Part shown: piece after piece, positions 1 to 64,000 of the stretch
Layout of the letters: every line of letters starts with the position of its first letter
Numbering within the stretch: the first letter of the stretch is position 1
NCBI GenBank assembly: GCA_017431345.1
Contig: JAFRLH010000085.1
Location: 37,911 to 101,910 of the forward strand
Reading direction: 5' to 3'
Source of the DNA: Lachnospiraceae bacterium
GTDB lineage: Bacteria; Bacillota; Clostridia; Lachnospirales; Lachnospiraceae
DNA: 64,000 nucleotides
Position numbers and translations under genes: made by a program
Notes under the pieces: generated by a model
The model's database searches: none
Told to the model about the DNA's origin: nothing
The model's input: only the letters and a program-made list of their open reading frames with translations

Positions 1-1
1 C

Positions 2-1864
2 AGAATCCTGGAAGCGGATATTTATGACGGAGAAGTGTTTGACGCGACCGTTGATGAAAACAAGGTGCCGTGGCAGAAGGCTTCCCTTTTCGAGCCGGGA
101 TTTGTTCCGAATCTTATTGTTCAGTACGGTGCGCCGGTACGTGCTCATGAAGAGCTGCATCCGGTTTCCGTTTCAAAAGCGCCTTCCGGTGAGATCATCT
201 ATGATATGGGACAGAACTTCGCCGGGGTTGTAAAAGCCAGGATCAGCGGCACAGAAGGGCAGACAGTCATCTTCAGGCATGCCGAGATCCTGATGAATGG
301 TGAGCTTTACACGGAGCCTTTGCGCTCCGCTAAAGCAAGGGCAGTATACACCTGTACCGGGGGGAGGCAGGTGTATACGCCCCGATTGACTTACATGGGT
401 TTTCGTTATATCGGCGTCAGCGGGATCGAACCGGAAAATATTGAAATAACTGCGCTGGCATTATACTCGGATACTCCCGAAACAGGTGATTTCACTTGTT
501 CGAATGAAATGCTGAACCGTCTCCAGGCCGCTGTCAAACGGGGCGCGAAATCCAATTTCACGGATATTCCGACAGACTGCCCGCAGCGGGATGAACGGCT
601 CGGATGGACGGGAGATATTGCGCTGTTTTCGCCGACGGCCTGCTATAACTTTGATATGAGCCGTTTCCTTGACAAATGGCTTCGTGATGTGAAAGCCGAG
701 CAGGGAAGGGGCGGCGGCATACCCACCATCGTTCCGCAGGTAAAGATCTTCAATCAGTATGAAATGACACTGATCATGGCGATCGACCACTGGGGAGACT
801 GCTGTATATGGGTACCTTGGGCGGAGTATCTTGCGCGGGGAGACAGGACGCTGCTTGCGAAAATGTATCCGACGATGAAACGGTATATCCGTGCCTGCTG
901 CAAATGGGCAGGCACCACACCGGAAAAAGGCGTCGGAAAAGTATGGAAGCTGGGCCATCATTACGGGGACTGGTGCGCGCTTGATACCGGCTTTCACGGA
1001 TGGATGCGGAGAGGCAAATGGACAGCGACAGCTGCGCTAGGCTATAGCGCCGCCCTGATGGCGGATATTGCAGAGATCCTGAATAAGGATGAAGATGCTG
1101 TCATGTACAGGAAACTCAGCCGGAATATGGCGAGAGCATACAGGGATAAACTGCTGGATACAGACTGTAAAGTGAAGGGCTTCCGGGAGAAAAACAAAGA
1201 GACCGGAACAGTGTTCACGGAATTTCCGACTGCTTATGTCCTTCCGTTGTATTACGGGCTTCTGGAAGGAGAGGACAAAGAGAAAGCGGCGGCAAATCTT
1301 GTTCGTCTGGTACGCGAAAACGGGCATCATGTAACGACCGGATTCCCGGGAACACCTTTCATCCTTTTCGCCCTCATGGACAATGGGTATGAAGAAGACG
1401 CTTATAAGATGCTTCTTACAGATACCTGCCCTTCCTGGCTTTATGAGATCAAAGCAGGAGGGACGACCACCTGGGAGCGTTGGGATGCACTGCGGGAAGA
1501 CGGCACCTGCAATACCGGAGACGGTGCAGGCATGGTTTCCTTTAATCACTATGCTGCCGGTTCTGTCGGAAGTTTTCTGTACAGAAGAGTGCTGGGTATA
1601 GAACCGCTCGAGGGCGGGTATAAACGATTCAGGATCGCGCCAAAGCCTGGCGGAGGGCTGACCTGTGCTTCCGGTCATACGGACTGCGCATACGGCCGGA
1701 TCAGCGTTTCCTGGGAGAGATCCTCAGAGGAAGTTTTTATGCTGAAGGCAGAAATTCCGATGAGCACACAGGCTGAAATCGAGCTCCCTGACGGTACGAT
1801 GAGAAAAGCCGGCAGCGGAAAACATGAATACAGCTGCCAGCTTTCAGGGAAGCAGAGGAATTGA
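2..1864 (+). CDS. alpha-L-rhamnosidase (GH78), 5' end outside window
   Basis: C-terminal ~620 residues of a glycoside hydrolase family 78 alpha-L-rhamnosidase, which releases terminal L-rhamnose from plant glycans or glycosides. The reading frame is open to the window edge, so the true start lies upstream. The family motif DCPQRDERLGWTGD is at nt 575-616; in GH78 the general acid Glu lies in this RDE segment. A TTTWERWD motif near nt 1465-1485 holds the second catalytic Glu of the family. An N-terminal beta-sandwich precedes the (alpha/alpha)6 barrel and a C-terminal beta domain follows. No secretion signal can be judged. The downstream hydrolase gene starts 4 nt after the stop, so the two are probably cotranscribed. 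It fits the rhamnose-utilisation genes downstream. Confidence 0.9.
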   Translation, partial: RILEADIYDGEVFDATVDENKVPWQKASLFEPGFVPNLIVQYGAPVRAHEELHPVSVSKAPSGEIIYDMGQNFAGVVKARISGTEGQTVIFRHAEILMNGELYTEPLRSAKARAVYTCTGGRQVYTPRLTYMGFRYIGVSGIEPENIEITALALYSDTPETGDFTCSNEMLNRLQAAVKRGAKSNFTDIPTDCPQRDERLGWTGDIALFSPTACYNFDMSRFLDKWLRDVKAEQGRGGGIPTIVPQVKIFNQYEMTLIMAIDHWGDCCIWVPWAEYLARGDRTLLAKMYPTMKRYIRACCKWAGTTPEKGVGKVWKLGHHYGDWCALDTGFHGWMRRGKWTATAALGYSAALMADIAEILNKDEDAVMYRKLSRNMARAYRDKLLDTDCKVKGFREKNKETGTVFTEFPTAYVLPLYYGLLEGEDKEKAAANLVRLVRENGHHVTTGFPGTPFILFALMDNGYEEDAYKMLLTDTCPSWLYEIKAGGTTTWERWDALREDGTCNTGDGAGMVSFNHYAAGSVGSFLYRRVLGIEPLEGGYKRFRIAPKPGGGLTCASGHTDCAYGRISVSWERSSEEVFMLKAEIPMSTQAEIELPDGTMRKAGSGKHEYSCQLSGKQRN

Positions 1865-1868
1865 TGTT

Positions 1869-2924
1869 ATGAAGAAAAACAAAATTGGACGAATAATCGG
1901 TATACTGCTTGCTGTGATCATTATTGCTGTTCTGGCAGTCTGCGCCATCTGGCACAGAGCAGCTTTCGCTGTGTTTAAAAATCTGACTGTACAAAAGTAC
2001 GATATGGATGAATCCACAGACTGGGACGGTGGGAAGTCTTACCTTAAAGTTCCTTATGCCGAAGAATCCGGGAACCAGTATCTGGATCTGTATGTTCCGG
2101 ATACAGAAGACGGCAGTCTGCCGCAGCTGTACGTGATCATTCATGGCGGCGGATTCATTGCAAATGATTCGCAGTCCAGACAGGCACAGCTGATGTACAG
2201 GTATTTCCGGGATCATGGTTATGCCTGTGCAACAATCAATTACAGACTGGCGCAGGAAGAACCTTTCCCGGGAGCACTTTGCGACTGTAAAACGGCAATC
2301 CGGTTTCTTCGTGCACATGCCGGTGAGTATGGCTATGATGCGGAGAAGATCCCGGTTTTCGGTGAATCAGCCGGCGGTTATCTCGCGATCATGTGTTCCG
2401 TGACGAATGAAGAGGAGTTCAATGACATTCCCTTTATCGACCAGGATATGCTCGGCAATTTCTCTTCGAAAGTTGATCTGCTCGTAGATTACTACGGCGT
2501 CTGCGACCAGCTGTCAACAGCGGAACAGTGGAAAGAACTCGGGATTCCGGATGTGGTGTTCGATATCGCGAACGGATGGATCGAAGGAGAAAATCTGCAG
2601 GGATTTGAGGACATCCATTCGTTCTGGTTCAGAAAGAATGTTACGGAGATGACAAAAGAAGAGTATGACCGGACAAATCCGGTATACTATGTCGAAAAGA
2701 ATGATCTGGAAGGTCTTTCCACCTGGATCATTCATGGAGATTGTGATATCACAGTGCCTTATCTGCAGTCTTCGGTATTGGCAGAAAAGCTCTCTGAAAA
2801 GAACGGTGCTGAAAGCGTCCGTTATCATCTGATCCCGGGCATGGGGCATGCGAGCGATCCGCTGTATTCCGATGCGCTGCTGGGAGAACTGGATGCATTT
2901 ATGCAGGAAAAGCTGAAACAATAA
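1869..2924 (+). CDS. membrane-anchored alpha/beta hydrolase (esterase-like)
   Basis: 351-residue alpha/beta hydrolase of the carboxylesterase/BD-FAE type. The start at 1869 is chosen over an in-frame ATG at 1824 because AGAGGA lies just upstream and the latter overlaps the GH78 gene. Residues 7-28 form a hydrophobic N-terminal anchor, so the catalytic domain is likely extracytoplasmic. Motifs seen: oxyanion HGGGF at 92-96, nucleophile GESAGG at 165-170 (Ser167), and a C-terminal His in GMGHASDP near 326. Set directly after a rhamnosidase, it plausibly removes acetyl or feruloyl esters from pectin-type substrates. This is inferred from context; the substrate cannot be read from sequence. Confidence 0.82.
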   Translation: MKKNKIGRIIGILLAVIIIAVLAVCAIWHRAAFAVFKNLTVQKYDMDESTDWDGGKSYLKVPYAEESGNQYLDLYVPDTEDGSLPQLYVIIHGGGFIANDSQSRQAQLMYRYFRDHGYACATINYRLAQEEPFPGALCDCKTAIRFLRAHAGEYGYDAEKIPVFGESAGGYLAIMCSVTNEEEFNDIPFIDQDMLGNFSSKVDLLVDYYGVCDQLSTAEQWKELGIPDVVFDIANGWIEGENLQGFEDIHSFWFRKNVTEMTKEEYDRTNPVYYVEKNDLEGLSTWIIHGDCDITVPYLQSSVLAEKLSEKNGAESVRYHLIPGMGHASDPLYSDALLGELDAFMQEKLKQ

Positions 2925-2953
2925 CGAATAGATTCGTTTGATCAAATAAAAAT

Positions 2954-2990
2954 AGTGTCACCCTGAAGGCGTTCCTCAGGATGACACTTT
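2954..2990 (+). terminator. intrinsic terminator after the esterase
   Basis: Hairpin with arms agtgtca-cctga (2954-2966) and tcagg-tgacact (2976-2988) with one internal mismatch, followed by a short T run. It lies between convergent genes and can serve both. Confidence 0.75.
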
Positions 2991-3047
2991 ATGATTTCTG
3001 TGTGGAAAAGCTAACAGGACAATTCTGTTATAAATTCAGAAGACCGG

Positions 3048-4067
3048 TTACTCCTCTACGATTGTATAAGCCGAAATGTCGAGCAGCGATTCGTCTATCG
3101 TACCGTCAATACTGTGAATCGTATAAAGCTGTACAGGAAGTTCAGTGCCTGACGCTGTGGTAAAGGGGGATGTTTCAACAAAGGCAAGCTGACCATCTTC
3201 GCCGAAACTGAAGGCGATCCCGGGAGAATATTTAGTCTCTGCAAAAACTTCTGCATCGTAGGAAATACCGTTATATTCCCGCTTTTCTTCCGTGTATCTG
3301 GCGTCCTTGGAATAGTTCATAAGCTGTTGATAAAGGGAATCCATTTGGAGTCCGTTATCTTTTATCAGATCAGACTCAGTAACATATCTGGCTTCCATCT
3401 TATCCGGCTTCAGATTATATGCTTTTCCGTCCTGTGCAAATGTAGCGCCGGTTCCTTCCAGGCTGCCTGCTTTTGATGAACGGCCGGAATAGTAGGTGCC
3501 GCCTTTCGCATGTACATCATAAAGGGTGTCGGAATTCAGAGAATCCAGATGTACTTCATAGGAAAGATGTGCTCCGGCTTCTGTATCGATCGCCTTGAAC
3601 GCTGCGTTGGTTTTGGAATCAGGTCCTGCCTGAATTTCTTCCAGGCTCTTCAGATCGTATCCGGAAGTGTCGACGCCTTCTTTCGCATAATGGAAAAGTG
3701 AGGTGCCGTCGCCGCTGAGATCGAGCGCCAGCGTGCCGTCCTTGTATTCCGCTGCAGCCTCGTCTCCTTCAACGGTAATCGTCACTTTGCCGTCCTCGAA
3801 TTTCCACGCGGTGATCGAAGATTCTTCACCGTTGAAGACAAAGGTACCGGTGCCGTCCTCATTCAGCGTTATGGAACTTGAACCTCCCATATTTTCCAGG
3901 GCAGTCATCATCCCAAGTCTTTCTGCGGCGAATGCGGTATATTCGCCGGCCGGATCTTCATCCGCCGCCTGTGTTCCGGCTGCTATGGCAGCTGACGGTG
4001 CTGCACAAATTCCCGCAGTCATGCAAAAGGCCAGGAACAAAACAAACAGATTTTTCACGAATTTCAT
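3048..4067 (-). CDS. secreted protein of unknown function with lipocalin-like repeats
   Basis: 339 residues with a clear Sec signal peptide (residues 1-29: basic start, hydrophobic core, AxA-like cleavage site at AIAAG). No lipobox. The mature part contains short beta-rich units with 'DGTGTF' and 'DGTLALD' repeats, the pattern of lipocalin-like or immunoglobulin-like stress proteins in Firmicutes that report misfolding or bind hydrophobic ligands. I do not recognise a named family. It is transcribed opposite to its neighbours from its own promoter, so it is not part of the rhamnose operon. Function unknown; extracellular location is well supported. Confidence 0.75.
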   Translation of the reverse strand: MKFVKNLFVLFLAFCMTAGICAAPSAAIAAGTQAADEDPAGEYTAFAAERLGMMTALENMGGSSSITLNEDGTGTFVFNGEESSITAWKFEDGKVTITVEGDEAAAEYKDGTLALDLSGDGTSLFHYAKEGVDTSGYDLKSLEEIQAGPDSKTNAAFKAIDTEAGAHLSYEVHLDSLNSDTLYDVHAKGGTYYSGRSSKAGSLEGTGATFAQDGKAYNLKPDKMEARYVTESDLIKDNGLQMDSLYQQLMNYSKDARYTEEKREYNGISYDAEVFAETKYSPGIAFSFGEDGQLAFVETSPFTTASGTELPVQLYTIHSIDGTIDESLLDISAYTIVEE

Positions 4068-4109
4068 AGCAGCATGTCCTCCTTCTATGCTGTTTTCGGT
4101 TATATCTTA

Positions 4110-4138
4110 AGTACATCATGAAAGACAGTTTTTGTCAA
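4110..4138 (-). promoter_or_regulatory. candidate promoter of the secreted protein gene
   Basis: On the reverse strand TTGACA (4133-4138) is followed after 17 nt by TGTACT (4110-4115). The -35 is perfect and the -10 weak. Confidence 0.4.
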
Positions 4139-4236
4139 TAAATTTACAGGATATTTTATGCTTCAGAGGCAAATTTGCTTGAAATAAGAAGAAAACAATC
4201 CTGTTGTTTATCTGCCGGGATGATTTCCTCTGCATT

Positions 4237-4887
4237 ATGTTAAAATTAAAAATGAAATTCAAAAAAGAAACTGGATATATACAGATGATCATCCTGATCG
4301 CTGCAGCCTGGTCGGGAATGGATTTCTCGCCGGGTTTTTCAGAGATGTTCGTGTTTGCGTTTGTTATTCTTACTGCTGCGGCAACTGTTCTGCGAAGCGT
4401 TGTAAATACGCAGAGAAACAAATCATTAAAGACTGCGGCGGAAATGATTGCTGCAGTACTTATGTGTATCGGATGTATGGCAGTGATTGCTTCCGGTTAT
4501 ATTTATGCTGTGGGAGACGATCTGCTGAATCTGACGGTCAGAAGGACACTGATCCTGACCGGTTTCACTGTCGCCCTGCTCCTGGCTCTGCTGCTGGTGC
4601 GGTCAAAATCGCAGTCAGCAGCAACAGCAGAGTGCATCTTTTCTCTTCCGGACGTGTTGTGCATTCTGCTCATTGTCATTCTGTCGTCCGCAGCAGGATG
4701 GTTCCTGCTTCTCTGCGGGATTACCAGCACAGCGCTTATACCTTGCGGTGTTTCCATGTTCAGTCTCACCGTCTCTGAACTTCTGCGGCTGTACGGGAAA
4801 CGCCTTGCTTCTGTTTGCCTGTTCATTATCAGCATTTTCATGGCAGATGTTTTTCTGCTGAGTCCCATGCTGTTCCATGGTCATTAA
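4237..4887 (+). CDS. polytopic membrane protein of unknown function
   Basis: About 216 residues, dominated by roughly six hydrophobic segments with few charged residues between them. The start is uncertain: ATG at 4237 and 4252 and a TTG at 4204 are all in frame and none has a strong ribosome-binding site. No family motif was recognised. It ends 17 nt before the GH43-like gene and shares its orientation, so it may be cotranscribed with the glycosidase cluster; a small accessory membrane protein is the most that can be said. Confidence 0.6.
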   Translation: MLKLKMKFKKETGYIQMIILIAAAWSGMDFSPGFSEMFVFAFVILTAAATVLRSVVNTQRNKSLKTAAEMIAAVLMCIGCMAVIASGYIYAVGDDLLNLTVRRTLILTGFTVALLLALLLVRSKSQSAATAECIFSLPDVLCILLIVILSSAAGWFLLLCGITSTALIPCGVSMFSLTVSELLRLYGKRLASVCLFIISIFMADVFLLSPMLFHGH

Positions 4888-4904
4888 AAAGGGGGAACAG
4901 CAGG

Positions 4905-6119
4905 ATGAACAGATTTGTGTTAATTCTGAGTATTGCAGGTTCGTTGATCGGATCCATTATCGGGCATCTTTATGATCTGCCAAGGCACACCTGCCCGACG
5001 CTTTATGAAAATGAACAGATGATCCTGAACCCGGGAGATGCAAAGCTGCTGCCCGGCGCGGTATGGAGAGATACAGACGGGAATATGATCCAGGCTCACG
5101 GCGGACAGGTACAGAGGATGCCTGTACCGGATGGTCATGGCGGGAAGAAAATGGTCTATGTGTGGATCGGCGAGAATAAGACCTGGGGGCATACCGGAAA
5201 TCCGGTTTCCGTGTACACTTCAGAGGACCTGATTTCCTGGGAATGTCACGGTGATGTCCTGAAGCCTGTACCGGATGATGCCGCGATCGACAATGATCCG
5301 TACTTCAATGATCTTTACGGAGATTATTCGGACGAAAAACGGAAAGAGACCGTGAATGCCCTTTCTCCCTGGAGCATCATTGAACGGCCTAAAATGCTGT
5401 ATAATGAAATGTATGATAATTATGTCCTCTGGTTCCACAGCGATGGATCAACAGAGAAGAACGACTATCTGTATGATACAGGCATGGCAGGGGTTGCTGT
5501 AAGTGATTCACCCTATGGACCGTTTCGGTTTACCGGCAGGTACAGACTCAGCGAATGTCCGGAAGATCAGATCGACTGTTTCCCTGCGTCCAAAGGAGAA
5601 GCAAGGGATATGAATCTCTTTAAAGACGACGACGGGACCGCTTATATTACATACACCAGTGAGAACAACAAAACGATCTATCTCTCAAAACTGAATGAAG
5701 ACTATACGTATCTGTCCTCCGATCCCGCTGAAGCTGTTTATGGAGAGGATTATATCCGCATTTTTCCCGGCGCCATGCGGGAAGCGCCGGCTTTGACAAA
5801 AGGGGACGATGGCAGGTATTATTTAATGACATCCAGTACGACGGGATGGATGTCCAATCAGGCACGGGTATGGTCGGCGGATGAAATATTCGGAAACTGG
5901 AAAAATGACGGGAATCCGTGTGCTGACGCCGGTGCATTCGTAACCTATGATACACAGAGCACTTGTCTGTTCCGAACGGAAAGCGGAGATCTCGTTTATA
6001 TGGGAGACCGTTGGAATCCGGGAAATCTTGCGGATTCCAGGTATATCTGGCTGCCGGCCGAAATCAAAGACAGTAAATTGAAGATCTTCTGGACAGGATC
6101 CTGGAATCCCGGTCAGTAA
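4905..6119 (+). CDS. GH43-like glycosidase (GH43_24/34-type), membrane-anchored
   Basis: 404 residues starting at 4905 behind AAGGGGGAA. Residues 1-20 are a hydrophobic anchor or signal. The five-bladed beta-propeller pattern of GH43 is visible: LPGAVWRDTDGNMIQAHGG near the N terminus (Asp base in RDTDG), ERPKMLYN, RDMNLFKDDDGTAYITY, REAPAL (candidate general acid Glu) and YMGDRW...DSRYIWLP near the end. These features resemble the exo-beta-1,3-galactanase-like GH43 subfamilies that attack arabinogalactan or pectin side chains. Between two rhamnosidases this fits degradation of rhamnogalacturonan or type II arabinogalactan. The family call is fairly sure; subfamily and substrate are inferred. 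Confidence 0.78.
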   Translation: MNRFVLILSIAGSLIGSIIGHLYDLPRHTCPTLYENEQMILNPGDAKLLPGAVWRDTDGNMIQAHGGQVQRMPVPDGHGGKKMVYVWIGENKTWGHTGNPVSVYTSEDLISWECHGDVLKPVPDDAAIDNDPYFNDLYGDYSDEKRKETVNALSPWSIIERPKMLYNEMYDNYVLWFHSDGSTEKNDYLYDTGMAGVAVSDSPYGPFRFTGRYRLSECPEDQIDCFPASKGEARDMNLFKDDDGTAYITYTSENNKTIYLSKLNEDYTYLSSDPAEAVYGEDYIRIFPGAMREAPALTKGDDGRYYLMTSSTTGWMSNQARVWSADEIFGNWKNDGNPCADAGAFVTYDTQSTCLFRTESGDLVYMGDRWNPGNLADSRYIWLPAEIKDSKLKIFWTGSWNPGQ

Positions 6120-6141
6120 GAATAACTGCGGAGTAAAAACT

Positions 6142-8304
6142 ATGAAAAACGATCGATCACCGCGCTGGATCTGGTATCCGGACGACCTGGAATTATATCA
6201 CGCTTTAAAGCAGAACTTTTCCCGTGTGGAACGCGGAATGGGATGGCCGGCTTACTGGAAGAGCAGCAGCTATCATCAGCGGATCGCACTCTGGCGTGAA
6301 TACGTGTTGGAAGAACCGACCAGCTTTACGGTCTATGCCAGAGGAACCGGTTTTGTAAGAGTAATTGAAGAAGAACTGCTTCCCGCATCTGAAAAGGATC
6401 CGTGGAATATCCGCGAGATCGCCAGGACAATGGAAAGAAAAGAGACGAAGCATGCGTTCGGAGAGGTTGTTTCCTGCCGTCCCGGTAAAGTGACAGTTGT
6501 CATTCATGTCGGACGGATCGAAGCATTGCCGGCAGCTTTTGTCGCAGGTGATGTGATCTGCTCAGATGACGGATGGCTCGCCGATGATTACGGGGAGGCC
6601 GCTGTTCCGGCGGGCAGCAGTCCTTTCTTTACGGATCCGGAGCAGGATCCGGCCATCTGGAATTACAGTGAAAAGCAGATCGATCCCATCAGGATCGAGG
6701 AGGTTCCCGGAGGAACTTTATATGAGTGGGAAACGGAGCTGACGGCGGAACTTCTGATCAATGCCTCTGAAGAACGTCTGTCGGAGATGATCGTTTATCC
6801 GGGAGAGTCCCGGGATGAAGCGCTTGATCCGGAACATTGCTATCTTCATTACAGACCGGAAAATGGCAGGACGCCCTGCTGTGCTGTCCGTTTTGCATTT
6901 ATTCCAGGATCACCCTTAGATGTTGCTGCCGTCTATAAGTATGTCGATCATCCCGGAAACGCTCATTTTTCCTGCGATGATCCGCTGCTGAACAGAATAT
7001 GGGATGTTGCAGCGCACACATTCCGGCTGTGTTCCGGGATCTTCTTTACAGACGGCATCAAAAGAGATAAATGGATCTGGAGCGGAGATGCCTACCAGAG
7101 CTTTTTTGTGAACCGTTACCTTCTGGCAGATGCTGATATCGAACGCCGTACGCTGCTTGCTCTGCGCGGCGATGATCCGGTAACTACGCATATCAACACG
7201 ATCATGGATTATTCACTGCTTTGGATCCTGGCTGTTGCTGAACATGTAAAGAGCGCCGGTGATATGGCGTTCCTGCGCAGATCATGGCCGAAGATGCGTT
7301 CCCTGATCGAATTCTGTGAAGGCAGGCTTGACGAGAACGGATTCCTTGTCGGGATGGAACGTGACTGGGTCTATATCGACTGGGCGGAGATCGATAAGGA
7401 AGGTCCTGCTGCCGGAGAGCAGATGCTGCTGGCTGCAGCCTGGCGGACAATGGCGGATCTGACAGAAAAACTGACGGGAGACAGAACGGAAATACCGCCG
7501 GATGCCGCAAAGAGCATTTATCCGGTCCGGAAAGGAACGACGGAAGAAGCGTACAGAAAAGCAGCGAAAAAATGGAATGAGAGAGCAGTACAGCTAGCAG
7601 AAAAGATCGATCGATATTACTGGTCAGAGGAAACAGGTGCCTATATCGATTCCTTTGTTTCCGGAAAAAAGCATGTCAGCAGACAGACAAATATCCTTGC
7701 ACTGCGGACCGGTATTGCTGATGAAAGAAAGAAGAAGCTGATCGCAGAAAATGTCCTGAAGAATGATCTTGTTCCGGCAATTAAAACACCTTACTTCCAG
7801 TTCTATGCGCTGGATGCACTTGCAGAACTGGGGGATCTGGAAGCAGTCCTGCAGACGATAAAGGATTACTGGGGCGGAATGCTTGGCCGGGGGGCCGTTA
7901 CTTTCTGGGAGGAGTTCGATCCTGCTGTAAACGGAACCGCGCAGTATGACATGTACGGCGACAGATTCGGGAAAAGCCTCTGCCATGCATGGGCGGCCAG
8001 TCCGGTCTATCTGATCGCCAGATATTTCATCGGCCTGTCGCTTTCGGAGGATCCGGAAACAGACTTTATTCTGGAACCGCAGCTTAAATTTTTCCGCAAA
8101 CTGGACTGCACGCTGCCGGTCGGCATGGATGGCGCATCCGTTTCACTCAGGTACGATGGAAAGACGCTTGAAGTAAGCACGGAAAAGTGTGCGGGGAGAA
8201 TAATTATTGAAAAACATACGATCATGATCGAAAACAGTGCGAAAATCGTCTGGAAATCTGCGCTTGAAGGTTGTAAAATGACTATACAGAAAGTGATTCA
8301 CTAA
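6142..8304 (+). CDS. GH78-type alpha-L-rhamnosidase-like protein, cytoplasmic
   Basis: 720 residues, no signal peptide, start behind GGAG. The (alpha/alpha)6 barrel is shown by FFTDGIKRDKWIWSGD (about residues 300-315), the segment RTLLALRGDDP with HINTIMDYSLLW, and TFWEEFD near 588-593. The first motif corresponds to the canonical RDE-GW-GD of GH78 but carries Lys at the position usually held by the general acid Glu, whereas the second catalytic Glu region is kept. It probably acts inside the cell on imported rhamnosyl oligosaccharides, complementing the other GH78. An amylo-alpha-1,6-glucosidase-like annotation would reflect the same fold. Activity should be treated as uncertain because of the substitution. 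Confidence 0.8.
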   Translation: MKNDRSPRWIWYPDDLELYHALKQNFSRVERGMGWPAYWKSSSYHQRIALWREYVLEEPTSFTVYARGTGFVRVIEEELLPASEKDPWNIREIARTMERKETKHAFGEVVSCRPGKVTVVIHVGRIEALPAAFVAGDVICSDDGWLADDYGEAAVPAGSSPFFTDPEQDPAIWNYSEKQIDPIRIEEVPGGTLYEWETELTAELLINASEERLSEMIVYPGESRDEALDPEHCYLHYRPENGRTPCCAVRFAFIPGSPLDVAAVYKYVDHPGNAHFSCDDPLLNRIWDVAAHTFRLCSGIFFTDGIKRDKWIWSGDAYQSFFVNRYLLADADIERRTLLALRGDDPVTTHINTIMDYSLLWILAVAEHVKSAGDMAFLRRSWPKMRSLIEFCEGRLDENGFLVGMERDWVYIDWAEIDKEGPAAGEQMLLAAAWRTMADLTEKLTGDRTEIPPDAAKSIYPVRKGTTEEAYRKAAKKWNERAVQLAEKIDRYYWSEETGAYIDSFVSGKKHVSRQTNILALRTGIADERKKKLIAENVLKNDLVPAIKTPYFQFYALDALAELGDLEAVLQTIKDYWGGMLGRGAVTFWEEFDPAVNGTAQYDMYGDRFGKSLCHAWAASPVYLIARYFIGLSLSEDPETDFILEPQLKFFRKLDCTLPVGMDGASVSLRYDGKTLEVSTEKCAGRIIIEKHTIMIENSAKIVWKSALEGCKMTIQKVIH

Positions 8305-8333
8305 AACAATACTATTTTCGAAGGTGTCGAAAC

Positions 8334-9044
8334 GTGATACGGATAGCAATCGTTGAAGATGATATCAGATGCGCAGGAGAGATCGCAGAATACCTTGACC
8401 GGTATTCTGCCGAAAATGACGTGGAGTTCCGGATCAGTGTTTTTCATGACGGAGATGAGATCGTAGCGGGATATCAGGGAGATTTTGATATCCTGCTGAT
8501 GGATATCGAGCTTCCGCTGCTGAACGGAATGGAAGCTTCCAAAGAGATCCGCGGGATCGACAGGGATGTGGAGATCATCTTTATTACAAATTCTCCGCAG
8601 TACGCTATACAGGGTTACCGCGTCGGAGCTTTGGATTATATTCTGAAGCCTGTCAATTACTATGCCTTTTCCCAGACTATTACCAGGGCGATTGAACGAA
8701 ATGAACTGAAGCAGGAACGTTCGATCCTGGTCAATGTCAAAGGCGGCCGGCAGAAAATCATTGTGCGGAAGATCCGGTTCGTGGAAGTCCGGGATCATGA
8801 TCTGACATTTCACACAGAGGACGGCGACATTTCTGCCAGGGGTACGATCCGCGATGCGATGGAAGAACTGGAAGGGCATGGTTTCTTCCATTGCAACAAA
8901 GGATACCTGATCAATCTGGCTTTTGTAGACAGTATTTCCGGTCATGATATTAAGATGGGAAAGGATATCATTCCTGTAGGACGGACTAGAAAGAAAGCAT
9001 TTATGGAAGCCCTGAACAAATATATGAGCAGTCACAGCAGCTGA
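8334..9044 (+). CDS. LytTR-family response regulator
   Basis: 236 residues, GTG start behind AAGGTG. Receiver domain 1-120 with acidic pocket ED at 8-9, phospho-acceptor Asp57 (LLMD) and conserved Lys in YILKP; LytTR DNA-binding domain about 135-236 with NKGYLINL. This is the AgrA/VirR type of regulator, which binds paired direct repeats. The cognate sensor kinase follows 22 nt downstream. No AgrB or AgrD-like gene lies nearby, so the pair probably senses something other than an autoinducing peptide made here. Location among glycosidases suggests control of polysaccharide use, by inference. Confidence 0.88.
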   Translation: MIRIAIVEDDIRCAGEIAEYLDRYSAENDVEFRISVFHDGDEIVAGYQGDFDILLMDIELPLLNGMEASKEIRGIDRDVEIIFITNSPQYAIQGYRVGALDYILKPVNYYAFSQTITRAIERNELKQERSILVNVKGGRQKIIVRKIRFVEVRDHDLTFHTEDGDISARGTIRDAMEELEGHGFFHCNKGYLINLAFVDSISGHDIKMGKDIIPVGRTRKKAFMEALNKYMSSHSS

Positions 9045-9066
9045 AGTCGGACGGGAGGTCTTCAAT

Positions 9067-10392
9067 TTGAAAATAGCACCCCTGGATCTTGCCAACACGC
9101 CGGGTATTTATTACGCACTGACTTACGGGATCAGTGCGCTTATTTTTATATTCCTGAATAAAAGAAGAAAGAATACCTTCCGGTGGACGCTGCAGTTCTT
9201 AGCCTTATGGATCTTCCTGATGGTCTTCATGCTGTTTACCTACAGGATCAGGGTCGAATTATTCCTGCCGAGTGTAGTACTGGAATCTTCTGTTGTTTTC
9301 CTGATGATCGTCACCGGCTGTGATATGCCGATGAAGAACTGCGTTTATTTTACGGTGCAGGCGTTTATCTCGGGCGAATTTGCGGCTTCTCTGGAATGGC
9401 AGATGTTTTATTTTTTGCTGACTTCAGTTGGACTACCGCTTCGGATGAGCCTGAATATCATTACACTGCTTATTGTACATGGAACCGTATTTACGATCAT
9501 CTGGTTCCTGCAGAAACCGTACAGGGAAGGCAACCGGCTTCTGGATATCACCGCAAAGGAAATGATCACCGTACTTTTTACCGGGACAGCGATCTATGCG
9601 CTCAGCAATATCAGCTATGCGCTCAAGAATACGCCATTCAGTTCTTCGTTCGTTTCCGAGATCTTTACAATACGAACGCTGGCAGATCTCGGGGGAATCG
9701 CGATCCTTTTCGGATACCATATGACGCTGCAGGAAACGCAGGTAAGACGCGAGATGGAGAATCTCCAGAACGTGCTGGATATGCAGTACAAGCAATACCG
9801 CGTCTCGGAACAGACGATCGATCTGGTCAACCGGAAATATCACGATCTGAAGCATCAGATCGCCTATCTGAAGAGCGATATTACGGAAAAACAGAAGCTG
9901 GATTTCCTGAATGAAATGGAAGCGGAAGTCAGGCAGTATGAAGCGCAGAATCAGACCGGCAATCATGTCGTTGATACCATTCTTACGGAAAAGTATCTGC
10001 AGTGTCAGAAACTGAATATTCAGATGACGGCGGTCGTTGACGGAAAGGCGATGGAATTTCTGCCGGTCATGGAGATCTGTTCGCTGCTTGGGAACGCGCT
10101 GGATAACGCGATCGAGGCTGTACAGAAAGTGGTGCCGGAGCAGGAAAGACTGATCCGTTTCTCTGTGGATAAAACAAAAGGCTTTCTGCGGATGAGAGTC
10201 GAAAACAGGTATATGGGTGATCTGAAAATGCGGGACGGGAATCCGTTTACGACAAAGCAGAATAAGGAATATCACGGTTTCGGCGTGAAAAGCATGAAAA
10301 CAATTGCCGAAAAACATGACGGCTCGCTGCATGTGGATCTGAAAGACGGATGGTTCCTGCTGAACATCCTGATCCCGGTCCCTGTCGGATAA
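9067..10392 (+). CDS. GHKL-type sensor histidine kinase (AgrC-like)
   Basis: 441 residues, TTG start 7 nt behind GGGAGGT. About six to seven membrane helices occupy residues 12-220, followed by a coiled coil, the phospho-acceptor region YHDLKHQ (His259) and a GHKL ATPase domain with N-box LLGNALDNAIEAV and the G-box GFGVKSMK. It would phosphorylate the LytTR regulator encoded just upstream. The signal is unknown; the membrane region resembles AgrC-like polytopic sensors. Confidence 0.87.
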   Translation: MKIAPLDLANTPGIYYALTYGISALIFIFLNKRRKNTFRWTLQFLALWIFLMVFMLFTYRIRVELFLPSVVLESSVVFLMIVTGCDMPMKNCVYFTVQAFISGEFAASLEWQMFYFLLTSVGLPLRMSLNIITLLIVHGTVFTIIWFLQKPYREGNRLLDITAKEMITVLFTGTAIYALSNISYALKNTPFSSSFVSEIFTIRTLADLGGIAILFGYHMTLQETQVRREMENLQNVLDMQYKQYRVSEQTIDLVNRKYHDLKHQIAYLKSDITEKQKLDFLNEMEAEVRQYEAQNQTGNHVVDTILTEKYLQCQKLNIQMTAVVDGKAMEFLPVMEICSLLGNALDNAIEAVQKVVPEQERLIRFSVDKTKGFLRMRVENRYMGDLKMRDGNPFTTKQNKEYHGFGVKSMKTIAEKHDGSLHVDLKDGWFLLNILIPVPVG

Positions 10393-10418
10393 GACCGCCG
10401 GAAAGGAGAGGAAGCGCT

Positions 10419-10448
10419 GTGCACTGCGTTTCCCGAACGCTGCAATGA
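10419..10448 (+). CDS. candidate 9-codon leader ORF coupled to the AraC gene
   Basis: GTG at 10419 sits 8 nt after a strong GGAGAGG site and reads MHCVSRTLQ before a TGA that overlaps the ATG of the AraC gene. The AraC ATG itself has no ribosome-binding site at normal distance. Translational coupling through this mini-ORF would explain that. Alternative: a non-canonical in-frame start (CTG at 10424). Confidence 0.3.
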   Translation: MHCVSRTLQ

Positions 10449-11395
10449 ATCAGGCGATATTGAAAAAACTCTCTCCTGTGACAGAGGAAGAAAAGCGGAT
10501 CATGGACGGTCAGACACAGATCGACCGGAGCATTTATATGGACGGCAGCCGCGACGTGATCAGCGGCGAGAAGCTGCTGAAGCCAGGACAGCTGATCGAC
10601 GTGCGCCCCCATACCCGGTTTATCCCGTTCCCGGAACATACCCATGATTACGTAGAAATCGTTTACATGGCTTCCGGCAGCACGGTGCATATCGTAAATA
10701 AGGACAGGATCTTACTGAAGACCGGAGAGCTGCTTCTTCTTGGGCAGAACGCCAGGCAGTCGATCGAAGCGGCTGGGGAAAAGGATATCGCAGTCAATTT
10801 TATTGTGCGTCCGGATTTTTTTGCCGGTACGCTGGATTTTCTGGGGACAGAAGAAACGCCGCTGCGGCATTTTATCACTTCCTGCCTTGTCGGGACCGGG
10901 GAGACCGGATATCTGTATTTTCAAGTAGCGGACATCCTCCCCGTGCAGAATATCATCGAGAACCTTCTGTTCATGCTGACGGAGGATACCATGAACCGGA
11001 GAGGCATCAATCAGATGACAGTGGGGCTTCTGTTCGCGCTTCTGCTGGAGCATACCGACAGGCTGACTTTTAAAAAGCGCGATGACGAAATGATCGTCAA
11101 AGTGCTCAGATATGTTGAAGAAAACTATCGATATGGCAGTCTGACGGAACTTGCGGCTGTCATCCCCTATGATATCGCCGGCCTCTCCAGGCTGATTAAA
11201 GAGAAGACCGGAAATACCTATACCGGATTGATGCAGGAGAAGAGACTTTCCCAGGCAGCCTGGCTGCTGAAAAATACAGACAGAAAAGTCAATGAGATCT
11301 CGGAAAGCGTAGGATATGAGAATATCAGCTATTTTCACAGGATCTTTACCGCCCGTTTCGGCCTTTCGCCGAAACAATACAGGGATTCCAAGTAA
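10445..11395 (+). CDS. AraC-family regulator, probably of rhamnose genes
   Basis: 316 residues. Cupin-type ligand-binding domain about residues 50-150 (FPEHTHDYVEIVYM holds the typical His/Glu metal- or sugar-pocket residues) and a C-terminal double helix-turn-helix about 215-316 ending SYFHRIFTARFGLSPKQYR, the AraC signature. Located immediately upstream of the rhamnulokinase gene in the same orientation, it is the best candidate for a rhamnose-responsive activator (RhaR/RhaS role). The A+T-rich direct repeats before the isomerase gene could be its sites. Its own ATG lacks a good ribosome-binding site. Confidence 0.85.
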   Translation: MNQAILKKLSPVTEEEKRIMDGQTQIDRSIYMDGSRDVISGEKLLKPGQLIDVRPHTRFIPFPEHTHDYVEIVYMASGSTVHIVNKDRILLKTGELLLLGQNARQSIEAAGEKDIAVNFIVRPDFFAGTLDFLGTEETPLRHFITSCLVGTGETGYLYFQVADILPVQNIIENLLFMLTEDTMNRRGINQMTVGLLFALLLEHTDRLTFKKRDDEMIVKVLRYVEENYRYGSLTELAAVIPYDIAGLSRLIKEKTGNTYTGLMQEKRLSQAAWLLKNTDRKVNEISESVGYENISYFHRIFTARFGLSPKQYRDSK

Positions 11396-11422
11396 GGACA
11401 CTTTTTTGACAAAATCAGGTCA

Positions 11423-11452
11423 TGGACAATGCCTCCTTTAAGATGATAGAAT
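11423..11452 (+). promoter_or_regulatory. candidate promoter of the rhamnulokinase gene
   Basis: TGGACA (11423-11428), 18 nt, TAGAAT (11447-11452). The -10 is embedded in the palindrome GATAG-AATA-CTATC (11445-11458), which could be an operator. Confidence 0.45.
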
Positions 11453-11481
11453 ACTATCGTCACGAAAGGAGGCTTTTAATT

Positions 11482-12756
11482 ATGAAATACTACCTCGCTG
11501 TAGATATCGGTGCTTCGAGCGGACGGCATATCGTCGGCTGGATGGAAAACGGAGAACTGAAGACGGAAGAGATGTACCGCTTTCCAAACGGCGTTACCGA
11601 ACGTGACGGACATCTTACCTGGGATATCGATGCGCTGCTCGGCCATGTGAAGAAAGGAATCGAAGTCTCGAAAGAGAAATATAAAAAGATCGAAAGTCTT
11701 TCGGTAGATACCTGGGGCGTGGATTACATCCTCCTGAAGGGTGACGAAACAGTTTATCCCTGTTATGCCTACAGGGACAGCCGGACGGAAGAGATCATTC
11801 CGGAAGTGCACGGTACCATCCCTTTTTCCGAATTATACAGAAGAACCGGCATCCAGTTCCAGCCTTTCAATACGATCTACCAGCTGTATCTGGATAAGAA
11901 AAACGGCCGTCTTGAAGGCGCAACTGATTTCCTGATGATGCCGGAATATCTCATGTACAGGCTTTGCGGCAGCAAAGCGCATGAGTATACCAACGCCACT
12001 ACCGGCGGCATGATCAATGCGGAGACCGGTACATATGATGCGGAGATCATTAAAAAGCTGGGACTGCCGGAATCGCTGTTCGGGACACTTTCCCAGCCCG
12101 GAACAGTAATCGGGGAATATGAAGGGATCAAATGTGTTCTCTGCGCTACCCACGACACCGGTTCTGCTGTAGAGGGAATTCCGATGGAGGGAAATCATCC
12201 GTATATCTCCTCCGGGACCTGGTCGCTGCTGGGTGTAAAGACAGAAAAACCCATAACAAATGCGTCCAGCGAACTGGCGAACTGGTCCAATGAAGGCGGT
12301 GTCGGATACAACCGCTATCAGAAAAACATCATGGGCATGTGGCTGATCAACCGGCTGCGGTCGGAACTTTGTCCGGACAAGCCGTTCGGGGAGATCGTTG
12401 CAGAGGCAGAGGCCAGCAGCTTTTCGGAGACTGTCGATGCGAATGCAGCCGGATTCCTGGCGCCGGAGAGCATGAAAGCGGCGTTTGATGAAGCTCTGAC
12501 GATGAAGCCGGCGACCGTGGGAGATTATTTCCGGTGTGCCTACAGAAGCCTGGCGCTCAGCTATATGAATGCCGTGCAGGAACTGCAGCACAATACGGGA
12601 AATCATTACGACAGGATCTATATTGTCGGCGGCGGCGCGAAGAACGCATTTCTCAACAAACTGACGGAAGAAGCTTCCGGCAAGAAAGTGATCGCGCTTC
12701 CGATCGAAGCGACCGCGATCGGCAATCTGAAGATCCAGATACAGGCTGCGGAATAA
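11482..12756 (+). CDS. rhaB: rhamnulokinase
   Basis: 424 residues, start behind AAAGGAGG at 11467-11472. FGGY-type sugar kinase: N-terminal AVDIGASSGRH phosphate-binding loop, SVDTWGVDY, CATHDTGSAV, SSGTWSLLG and IVGGGAKNAFLNKL motifs match rhamnulokinases, which phosphorylate L-rhamnulose to rhamnulose-1-phosphate. It works with the isomerase and aldolase downstream. The protein stops only nine residues after AIGN, making it shorter than well-studied RhaB proteins (about 480 residues in E. coli); the stop lies 10 nt before a large palindrome. Whether this short tail is native to the clade or a truncation is unresolved. Confidence 0.88.
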   Translation: MKYYLAVDIGASSGRHIVGWMENGELKTEEMYRFPNGVTERDGHLTWDIDALLGHVKKGIEVSKEKYKKIESLSVDTWGVDYILLKGDETVYPCYAYRDSRTEEIIPEVHGTIPFSELYRRTGIQFQPFNTIYQLYLDKKNGRLEGATDFLMMPEYLMYRLCGSKAHEYTNATTGGMINAETGTYDAEIIKKLGLPESLFGTLSQPGTVIGEYEGIKCVLCATHDTGSAVEGIPMEGNHPYISSGTWSLLGVKTEKPITNASSELANWSNEGGVGYNRYQKNIMGMWLINRLRSELCPDKPFGEIVAEAEASSFSETVDANAAGFLAPESMKAAFDEALTMKPATVGDYFRCAYRSLALSYMNAVQELQHNTGNHYDRIYIVGGGAKNAFLNKLTEEASGKKVIALPIEATAIGNLKIQIQAAE

Positions 12757-12766
12757 TATAGTTGGC

Positions 12767-12978
12767 AGGAGTCACGGAATTTCTGTGACATTCTCCTCAC
12801 GGCCTGTGACCACTTCGGTGAGCCATAAGGCAACTTCGACTAAGTGTCCGGCGTATTCGCCCATATACGCCAGGCTCTTACCCCGGACACTAAGTCTACG
12901 TAAAGCCTTATGTCTCCCTCTTCGTTCTTTCACAAACGGCCGAGAGGGGAATATCACTGAAATTCCTCGTCTGCTTAA
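12767..12978. repeat. large imperfect palindrome (~210 bp), MITE-like or structured RNA
   Basis: Nested inverted repeats span the region: ggaatttc...attctcct at 12776-12797 pairs with 12945-12966 (19 of 22, two of the differences G-U compatible); ggcc 12801-12804 with ggcc near 12939; cataaggc 12824-12831 with gccttatg 12905-12912; agtgtccgg 12843-12851 with ccggacact 12883-12891; and the apical ggcgtat/atacgcc hairpin. Because of this symmetry both strands carry a ~70-codon ORF with similar ends (GREENVTEIP and GREGNITEIP); I regard these as by-products. It lies between rhaB and the isomerase gene. Confidence 0.8.
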
Positions 12979-12990
12979 AGTCATTAAAAC

Positions 12991-13047
12991 AAATTGATTC
13001 CGTCAGTTTAAAGAAAACAAATCAAGTTGATTCCATCAGCTTAAAAG
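12991..13047 (+). repeat. two direct repeats upstream of the isomerase gene (candidate operator)
   Basis: TTGATTCCRTCAGYTTAAA occurs at 12994 and again at 13027, a 33-nt period (three helical turns). A nearby AAATAAATCAA (13049-13059) recurs before rhaD at 14764-14774. Placement suggests activator sites, plausibly for the AraC protein. Confidence 0.55.
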
Positions 13048-13099
13048 CAAATAAATCAAGTTTTATGCATAGCAGGAAATCCAGTAAGGAGGATATACA

Positions 13100-14518
13100 A
13101 TGTTAGTTGAAACCAAAGCACGCATCGGCGTCTTCTCCATCGCGCTCGGCGCCTATCTCCCTCAGTTCCCTTCCCTCGTACCTGAATTTGAAGCCCAGTA
13201 TGAAGATTTCAAGAAACTCATTCCGGATTCCGTCGAGATCATCGACGGAGGCATCGTGACCACGAAGGAACTGGCCATGGATGCGGGTGATAAGTTCCGC
13301 GCAGCTGATGTCGATCTTGTCATCCTGCAGCTTCTTACCTACGCCACTTCCTACAACATGCTTCCCGCGATCCGGGATCTGGACGTTCCCGTTGTCCTTG
13401 TGAATATCCAGAAGATGAAGGCTCCGGATTATGAGAATACCGATATCGCGACCTGGCTCGGTACGCTGTATGCCTGCGGAGCTGTCGGCGAGATGGTCGC
13501 CGATCTGGAGAGAGCCGGAAAGAGACACGCCGTCATTACGGGCGTTGCCGAAGGCGGAGATCCGGAAGTGGAAGCGGAGATCGCGGACTGGTGCAAAGCC
13601 GCCCAGGTGCGCCGCAGATTCCGCGATACAAATCTGGCGCAGATCGGAAGGCCTTACCCCGGCATGATGGATCTGTATATCGACGAGACCAATCTGTATC
13701 ACAGAATGTCCCTGTATACAAAGCAGTTTGACTGGGAGAAGATGTGGGCGATCGCCGACAACATCACCGATGAAGACGCGATCAGAGCAAAAGCGCAGGA
13801 TATTCTGGATACTTTCGATATCGAAGGCGTGAACACAGTAGAACCGATCTGGGAGATGGCAAAATATGTGGTCGCTTTTGAACAGTGGGTAAGAGATGAG
13901 AAGATCGCTTTTGTTGCTTCCCATTACGATGGATTTGCCCAGGGCAAGGCAGGCGTGCTGGACGGCATGCTGATCCCCGCCTTCTCCATGCTGATCAAGC
14001 AGGGCGTTGCCTGCGCCGTGGAAGGGGACATCAAGGTCTCCATGGCGATGTCGATCCTCAAGACGATCTCCGGCATGGGACAGCTTTCTGAAATGTATTC
14101 CATCGACTTCAACGAAGATATCTGCATTATCGGTCATTCCGGATCAGGCGATGCCGACATTTCCGAAAAGAAGCCTACCATGAAGATCGTTCCGGTATTC
14201 CACGGAAAGACCGGCGGCGGATATCTGACTCAGTTCTATCCGCACCTCGGCCCGGTCACTTATCTCGGGATCACGCAGGATAAGGAAGGAAACTTCAAGT
14301 TCGTTGTCGCTGAGGGCGTCAATGAGCCCGGCCCGATCTTCACTTTCGGCGACACAAATATGCGCACAAGATTCACCTGCGGTGCGAAAGAATTCAACAA
14401 CAGATGGGCGGAAGCCGGCCCTACGCATCACATGGCAGCTGCATCGGGCAGACATATCGATACGATCCTGAAGGTCGCGAAGATCTTCAATGTGCCGGTA
14501 GATATTGTGACAAGATAA
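13100..14518 (+). CDS. L-fucose/L-arabinose isomerase family protein, probable rhamnose isomerase
   Basis: 472 residues, start behind AAGGAGGATATACA. The fold family is COG2407-like (fucose/arabinose isomerases): C-terminal metal-site and active-site style motifs include VEGD, GHSGSGD, NTNMRTRF-type and GPTHHMAAASGRH. It is not related in sequence to the classical TIM-barrel L-rhamnose isomerase RhaA. Because it lies between rhamnulokinase and rhamnulose-1-phosphate aldolase and no other isomerase is present, its likely job is L-rhamnose to L-rhamnulose conversion, by inference from context. An arabinose or fucose isomerase role cannot be excluded. Confidence 0.78.
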   Translation: MLVETKARIGVFSIALGAYLPQFPSLVPEFEAQYEDFKKLIPDSVEIIDGGIVTTKELAMDAGDKFRAADVDLVILQLLTYATSYNMLPAIRDLDVPVVLVNIQKMKAPDYENTDIATWLGTLYACGAVGEMVADLERAGKRHAVITGVAEGGDPEVEAEIADWCKAAQVRRRFRDTNLAQIGRPYPGMMDLYIDETNLYHRMSLYTKQFDWEKMWAIADNITDEDAIRAKAQDILDTFDIEGVNTVEPIWEMAKYVVAFEQWVRDEKIAFVASHYDGFAQGKAGVLDGMLIPAFSMLIKQGVACAVEGDIKVSMAMSILKTISGMGQLSEMYSIDFNEDICIIGHSGSGDADISEKKPTMKIVPVFHGKTGGGYLTQFYPHLGPVTYLGITQDKEGNFKFVVAEGVNEPGPIFTFGDTNMRTRFTCGAKEFNNRWAEAGPTHHMAAASGRHIDTILKVAKIFNVPVDIVTR

Positions 14519-15005
14519 CAAATTTATATAATACTGACAATTGCGAAAGAATCCGCATTAAAAAACGCTTTTTCTGCTGCAGCCTAAAGAATACTTTGGA
14601 ATAGTAAAATTTACAGCAGCCTGAAGTGCTCATTTTAAACGATCCTCTCGCAAGCGTTCAGACTTGTGCATATAAAACAAAATATTTTGAATTATGGTCT
14701 GGTTTGGTGCACAGAAATCTCATTTAAAGAATTTATGGTCTTTTAAAAAATAATATTATGACAAAATAAATCAAAATAATGCTAATATTTAACCTGTCAG
14801 GACAGCAGTCATATAAAATCCAGGACCTAAATCATTAAGAATAGAGAATATGTGCACAGGAAAAGACCATAAAGAAGAAAAAACATTGTTTCCTGCACAA
14901 CCTGCATAACCATTCATGATTTGAACAGACAATCACCTGCAAATCTATAAACAGATAAGCAAACATACAGATAAGCAAACATGCAATCATAAAGGAGAAA
15001 GAATC
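14519..15005 (+). other. A+T-rich 487-nt regulatory gap between isomerase and aldolase genes
   Basis: No coding potential was seen. It holds a candidate promoter ATGACA-N17-GCTAAT (14758-14786) overlapping the AAATAAATCAA motif shared with the isomerase upstream region, and a perfect tandem duplication near its end. No convincing intrinsic terminator was found after the isomerase gene. Confidence 0.5.
14951..14982 (+). repeat. perfect tandem repeat, 2 x 16 nt
   Basis: acagataagcaaacat occurs twice back to back, ending about 23 nt before the rhaD ATG, within the 5' leader and just ahead of the ribosome-binding site AAAGGAGAAAG. Confidence 0.85.
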
Positions 15006-15833
15006 ATGGCAAAGAACGCGATTTACAATATCAACTGCATCGAAGGTTTCATGCGTATGTGCAATGACGGCTGGCTGCAGGGCTGGCACGAGCGCAACGG
15101 CGGCAATCTCACCTACCGCATGAAGGCTGAGGATATTGAAGCCTGCCGTCCGTATTTCAAGGCACCCGGTGAATGGGTGAACATGGGTGTTCAGGCAGAG
15201 AATCTGGCCGGAGAGTATTTCATCACCACCGGCAGCGGAAAGTTCTTCCGCAATGTGGAGATCCGTCCCTGTGAGAGCTTCGGTATCGTAGAGATCAATG
15301 AAAAAGGAGATTCCTGGCGGATCGTCTGGGGTCTCGAAGGCGCAAAGCCCACCAGTGAATTTCCTTCTCATTTCATGAATCACAGCGTCCGCAAAGCGGC
15401 TACCAATGGTGAGAACCGTGTGATCTATCACCTGCATGCCACAAATGTGATCGCGCTGACCTACGTCCTTCCGCTTACCGACCGCGCTTTCTCCCGTGCG
15501 CTTTGGCAGAGCGCGACCGAATGCCCGGTCGTATTCCCTGAGGGTGTCGGCGTGGTGCCGTGGATGGTTCCCGGCGGCGCAGACATCGCCATGGCTACTT
15601 CCGAACTGATGAAGACTTATCAGGCAGCGATCTGGGCGCAGCACGGCCTGTTCGCATCCGGCCCGGACTTTGATATCACTTTCGGCCTTGCACATACGAT
15701 CGAGAAGAGCGCAGAGATCTACTGGAAAGTGCTTGCGACCGGACAGCCGATCCTGCAGACCATCACGGATGATGCGCTCCGTGCGATCGCAAAGGATTTC
15801 GGGGTACAGCTGAACGAAGCATTTCTCGACTGA
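15006..15833 (+). CDS. rhaD: rhamnulose-1-phosphate aldolase
   Basis: 275 residues, start behind AAAGGAGAAAG. Class II zinc aldolase of the RhaD type (aldolase_II fold), cleaving L-rhamnulose-1-phosphate to dihydroxyacetone phosphate and L-lactaldehyde. Visible features: WHERNGGNLTYR near the N terminus, TTGSGKFFRN, HLHATN (zinc His pair) about residues 140-146, and WAQHGLFASG with the third metal His. Length is normal for RhaD (274 in E. coli). It completes the rhamnose pathway; no lactaldehyde reductase or rhamnose transporter is in the window. Confidence 0.93.
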   Translation: MAKNAIYNINCIEGFMRMCNDGWLQGWHERNGGNLTYRMKAEDIEACRPYFKAPGEWVNMGVQAENLAGEYFITTGSGKFFRNVEIRPCESFGIVEINEKGDSWRIVWGLEGAKPTSEFPSHFMNHSVRKAATNGENRVIYHLHATNVIALTYVLPLTDRAFSRALWQSATECPVVFPEGVGVVPWMVPGGADIAMATSELMKTYQAAIWAQHGLFASGPDFDITFGLAHTIEKSAEIYWKVLATGQPILQTITDDALRAIAKDFGVQLNEAFLD

Positions 15834-15875
15834 TTTTTCCTGCATTTCATCCGGAATAAATGAATATCCATAATA

Positions 15876-15900
15876 AAACGCTCCTTCGGGAGCGTTTTTC
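15876..15900 (+). terminator. intrinsic terminator after rhaD
   Basis: aaaacgctcc-ttcg-ggagcgttttt: GC-rich stem with UUCG tetraloop and T run. Confidence 0.93.
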
Positions 15901-16013
15901 CGCTTTGTGAAAAGCCATGATGCCGAAAGGCTTGCAGATATTGAAATTAAATATTATTATGAACTGTAAGACAACGCTGCCTCTGCAGAGAGAAACGTTT
16001 TGGGAGCAGATTC

Positions 16014-17606
16014 ATGAAGAAAAGAGAGAACCGGACAATCAAATTTCCTGCAGCTGAAGAAAGTTTTAAAGACGCCGGCTCGTTCATCAACCAGTGCCTG
16101 TCGTCAGAAGCTGTCAGCAATGAGATCATTTCCGAGACCATGCTGGTTTTTGAAGCCATTTTTCATAATTACCTTGCGCAGGGACTTGGTCAGAATAAAA
16201 CGATGCGTCTGTCCTTTTTGAAAAAGTTCGGCGAGCTGGTGTTCAACATTGAATTCGAAGGGAGAATGCTGTATCTGTTCACGGATGAGGATTCGCCGGA
16301 GAACAGGATTTTAAGAGCTTATGAAGACAGGATCGGATCCTATTACCGTTCTGGGATCAATACTGCCCAGATCACTGTAAAGAGAGTGTATCTGACTTCC
16401 ATTATCTACTGCACCGTCGGGCTCCTTCTTGCCCTTTTGATATTCAAACCGATCCTGTTATGGATGCCGGTACGTCCAAGGATGATGATAATGGGAGATG
16501 TATTGGTTCCCTGTACGATCCTGTTCGGCAATGCCGCGCTTATGATCGGTGCACCGGTGACGTTCTTTTCCCTGGTGAAAAACCTTATCCAGATCAACAT
16601 TGTTTCGACAAGGGGTTCGGACATCCGCAAACTGCAGGTGAAATCCGTTATGAACTCATTGGCAGCCATTTTTTTTGCTGCTGTTGCGGGGTGTCTTCTG
16701 CTCCAACAGTTCATTCTGCACGAACAGACAGTAAAAACGGATATCGTCGATTCATTTCAAAAAGCATTGTTCAATCTGATCACGGGATCGATTCCCGCAA
16801 GCATTTTTGAACCTTTTGAATCGATTTCCCCGATTCCGCTGATCGTTCTGGCTCTGCTTCTGACCTATGTGGCCTGTTCATCCGGAAGATACTTCAACAA
16901 GCTGGAAGAGATCGTGAATATATGCTATACCGTCTTCTCGAAAATGCTCGGGCTGATCCTGTTCACGCTTCCGGCCGCCACTTTCATAACGTTTCTTACT
17001 GCCCTTCTGGTCGAAGACTACAGCAATCTGGTCATGATCCTGAAAGCCGTACTGATCATCGATGTCTGTATGTTCATCTATTCACTGATCTACCTGTACA
17101 GGCTGAAAAGCAGCGGTATCAAAGTAATACCGTTCCTGAAGAAACTGTTTCCCCTCCTCCTGGAAAACCTGCGGATCAATTCTGCCATTGATGCGGTTCC
17201 CTTTAATATACGGTACTGCACCAGACATTTCGGAATGAACAGGAAGCGCCTTGAAAAATCACTCCCCGTCCTTGCCGAGATCAATCTGGAGGGAAATTGT
17301 CTGCTGCTCATGATGATCGGTATGTTCGTCCTGTTTGGCTCAGGAGAGTCTGCGAAATGGTACGTGATCGCCATCATCGCTTTTCTGGTCTTGTTCCTGT
17401 CGCTTGGCGCGCCGAATCAGCCCGGATCTATACTGATCGGATCACTGATCATCATGAAGTATCTTGGTTACGAAGATCCTGTCGAAATCGCCATTTATAT
17501 GGAGGTGGCTTTCGGTATCTTCCAGAATATCCTGAATGTGATCGGAGATGTGATCCAGATGGCAATTTATGAACAGCAGGGGGAGAGCGCTTCCCTGCTG
17601 AAATAA
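16014..17606 (+). CDS. dicarboxylate/amino-acid:cation symporter-like protein with N-terminal cytoplasmic domain
   Basis: 530 residues. From about residue 125 on, eight-plus hydrophobic segments match the DAACS (GltP-like) fold, with hallmark positions: NSAIDAVPFNIRYC in place of the serine-rich SSSAATLP hairpin, INLEGN in place of NMDGT, and NVIGD in the last helix matching NVxGD. The Na+/substrate-binding residues are thus partly diverged. Residues 1-120 form an extra soluble domain (SETMLVFEAIFHNYL, then beta strands LVFNIEFEGRMLYLF) that looks like a degenerate HATPase/RsbW-type module. Ligand unknown. It is monocistronic between a terminator and a convergent operon. Confidence 0.75.
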   Translation: MKKRENRTIKFPAAEESFKDAGSFINQCLSSEAVSNEIISETMLVFEAIFHNYLAQGLGQNKTMRLSFLKKFGELVFNIEFEGRMLYLFTDEDSPENRILRAYEDRIGSYYRSGINTAQITVKRVYLTSIIYCTVGLLLALLIFKPILLWMPVRPRMMIMGDVLVPCTILFGNAALMIGAPVTFFSLVKNLIQINIVSTRGSDIRKLQVKSVMNSLAAIFFAAVAGCLLLQQFILHEQTVKTDIVDSFQKALFNLITGSIPASIFEPFESISPIPLIVLALLLTYVACSSGRYFNKLEEIVNICYTVFSKMLGLILFTLPAATFITFLTALLVEDYSNLVMILKAVLIIDVCMFIYSLIYLYRLKSSGIKVIPFLKKLFPLLLENLRINSAIDAVPFNIRYCTRHFGMNRKRLEKSLPVLAEINLEGNCLLLMMIGMFVLFGSGESAKWYVIAIIAFLVLFLSLGAPNQPGSILIGSLIIMKYLGYEDPVEIAIYMEVAFGIFQNILNVIGDVIQMAIYEQQGESASLLK

Positions 17607-17617
17607 TACCCCAAGGT

Positions 17618-19132
17618 TTAAAGCGTCAGTTTTATGATCTCCTGCCGGAGGCTGTCATCGCGGTCCTTCAGCAGGAGCATTTTATTATATCTGTCATACG
17701 CTGCGCTGCCGTGACCGCCTGCGAACCGCAGGCAGTCTCTGTCCGCATTCAGTTCCGTCATCAGCATGACCATCTCATGGCCTGCGCCATAGACATGCTC
17801 CAGAAACGCAAATATATTTGCAAGTTCACGCTCGGTCTTAAGACCGAGCTTTTCTCTTGCATCCTCCCTGGCGGAGAACCAGCCTCTGGCAAATTCAAAG
17901 GAGCTGTTCTCCGGGCTTCCGGAAGAACTTCCTGCATCTGCGGGAAGCAGATCACCGAGTTCCTTTAATGCAGCAGCAGTCAGCCGCAGGATCTTTGCCG
18001 CTTCCCGGCTGATCATGCCGGCATCCTGTTTCCGTTCCAGTTCCTCAGACAGTGCATTTCGTTTTCCGTAAACAAAAGAAGCGCCGTCCTCTGCATGGAC
18101 CGGATATTTCATTTCCGCCAGGATGCCGAACAGTTTTTCCTGCACTGCAGTCCGTTCGTTGTAAGCTGCCAGATCTCTGTGAACGCCGTCTGCCAGCAGC
18201 CGGATCAGGCTGAATTTCTCATCAAACGGGATCTCCTGCAGCGCAGCCGGATCAGGCAGGTATTTCCCGGCAATAATATCATCGATCCGATACACTTCAC
18301 TGTATTTTCTGTAAAGATCATAATAGACTGCGAAATCCCGCGCGATCTGCGCATCCTGCAGATACTGGACCGTCATTTTTTCGGTGACAGCTTCTCCCAT
18401 GGCTTCATACGCAAAGATCATCCGGGAAAGGTCTTCCCAGCCTCTGGCCGTCACAAAATGCCTTCCGTCTACTTCCGTCCTGATGACATAAAAATGCTGC
18501 TTTTTGATATTCAGATAGGAGAGGATCGAACCGTGGACGTGATTGGCGGCGGCATATTCTTTCCAGACGGAAAAATCCGCTTCGATCTCCATCTTTTTGA
18601 CACGGTCCAGTGTAACGATATCAAATTCCCTGGCGGAACGGTTGTACTGCGGCTGATTTCCTGCTGTCACGATGATCCATCCGTCCGGTACATGATGGGT
18701 TCCGAAAGTCTTATACTGCAGGAACTGGAGCATGGTCGGCGCAAGGGTCTCCGAAACGCAGTTGATCTCATCCAGGAACAGGATCCCTTCCTGCACGCCG
18801 GTCTTTTCGATCTTGTCATAAACAGAAGCAACGATTTCACTCATCGTATATTCTGTTACAGCCTGTTCCTTCCCGCCAAACGACTTGTGTGAGATCATGG
18901 GCAGGCCGATCGCACTTTGACGCGTATGATGCGTGATCGTATAGGCGACCAGGCCGATCCCGCATTCTTCCGCGATCTGTTCCATCACGGCAGTTTTGCC
19001 GATACCGGGCGGGCCGATCAACAGGATCGGACGCTGCTGCTCAAACGGAATCTCATAAGCTCCGGTCTCATCTTTTCTCTGATAAGCGCGGATCGTGCGG
19101 ATCATTTCTTCTTTTGCTTCTTTTATATTCAT
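17618..19132 (-). CDS. MoxR-type AAA+ ATPase
   Basis: 504 residues. AAA+ core with Walker A GPPGIGKT (residues 40-47), Walker B ILFLDEIN (117-124) and a TAGNQPQYNRSAREFD sensor region near 155-172; this is the MoxR/RavA class that acts as a chaperone-like remodeller with vWA partners. The C-terminal ~230 residues are helical with no motif I recognise. It is the last gene of a three-gene reverse-strand operon (LRR, vWA, ATPase), beginning 42 nt after the vWA stop, behind a weak AACGGAGTG site. The pairing of MoxR ATPase with vWA is well established; the target is unknown. Confidence 0.85.
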   Translation of the reverse strand: MNIKEAKEEMIRTIRAYQRKDETGAYEIPFEQQRPILLIGPPGIGKTAVMEQIAEECGIGLVAYTITHHTRQSAIGLPMISHKSFGGKEQAVTEYTMSEIVASVYDKIEKTGVQEGILFLDEINCVSETLAPTMLQFLQYKTFGTHHVPDGWIIVTAGNQPQYNRSAREFDIVTLDRVKKMEIEADFSVWKEYAAANHVHGSILSYLNIKKQHFYVIRTEVDGRHFVTARGWEDLSRMIFAYEAMGEAVTEKMTVQYLQDAQIARDFAVYYDLYRKYSEVYRIDDIIAGKYLPDPAALQEIPFDEKFSLIRLLADGVHRDLAAYNERTAVQEKLFGILAEMKYPVHAEDGASFVYGKRNALSEELERKQDAGMISREAAKILRLTAAALKELGDLLPADAGSSSGSPENSSFEFARGWFSAREDAREKLGLKTERELANIFAFLEHVYGAGHEMVMLMTELNADRDCLRFAGGHGSAAYDRYNKMLLLKDRDDSLRQEIIKLTL

Positions 19133-19174
19133 TGTTTATCACTCCGTTAAGTGCTGTGCATCTGGTGAGCAGGA

Positions 19175-20473
19175 TCAGACATACAGTTTGACAGCCCAGT
19201 CGGGAACGCCGGTATCGTCGTGATCCAGGTCTTTGCAGAAGACGAAAGCGGTATCATAGGCCGTCGGGTCCTCCGGAAATGTTCCGTATCCGTCGGTGAA
19301 ATACATCAGGCCGCGCAGATCATTGAGCTTTCCGCGCCGGATCAGATCATCCACATAAGTGAAGACCGGCCGGAAATCCGTGCCCATGCCCCCTTTGATC
19401 TCCAGTCCGTCAGAATACTTCCTGAGATCATTGACATCCGAAATCAGGATATCATGCTGCACCTGGTCGTCGCATTCGATCAGATGAATCTGGACATGAT
19501 GGAAAAACGTTTCCTGCGCGGAGAGGATCGCGGCAGTGCCGTTCAGGAACTCCTGCAGCTGCTCCTGCCTGGTGGAAGCAGAAGTATCCACTGCGATCAC
19601 GAGTTGGTCGATCCCGACTTCTTCCCGGTATTCATTCTCCTCGATCAGCGGCATGTTGCCGAACATCTCGATCCCGAAGTTGTAATACCCGTAATCGAAC
19701 CCGTCCGGATCGATCCGCACTTCTTCGCGGATCGTCATGAACCGCCGCAGGAACTCCCGGTAATCCGTTTTATCATCCTCTTCGAACGAAAGGAGCCAGG
19801 AGAGACTGCCTTTGTCGGAAGAAGCTTCATTCCCGGATACGGCTGCCATTTCTTTCGTATCCTTCGCGCGGTCATCCCATTTCTGCTCTCTGGAAGAACG
19901 GGACGGACCGTCTTTGTTATCCGGCGGATCATTCTTCAGTTCTGCCCAGAAATGATGGTCATCCCGCCGGAATTCCGCAGCCAGCTTCAGAAGCATATCA
20001 TAGCCGGGCATGTTTTCCGTATAATACTGATAGATCCTCGGTGCAGTCAGGATCTGTACGTTTTCCTGCAGCTCCCTGTAGACTGATTCCCGGAAATCAC
20101 TTGGAATCCTGTACAGGATCTTCTCGTCAATACTGTCGATCAGCGCTTCGGCCGCAATGTCTGAACAGATGTCGAACAGATCGCCGTCCCTGAAATTTTC
20201 TTTCATGAAAGGATGTTTGAACAGACAGTGGATCAGCATCTGCATATATTCCCTGGTAAGGCTCCCCGGATCCTCCAGGTACATCCTGAAAAGATGATTC
20301 GGATTGAAACGGATCGACTCCGTATCTGTCCCGGCTGTCCGCGTACTCAGATCCATCCGGAAGCCGAGCGCATCCAGCGCCGGTCCCATGATCCGCAGGT
20401 TCACGTAAAGCGCCGTACGGATCGACTGCAGGATCCGGATCCCGGCATTCTCAAGTTCTTCTCTGGATCTCAT
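19175..20473 (-). CDS. vWA-domain protein with degenerate DUF2201-like metallopeptidase domain
   Basis: 432 residues. The C-terminal vWA domain (about 288-432) keeps a metal-ion-dependent adhesion site: DTSAS at 296-300, GTDF, and FTDGYG. The N-terminal part resembles the putative metallopeptidase domain that precedes vWA in this family, but where AHExLH is expected it reads EYMQMLIHCLFKHP, so the HExxH zinc motif is not intact. A charged linker occupies about 170-225. Its ATG overlaps the stop of the LRR gene by 4 nt, and the MoxR ATPase follows; together they look like one functional unit. Confidence 0.82.
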   Translation of the reverse strand: MRSREELENAGIRILQSIRTALYVNLRIMGPALDALGFRMDLSTRTAGTDTESIRFNPNHLFRMYLEDPGSLTREYMQMLIHCLFKHPFMKENFRDGDLFDICSDIAAEALIDSIDEKILYRIPSDFRESVYRELQENVQILTAPRIYQYYTENMPGYDMLLKLAAEFRRDDHHFWAELKNDPPDNKDGPSRSSREQKWDDRAKDTKEMAAVSGNEASSDKGSLSWLLSFEEDDKTDYREFLRRFMTIREEVRIDPDGFDYGYYNFGIEMFGNMPLIEENEYREEVGIDQLVIAVDTSASTRQEQLQEFLNGTAAILSAQETFFHHVQIHLIECDDQVQHDILISDVNDLRKYSDGLEIKGGMGTDFRPVFTYVDDLIRRGKLNDLRGLMYFTDGYGTFPEDPTAYDTAFVFCKDLDHDDTGVPDWAVKLYV

Positions 20474-21333
20474 AAGGAAAGCCTCCGGGACGTTCTTTCC
20501 CCGGCTGTCACACCGAGGAGCATGGAAACCATCATCGTTTTGCCGGCAGCAGAAGCATATTCCGCTGCTTCAGACGCTGCTTCATTGCTCAGCAGCCGGT
20601 CCTTTAAGAGCTGCTCAAGCCAGTCTGTCCTGTCGTGATCCACGGCAAGCTTTACAGCAGCACCGTCATTTTCCCGGATATAAGCGGCATACGATTCACG
20701 GGCCTGTTCGCTCAGTGAATAAGGATACGAAAGCCGCTCCAGAGCGGTCTCTGCGGCAAGCTTTACATTAACTGCTGCCAGCCTGTCGAACATCCTGTCA
20801 TATTCCCTGAAGCTGATCCCGTTCTTGTTCACACATTCCCTGTAGGTAAAGCCCGTGCCGACGATGCTGGAATGAAAGGCCCTGGCGAATGTGTCTTCCG
20901 TAAAATCAAGAACATAATCCGGGAAGAGCAGCCGTGCGTCTCCGTCCGGCAGATGCAGGAAGAAACGCATGGTCCGGTCGCTCTCTGCGAGGAGATCGCG
21001 CAGAATAGAATACCGTTCGTTGTACAGCTCGATTTCGATCTCTTCAAGCGCAGTGCATTGCCTGAAAGCGCCGTCATAGTAGTCCGCAATGCTGTCGTAA
21101 AGACTTAGTCTTTTAAGCCCGGTGCAGGCGTAGAAAGCAAACAGTCCCAGCGATCTCAGCGTCCCCGGCAGCCGGACGTAAAGGAGATCTTTCCTTCTGG
21201 AAAAGGCGGATTTGGCAACCGCACGGACAGGAAAATGGTCAATGCAATCGGGGATCTGAAGATGCCTGACTGTACCCTCATATCCCGTGATCGTTACTTC
21301 ATTGTTGATCGTCTCATAAAGAAAAGCCATGGA
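20470..21333 (-). CDS. BspA-type leucine-rich-repeat protein with helical C-terminal domain
   Basis: 287 residues using ATG at 21333, preferred because AGGAAGAGG precedes it; an upstream TTG at 21366 lacks a comparable site. Residues ~5-110 contain BspA/LRR_5-type repeats (LQIPDCIDHFPVRAVAKSAFSRR, LPGTLRSLGLFAFYACTGLKRLSLYDSI). The rest is helical with ankyrin-like repeats near the C terminus (AAVKLAVDHDRTDWLEQLLKDRLLSNEAASEAAEYA). No signal peptide, so it is cytoplasmic, unlike most BspA proteins. First gene of the LRR-vWA-MoxR operon; a substrate- or ligand-recognition role is inferred. Confidence 0.8.
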   Translation of the reverse strand, partial: SMAFLYETINNEVTITGYEGTVRHLQIPDCIDHFPVRAVAKSAFSRRKDLLYVRLPGTLRSLGLFAFYACTGLKRLSLYDSIADYYDGAFRQCTALEEIEIELYNERYSILRDLLAESDRTMRFFLHLPDGDARLLFPDYVLDFTEDTFARAFHSSIVGTGFTYRECVNKNGISFREYDRMFDRLAAVNVKLAAETALERLSYPYSLSEQARESYAAYIRENDGAAVKLAVDHDRTDWLEQLLKDRLLSNEAASEAAEYASAAGKTMMVSMLLGVTAGERTSRRLSL

Positions 21334-21381
21334 GAAGCCTCTTCCTGCCGGATTTTTATGGATCAAGCTTTTGTTCCATTA

Positions 21382-21409
21382 ATAATATATCATAAATAAA
21401 TCCCGGCAA
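21382..21409 (-). promoter_or_regulatory. candidate promoter of the LRR-vWA-MoxR operon
   Basis: Reverse strand: TTGCCG (21404-21409), 16 nt, TATTAT (21382-21387). -10 good, -35 four of six. Confidence 0.4.
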
Positions 21410-21484
21410 AAACACAATGCAAATTACAGATTCCTGTATTTCATACCGGACAATCAAAAAAATGAAGATTTGCATGGACAGGTT

Positions 21485-21513
21485 TTGACATGAGGATAAC
21501 TGTGGCGTAGAAT
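21485..21513 (+). promoter_or_regulatory. near-consensus promoter directly abutting the MMPL gene
   Basis: TTGACA (21485-21490), exactly 17 nt, TAGAAT (21508-21513). The expected start of transcription is about 21520, three nt before the ATG at 21523, which predicts a leaderless or nearly leaderless mRNA. No ribosome-binding site precedes the ATG. Confidence 0.75.
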
Positions 21514-21522
21514 ACTTTTATC

Positions 21523-23559
21523 ATGGGCATGAAAAGAGGAATCTTCAGTTTTATCGTAAGACACCGGAGGGCAGTCATCCTTTTTTATCTGGCTGTCATT
21601 GTTCTGTGCGCTTATATTTCCGGTTCAGTAAAAGTGGATTCCGATCTTTCCCATTATCTTCCAAAGGACTCCGATTCCACTGTAGATCTGCATATCATGG
21701 AGGAAGCCTTCGATGCACAGATCCCCAACGCCCAGTTCATGGTCAGGGATCTCAGCGTGAAAGAAGCGTCAGATCTGAAAGAGAAGATCGGGGAAGTGGA
21801 AGGTGTGATCAATGTATCCTGGCTCTCGGATCTCAATATTATGAACGCGCCGGTCTCAGTCCTTCCGAAAAGCCTGGCGGAACAGTATTACAGAGACGGA
21901 AATGCATTGTTTACGATTACCTTTGACAATGAATATTCCATGGATACCATGAATGAGATCCGTGCCCTGACAGAGAAAGAATCCTGGTTTTCCGGCAATT
22001 TCGTCAATTCCAAAGTCGCACAGGCAACCGCAAGAAGAGAAGTCTATTTTACGGTCGGGCTTGTTGTGATCTTTGCCGCGTTCCTGCTTTTTCTGATCCT
22101 GACATCTTTTGCGGAAGTAGCTGCCCTGATCGCGTGCCTGATGTCTGCCGTGGTGATCAATGCAGGTACAAATATTATCTTCGGTACCATCTCCACCATG
22201 ACGAATATTTCCTCCAGTGTTCTGCAGATGGGCGTTTGCGTGGACTATTCGATTTTCCTGATGCACAGATACGATTACTACAGAAGGGATGCAGATCCGG
22301 AGACGGCCATGATCCGTGCAATGGATGTTTCGCTGCTTTCCGTCGCCTCCAGCTCTGTGACAACGATGATCGGTTTTGCCGCCCTGATCTTTATGCGTTA
22401 CCGCATCGGAATGGATATGGGCGTTGTAATGGCCAAAGGCGTTGCCGTAAGCCTGATCACTTCTTTTACTATGCTTCCCTGTGTGATCCTGATGCTAGAC
22501 AGGCTGATCCAGAAGCATAAGCACAGACCGGTTGGAGAACGCGCAGACGGCTTTGCCAGGATCAGTATGGCTGCCCGTTACCCGGTCATGGCTGTGTTTG
22601 CCGCTGCAGCTGTGATATCCCTTCTGTCGATCGGGAAGAATCTCTTTTATTATGGTACGGCGCATATCTACAAAGACAATAATATCGTTGTGACAGACCG
22701 GGCGGAGATCGAATCCGTTTTCGGAAGGGAAAATCAGATGGTGCTTCTTGTGCCGGCCGGCAGGACGGGTGCTGAAGCAAAAATGATAAAACAGCTGAAA
22801 GATACGGATCAGCTGAAAAGCATCACTTCCTATACGGAACTGTTCGGACCGCTCCTTCCGGAAAAAATGATCCCGGAATATTACAGGAAACTCCTGCGGT
22901 CTGAATCTTACAGCCGGATCATTCTGAATTACGAGCTGGATGAAGAATCAGAGGAGACCTTCGGCGTGATCGAAGAGATAAAGCGGACCGCGGAGGATTT
23001 CTTCCCGGGAGAGTCTCATCTGATCGGCAACAGCGTGTCGGTCCACGATCTGAAAAAGGTGATCTCCGCAGATAATATCAGGATCAATCTGATCACCGGC
23101 TCTGCCATTTTTATGGTCCTGATCCTGACGCTTCGGTCCCTGCTGCTGCCGGTCATCCTTACGCTCTGCATAGAAGGATCAGCCTGGATCACCATGGCGT
23201 CTTTCATCCCGGAAGGGAAGCCGATCTTTTATATCGGATATCTGGTAGTCACTTCGATCCTGCTCGGATGTACCGTAGACTACGCGATCCTGGTCACCAG
23301 CAGATACAGGGAACTGAAAGCGGCCAGTGACAGGGATGCCGTCAGGAACAGCGTTTCCTTATCCGCTTCCTCAGTCATTACTTCTGCGCTGATCCTGACG
23401 TCCGGCGGCGTCGGACTGTGGCTTTTGAGCACGAATCAGCTGGTCGCCCAGCTTGGCGTCATGCTGGGGAGGGGCACTGTAACAGCAGCTGCTGTCGTCC
23501 TTTTCGCCCTGCCGGGTTTCCTGTCCGTTTATGACAGGATCAGGTATAGAAGAAACTGA
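21523..23559 (+). CDS. MMPL/RND-family membrane transporter
   Basis: 678 residues in the duplicated RND arrangement: one helix (~16-34), an external loop, six helices (~170-330), then a second half with helix ~350-370, loop, and six helices to the end. Motifs typical of MMPL proteins include DSDLSHYLPKDS, MGVCVDYSIFLMHRY and LLGCTVDYAILVTSRYRE (paired DY in TM4/TM10 that carry protons). Such proteins export lipids or hydrophobic compounds by proton antiport. ATG at 21523 (or 21529) has no Shine-Dalgarno sequence; see the adjoining promoter. Confidence 0.88.
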   Translation: MGMKRGIFSFIVRHRRAVILFYLAVIVLCAYISGSVKVDSDLSHYLPKDSDSTVDLHIMEEAFDAQIPNAQFMVRDLSVKEASDLKEKIGEVEGVINVSWLSDLNIMNAPVSVLPKSLAEQYYRDGNALFTITFDNEYSMDTMNEIRALTEKESWFSGNFVNSKVAQATARREVYFTVGLVVIFAAFLLFLILTSFAEVAALIACLMSAVVINAGTNIIFGTISTMTNISSSVLQMGVCVDYSIFLMHRYDYYRRDADPETAMIRAMDVSLLSVASSSVTTMIGFAALIFMRYRIGMDMGVVMAKGVAVSLITSFTMLPCVILMLDRLIQKHKHRPVGERADGFARISMAARYPVMAVFAAAAVISLLSIGKNLFYYGTAHIYKDNNIVVTDRAEIESVFGRENQMVLLVPAGRTGAEAKMIKQLKDTDQLKSITSYTELFGPLLPEKMIPEYYRKLLRSESYSRIILNYELDEESEETFGVIEEIKRTAEDFFPGESHLIGNSVSVHDLKKVISADNIRINLITGSAIFMVLILTLRSLLLPVILTLCIEGSAWITMASFIPEGKPIFYIGYLVVTSILLGCTVDYAILVTSRYRELKAASDRDAVRNSVSLSASSVITSALILTSGGVGLWLLSTNQLVAQLGVMLGRGTVTAAAVVLFALPGFLSVYDRIRYRRN

Positions 23560-23613
23560 TGGAAAATGCTGCTTCTTAATGATCCCGATCATCTTCAGCC
23601 TGGAGGAAAAAAC

Positions 23614-24693
23614 ATGAAAAAAATTGCGGTCCTTGGCGGCGGCAACGGCGCGCATGCCCTGGCATTTGACATGATCAGCGTAGGACATGAAGTCAGAATG
23701 TTCTACAGAAATAAGAACCGGAAGATATTCAGGACAGGCGTGTTTTACGCTGCCGGAGATGTAATTTCCGGACCGGCGGAGCCTGCGCTGGTCACAGACG
23801 ATCTGCAGGCTGCTGTGGAGGGCGCTGACTGCATCTTCCTGGTCACACCGGCATACGCGCATGATAACTATGCGCATATGCTTAAAGGATTGCTGCACAA
23901 AGACCAGCTGCTGTTCGTTTTCCCCGGAGCATTTGCTTCGCTCCAGATGCGGGCTGTATGGGGCGGGGAAGACTGCCCGGTCATCATTGAATCCAACAAT
24001 CTTCCTTACGGCGCCAGGATGCCGGAAGAGGATCTTGTGGAAGTCTACAACCGCAATCCCCTGAGCATCGGAATCATGCCGTCCGAACGCGCAGAGGAAA
24101 TATTTGGAGAGGCACGGAAGATCGTTCATCCCATAGAACTGGCGACCCTTCTGCCGGATATCCTTGCCTGTGGGCTTTCTCTCGTAAATCCGGCTACACA
24201 TCCGGGTCCCTGCCTGATCAACGCGTCCAATATAGAAAGGCCGAATGTGGATTTTTACCTTTATGAACACGGTTTTTCCCCGTCGGCGGCAAAACTGATG
24301 CGGGAAACAGACAGAGAACGTATTGCACTTGCTGCTGCTTTGGGCTATGATATTGACCCGGTAGCAGAAGCATTTCATGTCCCGCATAACTACTCCTGGG
24401 AAGAGCTGTACAAGGCGGTGCACGGGAATATCACGCACACCGTGATAGCCGGCCCGAATGATATCAACAACAGGTATCTGACGGAGGACGCACCGTACGG
24501 TCTTGTGCCATGGACTGCCATTGCGCAGCTTTACGGTTTCCGTATGCCTACAGCTGAATCCATCGTCAATCTTTACAGCGTCATTCATGGCAGAGACTGG
24601 AATACCGAAGGCCTTTCCGGCAAAAAGCTGGGGCTTGACGGTTTTACGCCCGAAACGCTCAGGGAATATCTTCGGACCGGAAAAAATCATTGA
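23614..24693 (+). CDS. NAD/octopine-nopaline dehydrogenase family protein
   Basis: 359 residues, start behind TGGAGG. N-terminal Rossmann fold with VLGGGNGAHALA (residues 5-16) binding NAD(P); C-terminal octopine-dehydrogenase domain with NPATHPGPCLINASNIE, whose His is the family's catalytic base candidate. Family members reductively couple an amino acid to a 2-oxo acid, forming opines, or the reverse. It is followed 15 nt later by a threonine-aldolase gene, suggesting shared amino-acid metabolism. Substrates are not readable from sequence. Confidence 0.82.
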   Translation: MKKIAVLGGGNGAHALAFDMISVGHEVRMFYRNKNRKIFRTGVFYAAGDVISGPAEPALVTDDLQAAVEGADCIFLVTPAYAHDNYAHMLKGLLHKDQLLFVFPGAFASLQMRAVWGGEDCPVIIESNNLPYGARMPEEDLVEVYNRNPLSIGIMPSERAEEIFGEARKIVHPIELATLLPDILACGLSLVNPATHPGPCLINASNIERPNVDFYLYEHGFSPSAAKLMRETDRERIALAAALGYDIDPVAEAFHVPHNYSWEELYKAVHGNITHTVIAGPNDINNRYLTEDAPYGLVPWTAIAQLYGFRMPTAESIVNLYSVIHGRDWNTEGLSGKKLGLDGFTPETLREYLRTGKNH

Positions 24694-24708
24694 TACAAGA
24701 GGTGTATG

Positions 24709-25749
24709 ATGTACAGATTTAATAACGATTACAGTCTGAATGCGCATCCCGCAGTCCTGAAAGCTGTCAGTGACATCAGCGGTCATGCTTACGGCGGATA
24801 CGGCCTCGATGAGATCTGCACGGAAGCGGCTGATCTGATCAAAGCCAGGATCGGTGCTCCGGATGCAGATGTCCATTTCCTGGTCGGCGGCACACAGACA
24901 AATTATACGGTCATTTCAGCAGCCCTCCTGCCGTATCAGAGCGTTCTCTGCGCGGAGAGCGGACATATAAATGTTCATGAGACAGGCGCCGTTGAGCATA
25001 TCGGACACAAGATCACTGCCCTGCCGCATACGGATGGAAAGATCACTGCCGGGCAGATCGCAAAGGCGGGAGAGGATTTCCGGATCAGCGATGTGCAGGA
25101 ACACATCACCGAACCCGGTATGGTCTATATTTCCTTCCCCACAGAATACGGTACCGTTTATACCCTGCAGGAACTGGAAGAGATCCGGACAGCCTGTGAT
25201 GAATACGGATTGGTGCTGTTCATCGACGGCGCAAGGCTCGGATACGGCCTGGCAGCAGAAGGAAATGATGTGACGATTCAGGACATCGCACGGATTGCGG
25301 ATGTTTTCTATATCGGCGGCACAAAGTGCGGCGCCCTGTTCGGGGAAGCAGTGGTCATCCGGAATAAGCGGATCGGGCATCGGTTCCGCAGCCATATCAA
25401 ACAGAACGGCGGCATGCTGGCAAAAGGATTTCTGCTCGGTGCGCAGTTCAGGGCGCTGTTTGCCGATGATCTGTATTTTAAGATCACGGAGCAGGCAGTC
25501 GGGAAAGCGATGCGGATAAAGGAAGCGTTCCGGGAGAAAGGCATTCCGTCGTATATTGAAAGTCCTACAAATCAGCAGTTCGTCCTGCTGACAGACAGAC
25601 AATGCGCCGTGTTTTCAGAGAATTTTGTCTTTGAAAACGAGGGCACTGCGGAAGACGGTATGCACATTTCAAGATTCTGCACGAGCTGGGGAACCACGGA
25701 GGAAGAGACAGAAGCTTTGATTTCAGCGATCAGAGACCTGAATATCTGA
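24709..25749 (+). CDS. threonine aldolase family (beta-eliminating lyase) PLP enzyme
   Basis: About 346 residues; ATG at 24709 fits the AGAGGTG spacing better than the overlapping ATG at 24706. Fold-type I PLP enzyme of the low-specificity L-threonine aldolase type: N-terminal NDYSLNAHPAVLKAV, GGTQTNYTVISA, the PLP Asp in FIDGARLGYG and the Schiff-base Lys in YIGGTKCGA. It cleaves threonine or allo-threonine to glycine and acetaldehyde in characterised relatives. Probably cotranscribed with the dehydrogenase upstream. Confidence 0.85.
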   Translation: MYRFNNDYSLNAHPAVLKAVSDISGHAYGGYGLDEICTEAADLIKARIGAPDADVHFLVGGTQTNYTVISAALLPYQSVLCAESGHINVHETGAVEHIGHKITALPHTDGKITAGQIAKAGEDFRISDVQEHITEPGMVYISFPTEYGTVYTLQELEEIRTACDEYGLVLFIDGARLGYGLAAEGNDVTIQDIARIADVFYIGGTKCGALFGEAVVIRNKRIGHRFRSHIKQNGGMLAKGFLLGAQFRALFADDLYFKITEQAVGKAMRIKEAFREKGIPSYIESPTNQQFVLLTDRQCAVFSENFVFENEGTAEDGMHISRFCTSWGTTEEETEALISAIRDLNI

Positions 25750-25853
25750 CCAGGAAGCGGAAGATAATACACTTCCGCTTTTCCTATGTTTGCCGTCCGT
25801 TTGCAGAAACACGGATATTGGAATAATCCGTTTCCGATTTGCCAAAAAACCTC

Positions 25854-25921
25854 TTGACAAATACGTTTCGAGGGTACAAAATATACCTTGCACGATTAAG
25901 CAAAAACACAATATATAGTAT
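25854..25921 (+). promoter_or_regulatory. nrdD promoter with two NrdR-like boxes
   Basis: TTGACA (25854-25859), 17 nt, CAAAAT (25877-25882). Two NrdR-box-like elements follow the family pattern of paired ACACWATATATWGT: tacaaaatataccttgca (25875-25892, covering the -10) and acacaatatatagtat (25906-25921), 31 nt apart, i.e. three helical turns. The same pair recurs before the small nrd gene. Confidence 0.8.
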
Positions 25922-25964
25922 CTGATCCGGCGCAGCGCATAGCGCGGAACAAGAGGAGAGAAAT

Positions 25965-28250
25965 ATGATTCGCAGTATTATCAAAAGGGACGGAAGAAAG
26001 GTTCTGTACGACCAGGCAAAGATCGCAAGAGCGATCCTGAAAGCCATGGAAGCCACCGGGGAAGGCGATGCGGAAAGCGCAGCGCGCGTAGCGAACGCCG
26101 TGGAAGGCCGTCTTGAGGGCGACCGCCTGAGCGATGCGCCCGGCATTGAATATATTCAGGATGCCGTAGAAAAAGAGCTGATGAATTACGGCTTCAATGA
26201 GACAGCCAAAGCCTATATTCTGTACAGAGCGAACCGTACCAGAGCCAGAGAAGCCAATACCAGCCTGATGCATACGATCGATGAGATCACGCAGGTGGAT
26301 GCGAAGGCTTCTGATCTGAAGCGGGACAATGCCAATATTGACGGGAACACCGCCATGGGCAGCATGCTCCAGATCGGTGCCGCCGGTGCAAAGTCCTACA
26401 ACGAGATGTATCTTCTCCGGAAAGAGCATGCGAAAGCATTCCGGGAAGGATATCTGTATATCCATGACTTTGATTTCTATTCCCTGACCACTACCTGTAC
26501 CCAGATCGATATCCTGAAGCTGTTCCACGGCGGATTCTCGACCGGACACGGATACCTGAGAGAACCGCAGAGCATTCAGAGCTATACCGCGCTTGCTGCG
26601 ATCGCCATCCAGTCGAACCAGAACGACCAGCACGGCGGCCAGTCCATTCCGAACTTTGATTACGGCATGGCAGAGGGTGTAGGAAAGAGCTACCGCAGGA
26701 ATTACACCAATATCCTTACGGATGTTGTGGAGGACGCCTGCGATACGGAAGATCTGAAAGACAGGATCAAAGCAGCTGTTGAGTCAGTAGAAAGAAGCGC
26801 CGCGGAGACAGTCGGCCTTGGAAACGGATCGGAATTTGACGCTCAGATGGCAGAAGAACTGGCAGTCTGCTTCCCTGCGCTGGAAGGACAGGATATCTCC
26901 CATCTCCTGACAAGAGTGAGAAAACGTGCTTATAAGCTTACCGATCATGAGACCTATCAGGCTATGGAAGGCTTTGTGCACAACCTGAACACCATGCATT
27001 CCCGCGCCGGCGCCCAGACGCCTTTCTCCTCGATCAACTACGGGACGGATATCACACCGGAAGGCCGCATGGCCATCAGAAATATCCTGCTGGCGCTCGA
27101 TGCCGGACTGGGACACGGCGAGACATGCATCTTCCCGATCCACATCTTTAAGGTCAAGGAAGGCGTGAACTATAATCCGGAAGATCCGAACTATGATCTG
27201 TTCAGACTGAGCTGCAAGGTCAGTGCAAGAAGGTTGTTCCCGAACTTCACATTCCTGGATGCTCCTTATAATCTTCAGTATTATGTTCCCGGACGTCCGG
27301 AGACGGAAGTGGCTACGATGGGATGCAGGACCAGGGTCATGGGAAATGTTTATGATCCCACGCGTGAGATCGCCTATTCCAGAGGGAACCTGTCGTTCTC
27401 CTCGATCAACCTTGTCCGTCTTGCGCTGGAAGCAGATCATGACGAGAAGGTGTTTTACGAGAAGCTTGACTGGATGCTCGACCTGACTGCCCAGCAGCTT
27501 CTTGACAGATTTGAGATCCAGGCCGCGAAGCACGTGTACAACTTCCCGTTCCTGATGGGACAGGGTGTCTGGCTTGATTCGGAAAAGCTTGCCAACAGCG
27601 ACGAGATCCGTGATGTATTAAAGCATGGAACCCTTTCGATCGGTTTCATCGGCCTTGCAGAGACGCTTACCGCTCTTTACGGCAAGCATCACGGCGAGAG
27701 CGAGGAGATCCAGCAGAAGGGTCTTGAGATCATTGGCCATATGAGAGATTTCTGCAATAAGAAATCCCAGGAGATGAAGATGAACTTCACCCTGCTCGCC
27801 ACGCCTGCAGAGGGTCTGTCCGGCAAATTTGTCCGCCAGGACCAGCAGCGTTTCGGCAAGATCCCCGGCATCACCGACAGGGAGTATTACACGAACAGTT
27901 TCCATATTCCGGTATGGTTCCCGATCTCTGCCTATGACAAGATCCGCCTTGAAGGACCGTATCATGCGCTCTGCAATGCCGGTCATATCAGCTATGTCGA
28001 AATGGACGGAGATACTTCCAAGAATATCGAAGCCTTTGAGCAGGTCGTCAGATGGATGCATGACTGCGGCGTAGGTTACGGCAGCATCAACCATCCCGTG
28101 GACAGAGATCCGGTCTGCGGATATGTCGGCGTGATCGGAGACGTCTGCCCGAGATGCGGAAGAAGAGAAGGAGAGCAGATCCCGCAGGAGCTTGTGGAAA
28201 AACTGCGCAGAATGTATCCTGAAATGCCCGCTTTCCAGGGGATCATGTAA
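25965..28250 (+). CDS. nrdD: anaerobic ribonucleoside-triphosphate reductase, catalytic chain lacking glycyl-radical tail
   Basis: 761 residues, start behind AAGAGGAGAG. Class III ribonucleotide reductase making dNTPs under anoxia. N-terminal ATP-cone (about 1-90: IIKRDGRKVLYDQAKIARAI), then the ten-stranded barrel core. The C-terminal zinc region has Cys718, Cys728 and Cys731 in PVCGYVG and CPRCG. After this, family members normally continue into the RVxGYLG glycyl-radical segment, but here the chain ends with an unrelated 30-residue tail (...MPAFQGIM). The radical segment is found in the separate 53-residue ORF at 28422. Regulated by an NrdR-box promoter. Confidence 0.93.
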   Translation: MIRSIIKRDGRKVLYDQAKIARAILKAMEATGEGDAESAARVANAVEGRLEGDRLSDAPGIEYIQDAVEKELMNYGFNETAKAYILYRANRTRAREANTSLMHTIDEITQVDAKASDLKRDNANIDGNTAMGSMLQIGAAGAKSYNEMYLLRKEHAKAFREGYLYIHDFDFYSLTTTCTQIDILKLFHGGFSTGHGYLREPQSIQSYTALAAIAIQSNQNDQHGGQSIPNFDYGMAEGVGKSYRRNYTNILTDVVEDACDTEDLKDRIKAAVESVERSAAETVGLGNGSEFDAQMAEELAVCFPALEGQDISHLLTRVRKRAYKLTDHETYQAMEGFVHNLNTMHSRAGAQTPFSSINYGTDITPEGRMAIRNILLALDAGLGHGETCIFPIHIFKVKEGVNYNPEDPNYDLFRLSCKVSARRLFPNFTFLDAPYNLQYYVPGRPETEVATMGCRTRVMGNVYDPTREIAYSRGNLSFSSINLVRLALEADHDEKVFYEKLDWMLDLTAQQLLDRFEIQAAKHVYNFPFLMGQGVWLDSEKLANSDEIRDVLKHGTLSIGFIGLAETLTALYGKHHGESEEIQQKGLEIIGHMRDFCNKKSQEMKMNFTLLATPAEGLSGKFVRQDQQRFGKIPGITDREYYTNSFHIPVWFPISAYDKIRLEGPYHALCNAGHISYVEMDGDTSKNIEAFEQVVRWMHDCGVGYGSINHPVDRDPVCGYVGVIGDVCPRCGRREGEQIPQELVEKLRRMYPEMPAFQGIM

Positions 28251-28264
28251 GAAATTGCGAACAG

Positions 28265-28309
28265 CACGGGATGAATCGTTAAGGATGACAAAATTCATCC
28301 CGTGTTTTT
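28265..28309 (+). terminator. intrinsic terminator between nrdD and the glycyl-radical ORF
   Basis: 12-bp perfect stem cacgggatgaat (28265-28276) / attcatcccgtg (28293-28304) with a TTTTT tail. Confidence 0.9.
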
Positions 28310-28320
28310 GAAAATAGTGC

Positions 28321-28386
28321 TTGACAAAACACAGGTTTTGATACAAAATATACCTTGCACCGGCACAACAGACACAATATATTGTG
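28321..28386 (+). promoter_or_regulatory. second NrdR-type promoter, before the small NrdD-tail gene
   Basis: TTGACA (28321-28326), 17 nt, CAAAAT (28344-28349), with tacaaaatataccttgca (28342-28359) identical to the nrdD box and acacaatatattgtg (28372-28386). Spacing between boxes is 30 nt. Confidence 0.82.
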
Positions 28387-28421
28387 GTCAGGATGCTTTC
28401 AGAGAATAAAGGAGAATAATT

Positions 28422-28583
28422 ATGAGCGAACAGAGCTATAACGAAAAACTCGGACAGGGCGTAGGATTTGAGCGGATCCGCCGCATCACCGGATATCTTG
28501 TAGGAACCATGGATAAATGGAATGACGCGAAACGTGCCGAAGAGCATGACCGCGTAAAACACGGTCTTACCGCGCATGCTTAA
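28422..28583 (+). CDS. free-standing glycyl-radical domain of class III ribonucleotide reductase
   Basis: 53 residues, start behind AAAGGAG. The segment ERIRRITGYLVGT followed by DKWNDAKRAEEHDRVKH aligns with the C-terminal end of full-length NrdD proteins (E. coli: RRVCGYLG ... AGKQEEVKRRVKH), in which the Gly of the GYL motif bears the stable radical; here that is Gly24. The protein therefore supplies the radical site missing from the 761-residue NrdD upstream. It has its own NrdR-box promoter and is separated from nrdD by a terminator. Its last 8 nt overlap the nrdG start. NrdG would be the activase acting on it. Confidence 0.85.
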   Translation: MSEQSYNEKLGQGVGFERIRRITGYLVGTMDKWNDAKRAEEHDRVKHGLTAHA

Positions 28584-29091
28584 GCTGGCGGGGATAGCCG
28601 AGGATTCAATCGTTGACGGGCCGGGCATTCGCACGGCCTTTTATGTTCAGGGCTGCCCGCATCACTGCCCCGGCTGTCACAACCCCGAAACCTGGGATTT
28701 CTCGGGCGGCACGGAAATGGAAGAGGAGACTCTTCTGAAAATCGTAAAGAGCAATCCGCTCTGCCGCGGCGTCACTTTTTCCGGCGGCGAACCTTTTACG
28801 CAGGCGGAGGGGCTTGCGAAGCTGGCGGTGCTTCTGAAGGAGAACGGATACGAAGTAGCTTCCTATACCGGTTTTACGTTTGAGCAGCTGTATGAAAACG
28901 GTACCGAAGCGCAGAGGAGACTTCTGTCACTGATCGATGTACTGGTGGACGGCCCGTTCCTGATGGCGGAAAAGAGCCTGGAGCTGAATTTCCGCGGCAG
29001 CAGGAATCAGCGTGTGCTGAACGTGCCCGAAAGCCTGAAAGCGGGAAAAGCAGTGGAAGAAACCTCTGCCAGATGGCTCGGTATTTATTAG
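28576..29091 (+). CDS. nrdG: anaerobic ribonucleotide reductase activating enzyme
   Basis: 171 residues, ATG inside the end of the glycyl-radical ORF. Radical-SAM enzyme: CPHHCPGC cluster motif (CxxxCxxC) about residues 28-35, GGTEM and FSGGEPF SAM-binding motifs. It transfers a hydrogen abstraction to the NrdD glycine, here presumably on the small separate subunit. Normal length for NrdG (about 155-180). Confidence 0.95.
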   Translation: MLKLAGIAEDSIVDGPGIRTAFYVQGCPHHCPGCHNPETWDFSGGTEMEEETLLKIVKSNPLCRGVTFSGGEPFTQAEGLAKLAVLLKENGYEVASYTGFTFEQLYENGTEAQRRLLSLIDVLVDGPFLMAEKSLELNFRGSRNQRVLNVPESLKAGKAVEETSARWLGIY

Positions 29092-29103
29092 AATATAAAA
29101 AGA

Positions 29104-29165
29104 AGACAGGTTCCGGTTCCCGCTTTGCCAAAAAGCAGGGAGAAAACCGGAACCTGTCCTCTTTT
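29104..29165. terminator. bidirectional terminator between nrdG and rubredoxin
   Basis: gacaggttccggtt (29105-29118) pairs perfectly with aaccggaacctgtc (29145-29158), with an A-run before and T-run after, between convergent genes. Confidence 0.9.
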
Positions 29166-29173
29166 TTCATGGA

Positions 29174-29329
29174 TTACTGTTCTGAGAACTGACTCTTGTC
29201 AACGCCGCAGAGCGGGCATTCAAAGTCTTCGGGAACATCTTCCCACTTCGTTCCGGGTTCGATCCCTGCATCGGGGAAACCGGCTTCTTCATCATATTCC
29301 CAGCCGCATACATCACATACATAAACCAT
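29174..29329 (-). CDS. rubredoxin
   Basis: 51 residues starting with [19 protein letters not shown] behind a perfect AAGGAGG. Two CxxCG knuckles (VCDVCGW and ECPLCGV) bind one iron. Rubredoxins carry single electrons, often to rubrerythrin or superoxide reductase in oxidative-stress defence of anaerobes. Monocistronic. Confidence 0.96.
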
Positions 29330-29376
29330 GGTAGATTCCTCCTTTTTAGGCCGCAGTGGCGGCTCCTTCTGCTGTA

Positions 29377-29405
29377 ACAATAGCATAACATTGTGACAGT
29401 GTCAA
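29377..29405 (-). promoter_or_regulatory. rubredoxin promoter
   Basis: Reverse strand TTGACA (29400-29405), 17 nt, TATTGT (29377-29382). Confidence 0.7.
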
Positions 29406-29759
29406 AAGGTTTATGTAAATCAACCGTAGAGTTGGCGGTCAGACTATTTTTGTGAGAGAAAGTATATTCAGAACATTAATAATAACTATATTATAATATG
29501 GTAAATAAATAAGTGATTTCTTCCTTTCATTTTCTGAAAACAAAATAAATTAATTAATCAAAATGATGAATTGTTTCCTCTAAAGACAGCAAAAAAAAGA
29601 AAAATGAAAAAAAGAGCGTTCCATACCAAACAAAACGAAAGAAAATGAACTGTTTTTCAGTCCTTTGATAATTGACTTTAACTCCCCCGTGTCCTATAAT
29701 TACAGTATCTTACAGGTCTATGCGCCAAAGCGCTTAGCCAAAAAAGGAGGATGATTCCA
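29406..29759 (+). other. A+T-rich upstream region of the isocitrate dehydrogenase gene
   Basis: About 350 nt without coding potential and with long A/T runs. The clear element is the promoter TTGACT (29672-29677), 17 nt, TATAAT (29695-29700), giving a leader of about 50 nt with a small GCGC-CAAA-GCGC hairpin (29721-29734) ahead of AAGGAGG. No other element was recognised. Confidence 0.6.
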
Positions 29760-30980
29760 ATGGGAAAGATTCAGATGACCACTCCGTTGGTCGAGATGGA
29801 CGGCGACGAGATGACCAGAGTTCTGTGGCAGATCATTAAAGACGAGCTGCTGCTGCCTTTTATCGATCTCAAGACAGAATATTATGATCTCAGCCTGGTA
29901 AAGAGAGAAGAGACCAAGGATCAGATCACTATCGATTCCGCAAATGCTGCATTAAAGTATGGCGTAGCTGTAAAGTGCGCGACCATCACTCCCAATGCAC
30001 AGCGTGTTGAAGAGTATAACCTTTCACAGATGTGGAAGAGCCCGAACGGCACCATCCGTGCGATCATGGACGGAACCGTATTCCGCGCTCCCATTCTTGT
30101 AAGAGGTATTGAGCCTTACGTTAGAACATGGAAGAAACCCATCACGATCGCTCGTCATGCTTATGGTGATGTTTATAAGAATACCGAGATGAAGTGCTTC
30201 GAGAAAGGTACTGCCAAGATCGTTTTCACAAGCGAAAAAGGCGAGACCAGAGAGTCCGAGATCTTCACATTCACCGAGGACGAGGGCGGCGTGATCCAGG
30301 GTATGCACAACCGCTGCAACTCCATCAAATCCTTCGCAAGAAGCTGCATGAACTATGCTCTTGATACCAAGCAGGATCTGTGGTTCGCAACCAAGGACAC
30401 CATCTCCAAACAGTATGACCACACCTTCAAGGATATCTTCGCAGAAGTATTCGAGACTGAGTACAAAGAGAAATTCGAAGCTGCCGGCATCACCTATTTC
30501 TACACTCTGATCGACGACGTCGTAGCACGTGTCATCCGTTCCGAGGGTGGATACATCTGGGCCTGCAAGAACTATGACGGCGATGTTATGTCCGACATGC
30601 TTGCAACAGCTTTCGGTTCCCTGGCTATGATGACTTCCGTACTTGTAAATCCCGACGGAAAGTATGAGTATGAAGCTGCTCATGGTACTGTTACCAGACA
30701 TTACTACAAGCACCTGCAGGGTGAAGAGACCTCCACGAACTCCGTAGCTACCATCTTTGCATGGACCGGCGCTCTGAACAAGAGAGGCGAGCTGGACGGC
30801 AATGCTGATCTGCAGAAATTCGCTAAGGCTCTTGAGAAAGCTACCATCGACACCATCGAGGAAGGTTACATGACCAAAGACCTTGCGCTGATCACAACGA
30901 TCCCGAAGGAAGAGATCCATCAGGTCAACTCCAGAGGCTTCATCCTTGAGATCCGCAAGAGACTTGAGGCTCTTCTGTAA
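29760..30980 (+). CDS. icd: NADP-dependent isocitrate dehydrogenase (eukaryote-like subfamily)
   Basis: 406 residues; ATG at 29760 gives proper spacing from AAGGAGG, whereas the ATG at 29751 is too close. Motifs of the homodimeric eukaryotic-type NADP-IDH are present: VEMDGDEMTRVLW, TITPN, SPNGTIRAIMDGTVFRAPI, ARHAYGDVYK, the metal-binding Asp region IDDVVARVI and YDGDVMSDM, and AAHGTVTRHY near the cofactor site. It oxidatively decarboxylates isocitrate to 2-oxoglutarate. Codon use is strongly biased (highly expressed). No other TCA-cycle gene lies beside it, consistent with an incomplete cycle serving glutamate synthesis. Confidence 0.92.
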   Translation: MGKIQMTTPLVEMDGDEMTRVLWQIIKDELLLPFIDLKTEYYDLSLVKREETKDQITIDSANAALKYGVAVKCATITPNAQRVEEYNLSQMWKSPNGTIRAIMDGTVFRAPILVRGIEPYVRTWKKPITIARHAYGDVYKNTEMKCFEKGTAKIVFTSEKGETRESEIFTFTEDEGGVIQGMHNRCNSIKSFARSCMNYALDTKQDLWFATKDTISKQYDHTFKDIFAEVFETEYKEKFEAAGITYFYTLIDDVVARVIRSEGGYIWACKNYDGDVMSDMLATAFGSLAMMTSVLVNPDGKYEYEAAHGTVTRHYYKHLQGEETSTNSVATIFAWTGALNKRGELDGNADLQKFAKALEKATIDTIEEGYMTKDLALITTIPKEEIHQVNSRGFILEIRKRLEALL

Positions 30981-31001
30981 TTCAATTTGACAAACGATCT
31001 G

Positions 31002-31030
31002 GCCCCGGCATTTCAGCCGGGGCTTTTTTT
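31002..31030 (+). terminator. intrinsic terminator after icd
   Basis: gccccggc-atttca-gccggggc followed by seven T. Confidence 0.95.
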
Positions 31031-31151
31031 GCGAATGATGGATAAATGCTCCGGAAATGTGCTATAATACCAAAGGATGTTTTCCGGATCTGTTGGATCC
31101 GTGAAGACAGTCATCTGTTCCGCAAAAAAATATTCTTTGGAGGGTCATCTG

Positions 31152-32339
31152 ATGGATCAGAAAAAGCTTGGTTTCGGTATGATGCGGCTGCCTATTACAG
31201 ATAAAAATGATAAAGGCAGCATCGATATTGAACGTACCGCGGGAATGGTTGATCAGTTCATGGCAGCCGGTTTTAATTATTTTGATTCCGCTTATATGTA
31301 CCATGAATTTCAGAGTGAGCCTGTTACGGGAAAGACGGTCGTTGCACGGTATCCCAGGGACAGTTTTACGGTAGCGACCAAAATGCCGATGGGCATGTTC
31401 AATACAAAAGAAGAGCAGGAACGGATCTTCCATGAACAGCTGAAAAAATGCGGCGTGGACTATTTCGATTTTTATCTGATCCACAATCTGAATTCCTCCT
31501 GCATCGATACGGCCAGAGAGCTCGATACTGTCGGCTTCCTGCAGAAAATGAAAGAGGAAGGAAAGATCCGGAAGCTGGGGTATTCCTGTCACGATACCGG
31601 TGATTTTGTCGACCGTACCTTCACCGAATTCCCTCAGCTGGAATTCGTTCAGCTGCAGATCAACTATCTTGACTGGGAAAACGAGGGAATACAAAGCCGG
31701 AAATGTTATGAAGCAGCAGTGAAGCATGGAAAACCGGTGATCGTTATGGAACCGGTCAAAGGCGGTACACTTGCAAATATTCCAGCAGATGCGGAAGCAG
31801 TGCTGAGAGAAGTGCATCCTGACTGGAGTCCCGCATCCTGGGCCATCCGTTTTGCGGCCGGACTTCCCGGCGTTTATATGATCCTTTCCGGCATGAGCAC
31901 AGAAGAGCAGCTGGCAGACAATATCCGTACCATGCAGGATTTCAAGCCTCTGAATACGGAAGAACTGGCCGTGCTTGATAAAGTCCGAAATATCATTAAC
32001 GGAAGTATCGCCATCCCCTGTACCGGCTGCAGATACTGCGTGGAAGCGGACAGATGTCCCATGAACCTGAATATTCCGAGCTATTTCGCACTGTACAACC
32101 AGGAAAAACTGGATACGAACCCCAGCTGGTCATCTGAAAAAGAAATGTACGCTAATCTGCTCGCGGAAGGCTATGGGAAGATGGAAGACTGTCTGCACTG
32201 CGGGAATTGTGAATCCTACTGCCCGCAGCACCTGCCGATCAGGGAGCTGCTGGAGAAAGCCTCGGATTTCTTCGATGCGGATGGCGCCGGGAGAACATAC
32301 ACCGGAGAAAAAATCACAAAGAGCGGCAGACCGTTCTGA
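31152..32339 (+). CDS. aldo/keto reductase with C-terminal ferredoxin domain
   Basis: 395 residues, start behind TTGGAGGG. Residues 1-270 form an aldo/keto-reductase barrel (GFGMMRLP, FDSAYMYHE with catalytic Asp/Tyr, KLGYSCHD). The C-terminal part has two cysteine clusters, CTGCRYCVEADRCP and CLHCGNCESYCP, typical of 4Fe-4S ferredoxin folds. This fusion is common in anaerobes and suggests an electron link between NAD(P)H or ferredoxin and an unknown carbonyl substrate. A TATAAT at 31063-31068 may be its -10 element. Confidence 0.9.
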   Translation: MDQKKLGFGMMRLPITDKNDKGSIDIERTAGMVDQFMAAGFNYFDSAYMYHEFQSEPVTGKTVVARYPRDSFTVATKMPMGMFNTKEEQERIFHEQLKKCGVDYFDFYLIHNLNSSCIDTARELDTVGFLQKMKEEGKIRKLGYSCHDTGDFVDRTFTEFPQLEFVQLQINYLDWENEGIQSRKCYEAAVKHGKPVIVMEPVKGGTLANIPADAEAVLREVHPDWSPASWAIRFAAGLPGVYMILSGMSTEEQLADNIRTMQDFKPLNTEELAVLDKVRNIINGSIAIPCTGCRYCVEADRCPMNLNIPSYFALYNQEKLDTNPSWSSEKEMYANLLAEGYGKMEDCLHCGNCESYCPQHLPIRELLEKASDFFDADGAGRTYTGEKITKSGRPF

Positions 32340-32405
32340 GCATCTATTATTACAGAAACAACAGAAAGTCCGGTCCGCTTAAGGAACGGAAAAGGTCTTT
32401 AAACA

Positions 32406-33803
32406 ATGAAAAGTTCCAACTGGATCATCGGTCCCGAAATATCTCTGCCTGTCATGCTGAAAGGACGGGAGGACAGAGTAAGAAGGCAGAAACGTGCACA
32501 GATTAAGCGTCCCGATACACTCGTCTGTTTTACGCTGAACATCGCCGGTCCCATTAAGCGTTTTCCGCTTGCGGAAGAAGTATTTTACAACACCTTCGAT
32601 CTCATCCGGAATACACTGCTTATCCATCGTATGCCTCCGGCAGATTCCTTTGTCTCTGACAACGTCTATGGAATGGAAGGCTATCTATCCGTCCATACGG
32701 ATGCTTACGAAGTAAAAAAAGTACTGCTGGAACTGGAGGAAAATGAACCCGCCGGAAGGCTTTTTGATATCGACGTCCTGAAACCGGACGGAGAAAAAGT
32801 ATCACGCAGCGAACTTGGGCTTGGCACAAGGCCCTGCCTTGTCTGCGGAAAAACAGACGGCATTTGCGCCAGGAGCAGAGCGCATTCCGTGGAAGAACTG
32901 CAGGATGCTACCATTTCCCTTCTGCTGGAACAGTGCAGCAAATACAGGCTCTCTTCGGAAATGATCGGAAGACTCTGCCGTCAGGCGATGCTGATGGAAG
33001 TCTATGCTACGCCGAAGCCGGGCCTGGTGGATCTCAACAACGCCGGCTCCCATACGGATATGGATGTTTCCCTGTTTGAGAAAAGCACTTATGCACTGGA
33101 AACTTATTTTGCCAGATTCGCCGCCGCAGGTTTCGAACTGCAGAACGAATCGGCGGAAAAGATCCTCAGCTGCATTCGTCCGATCGGTCTGGAAGCCGAA
33201 AACGCCATGTATCAGGCGACTGGCGGCGTGAATACACATAAGGGAATGATCTTTTCTCTCGGTATTCTGGCAGCTGCAGCAGGCTATGTGATCGCTTCCT
33301 ACAGCGTACGGGAAACGCTGCTGTCACAGATCCTGCGTACTGCGGGAATGATCGCTTCTCCGGCTTTTAAAGAGGATTTCCGCCTGCTCCCGCTGGAAGA
33401 CGGGCATGTGAAGACAGCGGGGGAAGAGCAGTATGAGAAGCTGAAACTGGGCGGCATCCGTGCCGAAGCGGCCGGCGGTTTCCAGTCCGTACAGCGTTTC
33501 TGCTGGCCGTACCTGGCTGAGTATCTTGACCGGGAAATGGATTACAAACGTGCCGGATCTCTGGCACTGATGCATCTGCTCGCCAATGTGGATGACTCCA
33601 ACATGATCAAGCGCTCTTCCAGGGAGGAACAGCTGCAGGTGAAAGACGAAATACGAAAACTGCTGCAGGCAGCCCCTGAACCTTCGGAAGAGAGGATCCT
33701 GGAGACGGATACGGAATTTATCCGCCGCAATCTCAGTCCCGGCGGCTGCGCAGATCTTCTTGCACTGACATACTGGTTGTATCTCATTTCCTGGCTGCTC
33801 TGA
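32406..33803 (+). CDS. citXG: CitX-CitG fusion (citrate lyase prosthetic-group transferase and precursor synthase)
   Basis: 465 residues. N-terminal ~170 residues match CitX (holo-ACP synthase of citrate lyase; RPCLVCGKTDGICARSRAHSVEEL). The rest matches CitG (triphosphoribosyl-dephospho-CoA synthase; YATPKPGLVDLNNAGSHTDMDVSLFEKS and TGGVNTHKG). The pair makes and attaches the special cofactor of citrate lyase. Fusions of these two are known in other bacteria. No citC, citD, citE or citF is in the window, so the enzyme it matures must be encoded elsewhere. Promoter not obvious; may read through from the aldo/keto reductase gene 66 nt upstream. Confidence 0.9.
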   Translation: MKSSNWIIGPEISLPVMLKGREDRVRRQKRAQIKRPDTLVCFTLNIAGPIKRFPLAEEVFYNTFDLIRNTLLIHRMPPADSFVSDNVYGMEGYLSVHTDAYEVKKVLLELEENEPAGRLFDIDVLKPDGEKVSRSELGLGTRPCLVCGKTDGICARSRAHSVEELQDATISLLLEQCSKYRLSSEMIGRLCRQAMLMEVYATPKPGLVDLNNAGSHTDMDVSLFEKSTYALETYFARFAAAGFELQNESAEKILSCIRPIGLEAENAMYQATGGVNTHKGMIFSLGILAAAAGYVIASYSVRETLLSQILRTAGMIASPAFKEDFRLLPLEDGHVKTAGEEQYEKLKLGGIRAEAAGGFQSVQRFCWPYLAEYLDREMDYKRAGSLALMHLLANVDDSNMIKRSSREEQLQVKDEIRKLLQAAPEPSEERILETDTEFIRRNLSPGGCADLLALTYWLYLISWLL

Positions 33804-33815
33804 CTATTACATGCA

Positions 33816-33845
33816 TTGTTAACTATTGCTGCCGTGCGGTATAAT
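33816..33845 (+). promoter_or_regulatory. candidate promoter of the ECF sigma operon
   Basis: TTGTTA (33816-33821), 18 nt, TATAAT (33840-33845), about 115 nt before the sigma-factor ATG. Confidence 0.5.
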
Positions 33846-33959
33846 GATCCGGAAAGATCTTATACCGTTTTTTTTCTGAAGCTGTAACCTTCCTGCAGAT
33901 AAACTGTACTTGAAGGATGAAGACGTTAAACGGAAGCTTCTTTCTGAAAGGATCCGGCC

Positions 33960-34511
33960 ATGGAAGATATTGAGATCATCAGCCTGTATATTGAAAGGGA
34001 TGAACGCGCGATCGCCGAAACGGACGGCAAATACGGCACAAGGCTGCGCAGATTTGCCGATAACATGCTTTCTGCCGAAGATGGGGAAGAGTGCGTTAAT
34101 GACACGTATTTTTCAGCGTGGAATTCCATTCCGCCTGCAAGACCCGTGCATTTCTGTGCATGGCTGCTTAAGGTGCTCAGAAATCATATCGGCCACCGGA
34201 TTTCCTATCTGACTGCCGATAAGAGAAAAGCTGTTGTGCAGGAGCTTTCCGATGAACTTCTTACCTGTATTCCCGGCGGGAACGTGGAAGAAGAAGTGGA
34301 TTCAGGGGAACTCGGGAAAACGCTTTCCGCGTTCCTGTATGGTCTTCCGGAAGACGCGCGGCGGATGTTCATCCTCCGGTACTGGTTCGGGAATTCCGTT
34401 AAGGAGATCGCGCTTTCCACGGGCAGTACCGAAAGCCGTGTCAAAGTAAGTCTTCACCGCACAAGAAATCGTTTGAGAGACTATCTGGCAAAGGAGGGAT
34501 ACGCCGTATGA
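33960..34511 (+). CDS. ECF-type RNA polymerase sigma factor
   Basis: 183 residues. Region 2 about residues 25-85 (LRRFADNMLSAEDGEECVNDTYFSAWNSIPP) and region 4 about 120-175 (LPEDARRMFILRYWFGNSVKEIALSTGSTESRVKVSLHRTRNRLRDYL). Its stop overlaps by 4 nt the start of a membrane protein whose N-terminal layout resembles an anti-sigma factor, so the two probably form a sigma/anti-sigma or sigma/sensor pair. Target promoters unknown. Confidence 0.9.
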   Translation: MEDIEIISLYIERDERAIAETDGKYGTRLRRFADNMLSAEDGEECVNDTYFSAWNSIPPARPVHFCAWLLKVLRNHIGHRISYLTADKRKAVVQELSDELLTCIPGGNVEEEVDSGELGKTLSAFLYGLPEDARRMFILRYWFGNSVKEIALSTGSTESRVKVSLHRTRNRLRDYLAKEGYAV

Positions 34512-36643
34512 GACCGGAAGATATCTTAAAAGGCCTGAATCATATTGATGATGAACTGATCGAAGAAGCCATAAAGGAACAGCCGTCACGCAGGAAGAGA
34601 CTGTGGATCATTCCCGCCGCAGCTGCCGCGTGCATGACACTGCTGGTCGGGTATTCTGCAGTCAGATCCGGATTGATCGGAAACATGCATTCTCTGTCTG
34701 CGGAACAGGAGGTACAGGAACAGATCATTGGCTCCGAAATGCAGGAAGAAGAAAAAGAGAATGCTGCAGGTCAGGAAGAAAAAGAGGAAGCCGCGGTTTC
34801 GGATGAAACAGAAGCATTTTTCCCTGTTTCTTCTAATGGAGCGGATGAGCAGGTTGATGCCGGAAGCGGTAAGGAACAGACCGGTGCCGGAAACAGCATT
34901 TTATACGCAGGAAGAGCCGATGCGGAACCCCCTGCTGCGGATTTTCACACAGCCGGTGACTATACGGATGTTTATTCCATGATCAGCCGTTTTGAAGAGG
35001 AAGAGCAGCAGGAATCCGATGTTGTATATATGACAGAGGAAGCTGCAGATGCTGATTTTGCTGCCGAAGAAGCAGCCCCTGCCGAGAATGGGGTATTTGC
35101 CGCAAAATCCGATCTGGCGGCCGGTACGACCGGTGTTTCTGATACGTATTCCACGACGAATGTCATGGTCGAGGGAATTGATGAGAGCGATATCGTGAAA
35201 ACAGACGGACGGTTCATTTACCGGGTATCCGGCGCTTCCGTGATCCGCACGGATATCAGGGACGGAAGACCGGGAGAAGAGAGCAGGATCGATATTCCGG
35301 ATGCCGGACCTGCGGACAATATCCGGGAGATTTTCCTGGACGAAAAGAAACTCATTATTATCGGGGAAAAAACGGAGACCGGAGATCTGCAGCAGTGGAG
35401 CGAAGATTACGCAAGATCTTATACGCCTCAGGATAAAACGGTGACTTTTGCTGCGGTATATGATATTTCCGGCAGCACGCCGCAATATACCGGCAAGTAT
35501 ACCCAGGACGGTTTTTACAAAACAGCCAGAAAGAAAGGCGATCATATTACCCTGTTTACCGACGTTTATCTGTACGGGCGTGTCCGTGATGAAGAAAGCA
35601 AAGAGATGCGCGCCCCGGAGGAATGGGTGCCGAAAGTGAACGGAAAGATGCTTCTTGCGAACTGCATCTATATGGCAGAAGATTCTTATGCCGGCATCCT
35701 TGCTTCCACCTTTACTGAGAGCACGCCGGATACTGCAGACGATGCGAAATTCATTTTCCTGAATTATGCAGAGGTATATGTCGGCAGCACTTCCGTATGG
35801 CTTTATTATAATAATTTTACCTCTGCGGCAGGCACAACGAAGATCATCAGCATGCCGTATGATGACGGCTGTATTCGTGCCGGAAAAACGGCAGAGGTGA
35901 GCGGAAGAGTCACGGACAGCTTTGCGATCTCAGAAGGTTCCGGTCTGTTAAGGATCCTTACCAGTGTGAGCGGCAGTGCGGGAGACGACAATCGGCTGTA
36001 CCTTCTTGATGCGGATACGCTGGCAATGACAGGCAGACTGGATGGAATCGCACCCGGCGAGATTATTTATGCCGCCAGATATATCGGAAACATTGCGTAT
36101 TTTGTTACCTACAGAAATACCGATCCGGTATTTGCGGCGGATCTTTCAGACCCTGCCGATCCGAAGATCATCGGGGAGCTGAAGATCAGCGGGTTTTCCG
36201 ATTATCTGCATCCGTGGGATAAAGATCACATCCTGGGACTCGGTCATGAAACGAATCCCGCAACAGGTGAATTTATCGGCATCAAAATGACTATGTTCGA
36301 TGTTTCTGATCCATATCATATAAAAGCGGTTGACACAAAAGTGCTGAAGGAAGGCCGTTCCTCCTCCGCCATCGAGAATAATTATAAAGGGATCCTGATC
36401 GATCCTGAAAAAGGAATCTTTGGTTTTGCGGATCTGGAAGGGCAGGAGGAAGAAGCATGGAAACCGCATTACAGAGTGTTCTCCTGGACACCGGAAAAAG
36501 GCTTCACGGACCATCTGAACAGCGCGCTTAAAACAGATGATTATTTCTCCCGCGGGATCTATGCCGGTGAAACATTTTACATTATCGATAATGATATAAC
36601 AGCTTTTGCCATGAACGGTAAAGAATGGAAAGCGATTCCTTAA
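34508..36643 (+). CDS. membrane-anchored beta-propeller protein, probable anti-sigma partner
   Basis: 711 residues. Residues 1-33 are a cytoplasmic segment (DILKGLNHIDDELIEEAIKEQ then RRKR) like the start of many ECF-partner proteins in Clostridia. One membrane helix follows (34-52), then an acidic, low-complexity linker (~65-205), then a large secreted domain of Beta_propel type (MVEGIDESDIVKTDGRFIYRVSG, FLLDADTLAMTG-like blades, GLGHETNPATGEFIGIKMTMFDVSDP). The ATGA overlap with the sigma gene argues for coupled synthesis. Anti-sigma role is inferred; surface sensing by the propeller would be the simplest model. Confidence 0.82.
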   Translation: MRPEDILKGLNHIDDELIEEAIKEQPSRRKRLWIIPAAAAACMTLLVGYSAVRSGLIGNMHSLSAEQEVQEQIIGSEMQEEEKENAAGQEEKEEAAVSDETEAFFPVSSNGADEQVDAGSGKEQTGAGNSILYAGRADAEPPAADFHTAGDYTDVYSMISRFEEEEQQESDVVYMTEEAADADFAAEEAAPAENGVFAAKSDLAAGTTGVSDTYSTTNVMVEGIDESDIVKTDGRFIYRVSGASVIRTDIRDGRPGEESRIDIPDAGPADNIREIFLDEKKLIIIGEKTETGDLQQWSEDYARSYTPQDKTVTFAAVYDISGSTPQYTGKYTQDGFYKTARKKGDHITLFTDVYLYGRVRDEESKEMRAPEEWVPKVNGKMLLANCIYMAEDSYAGILASTFTESTPDTADDAKFIFLNYAEVYVGSTSVWLYYNNFTSAAGTTKIISMPYDDGCIRAGKTAEVSGRVTDSFAISEGSGLLRILTSVSGSAGDDNRLYLLDADTLAMTGRLDGIAPGEIIYAARYIGNIAYFVTYRNTDPVFAADLSDPADPKIIGELKISGFSDYLHPWDKDHILGLGHETNPATGEFIGIKMTMFDVSDPYHIKAVDTKVLKEGRSSSAIENNYKGILIDPEKGIFGFADLEGQEEEAWKPHYRVFSWTPEKGFTDHLNSALKTDDYFSRGIYAGETFYIIDNDITAFAMNGKEWKAIP

Positions 36644-36679
36644 GAAACGTTAAAAGATTCATGAATTATCACTTTTCAC

Positions 36680-36708
36680 TTGCATTAAATTACGTTCTAT
36701 GTTAGAGT
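36680..36708 (+). promoter_or_regulatory. promoter of the Lys/Ala-rich protein gene
   Basis: TTGCAT (36680-36685), 17 nt, TAGAGT (36703-36708); leader of about 100 nt ending in GAAAGGAG. Confidence 0.6.
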
Positions 36709-36817
36709 AGAGAACCGTAAGAGCGAGGATCACTTACAAAACCATGACCTGCATGTGGAATCTTAAGAAGAATTCCATATTCCAATATTACTGATCCTGA
36801 CGAAAGGAGTTAATATC

Positions 36818-37186
36818 ATGAACAAAGAAGAAGTAAAAGAGACTATTGAATCCACAAAAGAGATCGCTGTAGAATCCGCAAAGGAAACTGTTAAGAAAGC
36901 AAAATCCAGCGCAAAGAAGGCGACCAAGGAAGCAAAGAAAGTCACTGAGAAAGCTGCAAAGGCTGCCAAGAAGGAAGTCCAGAAGCTCATGCTCCGCGAG
37001 ACATATATTCAGTTCGCAGGTGCTGAATATAAGGAGAGCGATATCATGGCAAAAGTCGAGGCTGCTTATACAGCTCAGGGCCATCGTTTCTCTTCCGTAA
37101 AATCCATCGAGCTTTACATCAAGCCCGAGGACGGCGCAGCTTACTATGTCATCAACGACAAGATCACAGGAAAGGTTTCCCTGTAA
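36818..37186 (+). CDS. Lys/Ala-rich helical protein, DUF6465-like
   Basis: 122 residues. Residues 1-58 are a highly charged Lys/Ala/Glu coiled region with no hydrophobic core (KETVKKAKSSAKKATKEAKKV). Residues 59-122 are a small alpha/beta domain (YIQFAGAEYKESDIMAKVEAAYTAQGHRF, IELYIKPEDGAAYYVINDKITGKV). The C-terminal part matches the DUF6465 family frequent in Lachnospiraceae, to the best of my recall. Biased codons suggest high expression. Possibly nucleic-acid or polyanion binding through the basic tail; function unknown. Confidence 0.75.
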   Translation: MNKEEVKETIESTKEIAVESAKETVKKAKSSAKKATKEAKKVTEKAAKAAKKEVQKLMLRETYIQFAGAEYKESDIMAKVEAAYTAQGHRFSSVKSIELYIKPEDGAAYYVINDKITGKVSL

Positions 37187-37221
37187 TCTGTCCGGTGTGA
37201 CAGCACCATTGATTTAAGTCG

Positions 37222-37250
37222 TTGCATCTTCCGCCGGCACATGCTATAAT
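37222..37250 (+). promoter_or_regulatory. tRNA-Ser promoter inside an inverted repeat
   Basis: TTGCAT (37222-37227), 17 nt, TATAAT (37245-37250). The -10 lies in the loop of the perfect 9-bp inverted repeat GCCGGCACA / TGTGCCGGC (37233-37241 and 37252-37260). Confidence 0.7.
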
Positions 37251-37279
37251 GTGTGCCGGCGTCACTATGTGACGGAACT

Positions 37280-37367
37280 GGAGAGTTATCGAAGTGGTCA
37301 TAACGAGCCGCACTCGAAATGCGGTTGTCGGTTTCCCGGCACGTGGGTTCGAATCCCACACTCTCCG
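37280..37367 (+). tRNA. tRNA-Ser (anticodon CGA)
   Basis: 88-nt class II tRNA. Acceptor GGAGAGT pairs with ACTCTCC, anticodon stem CCGCA/TGCGG around loop CTCGAAA giving CGA, long variable arm, T-loop TTCGAAT. The discriminator is G as in Ser tRNAs; CCA is not encoded. Confidence 0.96.
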
Positions 37368-37419
37368 TTACGGATCTTGTCCGTTTATTTATTCCTGCGG
37401 CGTGCAGTCTGATCCGCTC

Positions 37420-37447
37420 TTGATTTTTTCCGGATTCATGCTATACT
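37420..37447 (+). promoter_or_regulatory. tRNA-Val promoter
   Basis: TTGATT (37420-37425), 16 nt, TATACT (37442-37447), 18 nt before the tRNA. Confidence 0.6.
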
Positions 37448-37464
37448 AACGTAGGTAATCGTTT

Positions 37465-37538
37465 GGGATCGTAGCTCAGCTGGGATGAGCGTTCGCCTCA
37501 CACGCGAGAGGTCATGGGTTCGAGCCCCATCGGTCCCA
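37465..37538 (+). tRNA. tRNA-Val (anticodon CAC)
   Basis: 74 nt. Acceptor GGGATCG/CGGTCCC (one G-U), D-arm GCTC/GAGC, anticodon loop CTCACAC giving CAC, T-arm ATGGG-TTCGAGC-CCCAT, discriminator A. CCA not encoded. Confidence 0.95.
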
Positions 37539-37547
37539 CTTTGAAGA

Positions 37548-37570
37548 AGCACGCTTTGGCGTGCTTTTTC
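37548..37570 (+). terminator. terminator after tRNA-Val
   Basis: agcacgc-tttg-gcgtgct followed by TTTT; could also attenuate into the response-regulator gene. Confidence 0.85.
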
Positions 37571-37609
37571 CATAACTGATCTTTTCCCCGACAAGAAGGA
37601 GAGTGTGTC

Positions 37610-38275
37610 ATGGCTGTTATACTTGTTGCAGACGATGAACCCAGGATGCGGAAGCTGGTCAAGGATTTTCTTGTTAAAGAAGGGCACCAGGTGCTGGAAG
37701 CCGGAGACGGCGAGGAGGCTGTTGACAGGATCTTCAACAGCAATTCGATCGATCTCCTGATCCTGGATGTAATGATGCCGAAGATGGACGGCTGGGAAGT
37801 GCTTTCCACGATCAGAGGGTATTCCAAACTGCCCGTGATCATGCTGACGGCCAGATCCGAAGAACGCGATGAATTAAAGGGCTTCAATCTCGGGGTGGAT
37901 GAATATATCACCAAACCGTTCAGCCCGAAAGTGCTTGTCGCCCGCGTCAATGCACTGCTGCGCCGGATCTCCGGCGATTCTCCGGATATTATTTCAGCCG
38001 GCGGAATCGAACTGAACAAAACAGCGCATATCGTTACCGTGGACGGGAAGAGTGTGGATCTGTCCGTCAAGGAATTCGAACTTCTCCAGTATTTTTTGGA
38101 GAATCAGGGCATTGCCCTTTCCCGGGAAGTGATCCTGAACAATGTCTGGAATTACAACTATTACGGGGACGCCAGGACAATCGACACCCATGTAAAGAAG
38201 CTCCGTGCAAAGATCGGAGAAAAGGGAAGTTATATCCAGACGATCTGGGGAATGGGATACAAATTCAGTGTGTAA
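37610..38275 (+). CDS. OmpR/PhoB-family response regulator
   Basis: 221 residues, start behind AAGGAGAG. Receiver domain with DDE at 8-10, phospho-acceptor Asp53 (LILDVMMPKMDG) and Lys in YITKPFSP; winged-helix DNA-binding domain about 125-221 (VKEFELLQYFLENQG, TIDTHVKKLRAKIGEKGSYIQTIWGMGYKF). No kinase gene is adjacent; the nearest is the HAMP kinase at 41594, separated by two reverse-strand genes and the M20 gene. They may be partners. Confidence 0.92.
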   Translation: MAVILVADDEPRMRKLVKDFLVKEGHQVLEAGDGEEAVDRIFNSNSIDLLILDVMMPKMDGWEVLSTIRGYSKLPVIMLTARSEERDELKGFNLGVDEYITKPFSPKVLVARVNALLRRISGDSPDIISAGGIELNKTAHIVTVDGKSVDLSVKEFELLQYFLENQGIALSREVILNNVWNYNYYGDARTIDTHVKKLRAKIGEKGSYIQTIWGMGYKFSV

Positions 38276-38277
38276 GC

Positions 38278-38307
38278 AAAAGAGGACGGGATGCCCGTCC
38301 TCTTTTC
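38278..38307. terminator. bidirectional terminator
   Basis: aaaagaggacggg-atg-cccgtcctctttt, a 13-bp perfect stem, between convergent genes. Confidence 0.95.
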
Positions 38308-38340
38308 TGTCAGTGAACCGTTCTCCGGCTCACCGGCATT

Positions 38341-38775
38341 TTACCTGCTTTCCAGATAGTCTTCAAATACGTATGCGGTGCCGTCCTGATATTTGATCTC
38401 CACCCATTTGCCTTCCTGGCCGACCTTCTCAACGGCATCACCCGTCGACAGCGTTCCGAGAACAGTGGTGTTCTTATTCGGACCCTGGCGGACATTCACG
38501 CCCGATTTCGCGTACAGGATCTCTCCGGTGACTTCCTCCACATCCGGAAGCGTATCGGTTTCGTCATGGGTTACGCCCGCCCATGTGGAATACTGCTCCG
38601 TTTCTTTTTCCGTGGTCTGTGTCTCTGTTGTTTCTGTCTCGGGAGCAGCAGTCGGCACTGTCATCGGCGCTGCCTGGGAGCGGGTAGTGCTGGGTCCGGG
38701 CGTGACTGCACTGCACGCGCAGAGAAAGCTGAAGGTAAATGCAAAGAGTATCCATAGCGCAAGCTGTTTTTTCAT
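38341..38775 (-). CDS. lipoprotein with SH3b domain
   Basis: 144 residues. Signal peptide with a lipobox-like end (FLCAC, lipidated Cys about residue 21), then a Thr/Glu/Pro-rich linker (residues 25-60), then a bacterial SH3 domain (about 80-144: GEILYAKSGVNVRQGPNKNTTVLGTL, WVEIKYQDGTAYVFEDYLE). SH3b domains bind peptidoglycan peptides, so a cell-wall-proximal role is likely. Starts 1 nt after the mnmA stop and is probably cotranscribed with it. Confidence 0.87.
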   Translation of the reverse strand: MKKQLALWILFAFTFSFLCACSAVTPGPSTTRSQAAPMTVPTAAPETETTETQTTEKETEQYSTWAGVTHDETDTLPDVEEVTGEILYAKSGVNVRQGPNKNTTVLGTLSTGDAVEKVGQEGKWVEIKYQDGTAYVFEDYLESR

Positions 38776-38776
38776 T

Positions 38777-39871
38777 TCAAACTCCTTCGATCCTTTCCGG
38801 ATCTGTTCTGATGATCTTTCCTCCGCAGAGGATCATGTCATCCTTATAAAATACTGCCGCCTGTCCCGGCGTTACAGCACGGACCGGTTCCTTAAAGCGG
38901 CACAGGATCCTGCCGTCCTCCCGCATCCGGATAACGGCCGGAGCACCGGCATGATTGTAACGGATCCTGGCAGTCACTTCCGTATCGCCATTGAGTGCCG
39001 CAGCAGCCATGAAGTTGATATCTTCACAGACAAGGGAATCACTCATTGTCTCCGCCGATTCCCCCAAAACGACTTCATTCGTTTCCGGCCGGATCTCAAG
39101 AACGAACATCGGTTTTCCGAAAGTGTTTCCGAGTCCTTTTCTCTGGCCGACAGTATAATGGATGATCCCTCTGTGCATACCGAGGATCCGCCCGCTTCTG
39201 TCGACAAAGTTTCCGGGAACATCTTCATGCTTCCTGTGCGAACAGATGAAAGAAGCATAGTCATGATCAGGAATGAAACAGATCTCCTGGCTGTCCGGTT
39301 TATGCGCTACCGGCAGGCCGGCTTCTTCAGCAATTCTGCGGATCTCATCCTTTTCGTATTCTCCGACCGGCATCAGCGTATGGGAAAGCTGTTCCTGTGT
39401 GAGATTGTAAAGCGCGTAAGTCTGATCTTTTTTTGCCGTAACAGAGGAAGCCACTGCATATCTGCCTTCCCGTGTCTTTGTGATCCTTGCATAATGACCG
39501 GTAGCAATGCAATCAGCTCCGAGTGCAAGAGATCTGTTCAGCAGCGCCTCCCATTTCACATACCGGTTGCAGGCAATGCAGGGATTCGGTGTTTCACCGA
39601 CCAGATAGGAATCGGCAAAATAGTCTATTACCTTCTCGCGGAATACGTCTCTGAAATTGAAAACATAATGCGGGATGCCGATCGCTCTGGCGACCCTGCC
39701 GGCGTCATAGGCGGCGGAGAGACCGCAGCAGGATCCTTCCGCGTCTGTCGGTGTATCATCCTGCCAGATCTGCATGGTCACCCCGGTCACATCGTGTCCG
39801 GCCTGTTTCAACAATAATGCGGCAACGGAGGAATCGACCCCTCCGGACATTCCAACGATTACTTTAGCCAT
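38777..39871 (-). CDS. mnmA: tRNA-specific 2-thiouridylase
   Basis: 364 residues, start behind GGAGGTG. PP-loop ATP pyrophosphatase with GMSGGVDSS (residues 7-15), the catalytic Cys in TPNPCIACN (about 99-107) and the second Cys in SQEICFIPDHDY. It inserts sulfur at U34 of Lys, Glu and Gln tRNAs. Length is normal. The SH3b lipoprotein gene follows directly. Confidence 0.96.
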   Translation of the reverse strand: MAKVIVGMSGGVDSSVAALLLKQAGHDVTGVTMQIWQDDTPTDAEGSCCGLSAAYDAGRVARAIGIPHYVFNFRDVFREKVIDYFADSYLVGETPNPCIACNRYVKWEALLNRSLALGADCIATGHYARITKTREGRYAVASSVTAKKDQTYALYNLTQEQLSHTLMPVGEYEKDEIRRIAEEAGLPVAHKPDSQEICFIPDHDYASFICSHRKHEDVPGNFVDRSGRILGMHRGIIHYTVGQRKGLGNTFGKPMFVLEIRPETNEVVLGESAETMSDSLVCEDINFMAAAALNGDTEVTARIRYNHAGAPAVIRMREDGRILCRFKEPVRAVTPGQAAVFYKDDMILCGGKIIRTDPERIEGV

Positions 39872-39891
39872 AGCACCTCCGATATGAAGCT

Positions 39892-39920
39892 ATTTTATCC
39901 TTTTTGTCATCATTTGACAA
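39892..39920 (-). promoter_or_regulatory. mnmA promoter
   Basis: Reverse strand TTGTCA (39915-39920), 17 nt, TAAAAT (39892-39897). Confidence 0.65.
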
Positions 39921-40002
39921 GTGTGAATCTGCAGTTTGCTGAATCAACGCATCCTGAGCACTTGCTGTCTGAATTTTTTAGAGAAAAATTTTACAATAAT
40001 GC

Positions 40003-40030
40003 TTGCAAAATGAAAAACTTATGTTAGCAT
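40003..40030 (+). promoter_or_regulatory. candidate promoter of the M20-family gene
   Basis: TTGCAA (40003-40008), 16 nt, TAGCAT (40025-40030). Confidence 0.45.
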
Positions 40031-40086
40031 GATATATGGCTGATATATTTGATGGCTTCAATTTCTTTTCAGACGGAGGTAATGTC

Positions 40087-41388
40087 ATGAAGACACAACA
40101 GGAGAAAGACGCCTTTAAAGAGAAGATCAATGCGTCACTGGATGAGGAATATGCAGTGGAGTATCTGGCATCCCTGATGCGTATGCCCAGTGAAACATTA
40201 AAACCCGCCTATGCCCAGGAACTGGTCCTTGCCAAGATGAAGGAACTTGGTTTTGCGACCGAGATGTTTCCCTGCTATGTCGATGAGATCAAGGATCTTC
40301 CGGATTTCTTCCATGCAGAAGGAAATGATGTTTACCGCCCCGACATACTCAATCTTGTCGGTGTAAAGGAAGGCGTCAATGAAGGAAAGGGAAATGCGCT
40401 GATGCTGCATGCGCATATCGATACTTCTCCTTCCTTCCCCGGGATCTGTTCCCCTGAAAATGTACATCGTGAAGGCACCCGTTTATATGGCCTTGGCGCG
40501 TGTGATGACAAGGGCGGCGTTGCCACGATGATGATGGCTGCGGAAGCTGTCATCAAAACAGCCGGCCCGCTAGACGGAAAGCTCACGCTCATGAGTTCCA
40601 TCGGCAAAAGAGGCGCCATTGGAACGCTTACCTCCTGCCTGAAGGGATACGGGGGAGACGGGGCGATCTACCTCCATCCGGCAGAAACAGGTCACGGATT
40701 CAGGGAGATTAAAAATTACTCTATGGGGACCACGGATCTGATCCTGACAATTACCGGAAAGAAAGGGAAAGACCAGAACGAAACAGATGACAGTGAAGTC
40801 AATGCAGTGATCAAAGGCGCTGAAACAGTCCTTGCTGTGAAAGCATGGGAAAAGGAGCGCAGAAAAAAACATCTGTTTGCAGACTCCACCTTTGCCGGCA
40901 GTCCTTGTACAAAAACAGACATTACCAATGCGCGCGCTACTGCCATGACACCGGATGACGTGACGGAATATGAGCTGTCCGTCAGAGTGATCTTCGGGCT
41001 TGATGAAACGCCGGAAAGCGTAAGGAATGAGCTTGCAGATTATCTGGCAGAGACCTTTAAAGACGATGAATGGATGAGCGCCAATCCGGTCAGGATCACG
41101 CTGGGTGAAAGACAGGGTTCCCCGATCACCGTCGGAAGAGAAGAGCCGATCGTTCAGACACTGGAGAAAAATATTACTGAAATCAAAAAGTTTGATGACT
41201 TCATTTACCAGTATCACGGGACCAGTGATATAAGAATGCCGATCATCTATGGAAACACTCCTACGGTAGGGGTCGGAGCGCTTTGCGGCGGACTTCATCC
41301 GGGAATCGATGAAGAATGGATCGACCTGAAGGATTATATTGACGGTATTAAGATCATGGCAGGAGTCATCATCGACTGGTGTCTGTAA
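40087..41388 (+). CDS. M20-family peptidase homologue with altered catalytic site
   Basis: 433 residues; ATG at 40087 follows ACGGAGG, whereas the in-frame ATG at 40036 has no site. M20/ArgE-DapE fold: metal motif LHAHIDTSP (about 113-121), GLGACDDKGGVATM (about 138-151) and C-terminal CGGLHPGIDEEW. However, where the family has the general base and metal ligand (DEE-GG-G), the sequence reads SSIGKRGAIGT, so both Glu are absent. A dimerisation domain lies between. It may be inactive, use other residues, or have another role. Monocistronic. Confidence 0.8.
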   Translation: MKTQQEKDAFKEKINASLDEEYAVEYLASLMRMPSETLKPAYAQELVLAKMKELGFATEMFPCYVDEIKDLPDFFHAEGNDVYRPDILNLVGVKEGVNEGKGNALMLHAHIDTSPSFPGICSPENVHREGTRLYGLGACDDKGGVATMMMAAEAVIKTAGPLDGKLTLMSSIGKRGAIGTLTSCLKGYGGDGAIYLHPAETGHGFREIKNYSMGTTDLILTITGKKGKDQNETDDSEVNAVIKGAETVLAVKAWEKERRKKHLFADSTFAGSPCTKTDITNARATAMTPDDVTEYELSVRVIFGLDETPESVRNELADYLAETFKDDEWMSANPVRITLGERQGSPITVGREEPIVQTLEKNITEIKKFDDFIYQYHGTSDIRMPIIYGNTPTVGVGALCGGLHPGIDEEWIDLKDYIDGIKIMAGVIIDWCL

Positions 41389-41400
41389 GACGATAACGAA

Positions 41401-41428
41401 AGCCCGGAGTACTGACTCCGGGTTTTTT
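41401..41428 (+). terminator. terminator after the M20-family gene
   Basis: cccggagt-actg-actccggg followed by TTTTTT. Confidence 0.93.
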
Positions 41429-41501
41429 GTCAGGTGAAATACAGTATCTGAAAACCCCGTGGTTTCAGGAGCCGGTTCCGGCTGGTATGACTGCCGGCAT
41501 A

Positions 41502-41530
41502 TTGTCAGTTTTATTTAAATGTGCTAGCAT
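41502..41530 (+). promoter_or_regulatory. promoter of the histidine kinase gene
   Basis: TTGTCA (41502-41507), 17 nt, TAGCAT (41525-41530). Confidence 0.6.
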
Positions 41531-41593
41531 ATTTTTGTTCCGAACATTTTACCGAATGCATTTACCGGTCCCGGAAGATACAGGTTGATCATA

Positions 41594-43138
41594 ATGAAAG
41601 AAAATAATAACAGATTCATATCTTTAAGATTCAGTTTCCCGCTCATTACCGTAAGCGTTCTTGCCGCTGTCATAGCGATCGTCTTTGCACTGAATGCCTC
41701 GCAGCTGGAGAATTTTGCCGTAAACAACAAACAGACCAGGCTGAGGGAGACGGCGGAACTTGTGAAAATTACAGCGGCAGACAATTTTTCGAAAGAAACG
41801 TTTTCCGTGCTGGAAAACAAACTGCGGACAAGCAATATTGATATTATCATTCTGGATAATGTTTATGAAACGCCGGTCGTGCTCTATGCTACGGATCTGA
41901 ATCAGGGCCGGATCATTTCCAAGCTGCTGGATATTTATGAAAACGAAAAATATGACGTGGGAGACCATATAGAGGTATTTGAGAAAACAGAGGAATATGT
42001 GATGCTGAGTCTGTTTCAGAATGATGAAGCCGGATATCAGCTTGACTGTGTCGGGTCATGCGGGGATGCTATGCGTTTTATCATGACCACCCCGATGGAG
42101 AGCATCCGGGACAGTGTGCAGATTTCCAGCCGGTTCCTGCTGATCATCGGTCTGGCTGCGATCATTATCGGCGGCATCATCATGTATATCGCCACTGCAA
42201 AGCTGACAGACCCGATCCTGAGACTGTCGGAAATATCCGATCACATGGCGGATCTTTCCTTTGATGTGCGATACGATGGCCATGACAGCAATGAGATCGG
42301 CGTCCTTGGCCGCAACATGAATCATCTGTCCGACAGCCTGCAGGAAACGGTTACGAATCTGAGGGCCGCCAATGAGAAGCTGGAATCGGATCTGCGGGAA
42401 AAAGAGCAGCTCGATGAGATGAGAAGACTCTTCCTGTCAAATGTTTCCCATGAGCTTAAAACACCGATCGCCCTCATCCAGGGCTATGCCGAAGGCCTTA
42501 CGGAAGGAATCGCAGATGATCCCGACAGTACGAGATATTACTGTGAAGTCATTGCGGATGAAGCGGGGAAAATGAATGAGATCGTCAAAAGACTTCTCAG
42601 CCTTGATGCCATTGAATCCGGGAAAATGCAGATCACATATTCGGATTTTGATCTGTGCGAGCTGATCAGGGGCATCGGGGAAAGCAGCAGAAAGCTTGCC
42701 GCAGAGAAAGACGTCCGCCTTGAGTTTGATCTCCCGGAAGAACTGCAGGTCCATGCTGATGAATTTATGATCGAAGGCGTTCTGCAGAATTATTTCAGCA
42801 ATGCCTGGCATTATGTCAGTGATCCGGGTACCGTCACAGCTTATTACAGAGACGTATACGGAAGAGCCCGCATCTATATCCGCAATACAGGAAGCTGCAT
42901 CCCGGAAGAGCACATCCAGCATATCTGGGACAAGTTCTATAAAATCGACAAGGCGAGGACCAGGGCGTACGGCGGCAGCGGGATCGGCCTTTCGATCGTG
43001 AAAGCGATTATGAAAACGCACAACAGCAGATGCGGGGTCCGGAACACGGAAGACGGCGTGGAATTCTGGTTCGAAGTGGAAAGAACAAGGTCGTCCGGGG
43101 ACGACGGATATGATTCCGAATACGGAACACTTGAGTAA
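41594..43138 (+). CDS. HAMP-domain sensor histidine kinase
   Basis: 514 residues; ATG at 41594 lies 9 nt after AGG, preferred over the upstream TTG. Two membrane helices (about 13-34 and 181-201) flank an extracytoplasmic sensor region; HAMP about 200-255; HisKA with SNVSHELKTP (His286); HATPase with N-box region LQNYFSNAWHY and G-boxes GGSGIGLSIVKAI. It should phosphorylate an OmpR-type regulator; none is adjacent, but the orphan one at 37610 is a candidate partner. Confidence 0.9.
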   Translation: MKENNNRFISLRFSFPLITVSVLAAVIAIVFALNASQLENFAVNNKQTRLRETAELVKITAADNFSKETFSVLENKLRTSNIDIIILDNVYETPVVLYATDLNQGRIISKLLDIYENEKYDVGDHIEVFEKTEEYVMLSLFQNDEAGYQLDCVGSCGDAMRFIMTTPMESIRDSVQISSRFLLIIGLAAIIIGGIIMYIATAKLTDPILRLSEISDHMADLSFDVRYDGHDSNEIGVLGRNMNHLSDSLQETVTNLRAANEKLESDLREKEQLDEMRRLFLSNVSHELKTPIALIQGYAEGLTEGIADDPDSTRYYCEVIADEAGKMNEIVKRLLSLDAIESGKMQITYSDFDLCELIRGIGESSRKLAAEKDVRLEFDLPEELQVHADEFMIEGVLQNYFSNAWHYVSDPGTVTAYYRDVYGRARIYIRNTGSCIPEEHIQHIWDKFYKIDKARTRAYGGSGIGLSIVKAIMKTHNSRCGVRNTEDGVEFWFEVERTRSSGDDGYDSEYGTLE

Positions 43139-43142
43139 AAAA

Positions 43143-43188
43143 AAGGAGCGGTCTGCCGCGATAAAAGCGGCGATCACTCCTTCTTTTT
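43143..43188. terminator. bidirectional terminator after the histidine kinase
   Basis: aaggagcggtctgccgc pairs with gcggcgatcactcctt (43143-43159, 43167-43182) and is followed by T-rich sequence; convergent genes on both sides. Confidence 0.85.
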
Positions 43189-43657
43189 ATGACCTGAGAT
43201 AAGGTATTTCATGCTTCATCAGGAATTTGAGCATCAGCTCATCCCATTCCCGTTCAGCCGTTCTGTCAGGAGTAAAGGTGCTGTAAGCGCAGCCTGTGAT
43301 GAGCATCAGCGTCTCATGTTCATATCTGATATTGAAGAGAAGACTGGTAATATTGGTCGTTTCGGAAGATTTGCCGATCGAAGCCAGTGTTTTCTCCATA
43401 TTCGCAGCCGTCAGACGCATCGTCAGCCGGAAGGCGCGCGGCAGCTGTTTCCCCCGGATGATCTGGAACGCAATATTTCTGGCTTCCGCCCATTTAATGT
43501 ACCGGTCTTCCTTTTCCTCGTCTGTCAGGGCGCCGTCCATGCTGGTGGAAAAGCGCGTAACAAACTCACCTTCAACAAGTTCGAAATTGTCAAAGGTCTC
43601 CGTGAGGAACAGAAGCTTAGTAAATAATTTCATGTCTTCAATAGTTAACGCGATCAT
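43187..43657 (-). CDS. DUF5721-family protein
   Basis: 156 residues. Opens MIALTIEDMKLFTKLLFLTETFDNFELVEGEF and ends EWDELMLKFLMKHEIPYL, the pattern I recall for the DUF5721 family of Lachnospiraceae. Soluble, no signal peptide, no membrane segment, no catalytic motif seen. Reported only as a conserved hypothetical in that group; function unknown. Confidence 0.75.
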   Translation of the reverse strand: MIALTIEDMKLFTKLLFLTETFDNFELVEGEFVTRFSTSMDGALTDEEKEDRYIKWAEARNIAFQIIRGKQLPRAFRLTMRLTAANMEKTLASIGKSSETTNITSLLFNIRYEHETLMLITGCAYSTFTPDRTAEREWDELMLKFLMKHEIPYLRS

Positions 43658-43842
43658 AAATAAAGTATATCATGATTTCCGAATGTGTAAATCCTATCTT
43701 TTGTTCGACTTATTTTTCAGATTATTTTCCGGGAATGTATTTCATTATCTTCATGATTATGTTATTATCTTACTGTAGAAATGAAGGTAAGCCAGGCTAT
43801 GAAAAATAACCCGCTAATCAATAGTCAAAGAGGATATCGTTT

Positions 43843-45453
43843 ATGGAGATCACATTTTTAGGCGCTACTCATGAAGTGACCGGTTCCTGCACCCTGCTCT
43901 CCGTCGGCGGCAGACATATCATGATCGACTGCGGTATGGAACAGGGAAGGGATGTCTTTGTCAATCAGGATCTTCCGGTCAGGCCGCAGGAAGTGGACTG
44001 TGTTGTCCTGACCCATGCGCACATTGACCATTCCGGCAAGCTCCCGCTGCTGTACAGACAGGGCTTCCGGGGCCAGATCTATGCCACGGAGGCAACGACG
44101 AGTCTCTGCGAGATCATGCTCCGAGATTCCGCGCACATCCAGGAAATGGAAGCGGAGTGGAAGAACCGCAAGGGACAGCGTTCCGGCAAAAAGCCTGTCG
44201 AACCGATGTATACGGTAGATGATGCTGAAGCCGTTATGAAGCATTTCGTGCCGTATCCATATGAAAAAAGATTCCAGGCCGCAGAGGGCGTGGAAGTCAT
44301 TTTCAGAGATGTCGGCCATCTGCTGGGATCCGCCTGCGTCAAGTTCTTCCTTACGGAAAACGGAGAGGAACGCACGATCGTCTTCTCCGGCGATATCGGG
44401 AATAAAGACAAACCGATCCTGAAAGATCCGGCAGCCTTTGATGAAGCCGATTATGTCGTCATGGAATCCACTTACGGCGACAGGTATCATGAAAAACCGC
44501 AGGATCATGCAGATACTGTTGAACAGCTGGCGGCAGCCATTGAGCGTACGCTTGCAAGAGGCGGAAATGTCGTCATTCCTTCCTTTGCCGTCGGGCGTAC
44601 CCAGGAGCTCCTGTATTACATCCGCGAGATCAAGCAGCGCGGACTTGTCCGCTGCAATCCGAACTTCAAGGTCTACATCGATTCCCCGCTGGCGCATGAA
44701 GCGACCGGTATATTCGTTCAGACAGATCCGGACTATTTTGACGAAGATCTGCAGGCTGTCCTGGCGTCCGGGCAGAATCCCATTTTCTTCCCCGGCCTGG
44801 AAGTCGCCGTTTCTGCGGAAGAATCCAGAGCCATCAACTTTGATACCGAGCCAAAAGTAATTCTGTCTGCCAGCGGCATGTGCGAAGCCGGCCGGATCAG
44901 ACACCATCTGAAGCACAATCTGTGGCGGAAAGAATCCCTGATCCTGTTCGCCGGCTATCAGGCGAACGGGACGCTTGGCCGCGTGATCTTTGAAGGCGCC
45001 GAAAAAGTCATGCTGTTCGGAGAAGAGATCCAGGTCAATGCGGAAGTCTCTTACCTGGCCAATATCAGCGGCCATGCGGACAAGCAGGGCCTGACAGACT
45101 GGATCTGCTCCTTTGAAAAGAAACCGGATCTCGTCTTCATCAATCACGGAGAAGACGCCGTGACCGCTTCTTATGCCGAATATCTGATGGATGAATGCGG
45201 ATTCAAAAGAGCAGTGGCACCGTTCTCAGGGACCGTATATGACCTGATCTCCGGCAGCGCGGTCGTACTTACGGAAGGCGTTCCTGTCGAAGCGCCGAAG
45301 TCCGCCGCGAAGGTCGAAGGCCTGTACAGAACGCTTGTGGAAGCCGGCAAACGTCTCATGCTTCTGATCGAGACGTTCCGCGGCCGTACGAACCGCGACG
45401 TGCGGAAGCTGACCAGGGATATTGACAGCGTGATCGAAAAGTGGGAAGATTAG
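43843..45453 (+). CDS. metallo-beta-lactamase/beta-CASP ribonuclease (CPSF73-like)
   Basis: 536 residues. Metallo-beta-lactamase motif THAHIDHSG (His58, His60, Asp62, His63), SGDIGNKD, and the beta-CASP motifs: A (VMESTYGDR), B (SASGMCEAGRIRHHL) and C (ISGHADKQGL), followed by an RMMBL region (FINHGE). Proteins of this type are zinc endonucleases or 5' exonucleases acting on RNA. It is distinct from RNase J by length and motif spacing. The C-terminal ~60 residues are helical. Followed 25 nt later by queH. Confidence 0.9.
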   Translation: MEITFLGATHEVTGSCTLLSVGGRHIMIDCGMEQGRDVFVNQDLPVRPQEVDCVVLTHAHIDHSGKLPLLYRQGFRGQIYATEATTSLCEIMLRDSAHIQEMEAEWKNRKGQRSGKKPVEPMYTVDDAEAVMKHFVPYPYEKRFQAAEGVEVIFRDVGHLLGSACVKFFLTENGEERTIVFSGDIGNKDKPILKDPAAFDEADYVVMESTYGDRYHEKPQDHADTVEQLAAAIERTLARGGNVVIPSFAVGRTQELLYYIREIKQRGLVRCNPNFKVYIDSPLAHEATGIFVQTDPDYFDEDLQAVLASGQNPIFFPGLEVAVSAEESRAINFDTEPKVILSASGMCEAGRIRHHLKHNLWRKESLILFAGYQANGTLGRVIFEGAEKVMLFGEEIQVNAEVSYLANISGHADKQGLTDWICSFEKKPDLVFINHGEDAVTASYAEYLMDECGFKRAVAPFSGTVYDLISGSAVVLTEGVPVEAPKSAAKVEGLYRTLVEAGKRLMLLIETFRGRTNRDVRKLTRDIDSVIEKWED

Positions 45454-45478
45454 GCAAATCGATTTAAGGAGTCTTGCT

Positions 45479-46111
45479 TTGAACCGTATCAATTATGACA
45501 AAGCGATGCAGGAGATCATAAAGAAAGAGAAAGAGTCGGGCCATGTTCCGGCTCTTCTTCTGCATTCCTGCTGCGGACCATGCAGCAGTGCTGTACTGGA
45601 ACGCCTCACAACGGATTTTGAACTGACGGTCTTCTATTACAACCCGAATATTTATCCGGAAGAGGAATACCATAAAAGAGTCGAAGAACAGGAACGTCTT
45701 ATCAACGCGTTTCCGGCCGTATATCCCATCCGTTTCATTGCCGGCGAATATATTCCCGCTGACTTTTATAAAACCGTTAACGGGCTCGAGAAGGAGCCTG
45801 AAGGCGGTTCCCGCTGCCTGGAATGCTTCCGGCTGAGACTCCGGGAGGCGGCGGAAAAAGCGCAGGAACTTCATATGGATTATTTTACGACCACCCTGAC
45901 CGTGAGCCCGCTGAAAAACGCGGAGGTTCTGAATGCGCTGGGAGAGGAGATCGCGCGGGATTATGAGGGTCTTTCCTTCCTGCCGTCCGATTTCAAGAAA
46001 CGGAATGGTTATAAACGATCCTGTGAGCTTTCCGCCGAGTATGACATGTACAGGCAGGACTACTGCGGCTGCGTCTTCTCCATGCGGGAGCGGCATCCGG
46101 ATGCAGAATGA
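45479..46111 (+). CDS. queH: epoxyqueuosine reductase QueH
   Basis: 210 residues, TTG start behind TAAGGAG. Motifs: HSCCGPCSS (vicinal Cys near residue 24), FYYNPNIYPEEEYHKR, RCLECFRLRLREAA, FTTTLTVSPLKN and DYCGCVFS with another Cys pair. QueH (DUF208) performs the last step of queuosine tRNA synthesis without cobalamin, replacing QueG. Normal length. Probably cotranscribed with the RNase upstream. Confidence 0.93.
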   Translation: MNRINYDKAMQEIIKKEKESGHVPALLLHSCCGPCSSAVLERLTTDFELTVFYYNPNIYPEEEYHKRVEEQERLINAFPAVYPIRFIAGEYIPADFYKTVNGLEKEPEGGSRCLECFRLRLREAAEKAQELHMDYFTTTLTVSPLKNAEVLNALGEEIARDYEGLSFLPSDFKKRNGYKRSCELSAEYDMYRQDYCGCVFSMRERHPDAE

Positions 46112-46195
46112 ATATTTCGGAATGATCTGCCGTATTCAGAGTATCTGTGTATAAGAAAGGATTTTATTTATATATTTATGAATCTCCTTAAATGG

Positions 46196-46224
46196 TTTAC
46201 AGTTCCGGAAAAATCGTTTAAAAT
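46196..46224 (+). promoter_or_regulatory. ackA promoter
   Basis: TTTACA (46196-46201), 17 nt, TAAAAT (46219-46224); leader of about 40 nt ending in AGGAGGAAACAG. Confidence 0.7.
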
Positions 46225-46270
46225 ATCATAAGATATCCGCCAGAAGCGGAAGATTTCAGGAGGAAACAGA

Positions 46271-47467
46271 ATGAAGGTTTTAGTATTAAACTGCGGAAGC
46301 TCATCCTTAAAGTATCAGCTGATCGACATGGACAACGAGAGCGTTATCGCAAAAGGCCTTTGCGAGCGTATCGGCATCGACGGCTCCAAGCTTACCCACA
46401 AGCCTACCGGCAAGGATACCTTTAAGAAAGAAGCTCCCATGCCTACCCATACCGAAGCGATCAAGCTGGTCATGGATGCCCTGATGGATCCCGAGCACGG
46501 CGTGATCAAGGATACTTCCGAGATCTCCGCGATCGGCCACCGCGTCCTGCACGGCGGAAGCAAATTCACAGAGTCCACTATTGTTGACGAGAAGGTAAAA
46601 CAGGCCATCCGCGACTGCTTCGACCTCGGACCGCTTCACAATCCTGCGAACCTGATGGGTATCGAGGCTTGTGAGGAAGCCATGCCCGGCACTCCGAATG
46701 TCGCCGTATTCGACACCACCTTTGGTATGTCCATGCCCGAGAAGGCTTATATGTACGCCATCCCTCACGAGTACTATGACAAGTACAGCATCCGCCGCTA
46801 CGGCTTCCATGGCACCAGCCATATGTTCGTATCCGGTGAAGTACTGAAGTTCTGCCATCTTGATCCCGAAAAAGGCAAAGTCATCGTATGCCACCTCGGA
46901 AACGGCGGCTCCATCTCCGCATCCATCGGCGGAAAGTGCGTGGATACTTCCATGGGACTTACACCGCTGGAAGGTCTGATCATGGGCACCAGATCCGGTG
47001 ATGTCGACCCCGCAGTCGTACAGTTCATCTGCAACAAGGAAGGCAGAGATGTAAACGATGTTCTCAACATGCTGAACAAGAAATCCGGTGTTCTCGGCAT
47101 GTCCGGCGGCGTATCCTCCGATTTCCGTGATATCGAAGCTGCAAGAGCCGAGGGCAACAGACTGGCCGGCGTAGCGCTGGATGCATTCATCTATCGTGTC
47201 GTAAAATACATCGGCGCTTATACAGCAGCCATGAACGGCGTAGATGCGATCGCATTTACCGCTGGCGTAGGCGAGAATGACATCAAGACCAGAAAGAGGA
47301 TCTGCGAGAATCTTTCTTATCTCGGTGTTAAGATCGATGACGAGCGCAACAATATCAGAGGCGAAGCAAGAGTCATCTCTGCGGACGATTCCAAAGTTCA
47401 GGTCGTTCTGTATCCGACCAACGAAGAGCTTGCGATCGCAAGAGAGACCGTAAGACTGGTGGGCTGA
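46271..47467 (+). CDS. ackA: acetate kinase
   Basis: 398 residues, start behind AGGAGG. ASKHA-fold motifs: LNCGSSSLKYQL at the N terminus, HRVLHGG, FHGTSHMFVSGEVL, HLGNGGSISA and FTAGVGEND. It makes ATP and acetate from acetyl phosphate, a main energy step in fermentation. Codon bias marks it as highly expressed. Its usual partner pta is not adjacent; a terminator follows. Confidence 0.97.
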   Translation: MKVLVLNCGSSSLKYQLIDMDNESVIAKGLCERIGIDGSKLTHKPTGKDTFKKEAPMPTHTEAIKLVMDALMDPEHGVIKDTSEISAIGHRVLHGGSKFTESTIVDEKVKQAIRDCFDLGPLHNPANLMGIEACEEAMPGTPNVAVFDTTFGMSMPEKAYMYAIPHEYYDKYSIRRYGFHGTSHMFVSGEVLKFCHLDPEKGKVIVCHLGNGGSISASIGGKCVDTSMGLTPLEGLIMGTRSGDVDPAVVQFICNKEGRDVNDVLNMLNKKSGVLGMSGGVSSDFRDIEAARAEGNRLAGVALDAFIYRVVKYIGAYTAAMNGVDAIAFTAGVGENDIKTRKRICENLSYLGVKIDDERNNIRGEARVISADDSKVQVVLYPTNEELAIARETVRLVG

Positions 47468-47493
47468 TTACCAACCATTGTTCTGCAGATTCC

Positions 47494-47531
47494 GGCAGGT
47501 GATATCTATTAAGATATCGCCTGCTTTTTTA
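47494..47531 (+). terminator. terminator after ackA
   Basis: gcaggtgatatc-tattaa-gatatcgcctgc with TTTTTT tail; perfect 12-bp stem. Confidence 0.95.
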
Positions 47532-47561
47532 TTAATCTCTTCTTAAAAAATCTCGTTATTA

Positions 47562-47590
47562 TTGAACCTGCTTCAACTTTATGATAATTT
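47562..47590 (+). promoter_or_regulatory. candidate promoter of the motor/polymerase operon
   Basis: TTGAAC (47562-47567), 17 nt, TAATTT (47585-47590); leader of about 55 nt to the ATG behind ACCGGAGG. Confidence 0.4.
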
Positions 47591-47651
47591 TTTATTGTGG
47601 AATACATGCCATGTGTCATTCTAAATCTCAGGCAGAACCGGAGGAAACAAA

Positions 47652-49319
47652 ATGAAGCGAAAGATCATTGATACACTGCTGTTTATGACCGCGCTGGTCC
47701 TATGTGTGCTGCTTACACTCTACATGGCAGGCGGCAATTACAGCAGCCCTGCGACCATCTACAACTTTCTCTTTCTGGGCGCCATGGCGGTTCTGTATCT
47801 TATTTCCCTTTGCGGCGGCATTTTCCGTATGACTGAAATCTCAGAGTATTTCCGGGATGTCTCCGCCGTGATCGATACACAGCCGGAAAGAGAAAACGTC
47901 GGGCTCGAGGACTGCCTTCAGGAAATATCGGCTTACGGTCCGCTGCGGAAGAACCTGAAGCGGTTCGCCCAGGATCTCAAACGGAGCAAGAGCGGCATCC
48001 TTGACATAGAAGATTACATAAACGAAGACGAGACGGACACACTCATACACAAACGGATGCTAGACATCGTTCCGGATATTCTTACGACCCTCGGTATCCT
48101 GGGAACATTCATTGGTCTGGTCCTTGGCCTTCGTTCGTTCCAGCCTTCCAATTACGAGGTGATGACCGCCTCCGTTACATCTCTGGTCGAAGGAATCAAG
48201 GTAGCTTTCCTTACTTCCATCTACGGGCTGATCCTTTCCCTGATCAATTCCTACAGCATGAGGACAGGGTATTCGGCCATGACTGATGAACTGCAGTCGT
48301 TCCTGATCCTTTTCCATAACAAACTCGTGCCTTCTGCGGAGATGGAAGCGCAGAACCGCCTGATCAATATCCAGACGGAGCAGACAGAGCTGATCCATTC
48401 TCTTACAGAGGAATTTTCCGATCAGGTCGCGCACGGATTTGCAGCCAATCTGGCGCCCACGCTGGACCGTATCAATACCCAGCTTGGATCCATGATGACG
48501 ACTATCAGCAATAATCAGCAGATGTTCCTGAAGGAAATCGTCGATTCCTTCGTAAAAGAGATGAAGGAAAGCTTTCATACGGAATTTACCCGGTTCGGAG
48601 AGAGCGTTCAGGCTGCCAACGATATGGTGACGAACAGCATCTCCGAGTCGGAAGATATTTACCGCAGGCTGTCCGCTGATCTTCGTTCAATCTTTACGGA
48701 GGATGAAGTCATCATGCATGCTGCTGTCGCGGAATTTTCGGACATGGAGAGAGAGTTCGGCCGTAAAGTAGACGGGGTGATGGAACAGTATGACAGGATC
48801 ATAGAGAAGATCCGGAACACCCAGGAGGCTTCTCTGGATAACCTGGCCAAATCAGAGGAAGAATCTGCAAGATTCTGGGTTGCCGTGAACCAGGCAATGA
48901 ACAACTATCTCGAATCGGCTTCTGCGGCCTATGGCCGTTTCGAATCAGCCCAGCAGGCAAGCGATAAAGTCCTGAAGGCCATTACCGCCACGTATCAGAA
49001 AAACGAAAAACTTCTGGAGGAATCCCGGAAGCAGACAGAAGAGCTGTTGAAAGTAGAAAAGGAAATGAACGAATCGCTGGCAGAGATCCGCAGAGTCTTT
49101 TACCAGATGGAGATCGCGGGGAGCAGCGGAAACACCATGTATCTGTATCCCGGGGTATCCAGACAAAGCAGGGAACAGGAACAGCGGATGATCAAACAGA
49201 TGGAGACGATCGTTTCCAAATCCGAAAAACGGCAGGACAAAAAACTGGAAGAGATCCTGGGCGGGATCGACGATCTGAACGACAAGGCAGGCAGGAAGTC
49301 AAGATGGTTCGGCTGGTAA
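47652..49319 (+). CDS. MotA/TolQ/ExbB-family proton channel, ZorA-like
   Basis: 555 residues. Four membrane helices at about 7-27, 36-57, 140-160 and 180-202. The third carries ILTTLGILGTFIGLVLGL, the characteristic stator motif of ZorA-type proteins. Residues ~230-545 are an extended coiled-coil cytoplasmic tail, as in ZorA rather than in ExbB or TolQ, ending in a basic cap. With the OmpA/MotB-like protein 18 nt downstream it should form a 5:2 proton-driven rotary unit, by family knowledge. No flagellar, Tol or Exb genes are nearby. The operon continues into a DNA polymerase. Confidence 0.85.
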   Translation: MKRKIIDTLLFMTALVLCVLLTLYMAGGNYSSPATIYNFLFLGAMAVLYLISLCGGIFRMTEISEYFRDVSAVIDTQPERENVGLEDCLQEISAYGPLRKNLKRFAQDLKRSKSGILDIEDYINEDETDTLIHKRMLDIVPDILTTLGILGTFIGLVLGLRSFQPSNYEVMTASVTSLVEGIKVAFLTSIYGLILSLINSYSMRTGYSAMTDELQSFLILFHNKLVPSAEMEAQNRLINIQTEQTELIHSLTEEFSDQVAHGFAANLAPTLDRINTQLGSMMTTISNNQQMFLKEIVDSFVKEMKESFHTEFTRFGESVQAANDMVTNSISESEDIYRRLSADLRSIFTEDEVIMHAAVAEFSDMEREFGRKVDGVMEQYDRIIEKIRNTQEASLDNLAKSEEESARFWVAVNQAMNNYLESASAAYGRFESAQQASDKVLKAITATYQKNEKLLEESRKQTEELLKVEKEMNESLAEIRRVFYQMEIAGSSGNTMYLYPGVSRQSREQEQRMIKQMETIVSKSEKRQDKKLEEILGGIDDLNDKAGRKSRWFGW

Positions 49320-49337
49320 GCCGTGAGAGGGTGAGCT

Positions 49338-50363
49338 ATGACGAAAAGAAAGGGGCACAGGAAAGAACGCGAAGGCTTCAACATATGGCGTTCCTACTCT
49401 GACATGATGGCCGGTCTGCTGCTTTTGTTCGTGCTGATCATGTGTGTTACACTGTTCCAGGCACAGAAAAACTATGTGGAAAAGCTTGCTGAACAGGAAG
49501 AGCGCATCCGCCTCCAGGATGAATATAAGACTGCAATGCTGGAGAAACAGGAAGAACTGGAAGCTCAGGACAAACTGCTTTCACAGCAGAAGGAAAAGCT
49601 CGAGGAACAGAATCTGACGCTTGACGAAATGCAGGCGGTACTGGAGGAACAGGCACGGCTGCTCGACGAGAAACAGTCTACTCTTGAACAGCAGCAGATC
49701 ACGCTGGAGAACCAGCAGGCCACATTGAAAGAACAGCAGGGAGAACTTGACCAGCTGCAGATCACGCTGAGCGAGCAGGAAAAAGAAATCTCTTCAAAAA
49801 CAGCGGAACTGAAGAAAAAGCAGGATCAGATCGACAGGATCATCGGCGTGAAGGCTGAAGTGATCGAAGCTTTGCGCCGTGAATTTGCCGCAAACGATGT
49901 CAATGTAAAAATCGACGAACAGACCGGCGCCCTGATGCTGGATTCCAATGTTCTGTTCGCCTATGACGACGTGGAACTATCCGGAGAGGGACAGGATATC
50001 CTGCGCCAGGTGCTGCCGATCTACTGCAGTGTCCTCCTCTCGGATCAATACAGGCCGAATGTGGCGGAACTGCTGATCGACGGCTATACCGATACCGACG
50101 GTTCCTATGAATATAATCTGCAGCTGTCCCAGCAGAGATCGCTCGCTGTAGCGGATTTCCTGCTCGGGATCGAGGGGGAATTCCTTGACGAAGCGGACTC
50201 TGCAACCTTAAGGGATATCCTGACGGTCAACGGCCATTCCTACAGCAATCCGATCCTGGATGCGGCTGGCAATGTCGATATGGAAGCGTCCCGCCGGGTG
50301 GAGGTCAAATTCCGTCTGAAGGACGAAGAAATGATACAGGAACTCAGAACGCTCCTGGACTGA
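49338..50363 (+). CDS. OmpA/MotB-domain protein with long coiled coil, ZorB-like
   Basis: 341 residues, start behind GTGAGAGGGTGAG. Short basic N terminus, one helix (about 23-40) led by YSDMMAGLLLLFVLIM, whose Asp22 is at the proton-relay position of MotB/ZorB. Residues 45-180 are a Gln/Glu/Leu-rich heptad coiled coil, much longer than the usual plug. Residues ~195-335 form the OmpA-like peptidoglycan-binding domain (LIDGYTDTDGSYEYNLQLSQQRS). The coiled coil could bridge the thick Gram-positive wall. Partner of the ZorA-like protein; its stop is 2 nt before the polymerase ATG. Confidence 0.85.
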   Translation: MTKRKGHRKEREGFNIWRSYSDMMAGLLLLFVLIMCVTLFQAQKNYVEKLAEQEERIRLQDEYKTAMLEKQEELEAQDKLLSQQKEKLEEQNLTLDEMQAVLEEQARLLDEKQSTLEQQQITLENQQATLKEQQGELDQLQITLSEQEKEISSKTAELKKKQDQIDRIIGVKAEVIEALRREFAANDVNVKIDEQTGALMLDSNVLFAYDDVELSGEGQDILRQVLPIYCSVLLSDQYRPNVAELLIDGYTDTDGSYEYNLQLSQQRSLAVADFLLGIEGEFLDEADSATLRDILTVNGHSYSNPILDAAGNVDMEASRRVEVKFRLKDEEMIQELRTLLD

Positions 50364-50365
50364 TC

Positions 50366-51886
50366 ATGCCAAAGAAAGAACGTACTTATATAGCCATAGA
50401 TCTGAAATCATTCTATGCTTCCGTGGAGTGTGTGGAGCGAGGTCTTGATCCGCTCACAACAAATCTGGTGGTGGCTGATCTTTCCCGTACAGAAAAAACG
50501 ATCTGTCTTGCAGTCACGCCGTCCCTGAAATCCTATGGAATTTCCGGAAGGGCCCGCCTTTTTGAAGTGGTCCGCGACGTCCGAACACTGAACCTAAGAA
50601 GACTGCAGAAAGCGCCCGGAAGAAAATTTTCCGGTTCTTCTTCGGATAAGCGTGCACTGGACGCGGATCCCTCGCTGGAGATCACGTATGAAGTGGCGAA
50701 GCCCCGGATGGCGCTCTATATGGAATATTCCTCCCGGATCTATCAGATCTATCTGAAATACATCGCGCCGGAAGATATCCATGTCTATTCCGTCGATGAA
50801 GTTTTTATGGATGTGACCGATTATCTGGATACTTACGGACTTACACCGCACGAACTGGCAATAAAAATGATCCGGGATGTGCTGAAAAACACCGGGATCA
50901 CGGCAACAGCCGGGATCGGCACGAATCTGTATCTGGCTAAGATCGCCATGGATATCGTTGCCAAGAAGATGCCTGCGGATAAAGACGGCGTCAGGATCGC
51001 GGAACTGAATGAGATCAGTTACCGCAGACAGCTGTGGGATCATACGCCGATCACTGATTTCTGGAGGATCGGCAGCGGATACCGCAGGCGGCTGGAATCT
51101 GTCGGCCTTTATACCATGGGAGACATTGCAAGATGCTCGCTCGGCAGACCGGGGGAGTATCATAATCCGGATCTTCTGTTCGATCTGTTCGGTATAAACG
51201 CGGAACTGCTGATCGATCACGCCTGGGGCGTAGAACCGTGTACCATAAAAGATATCAAAAGCTATGTGCCGGAAAACAACAGCATCAGCAGCGGACAGGT
51301 GCTGCAGGAGCCTTATCCTTTTGACAAAGCAAAACTGGTCGTCCGGGAAATGACGGAATCGCTCGTTCTCGATCTGGTAAAAAAAGATCTGCTGACGGAC
51401 CAGATGGTCCTGACAGTCGGTTATGATATCGAAAATCTGTCAGGCGGGAAACAGGACAGTTTTGAAGTGGATACTGACCGGTATGGAAGAAAAGTCCCGA
51501 AAAGTGCGCATGGAAGCATCAATCTGAAACGTAAAACATCTTCCACAAAACTGATCGTGGAAGCAGTCATGGAACTGTTCGACAGTATCGTCAATGAACG
51601 GCTTCTGGTGCGGCGGATGTACGTCGTCGCAAATCATGTCACTGCCGGAGAAGAGAAGATCGAACAGCCGAAATATGAACAGCTGGATCTGTTCACGGAT
51701 TATGAAGCAAGGGATGCTTCCGTACAGAAAGAAGAAGCGGCGCTTGAAAAAGAAAAGAAGATGCAGAAAGCGATCCTGGCCCTGCAGGAAAAATTCGGGA
51801 AAAATGCGGTCCTGAAAGGAATGAACCTGCAGGAAGGGGCTACCGCAAATGAACGGAATGCCATGATAGGCGGGCACAAGGCATGA
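50366..51886 (+). CDS. Y-family (UmuC/DinB/UvrX-type) DNA polymerase
   Basis: 506 residues. Palm motif IAIDLKSFYASVE (catalytic Asp12) and YSVDEVFMDV (catalytic Asp-Glu), helix-hairpin region FWRIGSGYRRRLESVGLYTMGDIA, little-finger domain following. The pattern matches the Gram-positive UvrX/UmuC-like group usually partnered by a YolD-like protein, as here. It replicates damaged DNA with low fidelity. Tight 2-nt spacing after the ZorB-like gene implies cotranscription and perhaps coupled translation. No LexA box was found at the operon head. Confidence 0.93.
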   Translation: MPKKERTYIAIDLKSFYASVECVERGLDPLTTNLVVADLSRTEKTICLAVTPSLKSYGISGRARLFEVVRDVRTLNLRRLQKAPGRKFSGSSSDKRALDADPSLEITYEVAKPRMALYMEYSSRIYQIYLKYIAPEDIHVYSVDEVFMDVTDYLDTYGLTPHELAIKMIRDVLKNTGITATAGIGTNLYLAKIAMDIVAKKMPADKDGVRIAELNEISYRRQLWDHTPITDFWRIGSGYRRRLESVGLYTMGDIARCSLGRPGEYHNPDLLFDLFGINAELLIDHAWGVEPCTIKDIKSYVPENNSISSGQVLQEPYPFDKAKLVVREMTESLVLDLVKKDLLTDQMVLTVGYDIENLSGGKQDSFEVDTDRYGRKVPKSAHGSINLKRKTSSTKLIVEAVMELFDSIVNERLLVRRMYVVANHVTAGEEKIEQPKYEQLDLFTDYEARDASVQKEEAALEKEKKMQKAILALQEKFGKNAVLKGMNLQEGATANERNAMIGGHKA

Positions 51887-52317
51887 ATGACAAGTCAAAT
51901 CTTTATGAAGATATTATCGACCGGTATCCCGGGCCGGCTCCCGGGCATCCGCCGATGTCGAACTATGAAAGAGCAGCCCAATTCGCGCCTTTTGCCGCGC
52001 TTACGGGATTCGGCGCCGTGATCACGGAATCCGGCCGGCTCACCGAAGACTGGAAACAGCCGGATGAGAGTGTCCTGGAACGGCTGGATCATTTTTTCGC
52101 GGAAATCCTGTCTGATGATCCGGATGCACGGATCGAAATCGTCTGGTTCAGGGCAGATGCAAAAAAAGCCGGGGGATCCTATATCTCAACAATCGGGACA
52201 GTAAAAAAAGCGGACAGTCTTCGCAGGCAGCTGATCCTGCTGGAGGAGAACGATCAGGAAGAGATCATACCGTTCGAGCGGATCATTTCCGCGGAAAGAA
52301 CGGATCAAGATATTTGA
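51883..52317 (+). CDS. YolD-like protein
   Basis: 144 residues; ATG overlaps the polymerase stop by 4 nt. N-terminal segment YEDIIDRYPGPAPGHPPMSNYERAAQFAPFAALTGFGAVITE matches the YolD-like family found next to Y-family polymerases in Firmicutes, which is thought to be a UmuD-like accessory factor. The remaining region is beta-rich without catalytic residues. Confidence 0.85.
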   Translation: MNDKSNLYEDIIDRYPGPAPGHPPMSNYERAAQFAPFAALTGFGAVITESGRLTEDWKQPDESVLERLDHFFAEILSDDPDARIEIVWFRADAKKAGGSYISTIGTVKKADSLRRQLILLEENDQEEIIPFERIISAERTDQDI

Positions 52318-52333
52318 AAGGGAGGTTTCGTTT

Positions 52334-54034
52334 ATGAAAAAAGTATTGTCATTTGTTGTAATGCTGTCACTTATGGCATCTCTTGCAGCTTGCGGATCGT
52401 CTGCAGCAGTATCAAAAAGCAGCAGTTCTGTTGACGATGAAGTTGTCGGAATGGAAACGGAAGCGGCAGAAGAGACCGCTGTACCGGATGACACCGAAGA
52501 AACTGCAGTGCCGGAAACGGAGGAAGAGGAAACCGCTGTACCGGATGTGGAAACCGAAGTTTCCGATGAGGTCGTCGATGCCGATTCGGTCGATCCGATC
52601 ACAATTGCAGTTACCACGGACTATGAACCGCTGGAGACCGGGGAAGAACGCTGGGACTGGGTCAATACCGAGATCCCTTCGCTGGATGAAGAAACAGCCG
52701 AAAAATATCCCGTCATCGCAAAAGCGATCGGTTCCTTCGCGGACGAGCTTACTGCTCTCGGGAAAAAGGAAGCGTCAGATATTACAGCAGCACTGGAGGA
52801 ATCCCCGTCTGATGAAATGTTCTATTCCGACACAAAGCTTACGATCAAACGGGCTGACAGCACTGCCGTAAGCTTTCTGGAGCGGCGGGAGAGCTATATG
52901 GGCGGTGCACATCCGAATGTCTGGTACGAGACCAGAACGATCGATTCCGCGACAGGAACCATCCTGGATATCAATGATATTCTGAATGATCCCGCCTCCC
53001 TTCCCGGCATCCTGGCCCCCCTGGTCGAAGAAACAGCCGGGACCGATCAGCTGATCGTCGACAGTGTCGAGCAGGTGATCAGGGATGAAATGGATCCGCA
53101 GAAAGAAGATTACAAGCTGGATTATACACTGTCTTATGACGGTATTACATTCTGGTTCTCCCCTTATGAGATGACCAGTTACGCTGCCGGCGATGTTGTT
53201 GTGAAGCTGCCTTACGCAGAGTATCCGGATCTGGTAAAAGAAGAATATGCTGCTGTTCCGGAAAATTATTTTCTTCCGGTTTCAGAGTATGAACAGGTCT
53301 TGCTGCCTGACGGATCTGCCTATTTTTCCTGGTTCTGGGGAGAAGGGGAAGATTATGACGAACGGGATCTTCACATGACCACTGCTGCAGACTACAGCTA
53401 TAAGACCGTAGAAGAGAAGAAGAAATCCGGTGCAGTATCCGGCCTGACCGATGTTTCTTTCAAAATCAGAAGTTATACTAATAATGCGTTTCTGATGCAG
53501 GTCGACGGAAAAACGTTTTTTATCTTCGAGGCTTCGATGGAAGATGATTACAGCCAGCTCCATATGTTTGACATTTCGGATCCTGCCGCTCCGAAAGAGC
53601 TTCCCGTCATGTCCAGATACTTCGGGAAAGGAAATCCTTCCAATCCGAAGAAAGTCTATCTGGCGCACGGCGTGGATATTCTCAGCACCTATACTGCCGG
53701 CAGATATTATTCCTTTGACGGAAGCGGAAATGCTTTGCCGCTCTCCGAGTGGGATGACATCATCCTTTATAATCCATCGATGTATAATGTCACACTGAAG
53801 CAGGATACCGGGTTCCCGAAAGTGGATCCCGAAACGCTGGAGGCCGGAGAGATCGTAAACCTTTCCAAAGGTACGAAACTCACCTTTATCCGGACGGATT
53901 CGGAGAAGACGGTCGACATGCAGACGGAGGACGGCACCGTGGTGCGCATCACGCAGGAAGGGGAAGAATGGCCGCGTACTGTTAACGATATACCGACGGA
54001 AGATCTGTTTGAAGGCATGATGTATGCCGGATAA
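52334..54034 (+). CDS. RsiV-like lipoprotein (DUF4163/DUF3298)
   Basis: 566 residues, start behind AAGGGAGG. Lipobox LAAC with Cys20; then an acidic linker with a three-fold EETAVP repeat (about 46-75). The region FLERRESYMGGAHPNVWYETRTIDSATGTILDINDIL carries the RsiV/DUF3298 signature. In characterised RsiV proteins this domain binds lysozyme and controls an ECF sigma factor, but here there is no membrane anti-sigma part and no sigma gene alongside. The C-terminal ~250 residues are beta-rich and unassigned. It follows yolD by 16 nt and may be transcribed with it. Confidence 0.8.
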   Translation: MKKVLSFVVMLSLMASLAACGSSAAVSKSSSSVDDEVVGMETEAAEETAVPDDTEETAVPETEEEETAVPDVETEVSDEVVDADSVDPITIAVTTDYEPLETGEERWDWVNTEIPSLDEETAEKYPVIAKAIGSFADELTALGKKEASDITAALEESPSDEMFYSDTKLTIKRADSTAVSFLERRESYMGGAHPNVWYETRTIDSATGTILDINDILNDPASLPGILAPLVEETAGTDQLIVDSVEQVIRDEMDPQKEDYKLDYTLSYDGITFWFSPYEMTSYAAGDVVVKLPYAEYPDLVKEEYAAVPENYFLPVSEYEQVLLPDGSAYFSWFWGEGEDYDERDLHMTTAADYSYKTVEEKKKSGAVSGLTDVSFKIRSYTNNAFLMQVDGKTFFIFEASMEDDYSQLHMFDISDPAAPKELPVMSRYFGKGNPSNPKKVYLAHGVDILSTYTAGRYYSFDGSGNALPLSEWDDIILYNPSMYNVTLKQDTGFPKVDPETLEAGEIVNLSKGTKLTFIRTDSEKTVDMQTEDGTVVRITQEGEEWPRTVNDIPTEDLFEGMMYAG

Positions 54035-54038
54035 ACTT

Positions 54039-54073
54039 AAAACGGGAGATGAGATGCTCATCCCCCGTTTTTT
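54039..54073 (+). terminator. terminator after the RsiV-like gene
   Basis: aaaacgggagatgag / ctcatcccccgtttt with one bulged position and a T tail; convergent genes follow. Confidence 0.88.
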
Positions 54074-54120
54074 CATGTCAGTGATCGGAGCCGGAGAACC
54101 GTCCCCGTGGCTCCTGTTAT

Positions 54121-54594
54121 TCAGTCTTTCATCAGTCTCCGGAATTCCCGCTGCTGCCGGAAGTATTCATAAGCGATGAAGGATCCGAAGATGATCCCCA
54201 TCGTAATGGCACCGGCCACTTCGATCGTCTCGATCCCCTTCGTTAAGGCGATCTGCGGATACCCTGTGAACAGATAATATGCAGTGTAATAGATCCCCGC
54301 TCCCGGGACAAGCGGGAAAATGCCGGGTACAAGATAGACCGTGATCGGATTTCTTCGGATGATCACAATGATCCTGGCGATCAGCGTCAGAACAGTAGTG
54401 GCGATAAAATTGCATATGATGACATCGATTCCCAGATCCCTTGCAATACAGTAGGTCAGCCAGCCGACCGTTCCAGTAAAGCCGCAGGCAAGATATTCGG
54501 ATTTGGGCGCATGAAAAATGGCGGAAAAAGCGATCACGCCCATCATGGCTGATATAATATGGATGGCATATCGAATGATGATCTGAAGAATCAT
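54121..54594 (-). CDS. threonine/serine exporter, small subunit (ThrE_2/YjjB-like)
   Basis: 157 residues, about four to five hydrophobic helices. GFTGTVGWLTYCIARDLG and YLVPGIFPLVPGAGIYYTAYYLF match the C-terminal half of ThrE (DUF3815/YjjB). Split into a separate gene as in many bacteria; its ATG overlaps the stop of the larger subunit. Proposed function is export of threonine or serine, or of succinate in YjjPB. Confidence 0.9.
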   Translation of the reverse strand: MILQIIIRYAIHIISAMMGVIAFSAIFHAPKSEYLACGFTGTVGWLTYCIARDLGIDVIICNFIATTVLTLIARIIVIIRRNPITVYLVPGIFPLVPGAGIYYTAYYLFTGYPQIALTKGIETIEVAGAITMGIIFGSFIAYEYFRQQREFRRLMKD

Positions 54595-55436
54595 AACAGC
54601 ACGGCACCTCCTCCGATATACTCAATGAACATGATGCCGATACCGGCTCCGATCGCAATGCAGGCGGCAGTCAGGAAAGCATCCAGCAAATGAATGATGC
54701 CGGAAAGATAATCGCCGTTGAACAGATCCCGGATGGATGTCGTAATGGCATAACCGGGGACCAGCGGCATGATCCCGCCGATCACCATATTGTTGAAGGT
54801 GAGATTCAGGTCACTCGATGCAAAGGCTGCTGCAAATATGGTGATATAGAGCGCACCGGCTATATTAGCCGGAAATCTGGAAACATGGCCGTAAATGGAA
54901 AGGAACTTCAGTACATAATATAAGCCGAGCCCGATCAGGAATGCCGCTATACTGTCAAAAAGCGAACCGCCGAGAATTATATCAAAGCCGGCGCTTCCGA
55001 AAGCATAAGCCAGCGCCATCCCGAGATCCGTATAATTGACTTTTTTTTCGATCTCATCAAGTCCTGCGTAAGCCATTTCCCTGGATATGTAACCATTGCA
55101 GAGATTTCTGGAAATCTGGTTTACTCTTGCCAGTTTTTCCAGGTTGACGCTTCCGATCGGCACATGCTTAATGGAAGTGCAGGCGTCCGGACTTCCTTCG
55201 TTGATCGTGATAAAAATACCGTTGGAGAGCACATAGACACTGTGGTTTTCATAGCCGCAGGATTTGATTACCCTTTCCACGGTATCCTTGACGCGATAGA
55301 TCTCCGCGCCATTGCTTAAAAGGATCTCCCCCATCCTGGAAGCCAGCTGCATCACGCCGATGTGCTCCGGAACGGCATTTCCAGCATCCGGCTTTATTTC
55401 TCCCGGCCGGATCCCGTTTTTTTCTGTAATATTCAT
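54591..55436 (-). CDS. threonine/serine exporter, large subunit (ThrE_1/YjjP-like)
   Basis: 281 residues. Cytoplasmic N-terminal domain with GEILLSNGAEIYRVKDTVERV and the hydrolase-like middle, then five helices with PLVPGYAITTSIRDLFNGDYLSG, the ThrE/DUF1212 signature. First gene of the two-gene reverse operon with the YjjB-like protein. Confidence 0.9.
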   Translation of the reverse strand: MNITEKNGIRPGEIKPDAGNAVPEHIGVMQLASRMGEILLSNGAEIYRVKDTVERVIKSCGYENHSVYVLSNGIFITINEGSPDACTSIKHVPIGSVNLEKLARVNQISRNLCNGYISREMAYAGLDEIEKKVNYTDLGMALAYAFGSAGFDIILGGSLFDSIAAFLIGLGLYYVLKFLSIYGHVSRFPANIAGALYITIFAAAFASSDLNLTFNNMVIGGIMPLVPGYAITTSIRDLFNGDYLSGIIHLLDAFLTAACIAIGAGIGIMFIEYIGGGAVLL

Positions 55437-55586
55437 AACCTTTACCTCACCTGCCTATCATACTAACCGCCGTATAAAAATTCAATAAAAAAAACAGTAC
55501 AATTTGTGCAGTTTCACGGGTTTGACGGAAAATCCTTTCAATGCTATACTTTTCCAGACTGTCAGCACATCCGGATGGAGAAAATG

Positions 55587-57467
55587 ATGAGAAAACAAGC
55601 ATTACCCGACGAAATACTTCTTAAGATCGACAAACCGGCCAGGTATATCGGCAGTGAGATCAACAGCATCGATAAGTCCGATGATTTAAAAGACGGGAAG
55701 ATCGATGTCCGTTTTGCCATGTGCTTTCCGGACGTTTATGAGATCGGCATGAGCCATCTTGGCATACAGATCCTATATCATATGCTGAATATAAGGGAGG
55801 ACATCTGGTGTGAACGAGTCTATTCACCCTGGATGGATCTCGATCCGCTGATGCGGGAAAAGAAGATCCCCCTGTTCGCGCTGGAATCACAGGATCCGGT
55901 AAAGGATTTTGATTTTCTGGGGATCACGATCCAGTACGAGATGTGCTATACGAATATTCTCCAGGTCCTTGATCTTTCCGGTATCCCTTTAAGAGCCTCT
56001 GACAGGTGTGACGGGGATCCCCTCGTGATCGGTGGCGGCCCCTGCACCTATAATCCCGAACCCCTGGCCGATTTCTTTGATCTGTTCTATATCGGCGAAG
56101 GGGAAACGCAGATGTTCCCTCTTGTTGATGCTTATAAAGAGAATATAAAGGCGGGAGGTTCGAGAGCGGATTTCCTGCGAAAGGCGGCAAAGATCCCGGG
56201 GATCTATGTTCCGTCCCTGTATAAACCGGACTATTCTCCGGATGGACTCCTCGCTTCTTTTGATCCCTTATATCCGGATGTTCCCCGGAAGATCCGCAAA
56301 GAGATCGTGAAAGATATGGATGAAGCATATTATCCGGAAGAGCCCATTGTGCCGTATATCCGGGTCACGCAGGACCGCGTCGTAATGGAGATCCAGCGAG
56401 GCTGTATCAGAGGCTGTCGTTTCTGTCAGGCAGGAATGATCTACCGGCCGGTAAGAGAGAGAAGCCGTGACCGTCTTACGGCGCTTGCGGAAAAGATGCT
56501 GGCTGCCACCGGACAGGATGAGCTGTCTTTAAGTTCTCTCAGTTCCAGCGATTACACGCAGATTCAGCCCCTGATCGAATCTTTGATCGACTCCTGCAGC
56601 GAAAAGCATGTCAATATCTCCCTTCCGTCCCTGCGGATCGATTCGTTTTCACTGGATGTCATGAGCCGTGTGCAGGATGTAAGGAAGAGCAGTATAACTT
56701 TTGCGCCGGAAGCCGGTACGCAGCGGATGCGGGATGTAATAAACAAAGGGCTTACGGAAGAAGATATCCTCACAGGCGCTGCAGAAGCATTTAAAGGCGG
56801 GTGGACAAAAGTCAAGCTGTATTTCATGCTCGGACTTCCCTCTGAGACCGAAGAGGACATGAAAGGCATAGCGGAACTTTCCGAGCGTATCTGCGAATGC
56901 TTCTTTGATACGGTTCCGAAAGAGAAAAGAAAAGGAAAGATCCAGCTGACAGCCAGTTCCTCCTTCTTTGTCCCCAAACCCTTCACGCCGTTCCAGTGGG
57001 CCGTGATGGAACAGAAGGACGAATATCTCCGACGCGCCCATCTTGTAAAGGATACGTTCAGGCAGCAGCTGAACAACCGTTCCATGCATTACGAATATCA
57101 TGAAGCCGACGTCACCGTGCTGGAAGGCGTGCTGGCAAGAGGTGACAGGAAGCTGTCGGACGTTATTGAGACTGCCTACCGGAGAGGCTGCATTTATGAC
57201 GCCTGGGGAGATTTCTTCGATTTTGAAAAGTGGCTGGAGGCATTCCGTGAATGCGGGATCGATCCTGATTTCTATACTGTCAGGGAACGGTCGGATGAAG
57301 AACTGTTCCCCTGGGATTTTATCGATATCGGCGTAACAAAATCATTCCTTTTAAGAGAATGGAAGAGATCACAGGCCGAAGAACTGACACCCAACTGCCG
57401 GGAATTCTGTTCCGGCTGCGGCGCAGCTTCTTTCGGATGCGGGATCTGTGTAAAGGAACGAAAATGA
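55587..57467 (+). CDS. B12-binding-domain radical SAM protein, TIGR03960-like
   Basis: 626 residues. Of clustered ATGs, 55587 has the right distance from GGAG (55577-55580). N-terminal cobalamin-binding-like domain (FPDVYEIGMSHLGIQILYHMLN), radical-SAM motif RGCIRGCRFCQAG (CxxxCxxC), and GLPSETEEDMKG. It always neighbours a TIGR03936 protein in Clostridia, which follows here with a 4-nt overlap, then RNase G. Function unproven; a tRNA- or rRNA-modifying role is plausible from the ribosomal neighbourhood. Confidence 0.9.
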   Translation: MRKQALPDEILLKIDKPARYIGSEINSIDKSDDLKDGKIDVRFAMCFPDVYEIGMSHLGIQILYHMLNIREDIWCERVYSPWMDLDPLMREKKIPLFALESQDPVKDFDFLGITIQYEMCYTNILQVLDLSGIPLRASDRCDGDPLVIGGGPCTYNPEPLADFFDLFYIGEGETQMFPLVDAYKENIKAGGSRADFLRKAAKIPGIYVPSLYKPDYSPDGLLASFDPLYPDVPRKIRKEIVKDMDEAYYPEEPIVPYIRVTQDRVVMEIQRGCIRGCRFCQAGMIYRPVRERSRDRLTALAEKMLAATGQDELSLSSLSSSDYTQIQPLIESLIDSCSEKHVNISLPSLRIDSFSLDVMSRVQDVRKSSITFAPEAGTQRMRDVINKGLTEEDILTGAAEAFKGGWTKVKLYFMLGLPSETEEDMKGIAELSERICECFFDTVPKEKRKGKIQLTASSSFFVPKPFTPFQWAVMEQKDEYLRRAHLVKDTFRQQLNNRSMHYEYHEADVTVLEGVLARGDRKLSDVIETAYRRGCIYDAWGDFFDFEKWLEAFRECGIDPDFYTVRERSDEELFPWDFIDIGVTKSFLLREWKRSQAEELTPNCREFCSGCGAASFGCGICVKERK

Positions 57468-58198
57468 AGATCAGAATACGTTTTTCAAAAACCGGGATCT
57501 TAAGATTCATCGGTCATCTGGATCTGATGAGGACCTTCCAGAAAGCAGCGGCAAGGGCAGACCTTCCGTTAAGGTTTTCCGAAGGGTTTCATCCGCATCC
57601 GCTCATGTCGTTCGCTTCTCCTTTAAGCGTCGGCGAGACTTCGTGCGGGGAATATATGGATACGGAGCTTACAGCATCCATGGCCGGCACCGAAATACTG
57701 GATCGCCTGAATGCCGCACTGCCGGAGGAGATCCGCTGTCTCAGCATCAGACAGCTTCCCGATGAAGAGAAGAAAAAGAACAACAATGCGATGGCGATTT
57801 TCGGAAGGGCAGATTATGCTGTCCGCATCCGTCCGCCTTACGACGAATTGCTGTCCGCTTCAGATCCGGCTGCCATGATATCCGCTTATCTGGCACAGCC
57901 CGCCAGGAATATCATAAAGAAGACGAAACGCAGCGAATCAAACGTTGATATCCTTCCCTATATATACGAACTTTCTTTTTCGGACGGTACATTTACAATG
58001 CAGCTCAATGCCGGCTCCAAAGTCAATCTGAAACCGGAAGTCGTCATGGAAGACCTGCTTGCCTTCTCCGGGATCAACGGTTTTGAAAAAGTCTTTTCCG
58101 AAGAAGTGCCAAGAGATCTCCGGCTTGAGATCGTCCGGCTGGATATGCTTACAGACGAAGGCGTTTCCCTTTCACAGACCGGAGTCCCCCTGCCATGA
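57464..58198 (+). CDS. TIGR03936-family radical-SAM-associated protein (DUF2344)
   Basis: 244 residues; ATG overlaps the upstream stop (ATGA) behind AAAGGAACG. N-terminal KIRIRFSKTGILRFIGHLDLMRTFQKAAARADLPLRFSEGFHPHP matches the DUF2344 family. No metal-binding cluster of its own. Forms a conserved pair with the B12-binding radical SAM protein; biochemical role unknown. Confidence 0.92.
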   Translation: MKIRIRFSKTGILRFIGHLDLMRTFQKAAARADLPLRFSEGFHPHPLMSFASPLSVGETSCGEYMDTELTASMAGTEILDRLNAALPEEIRCLSIRQLPDEEKKKNNNAMAIFGRADYAVRIRPPYDELLSASDPAAMISAYLAQPARNIIKKTKRSESNVDILPYIYELSFSDGTFTMQLNAGSKVNLKPEVVMEDLLAFSGINGFEKVFSEEVPRDLRLEIVRLDMLTDEGVSLSQTGVPLP

Positions 58199-59349
58199 AG
58201 AAGATCATAGTGACCGCATATAAAAAAATGCTTTTTTCGGCGCTGGCAGAGAATGAAAAGATCATTGAAATGGACGCGGATCCGGAACCCGGATCACTGA
58301 AAGCCGGCGATATCGTTCTTGCCACAGTCAGGAATACCGCTGACAATATAAAAGCCGCTTTCTGCGAGATCGGAAGCGGAATGATCGGTTTCCTGCCGTT
58401 TACCGAATGCAATGTACCGCTGAAAGGCCATATGCTCATCCCCGTCCAGATCAAACGGGATGCTTCCGGTCTGAAAGAGAGGATGCTGTCCGCCCGTTTC
58501 TCTGTTCCGGGCCGGAACCTTGTACTTCTGTATGAACCTGCAGGAGAACATTTCTGCGTATCCAAAAAGGTTTCCGACAAAGCCAGGACAGCAGAACTGA
58601 AAGAACTTCTGGCCGGGAAATGTACGGATACTCCTTTCGGATTCATCATCCGGACAAATGCTTTTTCCGCCGATATTGAAACGATCCTTTCGGAGGCAGA
58701 TGCCCTGCTGGAACAAGGTGCTTCTGTATTAAATGCAGCGGAACACAGAACACCGGGGAGCATTCTTTACCGTGCTCCGGATCTCTGCAGGGAATGGCTT
58801 CTCGGCGCTGCAGCGGAAGAGGAGATCGAAGTCATCTCTGAAAAGGCGGATTATCTTGATGTTCTGAAGAAGGATCCGCTGCTTTCCGGCATTCCTTTTT
58901 CAGCAAGGCATTATACAGATCCGTTCCCGTTAGAAAAGCTTTTCCGGCTGGATCATTATACAGAACTTGCGCTTTCCCGGAAAGTCTGGCTGCGGTCAGG
59001 CGGTTTTCTGATCATTGACCGCACAGAGGCAATGACCGTGATCGATGTGAACACCGGCAGCGCTGTCTCCGGGAAAGACAAGGAAGAGACGTTCCTGAAG
59101 ATCAATCTGGAAGCAGCCGAAGAGATCGCTTATCAGCTTCGCCTTCGAAATCTTTCCGGTATCATTATCGTCGATCTCATCAATATGAAAAGCAGGGATC
59201 ACATGAAAGCGGTGGAAGCCTGTTTCCATAAAGCGCTTTCCGGGGATCCGCATAAAGCGGTCCTTATGGATATCACCAGACTTGGTCTGGCAGAGATCAC
59301 CAGGCAGAAAAAAAGAAAACCTTTTTATGCTGCAGTTCTGATTTCTTGA
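58195..59349 (+). CDS. rng: ribonuclease G/E family protein
   Basis: 384 residues; ATG overlaps the upstream stop. S1-like domain in the first ~100 residues (GDIVLATVRNTADNIKAAFCEIGSGMIGFLP), then the catalytic core with the metal-binding Asp pair in MTVIDVNTGSAVSG and GIIIVDLINMKSRDH. It is shorter than E. coli RNase G (489) and has no C-terminal zinc-link or small domain motif that I can see. Endoribonuclease for rRNA and mRNA processing. In many Clostridia this gene directly precedes rplU; here an amino-sugar operon lies between. Confidence 0.9.
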   Translation: MKKIIVTAYKKMLFSALAENEKIIEMDADPEPGSLKAGDIVLATVRNTADNIKAAFCEIGSGMIGFLPFTECNVPLKGHMLIPVQIKRDASGLKERMLSARFSVPGRNLVLLYEPAGEHFCVSKKVSDKARTAELKELLAGKCTDTPFGFIIRTNAFSADIETILSEADALLEQGASVLNAAEHRTPGSILYRAPDLCREWLLGAAAEEEIEVISEKADYLDVLKKDPLLSGIPFSARHYTDPFPLEKLFRLDHYTELALSRKVWLRSGGFLIIDRTEAMTVIDVNTGSAVSGKDKEETFLKINLEAAEEIAYQLRLRNLSGIIIVDLINMKSRDHMKAVEACFHKALSGDPHKAVLMDITRLGLAEITRQKKRKPFYAAVLIS

Positions 59350-59374
59350 CAATTAAAGCGACGCAGTATAAAAT
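59346..59374 (+). promoter_or_regulatory. promoter of the amino-sugar operon
   Basis: TTGACA (59346-59351) overlapping the rng stop codon, 17 nt, TAAAAT (59369-59374). Predicted start about 59381, giving a leader of about 245 nt that contains the ribozyme. Confidence 0.8.
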
Positions 59375-59435
59375 TCTTATTTAGGGTTAAAATACCAACC
59401 GTAAAACCCGTTGCTTCACGGAGGTACATAAGGAA

Positions 59436-59597
59436 CAGGTTAGCGCCGGGACCATTCAGGTTGACGAGGTATGGCAGTTATCGAAAGATTCGGCGGATGC
59501 TGCCACGGTCGGGTCTGCAGTAACACGCTGCAGCGGACGGATCGTGAGGAAGAAAGGAAAAAGCAGAATCAACACTGTAACAGAGATTCTTCCGACG
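59436..59597 (+). ncRNA. glmS-type glucosamine-6-phosphate riboswitch ribozyme
   Basis: Core elements match the glmS ribozyme: cleavage-site AGCGCC with predicted scission between A59442 and G59443, a short stem ACC/GGT (59451-59453, 59459-59461), the invariant GACGAGG (59463-59469), P3 arms tggcag/ctgcca around TTATCGAA (59478-59485) and CGGCGGATGC (59491-59500), then a GC-rich P3.1/P4 region with GAGGAAGAAAGG and a closing ATTCTTCC. The element is known as a self-cleaving riboswitch using glucosamine-6-phosphate as coenzyme and normally lies before glmS. Here the next gene is nagB. Confidence 0.93.
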
Positions 59598-59626
59598 TCT
59601 TATCATAATCTAAAGGAGATACTTCA

Positions 59627-60418
59627 ATGAGAGTTGTTATACAGGATAATTACGATAAGATGTGCAAATGGGCTGCCGACTATATTGCAGCAAAGATCAA
59701 AGCGCATAAAGAAGACCGTCCTTTTGTTCTCGGCCTTCCTACCGGCTCAAGCCCCATCGGCGTTTACAGGGAACTTGTCCGCATGAACAAAGCCGGAGAG
59801 CTTTCCTTTGCGAATGTCGTCACTTTCAACATGGACGAATACCTTGGCCTGCCCCACGAGCATGACCAGAGCTACTGGTATTTCATGCATGACAATCTTT
59901 TCGATCATCTTGTCGACATGAAGCCTGAAAACATAAATATTCTGAACGGCATGACCGACGATCCCGAAGCAGAGTGCGCTGCTTACGAAGCAAAGATCGC
60001 TTCCTACGGCGGCATCGACCTGTTCATGGGCGGCATCGGTGTGGACGGTCATCTTGCCTTCAATGAGCCTTATACGTCCCTTACATCCAGGACCGGTGTC
60101 AGGGATCTGACGACCGACACCAGGATCGTGAACAGCCGTTTCTTCGGCAATGATCCGGAGAAGGTTCCTGCACAGGCGCTTTCCGTCGGCATCGGGACCG
60201 TAACGGATTCCAAAGAAGTGCTTGTCCTGATCTCCGGCCATAATAAAGCCAGAGCGCTTGCTGCGACTGTAGAAGGCGGTGTAAGCCAGAAATGGACTTG
60301 CTCTGCGCTGCAGATGCACAACGGTGCCATCATCGCCTGCGACGAGGAAGCCTGCGGCGAACTGACAGTGGATACTTACAAATATTTTCTTGACATTGAG
60401 AAAAAGGAAAGACTTTAA
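59627..60418 (+). CDS. nagB: glucosamine-6-phosphate deaminase (probably biosynthetic here)
   Basis: 263 residues, start behind AAAGGAG. NagB motifs: GLPTGSSPIGVYREL, FNMDEYLGLP (Asp70-Glu71), GGIGVDGHLAFNEP (Asp140, His142) and a C-terminal region with SQKWTCSALQMH. It interconverts glucosamine-6-phosphate and fructose-6-phosphate plus ammonia. Preceded by a glmS ribozyme and followed by glmR, an acetyltransferase and glmM, it is likely used in the aminating direction to feed UDP-GlcNAc synthesis, which is inference from context. No nagA, GlcNAc transporter or GntR-type site is nearby. Confidence 0.95.
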   Translation: MRVVIQDNYDKMCKWAADYIAAKIKAHKEDRPFVLGLPTGSSPIGVYRELVRMNKAGELSFANVVTFNMDEYLGLPHEHDQSYWYFMHDNLFDHLVDMKPENINILNGMTDDPEAECAAYEAKIASYGGIDLFMGGIGVDGHLAFNEPYTSLTSRTGVRDLTTDTRIVNSRFFGNDPEKVPAQALSVGIGTVTDSKEVLVLISGHNKARALAATVEGGVSQKWTCSALQMHNGAIIACDEEACGELTVDTYKYFLDIEKKERL

Positions 60419-60420
60419 TA

Positions 60421-61383
60421 ATGAAAAAAGTTATCGTCTTCGGAGGAGGCACAGGACTTTCGTGCCTCCTGTCTGGCCTTAAGCTGTTTCCGGTCGAAGT
60501 GACTACCGTGATCACGGTCAGCGACGACGGCAGCAGCACCGGCGTTCTGAAAAAGGAATTCGATATTCCTGCAGTCGGCGACGTCGGCAAGGTCCTTCTT
60601 TCCATGGCCAATGCGGATGAGGATCTGATCAGTCTTTTAAGATATCGTTTTCACAAGGAAGGATCAACGCTCTTCAATCATCCCGTCAGGAATATTCTCC
60701 TGACAGCACTGATCGATCAGAAGGGCAGCCTTACCGAAGCTGCGAAGTATATGGGAAGTCTCCTGAACATCAAAGGAGAAGTCCTTCCGCTCACCGAAGA
60801 AAGAGCGGAGCTGGTCGGCATCAGTGATGAGAACGGCGAGGAATTCTACGGCCAGGTAAGCGTAAGCCAGAATATCCGCAGGATCTCCAGACTGTCCTAT
60901 GATCACAATATCCATGTCGGCAGAAAGGTCAGGAAAGCGATTTCCGAAGCTGATCTGATCATTTTCAGTCCCGGGAGCCTTTTCACTTCCATTCTGCCGC
61001 ACCTGATCGCCAAAGCGATCGTGAAGGAGATCGAACATTCTGATGCTCCCATCATGTATATCTCGAATCTGGTAACACAGCCGGGCGAGACGGACGGTTA
61101 TAACGTCAGCGATCACCTGAAGGTGCTCAACAGCTATCTCGGGAACAGGAAAGTGGATATCGTGGTCGCGAACAACGCAGAGATCGATCCGAAGATCATT
61201 GAAAGATATCTGGTCACGGAAAACAAGACGCTTGTTGCGCTTGACAGAGAGAATACGGAAGCACTCGGGGCCAGGATCATTGAAGACGATATTTTCTGCA
61301 TCGAAGAGGAAAGAATACGCCACAAAGCGCTCCATACTGCTTTCCTGGTGTTTTCTTATCTGATGGAAAATGAAAGTGAATAG
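60421..61383 (+). CDS. glmR: YvcK/GlmR-family protein
   Basis: 320 residues, starts 2 nt after the nagB stop. CofD/YvcK fold: VFGGGTGLSCLL at the N terminus, TVSDDGSSTG, GDVGKVLLS, NHPVRNILL, FSPGSLFTSILPHL and YISNLVTQPGETDGY. In Bacillus subtilis the homologue (GlmR) binds UDP-GlcNAc and adjusts amino-sugar synthesis and carbon flow to the wall. Its position here between nagB and glmM supports the same regulatory role. It may regulate NagB instead of GlmS; this is speculative. Confidence 0.92.
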   Translation: MKKVIVFGGGTGLSCLLSGLKLFPVEVTTVITVSDDGSSTGVLKKEFDIPAVGDVGKVLLSMANADEDLISLLRYRFHKEGSTLFNHPVRNILLTALIDQKGSLTEAAKYMGSLLNIKGEVLPLTEERAELVGISDENGEEFYGQVSVSQNIRRISRLSYDHNIHVGRKVRKAISEADLIIFSPGSLFTSILPHLIAKAIVKEIEHSDAPIMYISNLVTQPGETDGYNVSDHLKVLNSYLGNRKVDIVVANNAEIDPKIIERYLVTENKTLVALDRENTEALGARIIEDDIFCIEEERIRHKALHTAFLVFSYLMENESE

Positions 61384-61395
61384 TAAGAGGTAAAT

Positions 61396-62052
61396 ATGTA
61401 TACAATCAAAGATCTTTATGACCTGGATCATACGATCGCCGCAGATTATCTGGCCGGATTCACGTATCCCTGGGAAGCGCTGAAAGGCATTAAGGAACTG
61501 ATCCTGACGCTCGGCCCGCAGCTGGGAGAGGATTATGAGGAAGTATCCGAACATGTCTGGGTGCACAAAACAGCGAAAGTGTTCCCTTCCGCTTATCTGG
61601 GCGCGCCCTGCATTATCGGACCGGAGACGGAAGTCCGCCACTGCGCATTTATCCGCAGCGCGGCGCTTGTCGGCGCGAATTGTGTTGTCGGAAACAGCTG
61701 CGAGTTAAAGAACGTGATCCTGTTCGACCATGTGCAGACGCCGCATTATAATTATGTGGGCGATTCCATCCTCGGCTATTACAGCCATATGGGCGCCGGT
61801 TCGATCACTTCCAACGTGAAATCCGACAAACAGCTTGTCGTGGTCCACAACGGTGGAGAGGATATTCCTACCGGTATGAAAAAGTTCGGCGCCATGCTCG
61901 GCGATTATGTCGAAGTAGGATGCAACTCGGTCCTTAACCCCGGTACGGTGATCGGACGTCACTGCAATGTCTATCCGACCTCCTGCGTACGCGGCGTGAT
62001 CCCGGAGAACAGCATCCACAAGAACAACGGAGAGATCGTGAGGAAAAAATAA
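61396..62052 (+). CDS. left-handed beta-helix acyltransferase, GlmU C-terminal-like
   Basis: 218 residues. N-terminal ~60 residues helical; then hexapeptide repeats of a left-handed beta-helix (VHKTAKVFPSAYLGAPCIIGPETEVRHCAFIRSAALVGANCVVGNSCELKNVILFDHVQ), SYMGAGSITSN-like loop and a C-terminal helix cap. This resembles the acetyltransferase half of GlmU, which makes GlcNAc-1-phosphate; the nucleotidyltransferase half is absent. Between glmR and glmM, it is a good candidate for GlcN-1-phosphate acetyltransferase. Start ATG lies 12 nt after glmR behind AAGAGG; its stop overlaps glmM (TAATG). Confidence 0.85.
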   Translation: MYTIKDLYDLDHTIAADYLAGFTYPWEALKGIKELILTLGPQLGEDYEEVSEHVWVHKTAKVFPSAYLGAPCIIGPETEVRHCAFIRSAALVGANCVVGNSCELKNVILFDHVQTPHYNYVGDSILGYYSHMGAGSITSNVKSDKQLVVVHNGGEDIPTGMKKFGAMLGDYVEVGCNSVLNPGTVIGRHCNVYPTSCVRGVIPENSIHKNNGEIVRKK

Positions 62053-63398
62053 TGGGAAAATATTTCGGAACAGACGGTTTCCGCGGGGAAGCTAACAAGA
62101 CCCTTACTTTTGATCATGCCATTAAGATCGGCAGATTCCTTGGCTGGTACTACGGTGCCAATCAGGGAAAGAAAGCGAAGATCGTGATCGGCAAGGATAC
62201 CAGAAGATCATCTTACATGTTCGAGTATGCGCTCTGCACCGGCCTTATGGCAAGCGGTGCGGATGCCTACATCATGCATGTAACGACCACGCCTTCCGTT
62301 GCTTATATTACGAGAGTCGATGATTTTGACTGCGGCATCATGATCTCCGCTTCGCACAATCCTTTTTATGACAACGGCATCAAGCTTCTGAACGGCAGCG
62401 GAGAGAAGATGGATGAAGAGACGATCCTGAAGGTCGAGGATTATATCGACGGGAAGCTGGAGATCCCGGTATCAGAAAGAGAGCACATCGGCCGTACCGT
62501 CGATTATGTCGCCGGCCGCAACCGTTATATCGGCCACCTGATCTCCATGTCCAAATACAGCTTTAAGGATGTAAAAGTCGGACTGGATGTCGCGAACGGC
62601 GCTGCCTGGCAGATCGCCAAAGGCATTTTTGATGCGCTCGGCGCAAAGACTTATGTCATCAACGATGAACCCGACGGCTACAATATCAACACCAACTGCG
62701 GCAGCACCCATATCGGGCATCTGCAGAAATTCGTTGTGGAAAAAGGCCTGGATGTAGGCTTTGCGTTTGACGGCGACGCCGACAGATGCCTCTGCGTGGA
62801 TGAGAAGGGCAATGTCATCACCGGCGATCATATCATTTATATTTACGGTCTTTATATGAAGGAGCGCGGAAAACTCCTGAACAACAAAGTCGTTACGACC
62901 GTCATGAGCAATTTCGGCCTTTACAAAGCACTTGACAAGGTCGGTATCGAATATGACAAGACCAAAGTCGGAGACAAATATGTCTATGAAGACATGGTCA
63001 AAACCGGCAACCGCATCGGCGGCGAGCAGAGCGGTCATATCATTTTCTCCAAATATGAAACGACCGGAGACGGTATCCTTACTTCCCTGAAGATGATGGA
63101 AGTCATGCTGGCAAAGAAAAAGCCCATGAGCGAGCTTGCGGCGCCTGTCGTATTCTATCCGCAGGTCCTCAAAAATGTCCGTGTAAAGAGCAAACCCGAT
63201 GCGCAGAACGATCCCGATGTGCAGGCAGCAGTCGCAAAAGTGGCTGAGGAACTGGGAAGCAACGGCAGGATCCTGGTGAGGGAATCCGGCACGGAGCCTG
63301 TGATCAGAGTCATGGTCGAAGCCGATACGGATGAGATCTGTGAGAAGTATGTTGACAGCGTGATCGATGTGATCAAAGCCAAAGGACATATGGCATAA
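62052..63398 (+). CDS. glmM: phosphoglucosamine mutase
   Basis: 448 residues; ATG overlaps the upstream stop by 1 nt. GlmM signatures: KYFGTDGFRGEAN, catalytic ISASHNPFYDNGIK (Ser101), metal loop FAFDGDADRCL, sugar loop GGEQSGH and phosphate-binding RESGTEPVIRVMVE. Converts glucosamine-6-phosphate to glucosamine-1-phosphate for UDP-GlcNAc. Normal length. It places the operon firmly in biosynthesis rather than GlcNAc catabolism. Confidence 0.95.
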   Translation: MGKYFGTDGFRGEANKTLTFDHAIKIGRFLGWYYGANQGKKAKIVIGKDTRRSSYMFEYALCTGLMASGADAYIMHVTTTPSVAYITRVDDFDCGIMISASHNPFYDNGIKLLNGSGEKMDEETILKVEDYIDGKLEIPVSEREHIGRTVDYVAGRNRYIGHLISMSKYSFKDVKVGLDVANGAAWQIAKGIFDALGAKTYVINDEPDGYNINTNCGSTHIGHLQKFVVEKGLDVGFAFDGDADRCLCVDEKGNVITGDHIIYIYGLYMKERGKLLNNKVVTTVMSNFGLYKALDKVGIEYDKTKVGDKYVYEDMVKTGNRIGGEQSGHIIFSKYETTGDGILTSLKMMEVMLAKKKPMSELAAPVVFYPQVLKNVRVKSKPDAQNDPDVQAAVAKVAEELGSNGRILVRESGTEPVIRVMVEADTDEICEKYVDSVIDVIKAKGHMA

Positions 63399-63414
63399 TT
63401 ATCTCAAATAATGC

Positions 63415-63444
63415 TTGACTTTTCCTGTCCGGTAATGGTATTAT
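63415..63444 (+). promoter_or_regulatory. rplU promoter
   Basis: TTGACT (63415-63420), 18 nt, TATTAT (63439-63444). Confidence 0.65.
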
Positions 63445-63449
63445 TTTTT

Positions 63450-63538
63450 GGTGCGTATTCTGCGCACTTACGCACGGTAAGGTCTAAGATCCGAACGGAC
63501 ACCGAAGCCGGCGAATTCGAATCAGGAGGTGTACTTAA
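63450..63538 (+). promoter_or_regulatory. L21 leader RNA (candidate autoregulatory element)
   Basis: The leader holds GTGCG/CGCAC hairpin sequence, CGCACGGTAAGGTCTAAGATCC, GGACACCGAAGCCGGCGAA and AGGAGGTG directly before rplU, the layout I recall for the L21 leader motif of Firmicutes ribosomal operons. Structure was judged by eye only. Confidence 0.6.
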
Positions 63539-63847
63539 ATGTACGCAATCATTGCTACTGGCGGCAAACAGTATAAGGTTGCCGAAGGGGATGTGATCCT
63601 CGTTGAAAAGCTTGATGTACCCGCAGGCGAGACTTATGAATTTGATCAGGTTCTTGCAGTGAGCGACGATACCTTTACCGTAGGCACTCCTACTGTTGAA
63701 GGTGCGAAGGTCAAGGCTACCGTTCTTGCACAGACAAAGGGCAAGAAAGTCATCGTTTATAAGTACAAGAGAAAATCCGGTTATCACAAGAAAAACGGAC
63801 ACAGGCAGCAGTACACGAAGCTTAAGATCGACTCTATCGTAAAGTAA
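63539..63847 (+). CDS. rplU: 50S ribosomal protein L21
   Basis: 102 residues, start behind [33 protein letters not shown] opening and [21 protein letters not shown] ending are the L21 signature. The next gene is rpmA with only 27 nt between; the prp protease gene that usually separates them in Firmicutes is missing. Confidence 0.97.
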
Positions 63848-63874
63848 TCGAAGCAGGCAGGGAGGTGAACATTC

Positions 63875-64000
63875 ATGGCACATAAAAAGGGAGTTGGCTC
63901 CACCAAGAACGGAAGAGATTCCGAGTCGAAGCGTTTGGGAGCAAAAAGAGCAGACGGACAGTTTGTTCTGGCCGGTAATATCCTTTACCGCCAGCGCGGC
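63875..64000 (+). CDS. rpmA: 50S ribosomal protein L27, 3' end outside window
   Basis: First 42 residues, beginning [18 protein letters not shown], behind GGGAGGTG. The sequence starts directly at the mature N terminus; most Firmicutes L27 proteins start with a ~9-residue extension ending in a conserved FF-A cleavage site removed by Prp. The reading frame continues beyond the window edge. Confidence 0.96.

Follow-up and report, generated by a model that had tools for sequence, protein, structure and literature searches.

The 64-kb stretch of DNA analysed here (the window) carries a glmS ribozyme on its + strand, directly in front of nagB. Textbooks present the glmS ribozyme as a feedback switch of a single gene and NagB as a catabolic enzyme; at this locus they stand together at the head of a run of four genes. 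The features are as follows.

59346..59374, +, sigma-70-like promoter TTGACA-17-TAAAAT upstream of the ribozyme (consensus scan 11/12)
59431..59603, +, glmS self-cleaving ribozyme, predicted to be activated by glucosamine-6-phosphate (GlcN6P); RF00234, 57.3 bits, with covariation in 70 cassette ribozymes
59450..59462, +, first stem, 59450-59453 with 59459-59462; pairing kept in 98.9% of cells, two-sided changes in 2 of 4 pairs
59472..59505, +, second stem, 59472-59476 with 59501-59505; pairing kept in 100% of cells, two-sided changes in 4 of 5 outer pairs
59481-59484 with 59490-59493, +, hairpin stem inside the second stem; 4 inner pairs, invariant
59506..59544, +, third stem, 59506-59510 with 59540-59544; pairing kept in 97.7% of cells, two-sided changes in 2 of 5 pairs
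59548..59593, +, 3' domain, 59548-59554 with 59587-59593; pairing kept in 93.8% of cells, two-sided changes in 7 of 7 pairs
59563-59566 with 59575-59578, +, inner stem of the 3' domain; pairing kept in 99.3% of cells, two-sided changes in 3 of 4 pairs
59612..59618, +, ribosome-binding site of nagB, AAAGGAG, read from the sequence
59627..60418, +, nagB, glucosamine-6-phosphate deaminase/isomerase of the longer kind, 263 aa; TIGR00502, 374.7 bits (cut-off 236.9)
60421..61383, +, yvcK/glmR, UDP-GlcNAc-binding regulator family; TIGR01826, 265.8 bits (cut-off 196)
61396..62052, +, AcT, left-handed beta-helix acetyltransferase resembling the C-terminal half of GlmU
62052..63398, +, glmM, phosphoglucosamine mutase; TIGR01455, 539.2 bits (cut-off 447.55)

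A glmS-type ribozyme with invariant core blocks and matching stems in front of nagB had been proposed from the sequence, and the run of the Rfam covariance model that the original prediction called for bears this out; the match at 59431-59603 (+) spans the full model (1-167) with 57.3 bits (E 1.4e-10), where the gathering score is 37. The element had been placed from 59436, a start that lies five bases inside the Rfam match. A pattern of three of the proposed core blocks occurs once in the 64 kb and in none of 100 shuffles, and the only other RNAs found at gathering scores in an Rfam search of the 64-kb window were two tRNAs. The 3' end of the ribozyme lies 23 bases before the ATG of nagB, the cleavage point is presumably between A59442 and G59443, as in known glmS ribozymes, and the 3' domain is what we take to be P4 in the usual naming. 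At 11 of 12 consensus positions, the promoter at 59346..59374 is a consensus match only, the scan of the region having returned three sites of that quality where 1.2 were expected.

Pairing was examined in 70 ribozymes from loci of the same kind (the NagB-AcT-GlmM cassette described below), comprising 64 of the 65 from named genomes and six from the family and genus. Across 29 tested pairs, standard pairing was seen in 97.9% of cells and two-sided change in 18 pairs; none of 500 shuffles equalled either value, and sliding the partners lowered pairing to 33-53%, a comparison biased toward the unslid structure in that the helices were taken from the Rfam alignment of the window sequence. Score above the gathering cut-off, core and compensatory stem changes all place 59431-59603 in RF00234. 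Moreover, 24 columns are invariant between 7 cassette and 23 glmS-linked ribozymes, thus giving no hint of a change of ligand, and the RNA is an ordinary glmS ribozyme. Family, core and helices are the same as in the ribozyme before glmS and the same ligand and feedback are expected, whereas the target here is nagB (or AcT or glmM, see below) and glmS itself has no ribozyme.

The four genes lie on one strand with two bases between nagB and yvcK/glmR, 12 bases between yvcK/glmR and AcT and a one-base overlap of AcT and glmM, and are probably cotranscribed. AcT aligns with the C-terminal part of TIGR03992 at 138.7 bits, below the model cut-off of 292.1, and its PDB matches are sugar-1-phosphate nucleotidylyltransferase and GlmU entries. 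Together, NagB, GlmM and AcT would span the route from fructose-6-phosphate to GlcNAc-1-phosphate. In B. subtilis, GlmR has been tied to GlcN6P synthesis and proposed as an activator of GlmS (PMC6171935, in part). A GlmR homolog is common to that system and the present one, the difference being that glmR here lies within the nagB operon, where it might act on NagB.

A survey of 200 genomes from 200 genera of the family revealed the ribozyme in 40, standing before glmS in 35, before nagB in two (the window and G053) and before AcT followed by nagB in three; in G154 the order is ribozyme-AcT-nagB-glmM. All five cassette genomes also carry a GlmS over the cut-off, and in a search of the 200 genomes their NagBs scored 370-376 bits, with every other NagB at 308 bits or less. 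Among the 25 best-scoring of these other, ordinary NagBs, which share 37-46% identity with that of the window, no ribozyme was found in any of the stretches read, and nagA was present in nine. Within the genus, seven of 11 genomes have the ribozyme, three before nagB and four before glmS. Ribozyme-glmS is accompanied by an ordinary nagB beside nagA in three of the latter four (G201-G203); G205 encodes a NagB of the cassette type (92% identity), and no ribozyme was found in its genome, the 1.5 kb read ahead of that nagB included; and in G207 the contig ends inside a cassette-type nagB.

At class level, 150 ribozyme matches were obtained in 148 of 391 genomes (147 genomes over the cut-off), and all 150 were inspected. 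The stretch read held glmS for 143 of them, once in pieces (L276), and cassette genes followed the ribozyme in four, namely the window, G517 (nagB-AcT-glmM), G614 (AcT-glmM) and G395. The window ribozyme does not occupy the position upstream of glmS, which is usual for the family though not strictly part of its definition; its target is nagB. In G395 (L416, 208-932) the ribozyme match is below the cut-off and nagB breaks off after residue 111, followed by a 591-codon open frame, possibly as the result of an insertion. The remaining three of the 150, in G350, G433 and G295, showed no recognisable gene; L314, L333 and L426 are glmS ribozyme matches with none directly after them. The orders ribozyme-glmS-AcT-glmM (L299) and ribozyme-glmS-AcT (L316) show GlmS in the slot that is filled elsewhere by NagB. 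One contig (L404, from G415) carries two glmS ribozymes, each near a GlmS, the second GlmS match being shorter.

Recurrence was assessed in named genomes using the best 80 of at least 564 confirmed relatives of the window NagB (91-97% identity). By title these come from Clostridia and others, and 38 of the 80 titles name ruminant or rumen; the title codes RUG and RUI presumably denote further rumen sets. YRB3002, NK3D112, NK3B98 and G41, with strain titles lacking 'MAG' or 'uncultured', were taken as isolates. A regular expression for the ribozyme core overlooked 23 of the 46 ribozymes already known. In its place, 30 ribozymes of the family were used to build a covariance model, which located a ribozyme upstream of the cassette genes in 65 of the 80 loci (E at most 3e-16, next match 0.54). 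Rfam's own model, run on 29 of the 80 loci, confirmed 22 of 22 positives and none of seven negatives. The first gene after the ribozyme was nagB in 49, AcT in 14 and glmM in two of the 65, at a median gap of 38 nt. In the 15 loci where no ribozyme was detected, three have fewer than 600 bases before nagB and 12 have more than 1.5 kb. Hence, the ribozyme before nagB is rare in the class as sampled and frequent in this NagB clade.

In 56 of these 80 loci, AcT or glmM is found no more than 3 kb from nagB, and a GlmR match was obtained in five. Median identity was 94% for NagB (80 matches), 86% for AcT (53) and 87.5% for GlmM (52); GlmS gave 10 matches in the 80 loci, with a median identity of 50%. 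GuaA (reference from G000) and PyrG (reference from G053) around glmS in cassette genomes show 53-84% identity, and the NagB of G517, placed by a classification tool in the same class but another order, shows 96%. The high conservation suggests that the cassette may have spread horizontally. GlmS lies directly upstream of ribozyme-AcT-nagB-glmM in L112 (3138-5283), L113 and L117, and before nagB in L139 and L184, where the ribozyme was not found. Seven loci (L127, L130, L137, L140, L144, L145 and L185) have a protein of about 950-1040 aa starting with MYVF after ribozyme-nagB, with neither AcT nor glmM; that of L185 is an alpha-amylase family protein.

The residues Asp70, Glu71, Asp140 and His142, on which the enzyme had originally been called a NagB deaminase, are indeed present together with Glu147, and all five are kept in 80 of 80 close relatives (best 80 of at least 564). 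Equivalog score and catalytic residues place the window protein in TIGR00502, and its best PDB matches are glucosamine-6-phosphate deaminases. The RTRIK stretch of four PDB relatives reads RTGVR in the window NagB and RTG[VLI]R in 80 of 80 cassette-type NagBs (best 80 of at least 564). Arg158, within this stretch, is presumably a phosphate ligand of GlcNAc6P. Lys160 has been described as an allosteric residue of NagB (PMC4008608, in part). Their places are taken by Gly and Arg, respectively, in all 80, and the GlcNAc6P allosteric site of the hexameric type, a feature of that subgroup, is not found in cassette NagB. Judged by these residues, GlcNAc6P allostery has probably been lost, and a NagB free of GlcNAc6P activation would suit synthesis.

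Cassette NagBs match TIGR00502 to the model end and the ordinary ones of the family mostly end near position 248 of 259; a C-terminal helix is a mark of the hexameric kind (PMC9812318, in part). Compared with the hexameric allosteric deaminase of E. coli type, then, the family, active-site residues, length (263 aa) and C-terminal region are alike, whereas the allosteric residues are changed and the gene stands in a biosynthesis cluster under a ribozyme. In a tree of 52 rows, 25 of them cassette NagBs (the window, four family members and every fourth of the 80) and 27 ordinary ones, the two kinds were split at 100/100, with a bootstrap that had not fully settled.

The NagB reaction can run both ways, with an equilibrium constant of 0.2 M and the catabolic direction favoured; for the E. 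coli deaminase, a Km of 31.4 mM for ammonium is given (PMC11593775, in part). With assumed values of 1 mM fructose-6-phosphate and 10 mM ammonium, about 50 micromolar GlcN6P would be reached, and at 0.1 mM ammonium about 0.5 micromolar. A gut rich in ammonium could thus sustain an ammonia route, which might fail once ammonium is low and a glutamine route would be needed. A deaminase (GlmD/NagB) has been engineered to run backwards at high ammonium, bypassing GlmS (PMC12385614, in part); such ammonium-driven glucosamine pathways are man-made and have no ribozyme feedback, whereas the cluster described here is natural and recurring.

The assembly containing the window (3.27 Mb, 96.9% complete, 5.1% contamination) has one ribozyme, that of nagB, one nagB and one full-length GlmS (804.7 bits, contig C81). 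The original prediction had proposed a whole-genome search for glmS and had counted a glmS with a ribozyme of its own, together with a NagB acting only in deamination, as evidence against itself; a full-length glmS is there, and it carries no ribozyme. Since a ribozyme-less GlmS is encoded in the genome, NagB is not established as the sole source of GlcN6P. Contamination was considered as the origin of this gene and judged unlikely, as 16 kb of C81 gave a tetranucleotide correlation of 0.973 with the window, compared to 0.971-0.978 for window pieces against the rest and 0.60-0.89 for stretches of seven other genomes. The order on C81 is glutamine synthetase III, asnB, glmS and guaA, with pyrG 7 kb further on.

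This neighbourhood was compared between 25 cassette genomes (five of the family and 20 of the 40 named genomes with GlmS over the cut-off, picked by order of match and length of contig) and 22 ribozyme-glmS genomes (20 of 35, picked by length of contig, and two of the genus). Glutamine synthetase III, AsnB, GuaA or PyrG was found near glmS in 19 of 25 versus 2 of 22 (p 5e-6), a comparison that may somewhat favour the cassette group since the reference proteins came from cassette genomes and stretch lengths differ. Individually, glutamine synthetase III was near glmS in 14 of the 25 cassette genomes, PyrG in 17, GuaA in nine and AsnB in nine. None of the 25 glmS loci has its own ribozyme; the match in L233 is the ribozyme of a nagB that shares the stretch. 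A possible RNA switch at the glmS cluster was also considered and rejected, no Rfam element besides a tRNA being found in the seven of 25 glmS stretches searched. Likewise, a general shift to ammonia enzymes was not indicated, with AsnA in 26 of 39 cassette and 14 of 21 control genomes.

Fifty of the 80 cassette genomes were searched for GlmS, which was over the cut-off in 40, present only in pieces in three and not seen in seven, meaning that NagB is usually not the sole route. Six of the seven are metagenome assemblies, possibly incomplete; the seventh is the strain-titled draft NK3B98, taken as an isolate, in which there was no GlmS match above 24 bits and where ribozyme-AcT-nagB is followed by mraW and a PASTA penicillin-binding protein. 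In the same 50 genomes, NagA was over the cut-off in 16 and weaker (148-220 bits) in 10, and no NagA-like match above 45 bits was present in 24. The window's genome has nagA on another contig, and part-time catabolic use of its NagB is therefore possible.

We consider it likely, on sequence evidence, that NagB of this cassette uses fructose-6-phosphate and ammonia to make GlcN6P, subject to feedback through the ribozyme, with GlmS as a low-ammonia back-up. The ribozyme would head an operon, nagB-glmR-AcT-glmM, for UDP-GlcNAc precursors, probably from its own promoter, and the amination of fructose-6-phosphate would be pulled forward by GlmM and then AcT. Accumulating GlcN6P would serve as cofactor of the ribozyme, the leader would be cut and the operon turned down, placing product feedback on an enzyme unrelated to GlmS; when ammonia is scarce, the ribozyme-less GlmS in the glutamine synthetase cluster would take over, presumably under nitrogen control. 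A reverse-aminating NagB under the ribozyme of its product was the core of the original prediction, and the operon with glmM and AcT, the recurrence of the linkage, the separate clade with its changed allosteric stretch and the one strain-titled genome in which no glmS was found all point in its favour. Against this reading stand GlmS in 40 of 50 carriers, the presence of nagA, the 12 well-flanked loci of the 80 and G205, in which no ribozyme was found, the truncated nagB of G395, the lack of AsnA enrichment in cassette genomes, the Rfam search of seven glmS stretches that gave only a tRNA and the favoured catabolic direction of the reaction.

NagB could instead be the usual catabolic deaminase, the ribozyme limiting GlcN6P breakdown or having merely drifted there, a view that fits its TIGR00502 equivalog status, nagA in the window's genome and NagA over the cut-off in 16 of 50 cassette genomes, and deamination as the favoured direction (PMC11593775, in part). 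However, cutting the mRNA upon a rise in substrate would oppose catabolism, 65 of 80 loci show the linkage despite shuffled gene order, the neighbours are biosynthetic, 24 of 50 genomes have no NagA-like match above 45 bits and none of the 25 ordinary family nagBs read has a ribozyme, and we regard this explanation as very unlikely. We give equally little credence to the idea that the ribozyme serves AcT and glmM with nagB as an operon passenger: the ribozyme is followed first by AcT or glmM in 16 of 65 loci, and the 3.2 kb read of L339, at class level, contain ribozyme-AcT-glmM and lack nagB, but nagB comes first in 49 of 65 and is the most conserved of the three (94% versus 86% and 87.5%), and among the 24 of 80 nagB loci that have no AcT or glmM within 3 kb (a few of them cut by contig ends), 18 have the ribozyme.

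NagB and GlmS might also form a two-way valve in which surplus GlcN6P goes back to glycolysis through NagB, a flow that the ribozyme would hold low. Both enzymes occur together in most genomes examined, and glmS lies within 3 kb of nagB in five of 80 loci; the sign of the ribozyme is nevertheless wrong for a relief valve, because high GlcN6P would shut it, and we hold this to be the least probable of the alternatives. Extending the preferred reading, that of a biosynthetic NagB, many gut Clostridia might have a nitrogen-switched pair, in which the ammonia route would be provided by a NagB-AcT-GlmM cassette that spread horizontally and is governed by a GlcN6P ribozyme, and the glutamine route by GlmS in a glutamine synthetase III regulon, some species having lost GlmS and building their wall from ammonia-derived GlcN6P alone; we hold this broader proposal to be an even call. 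Such a pair would parallel glutamate dehydrogenase versus GS-GOGAT.

In the portions of the literature covered on the ribozyme, on GlmS with NagB and on NagB allostery, a glmS ribozyme in front of nagB is nowhere reported; the main family survey (McCown et al., 2011) lies outside that scope and may hold an earlier mention. As far as searched, the ribozyme target, the cassette and the apparent ammonia/glutamine split with GlmS are new, the RNA family itself being known. The locus would be an example of a riboswitch following the reaction rather than the gene: a ribozyme on a non-homologous enzyme that must then run in reverse would be natural evidence that NagB can be biosynthetic, and annotations filing these nagB genes under GlcNAc catabolism would be corrected. 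For gut bacteria it also offers a testable connection of ammonia supply with precursors of the cell wall, and it points to the recruitment of a textbook breakdown enzyme, together with its RNA brake, to cell-wall synthesis in this bacterium and many relatives.
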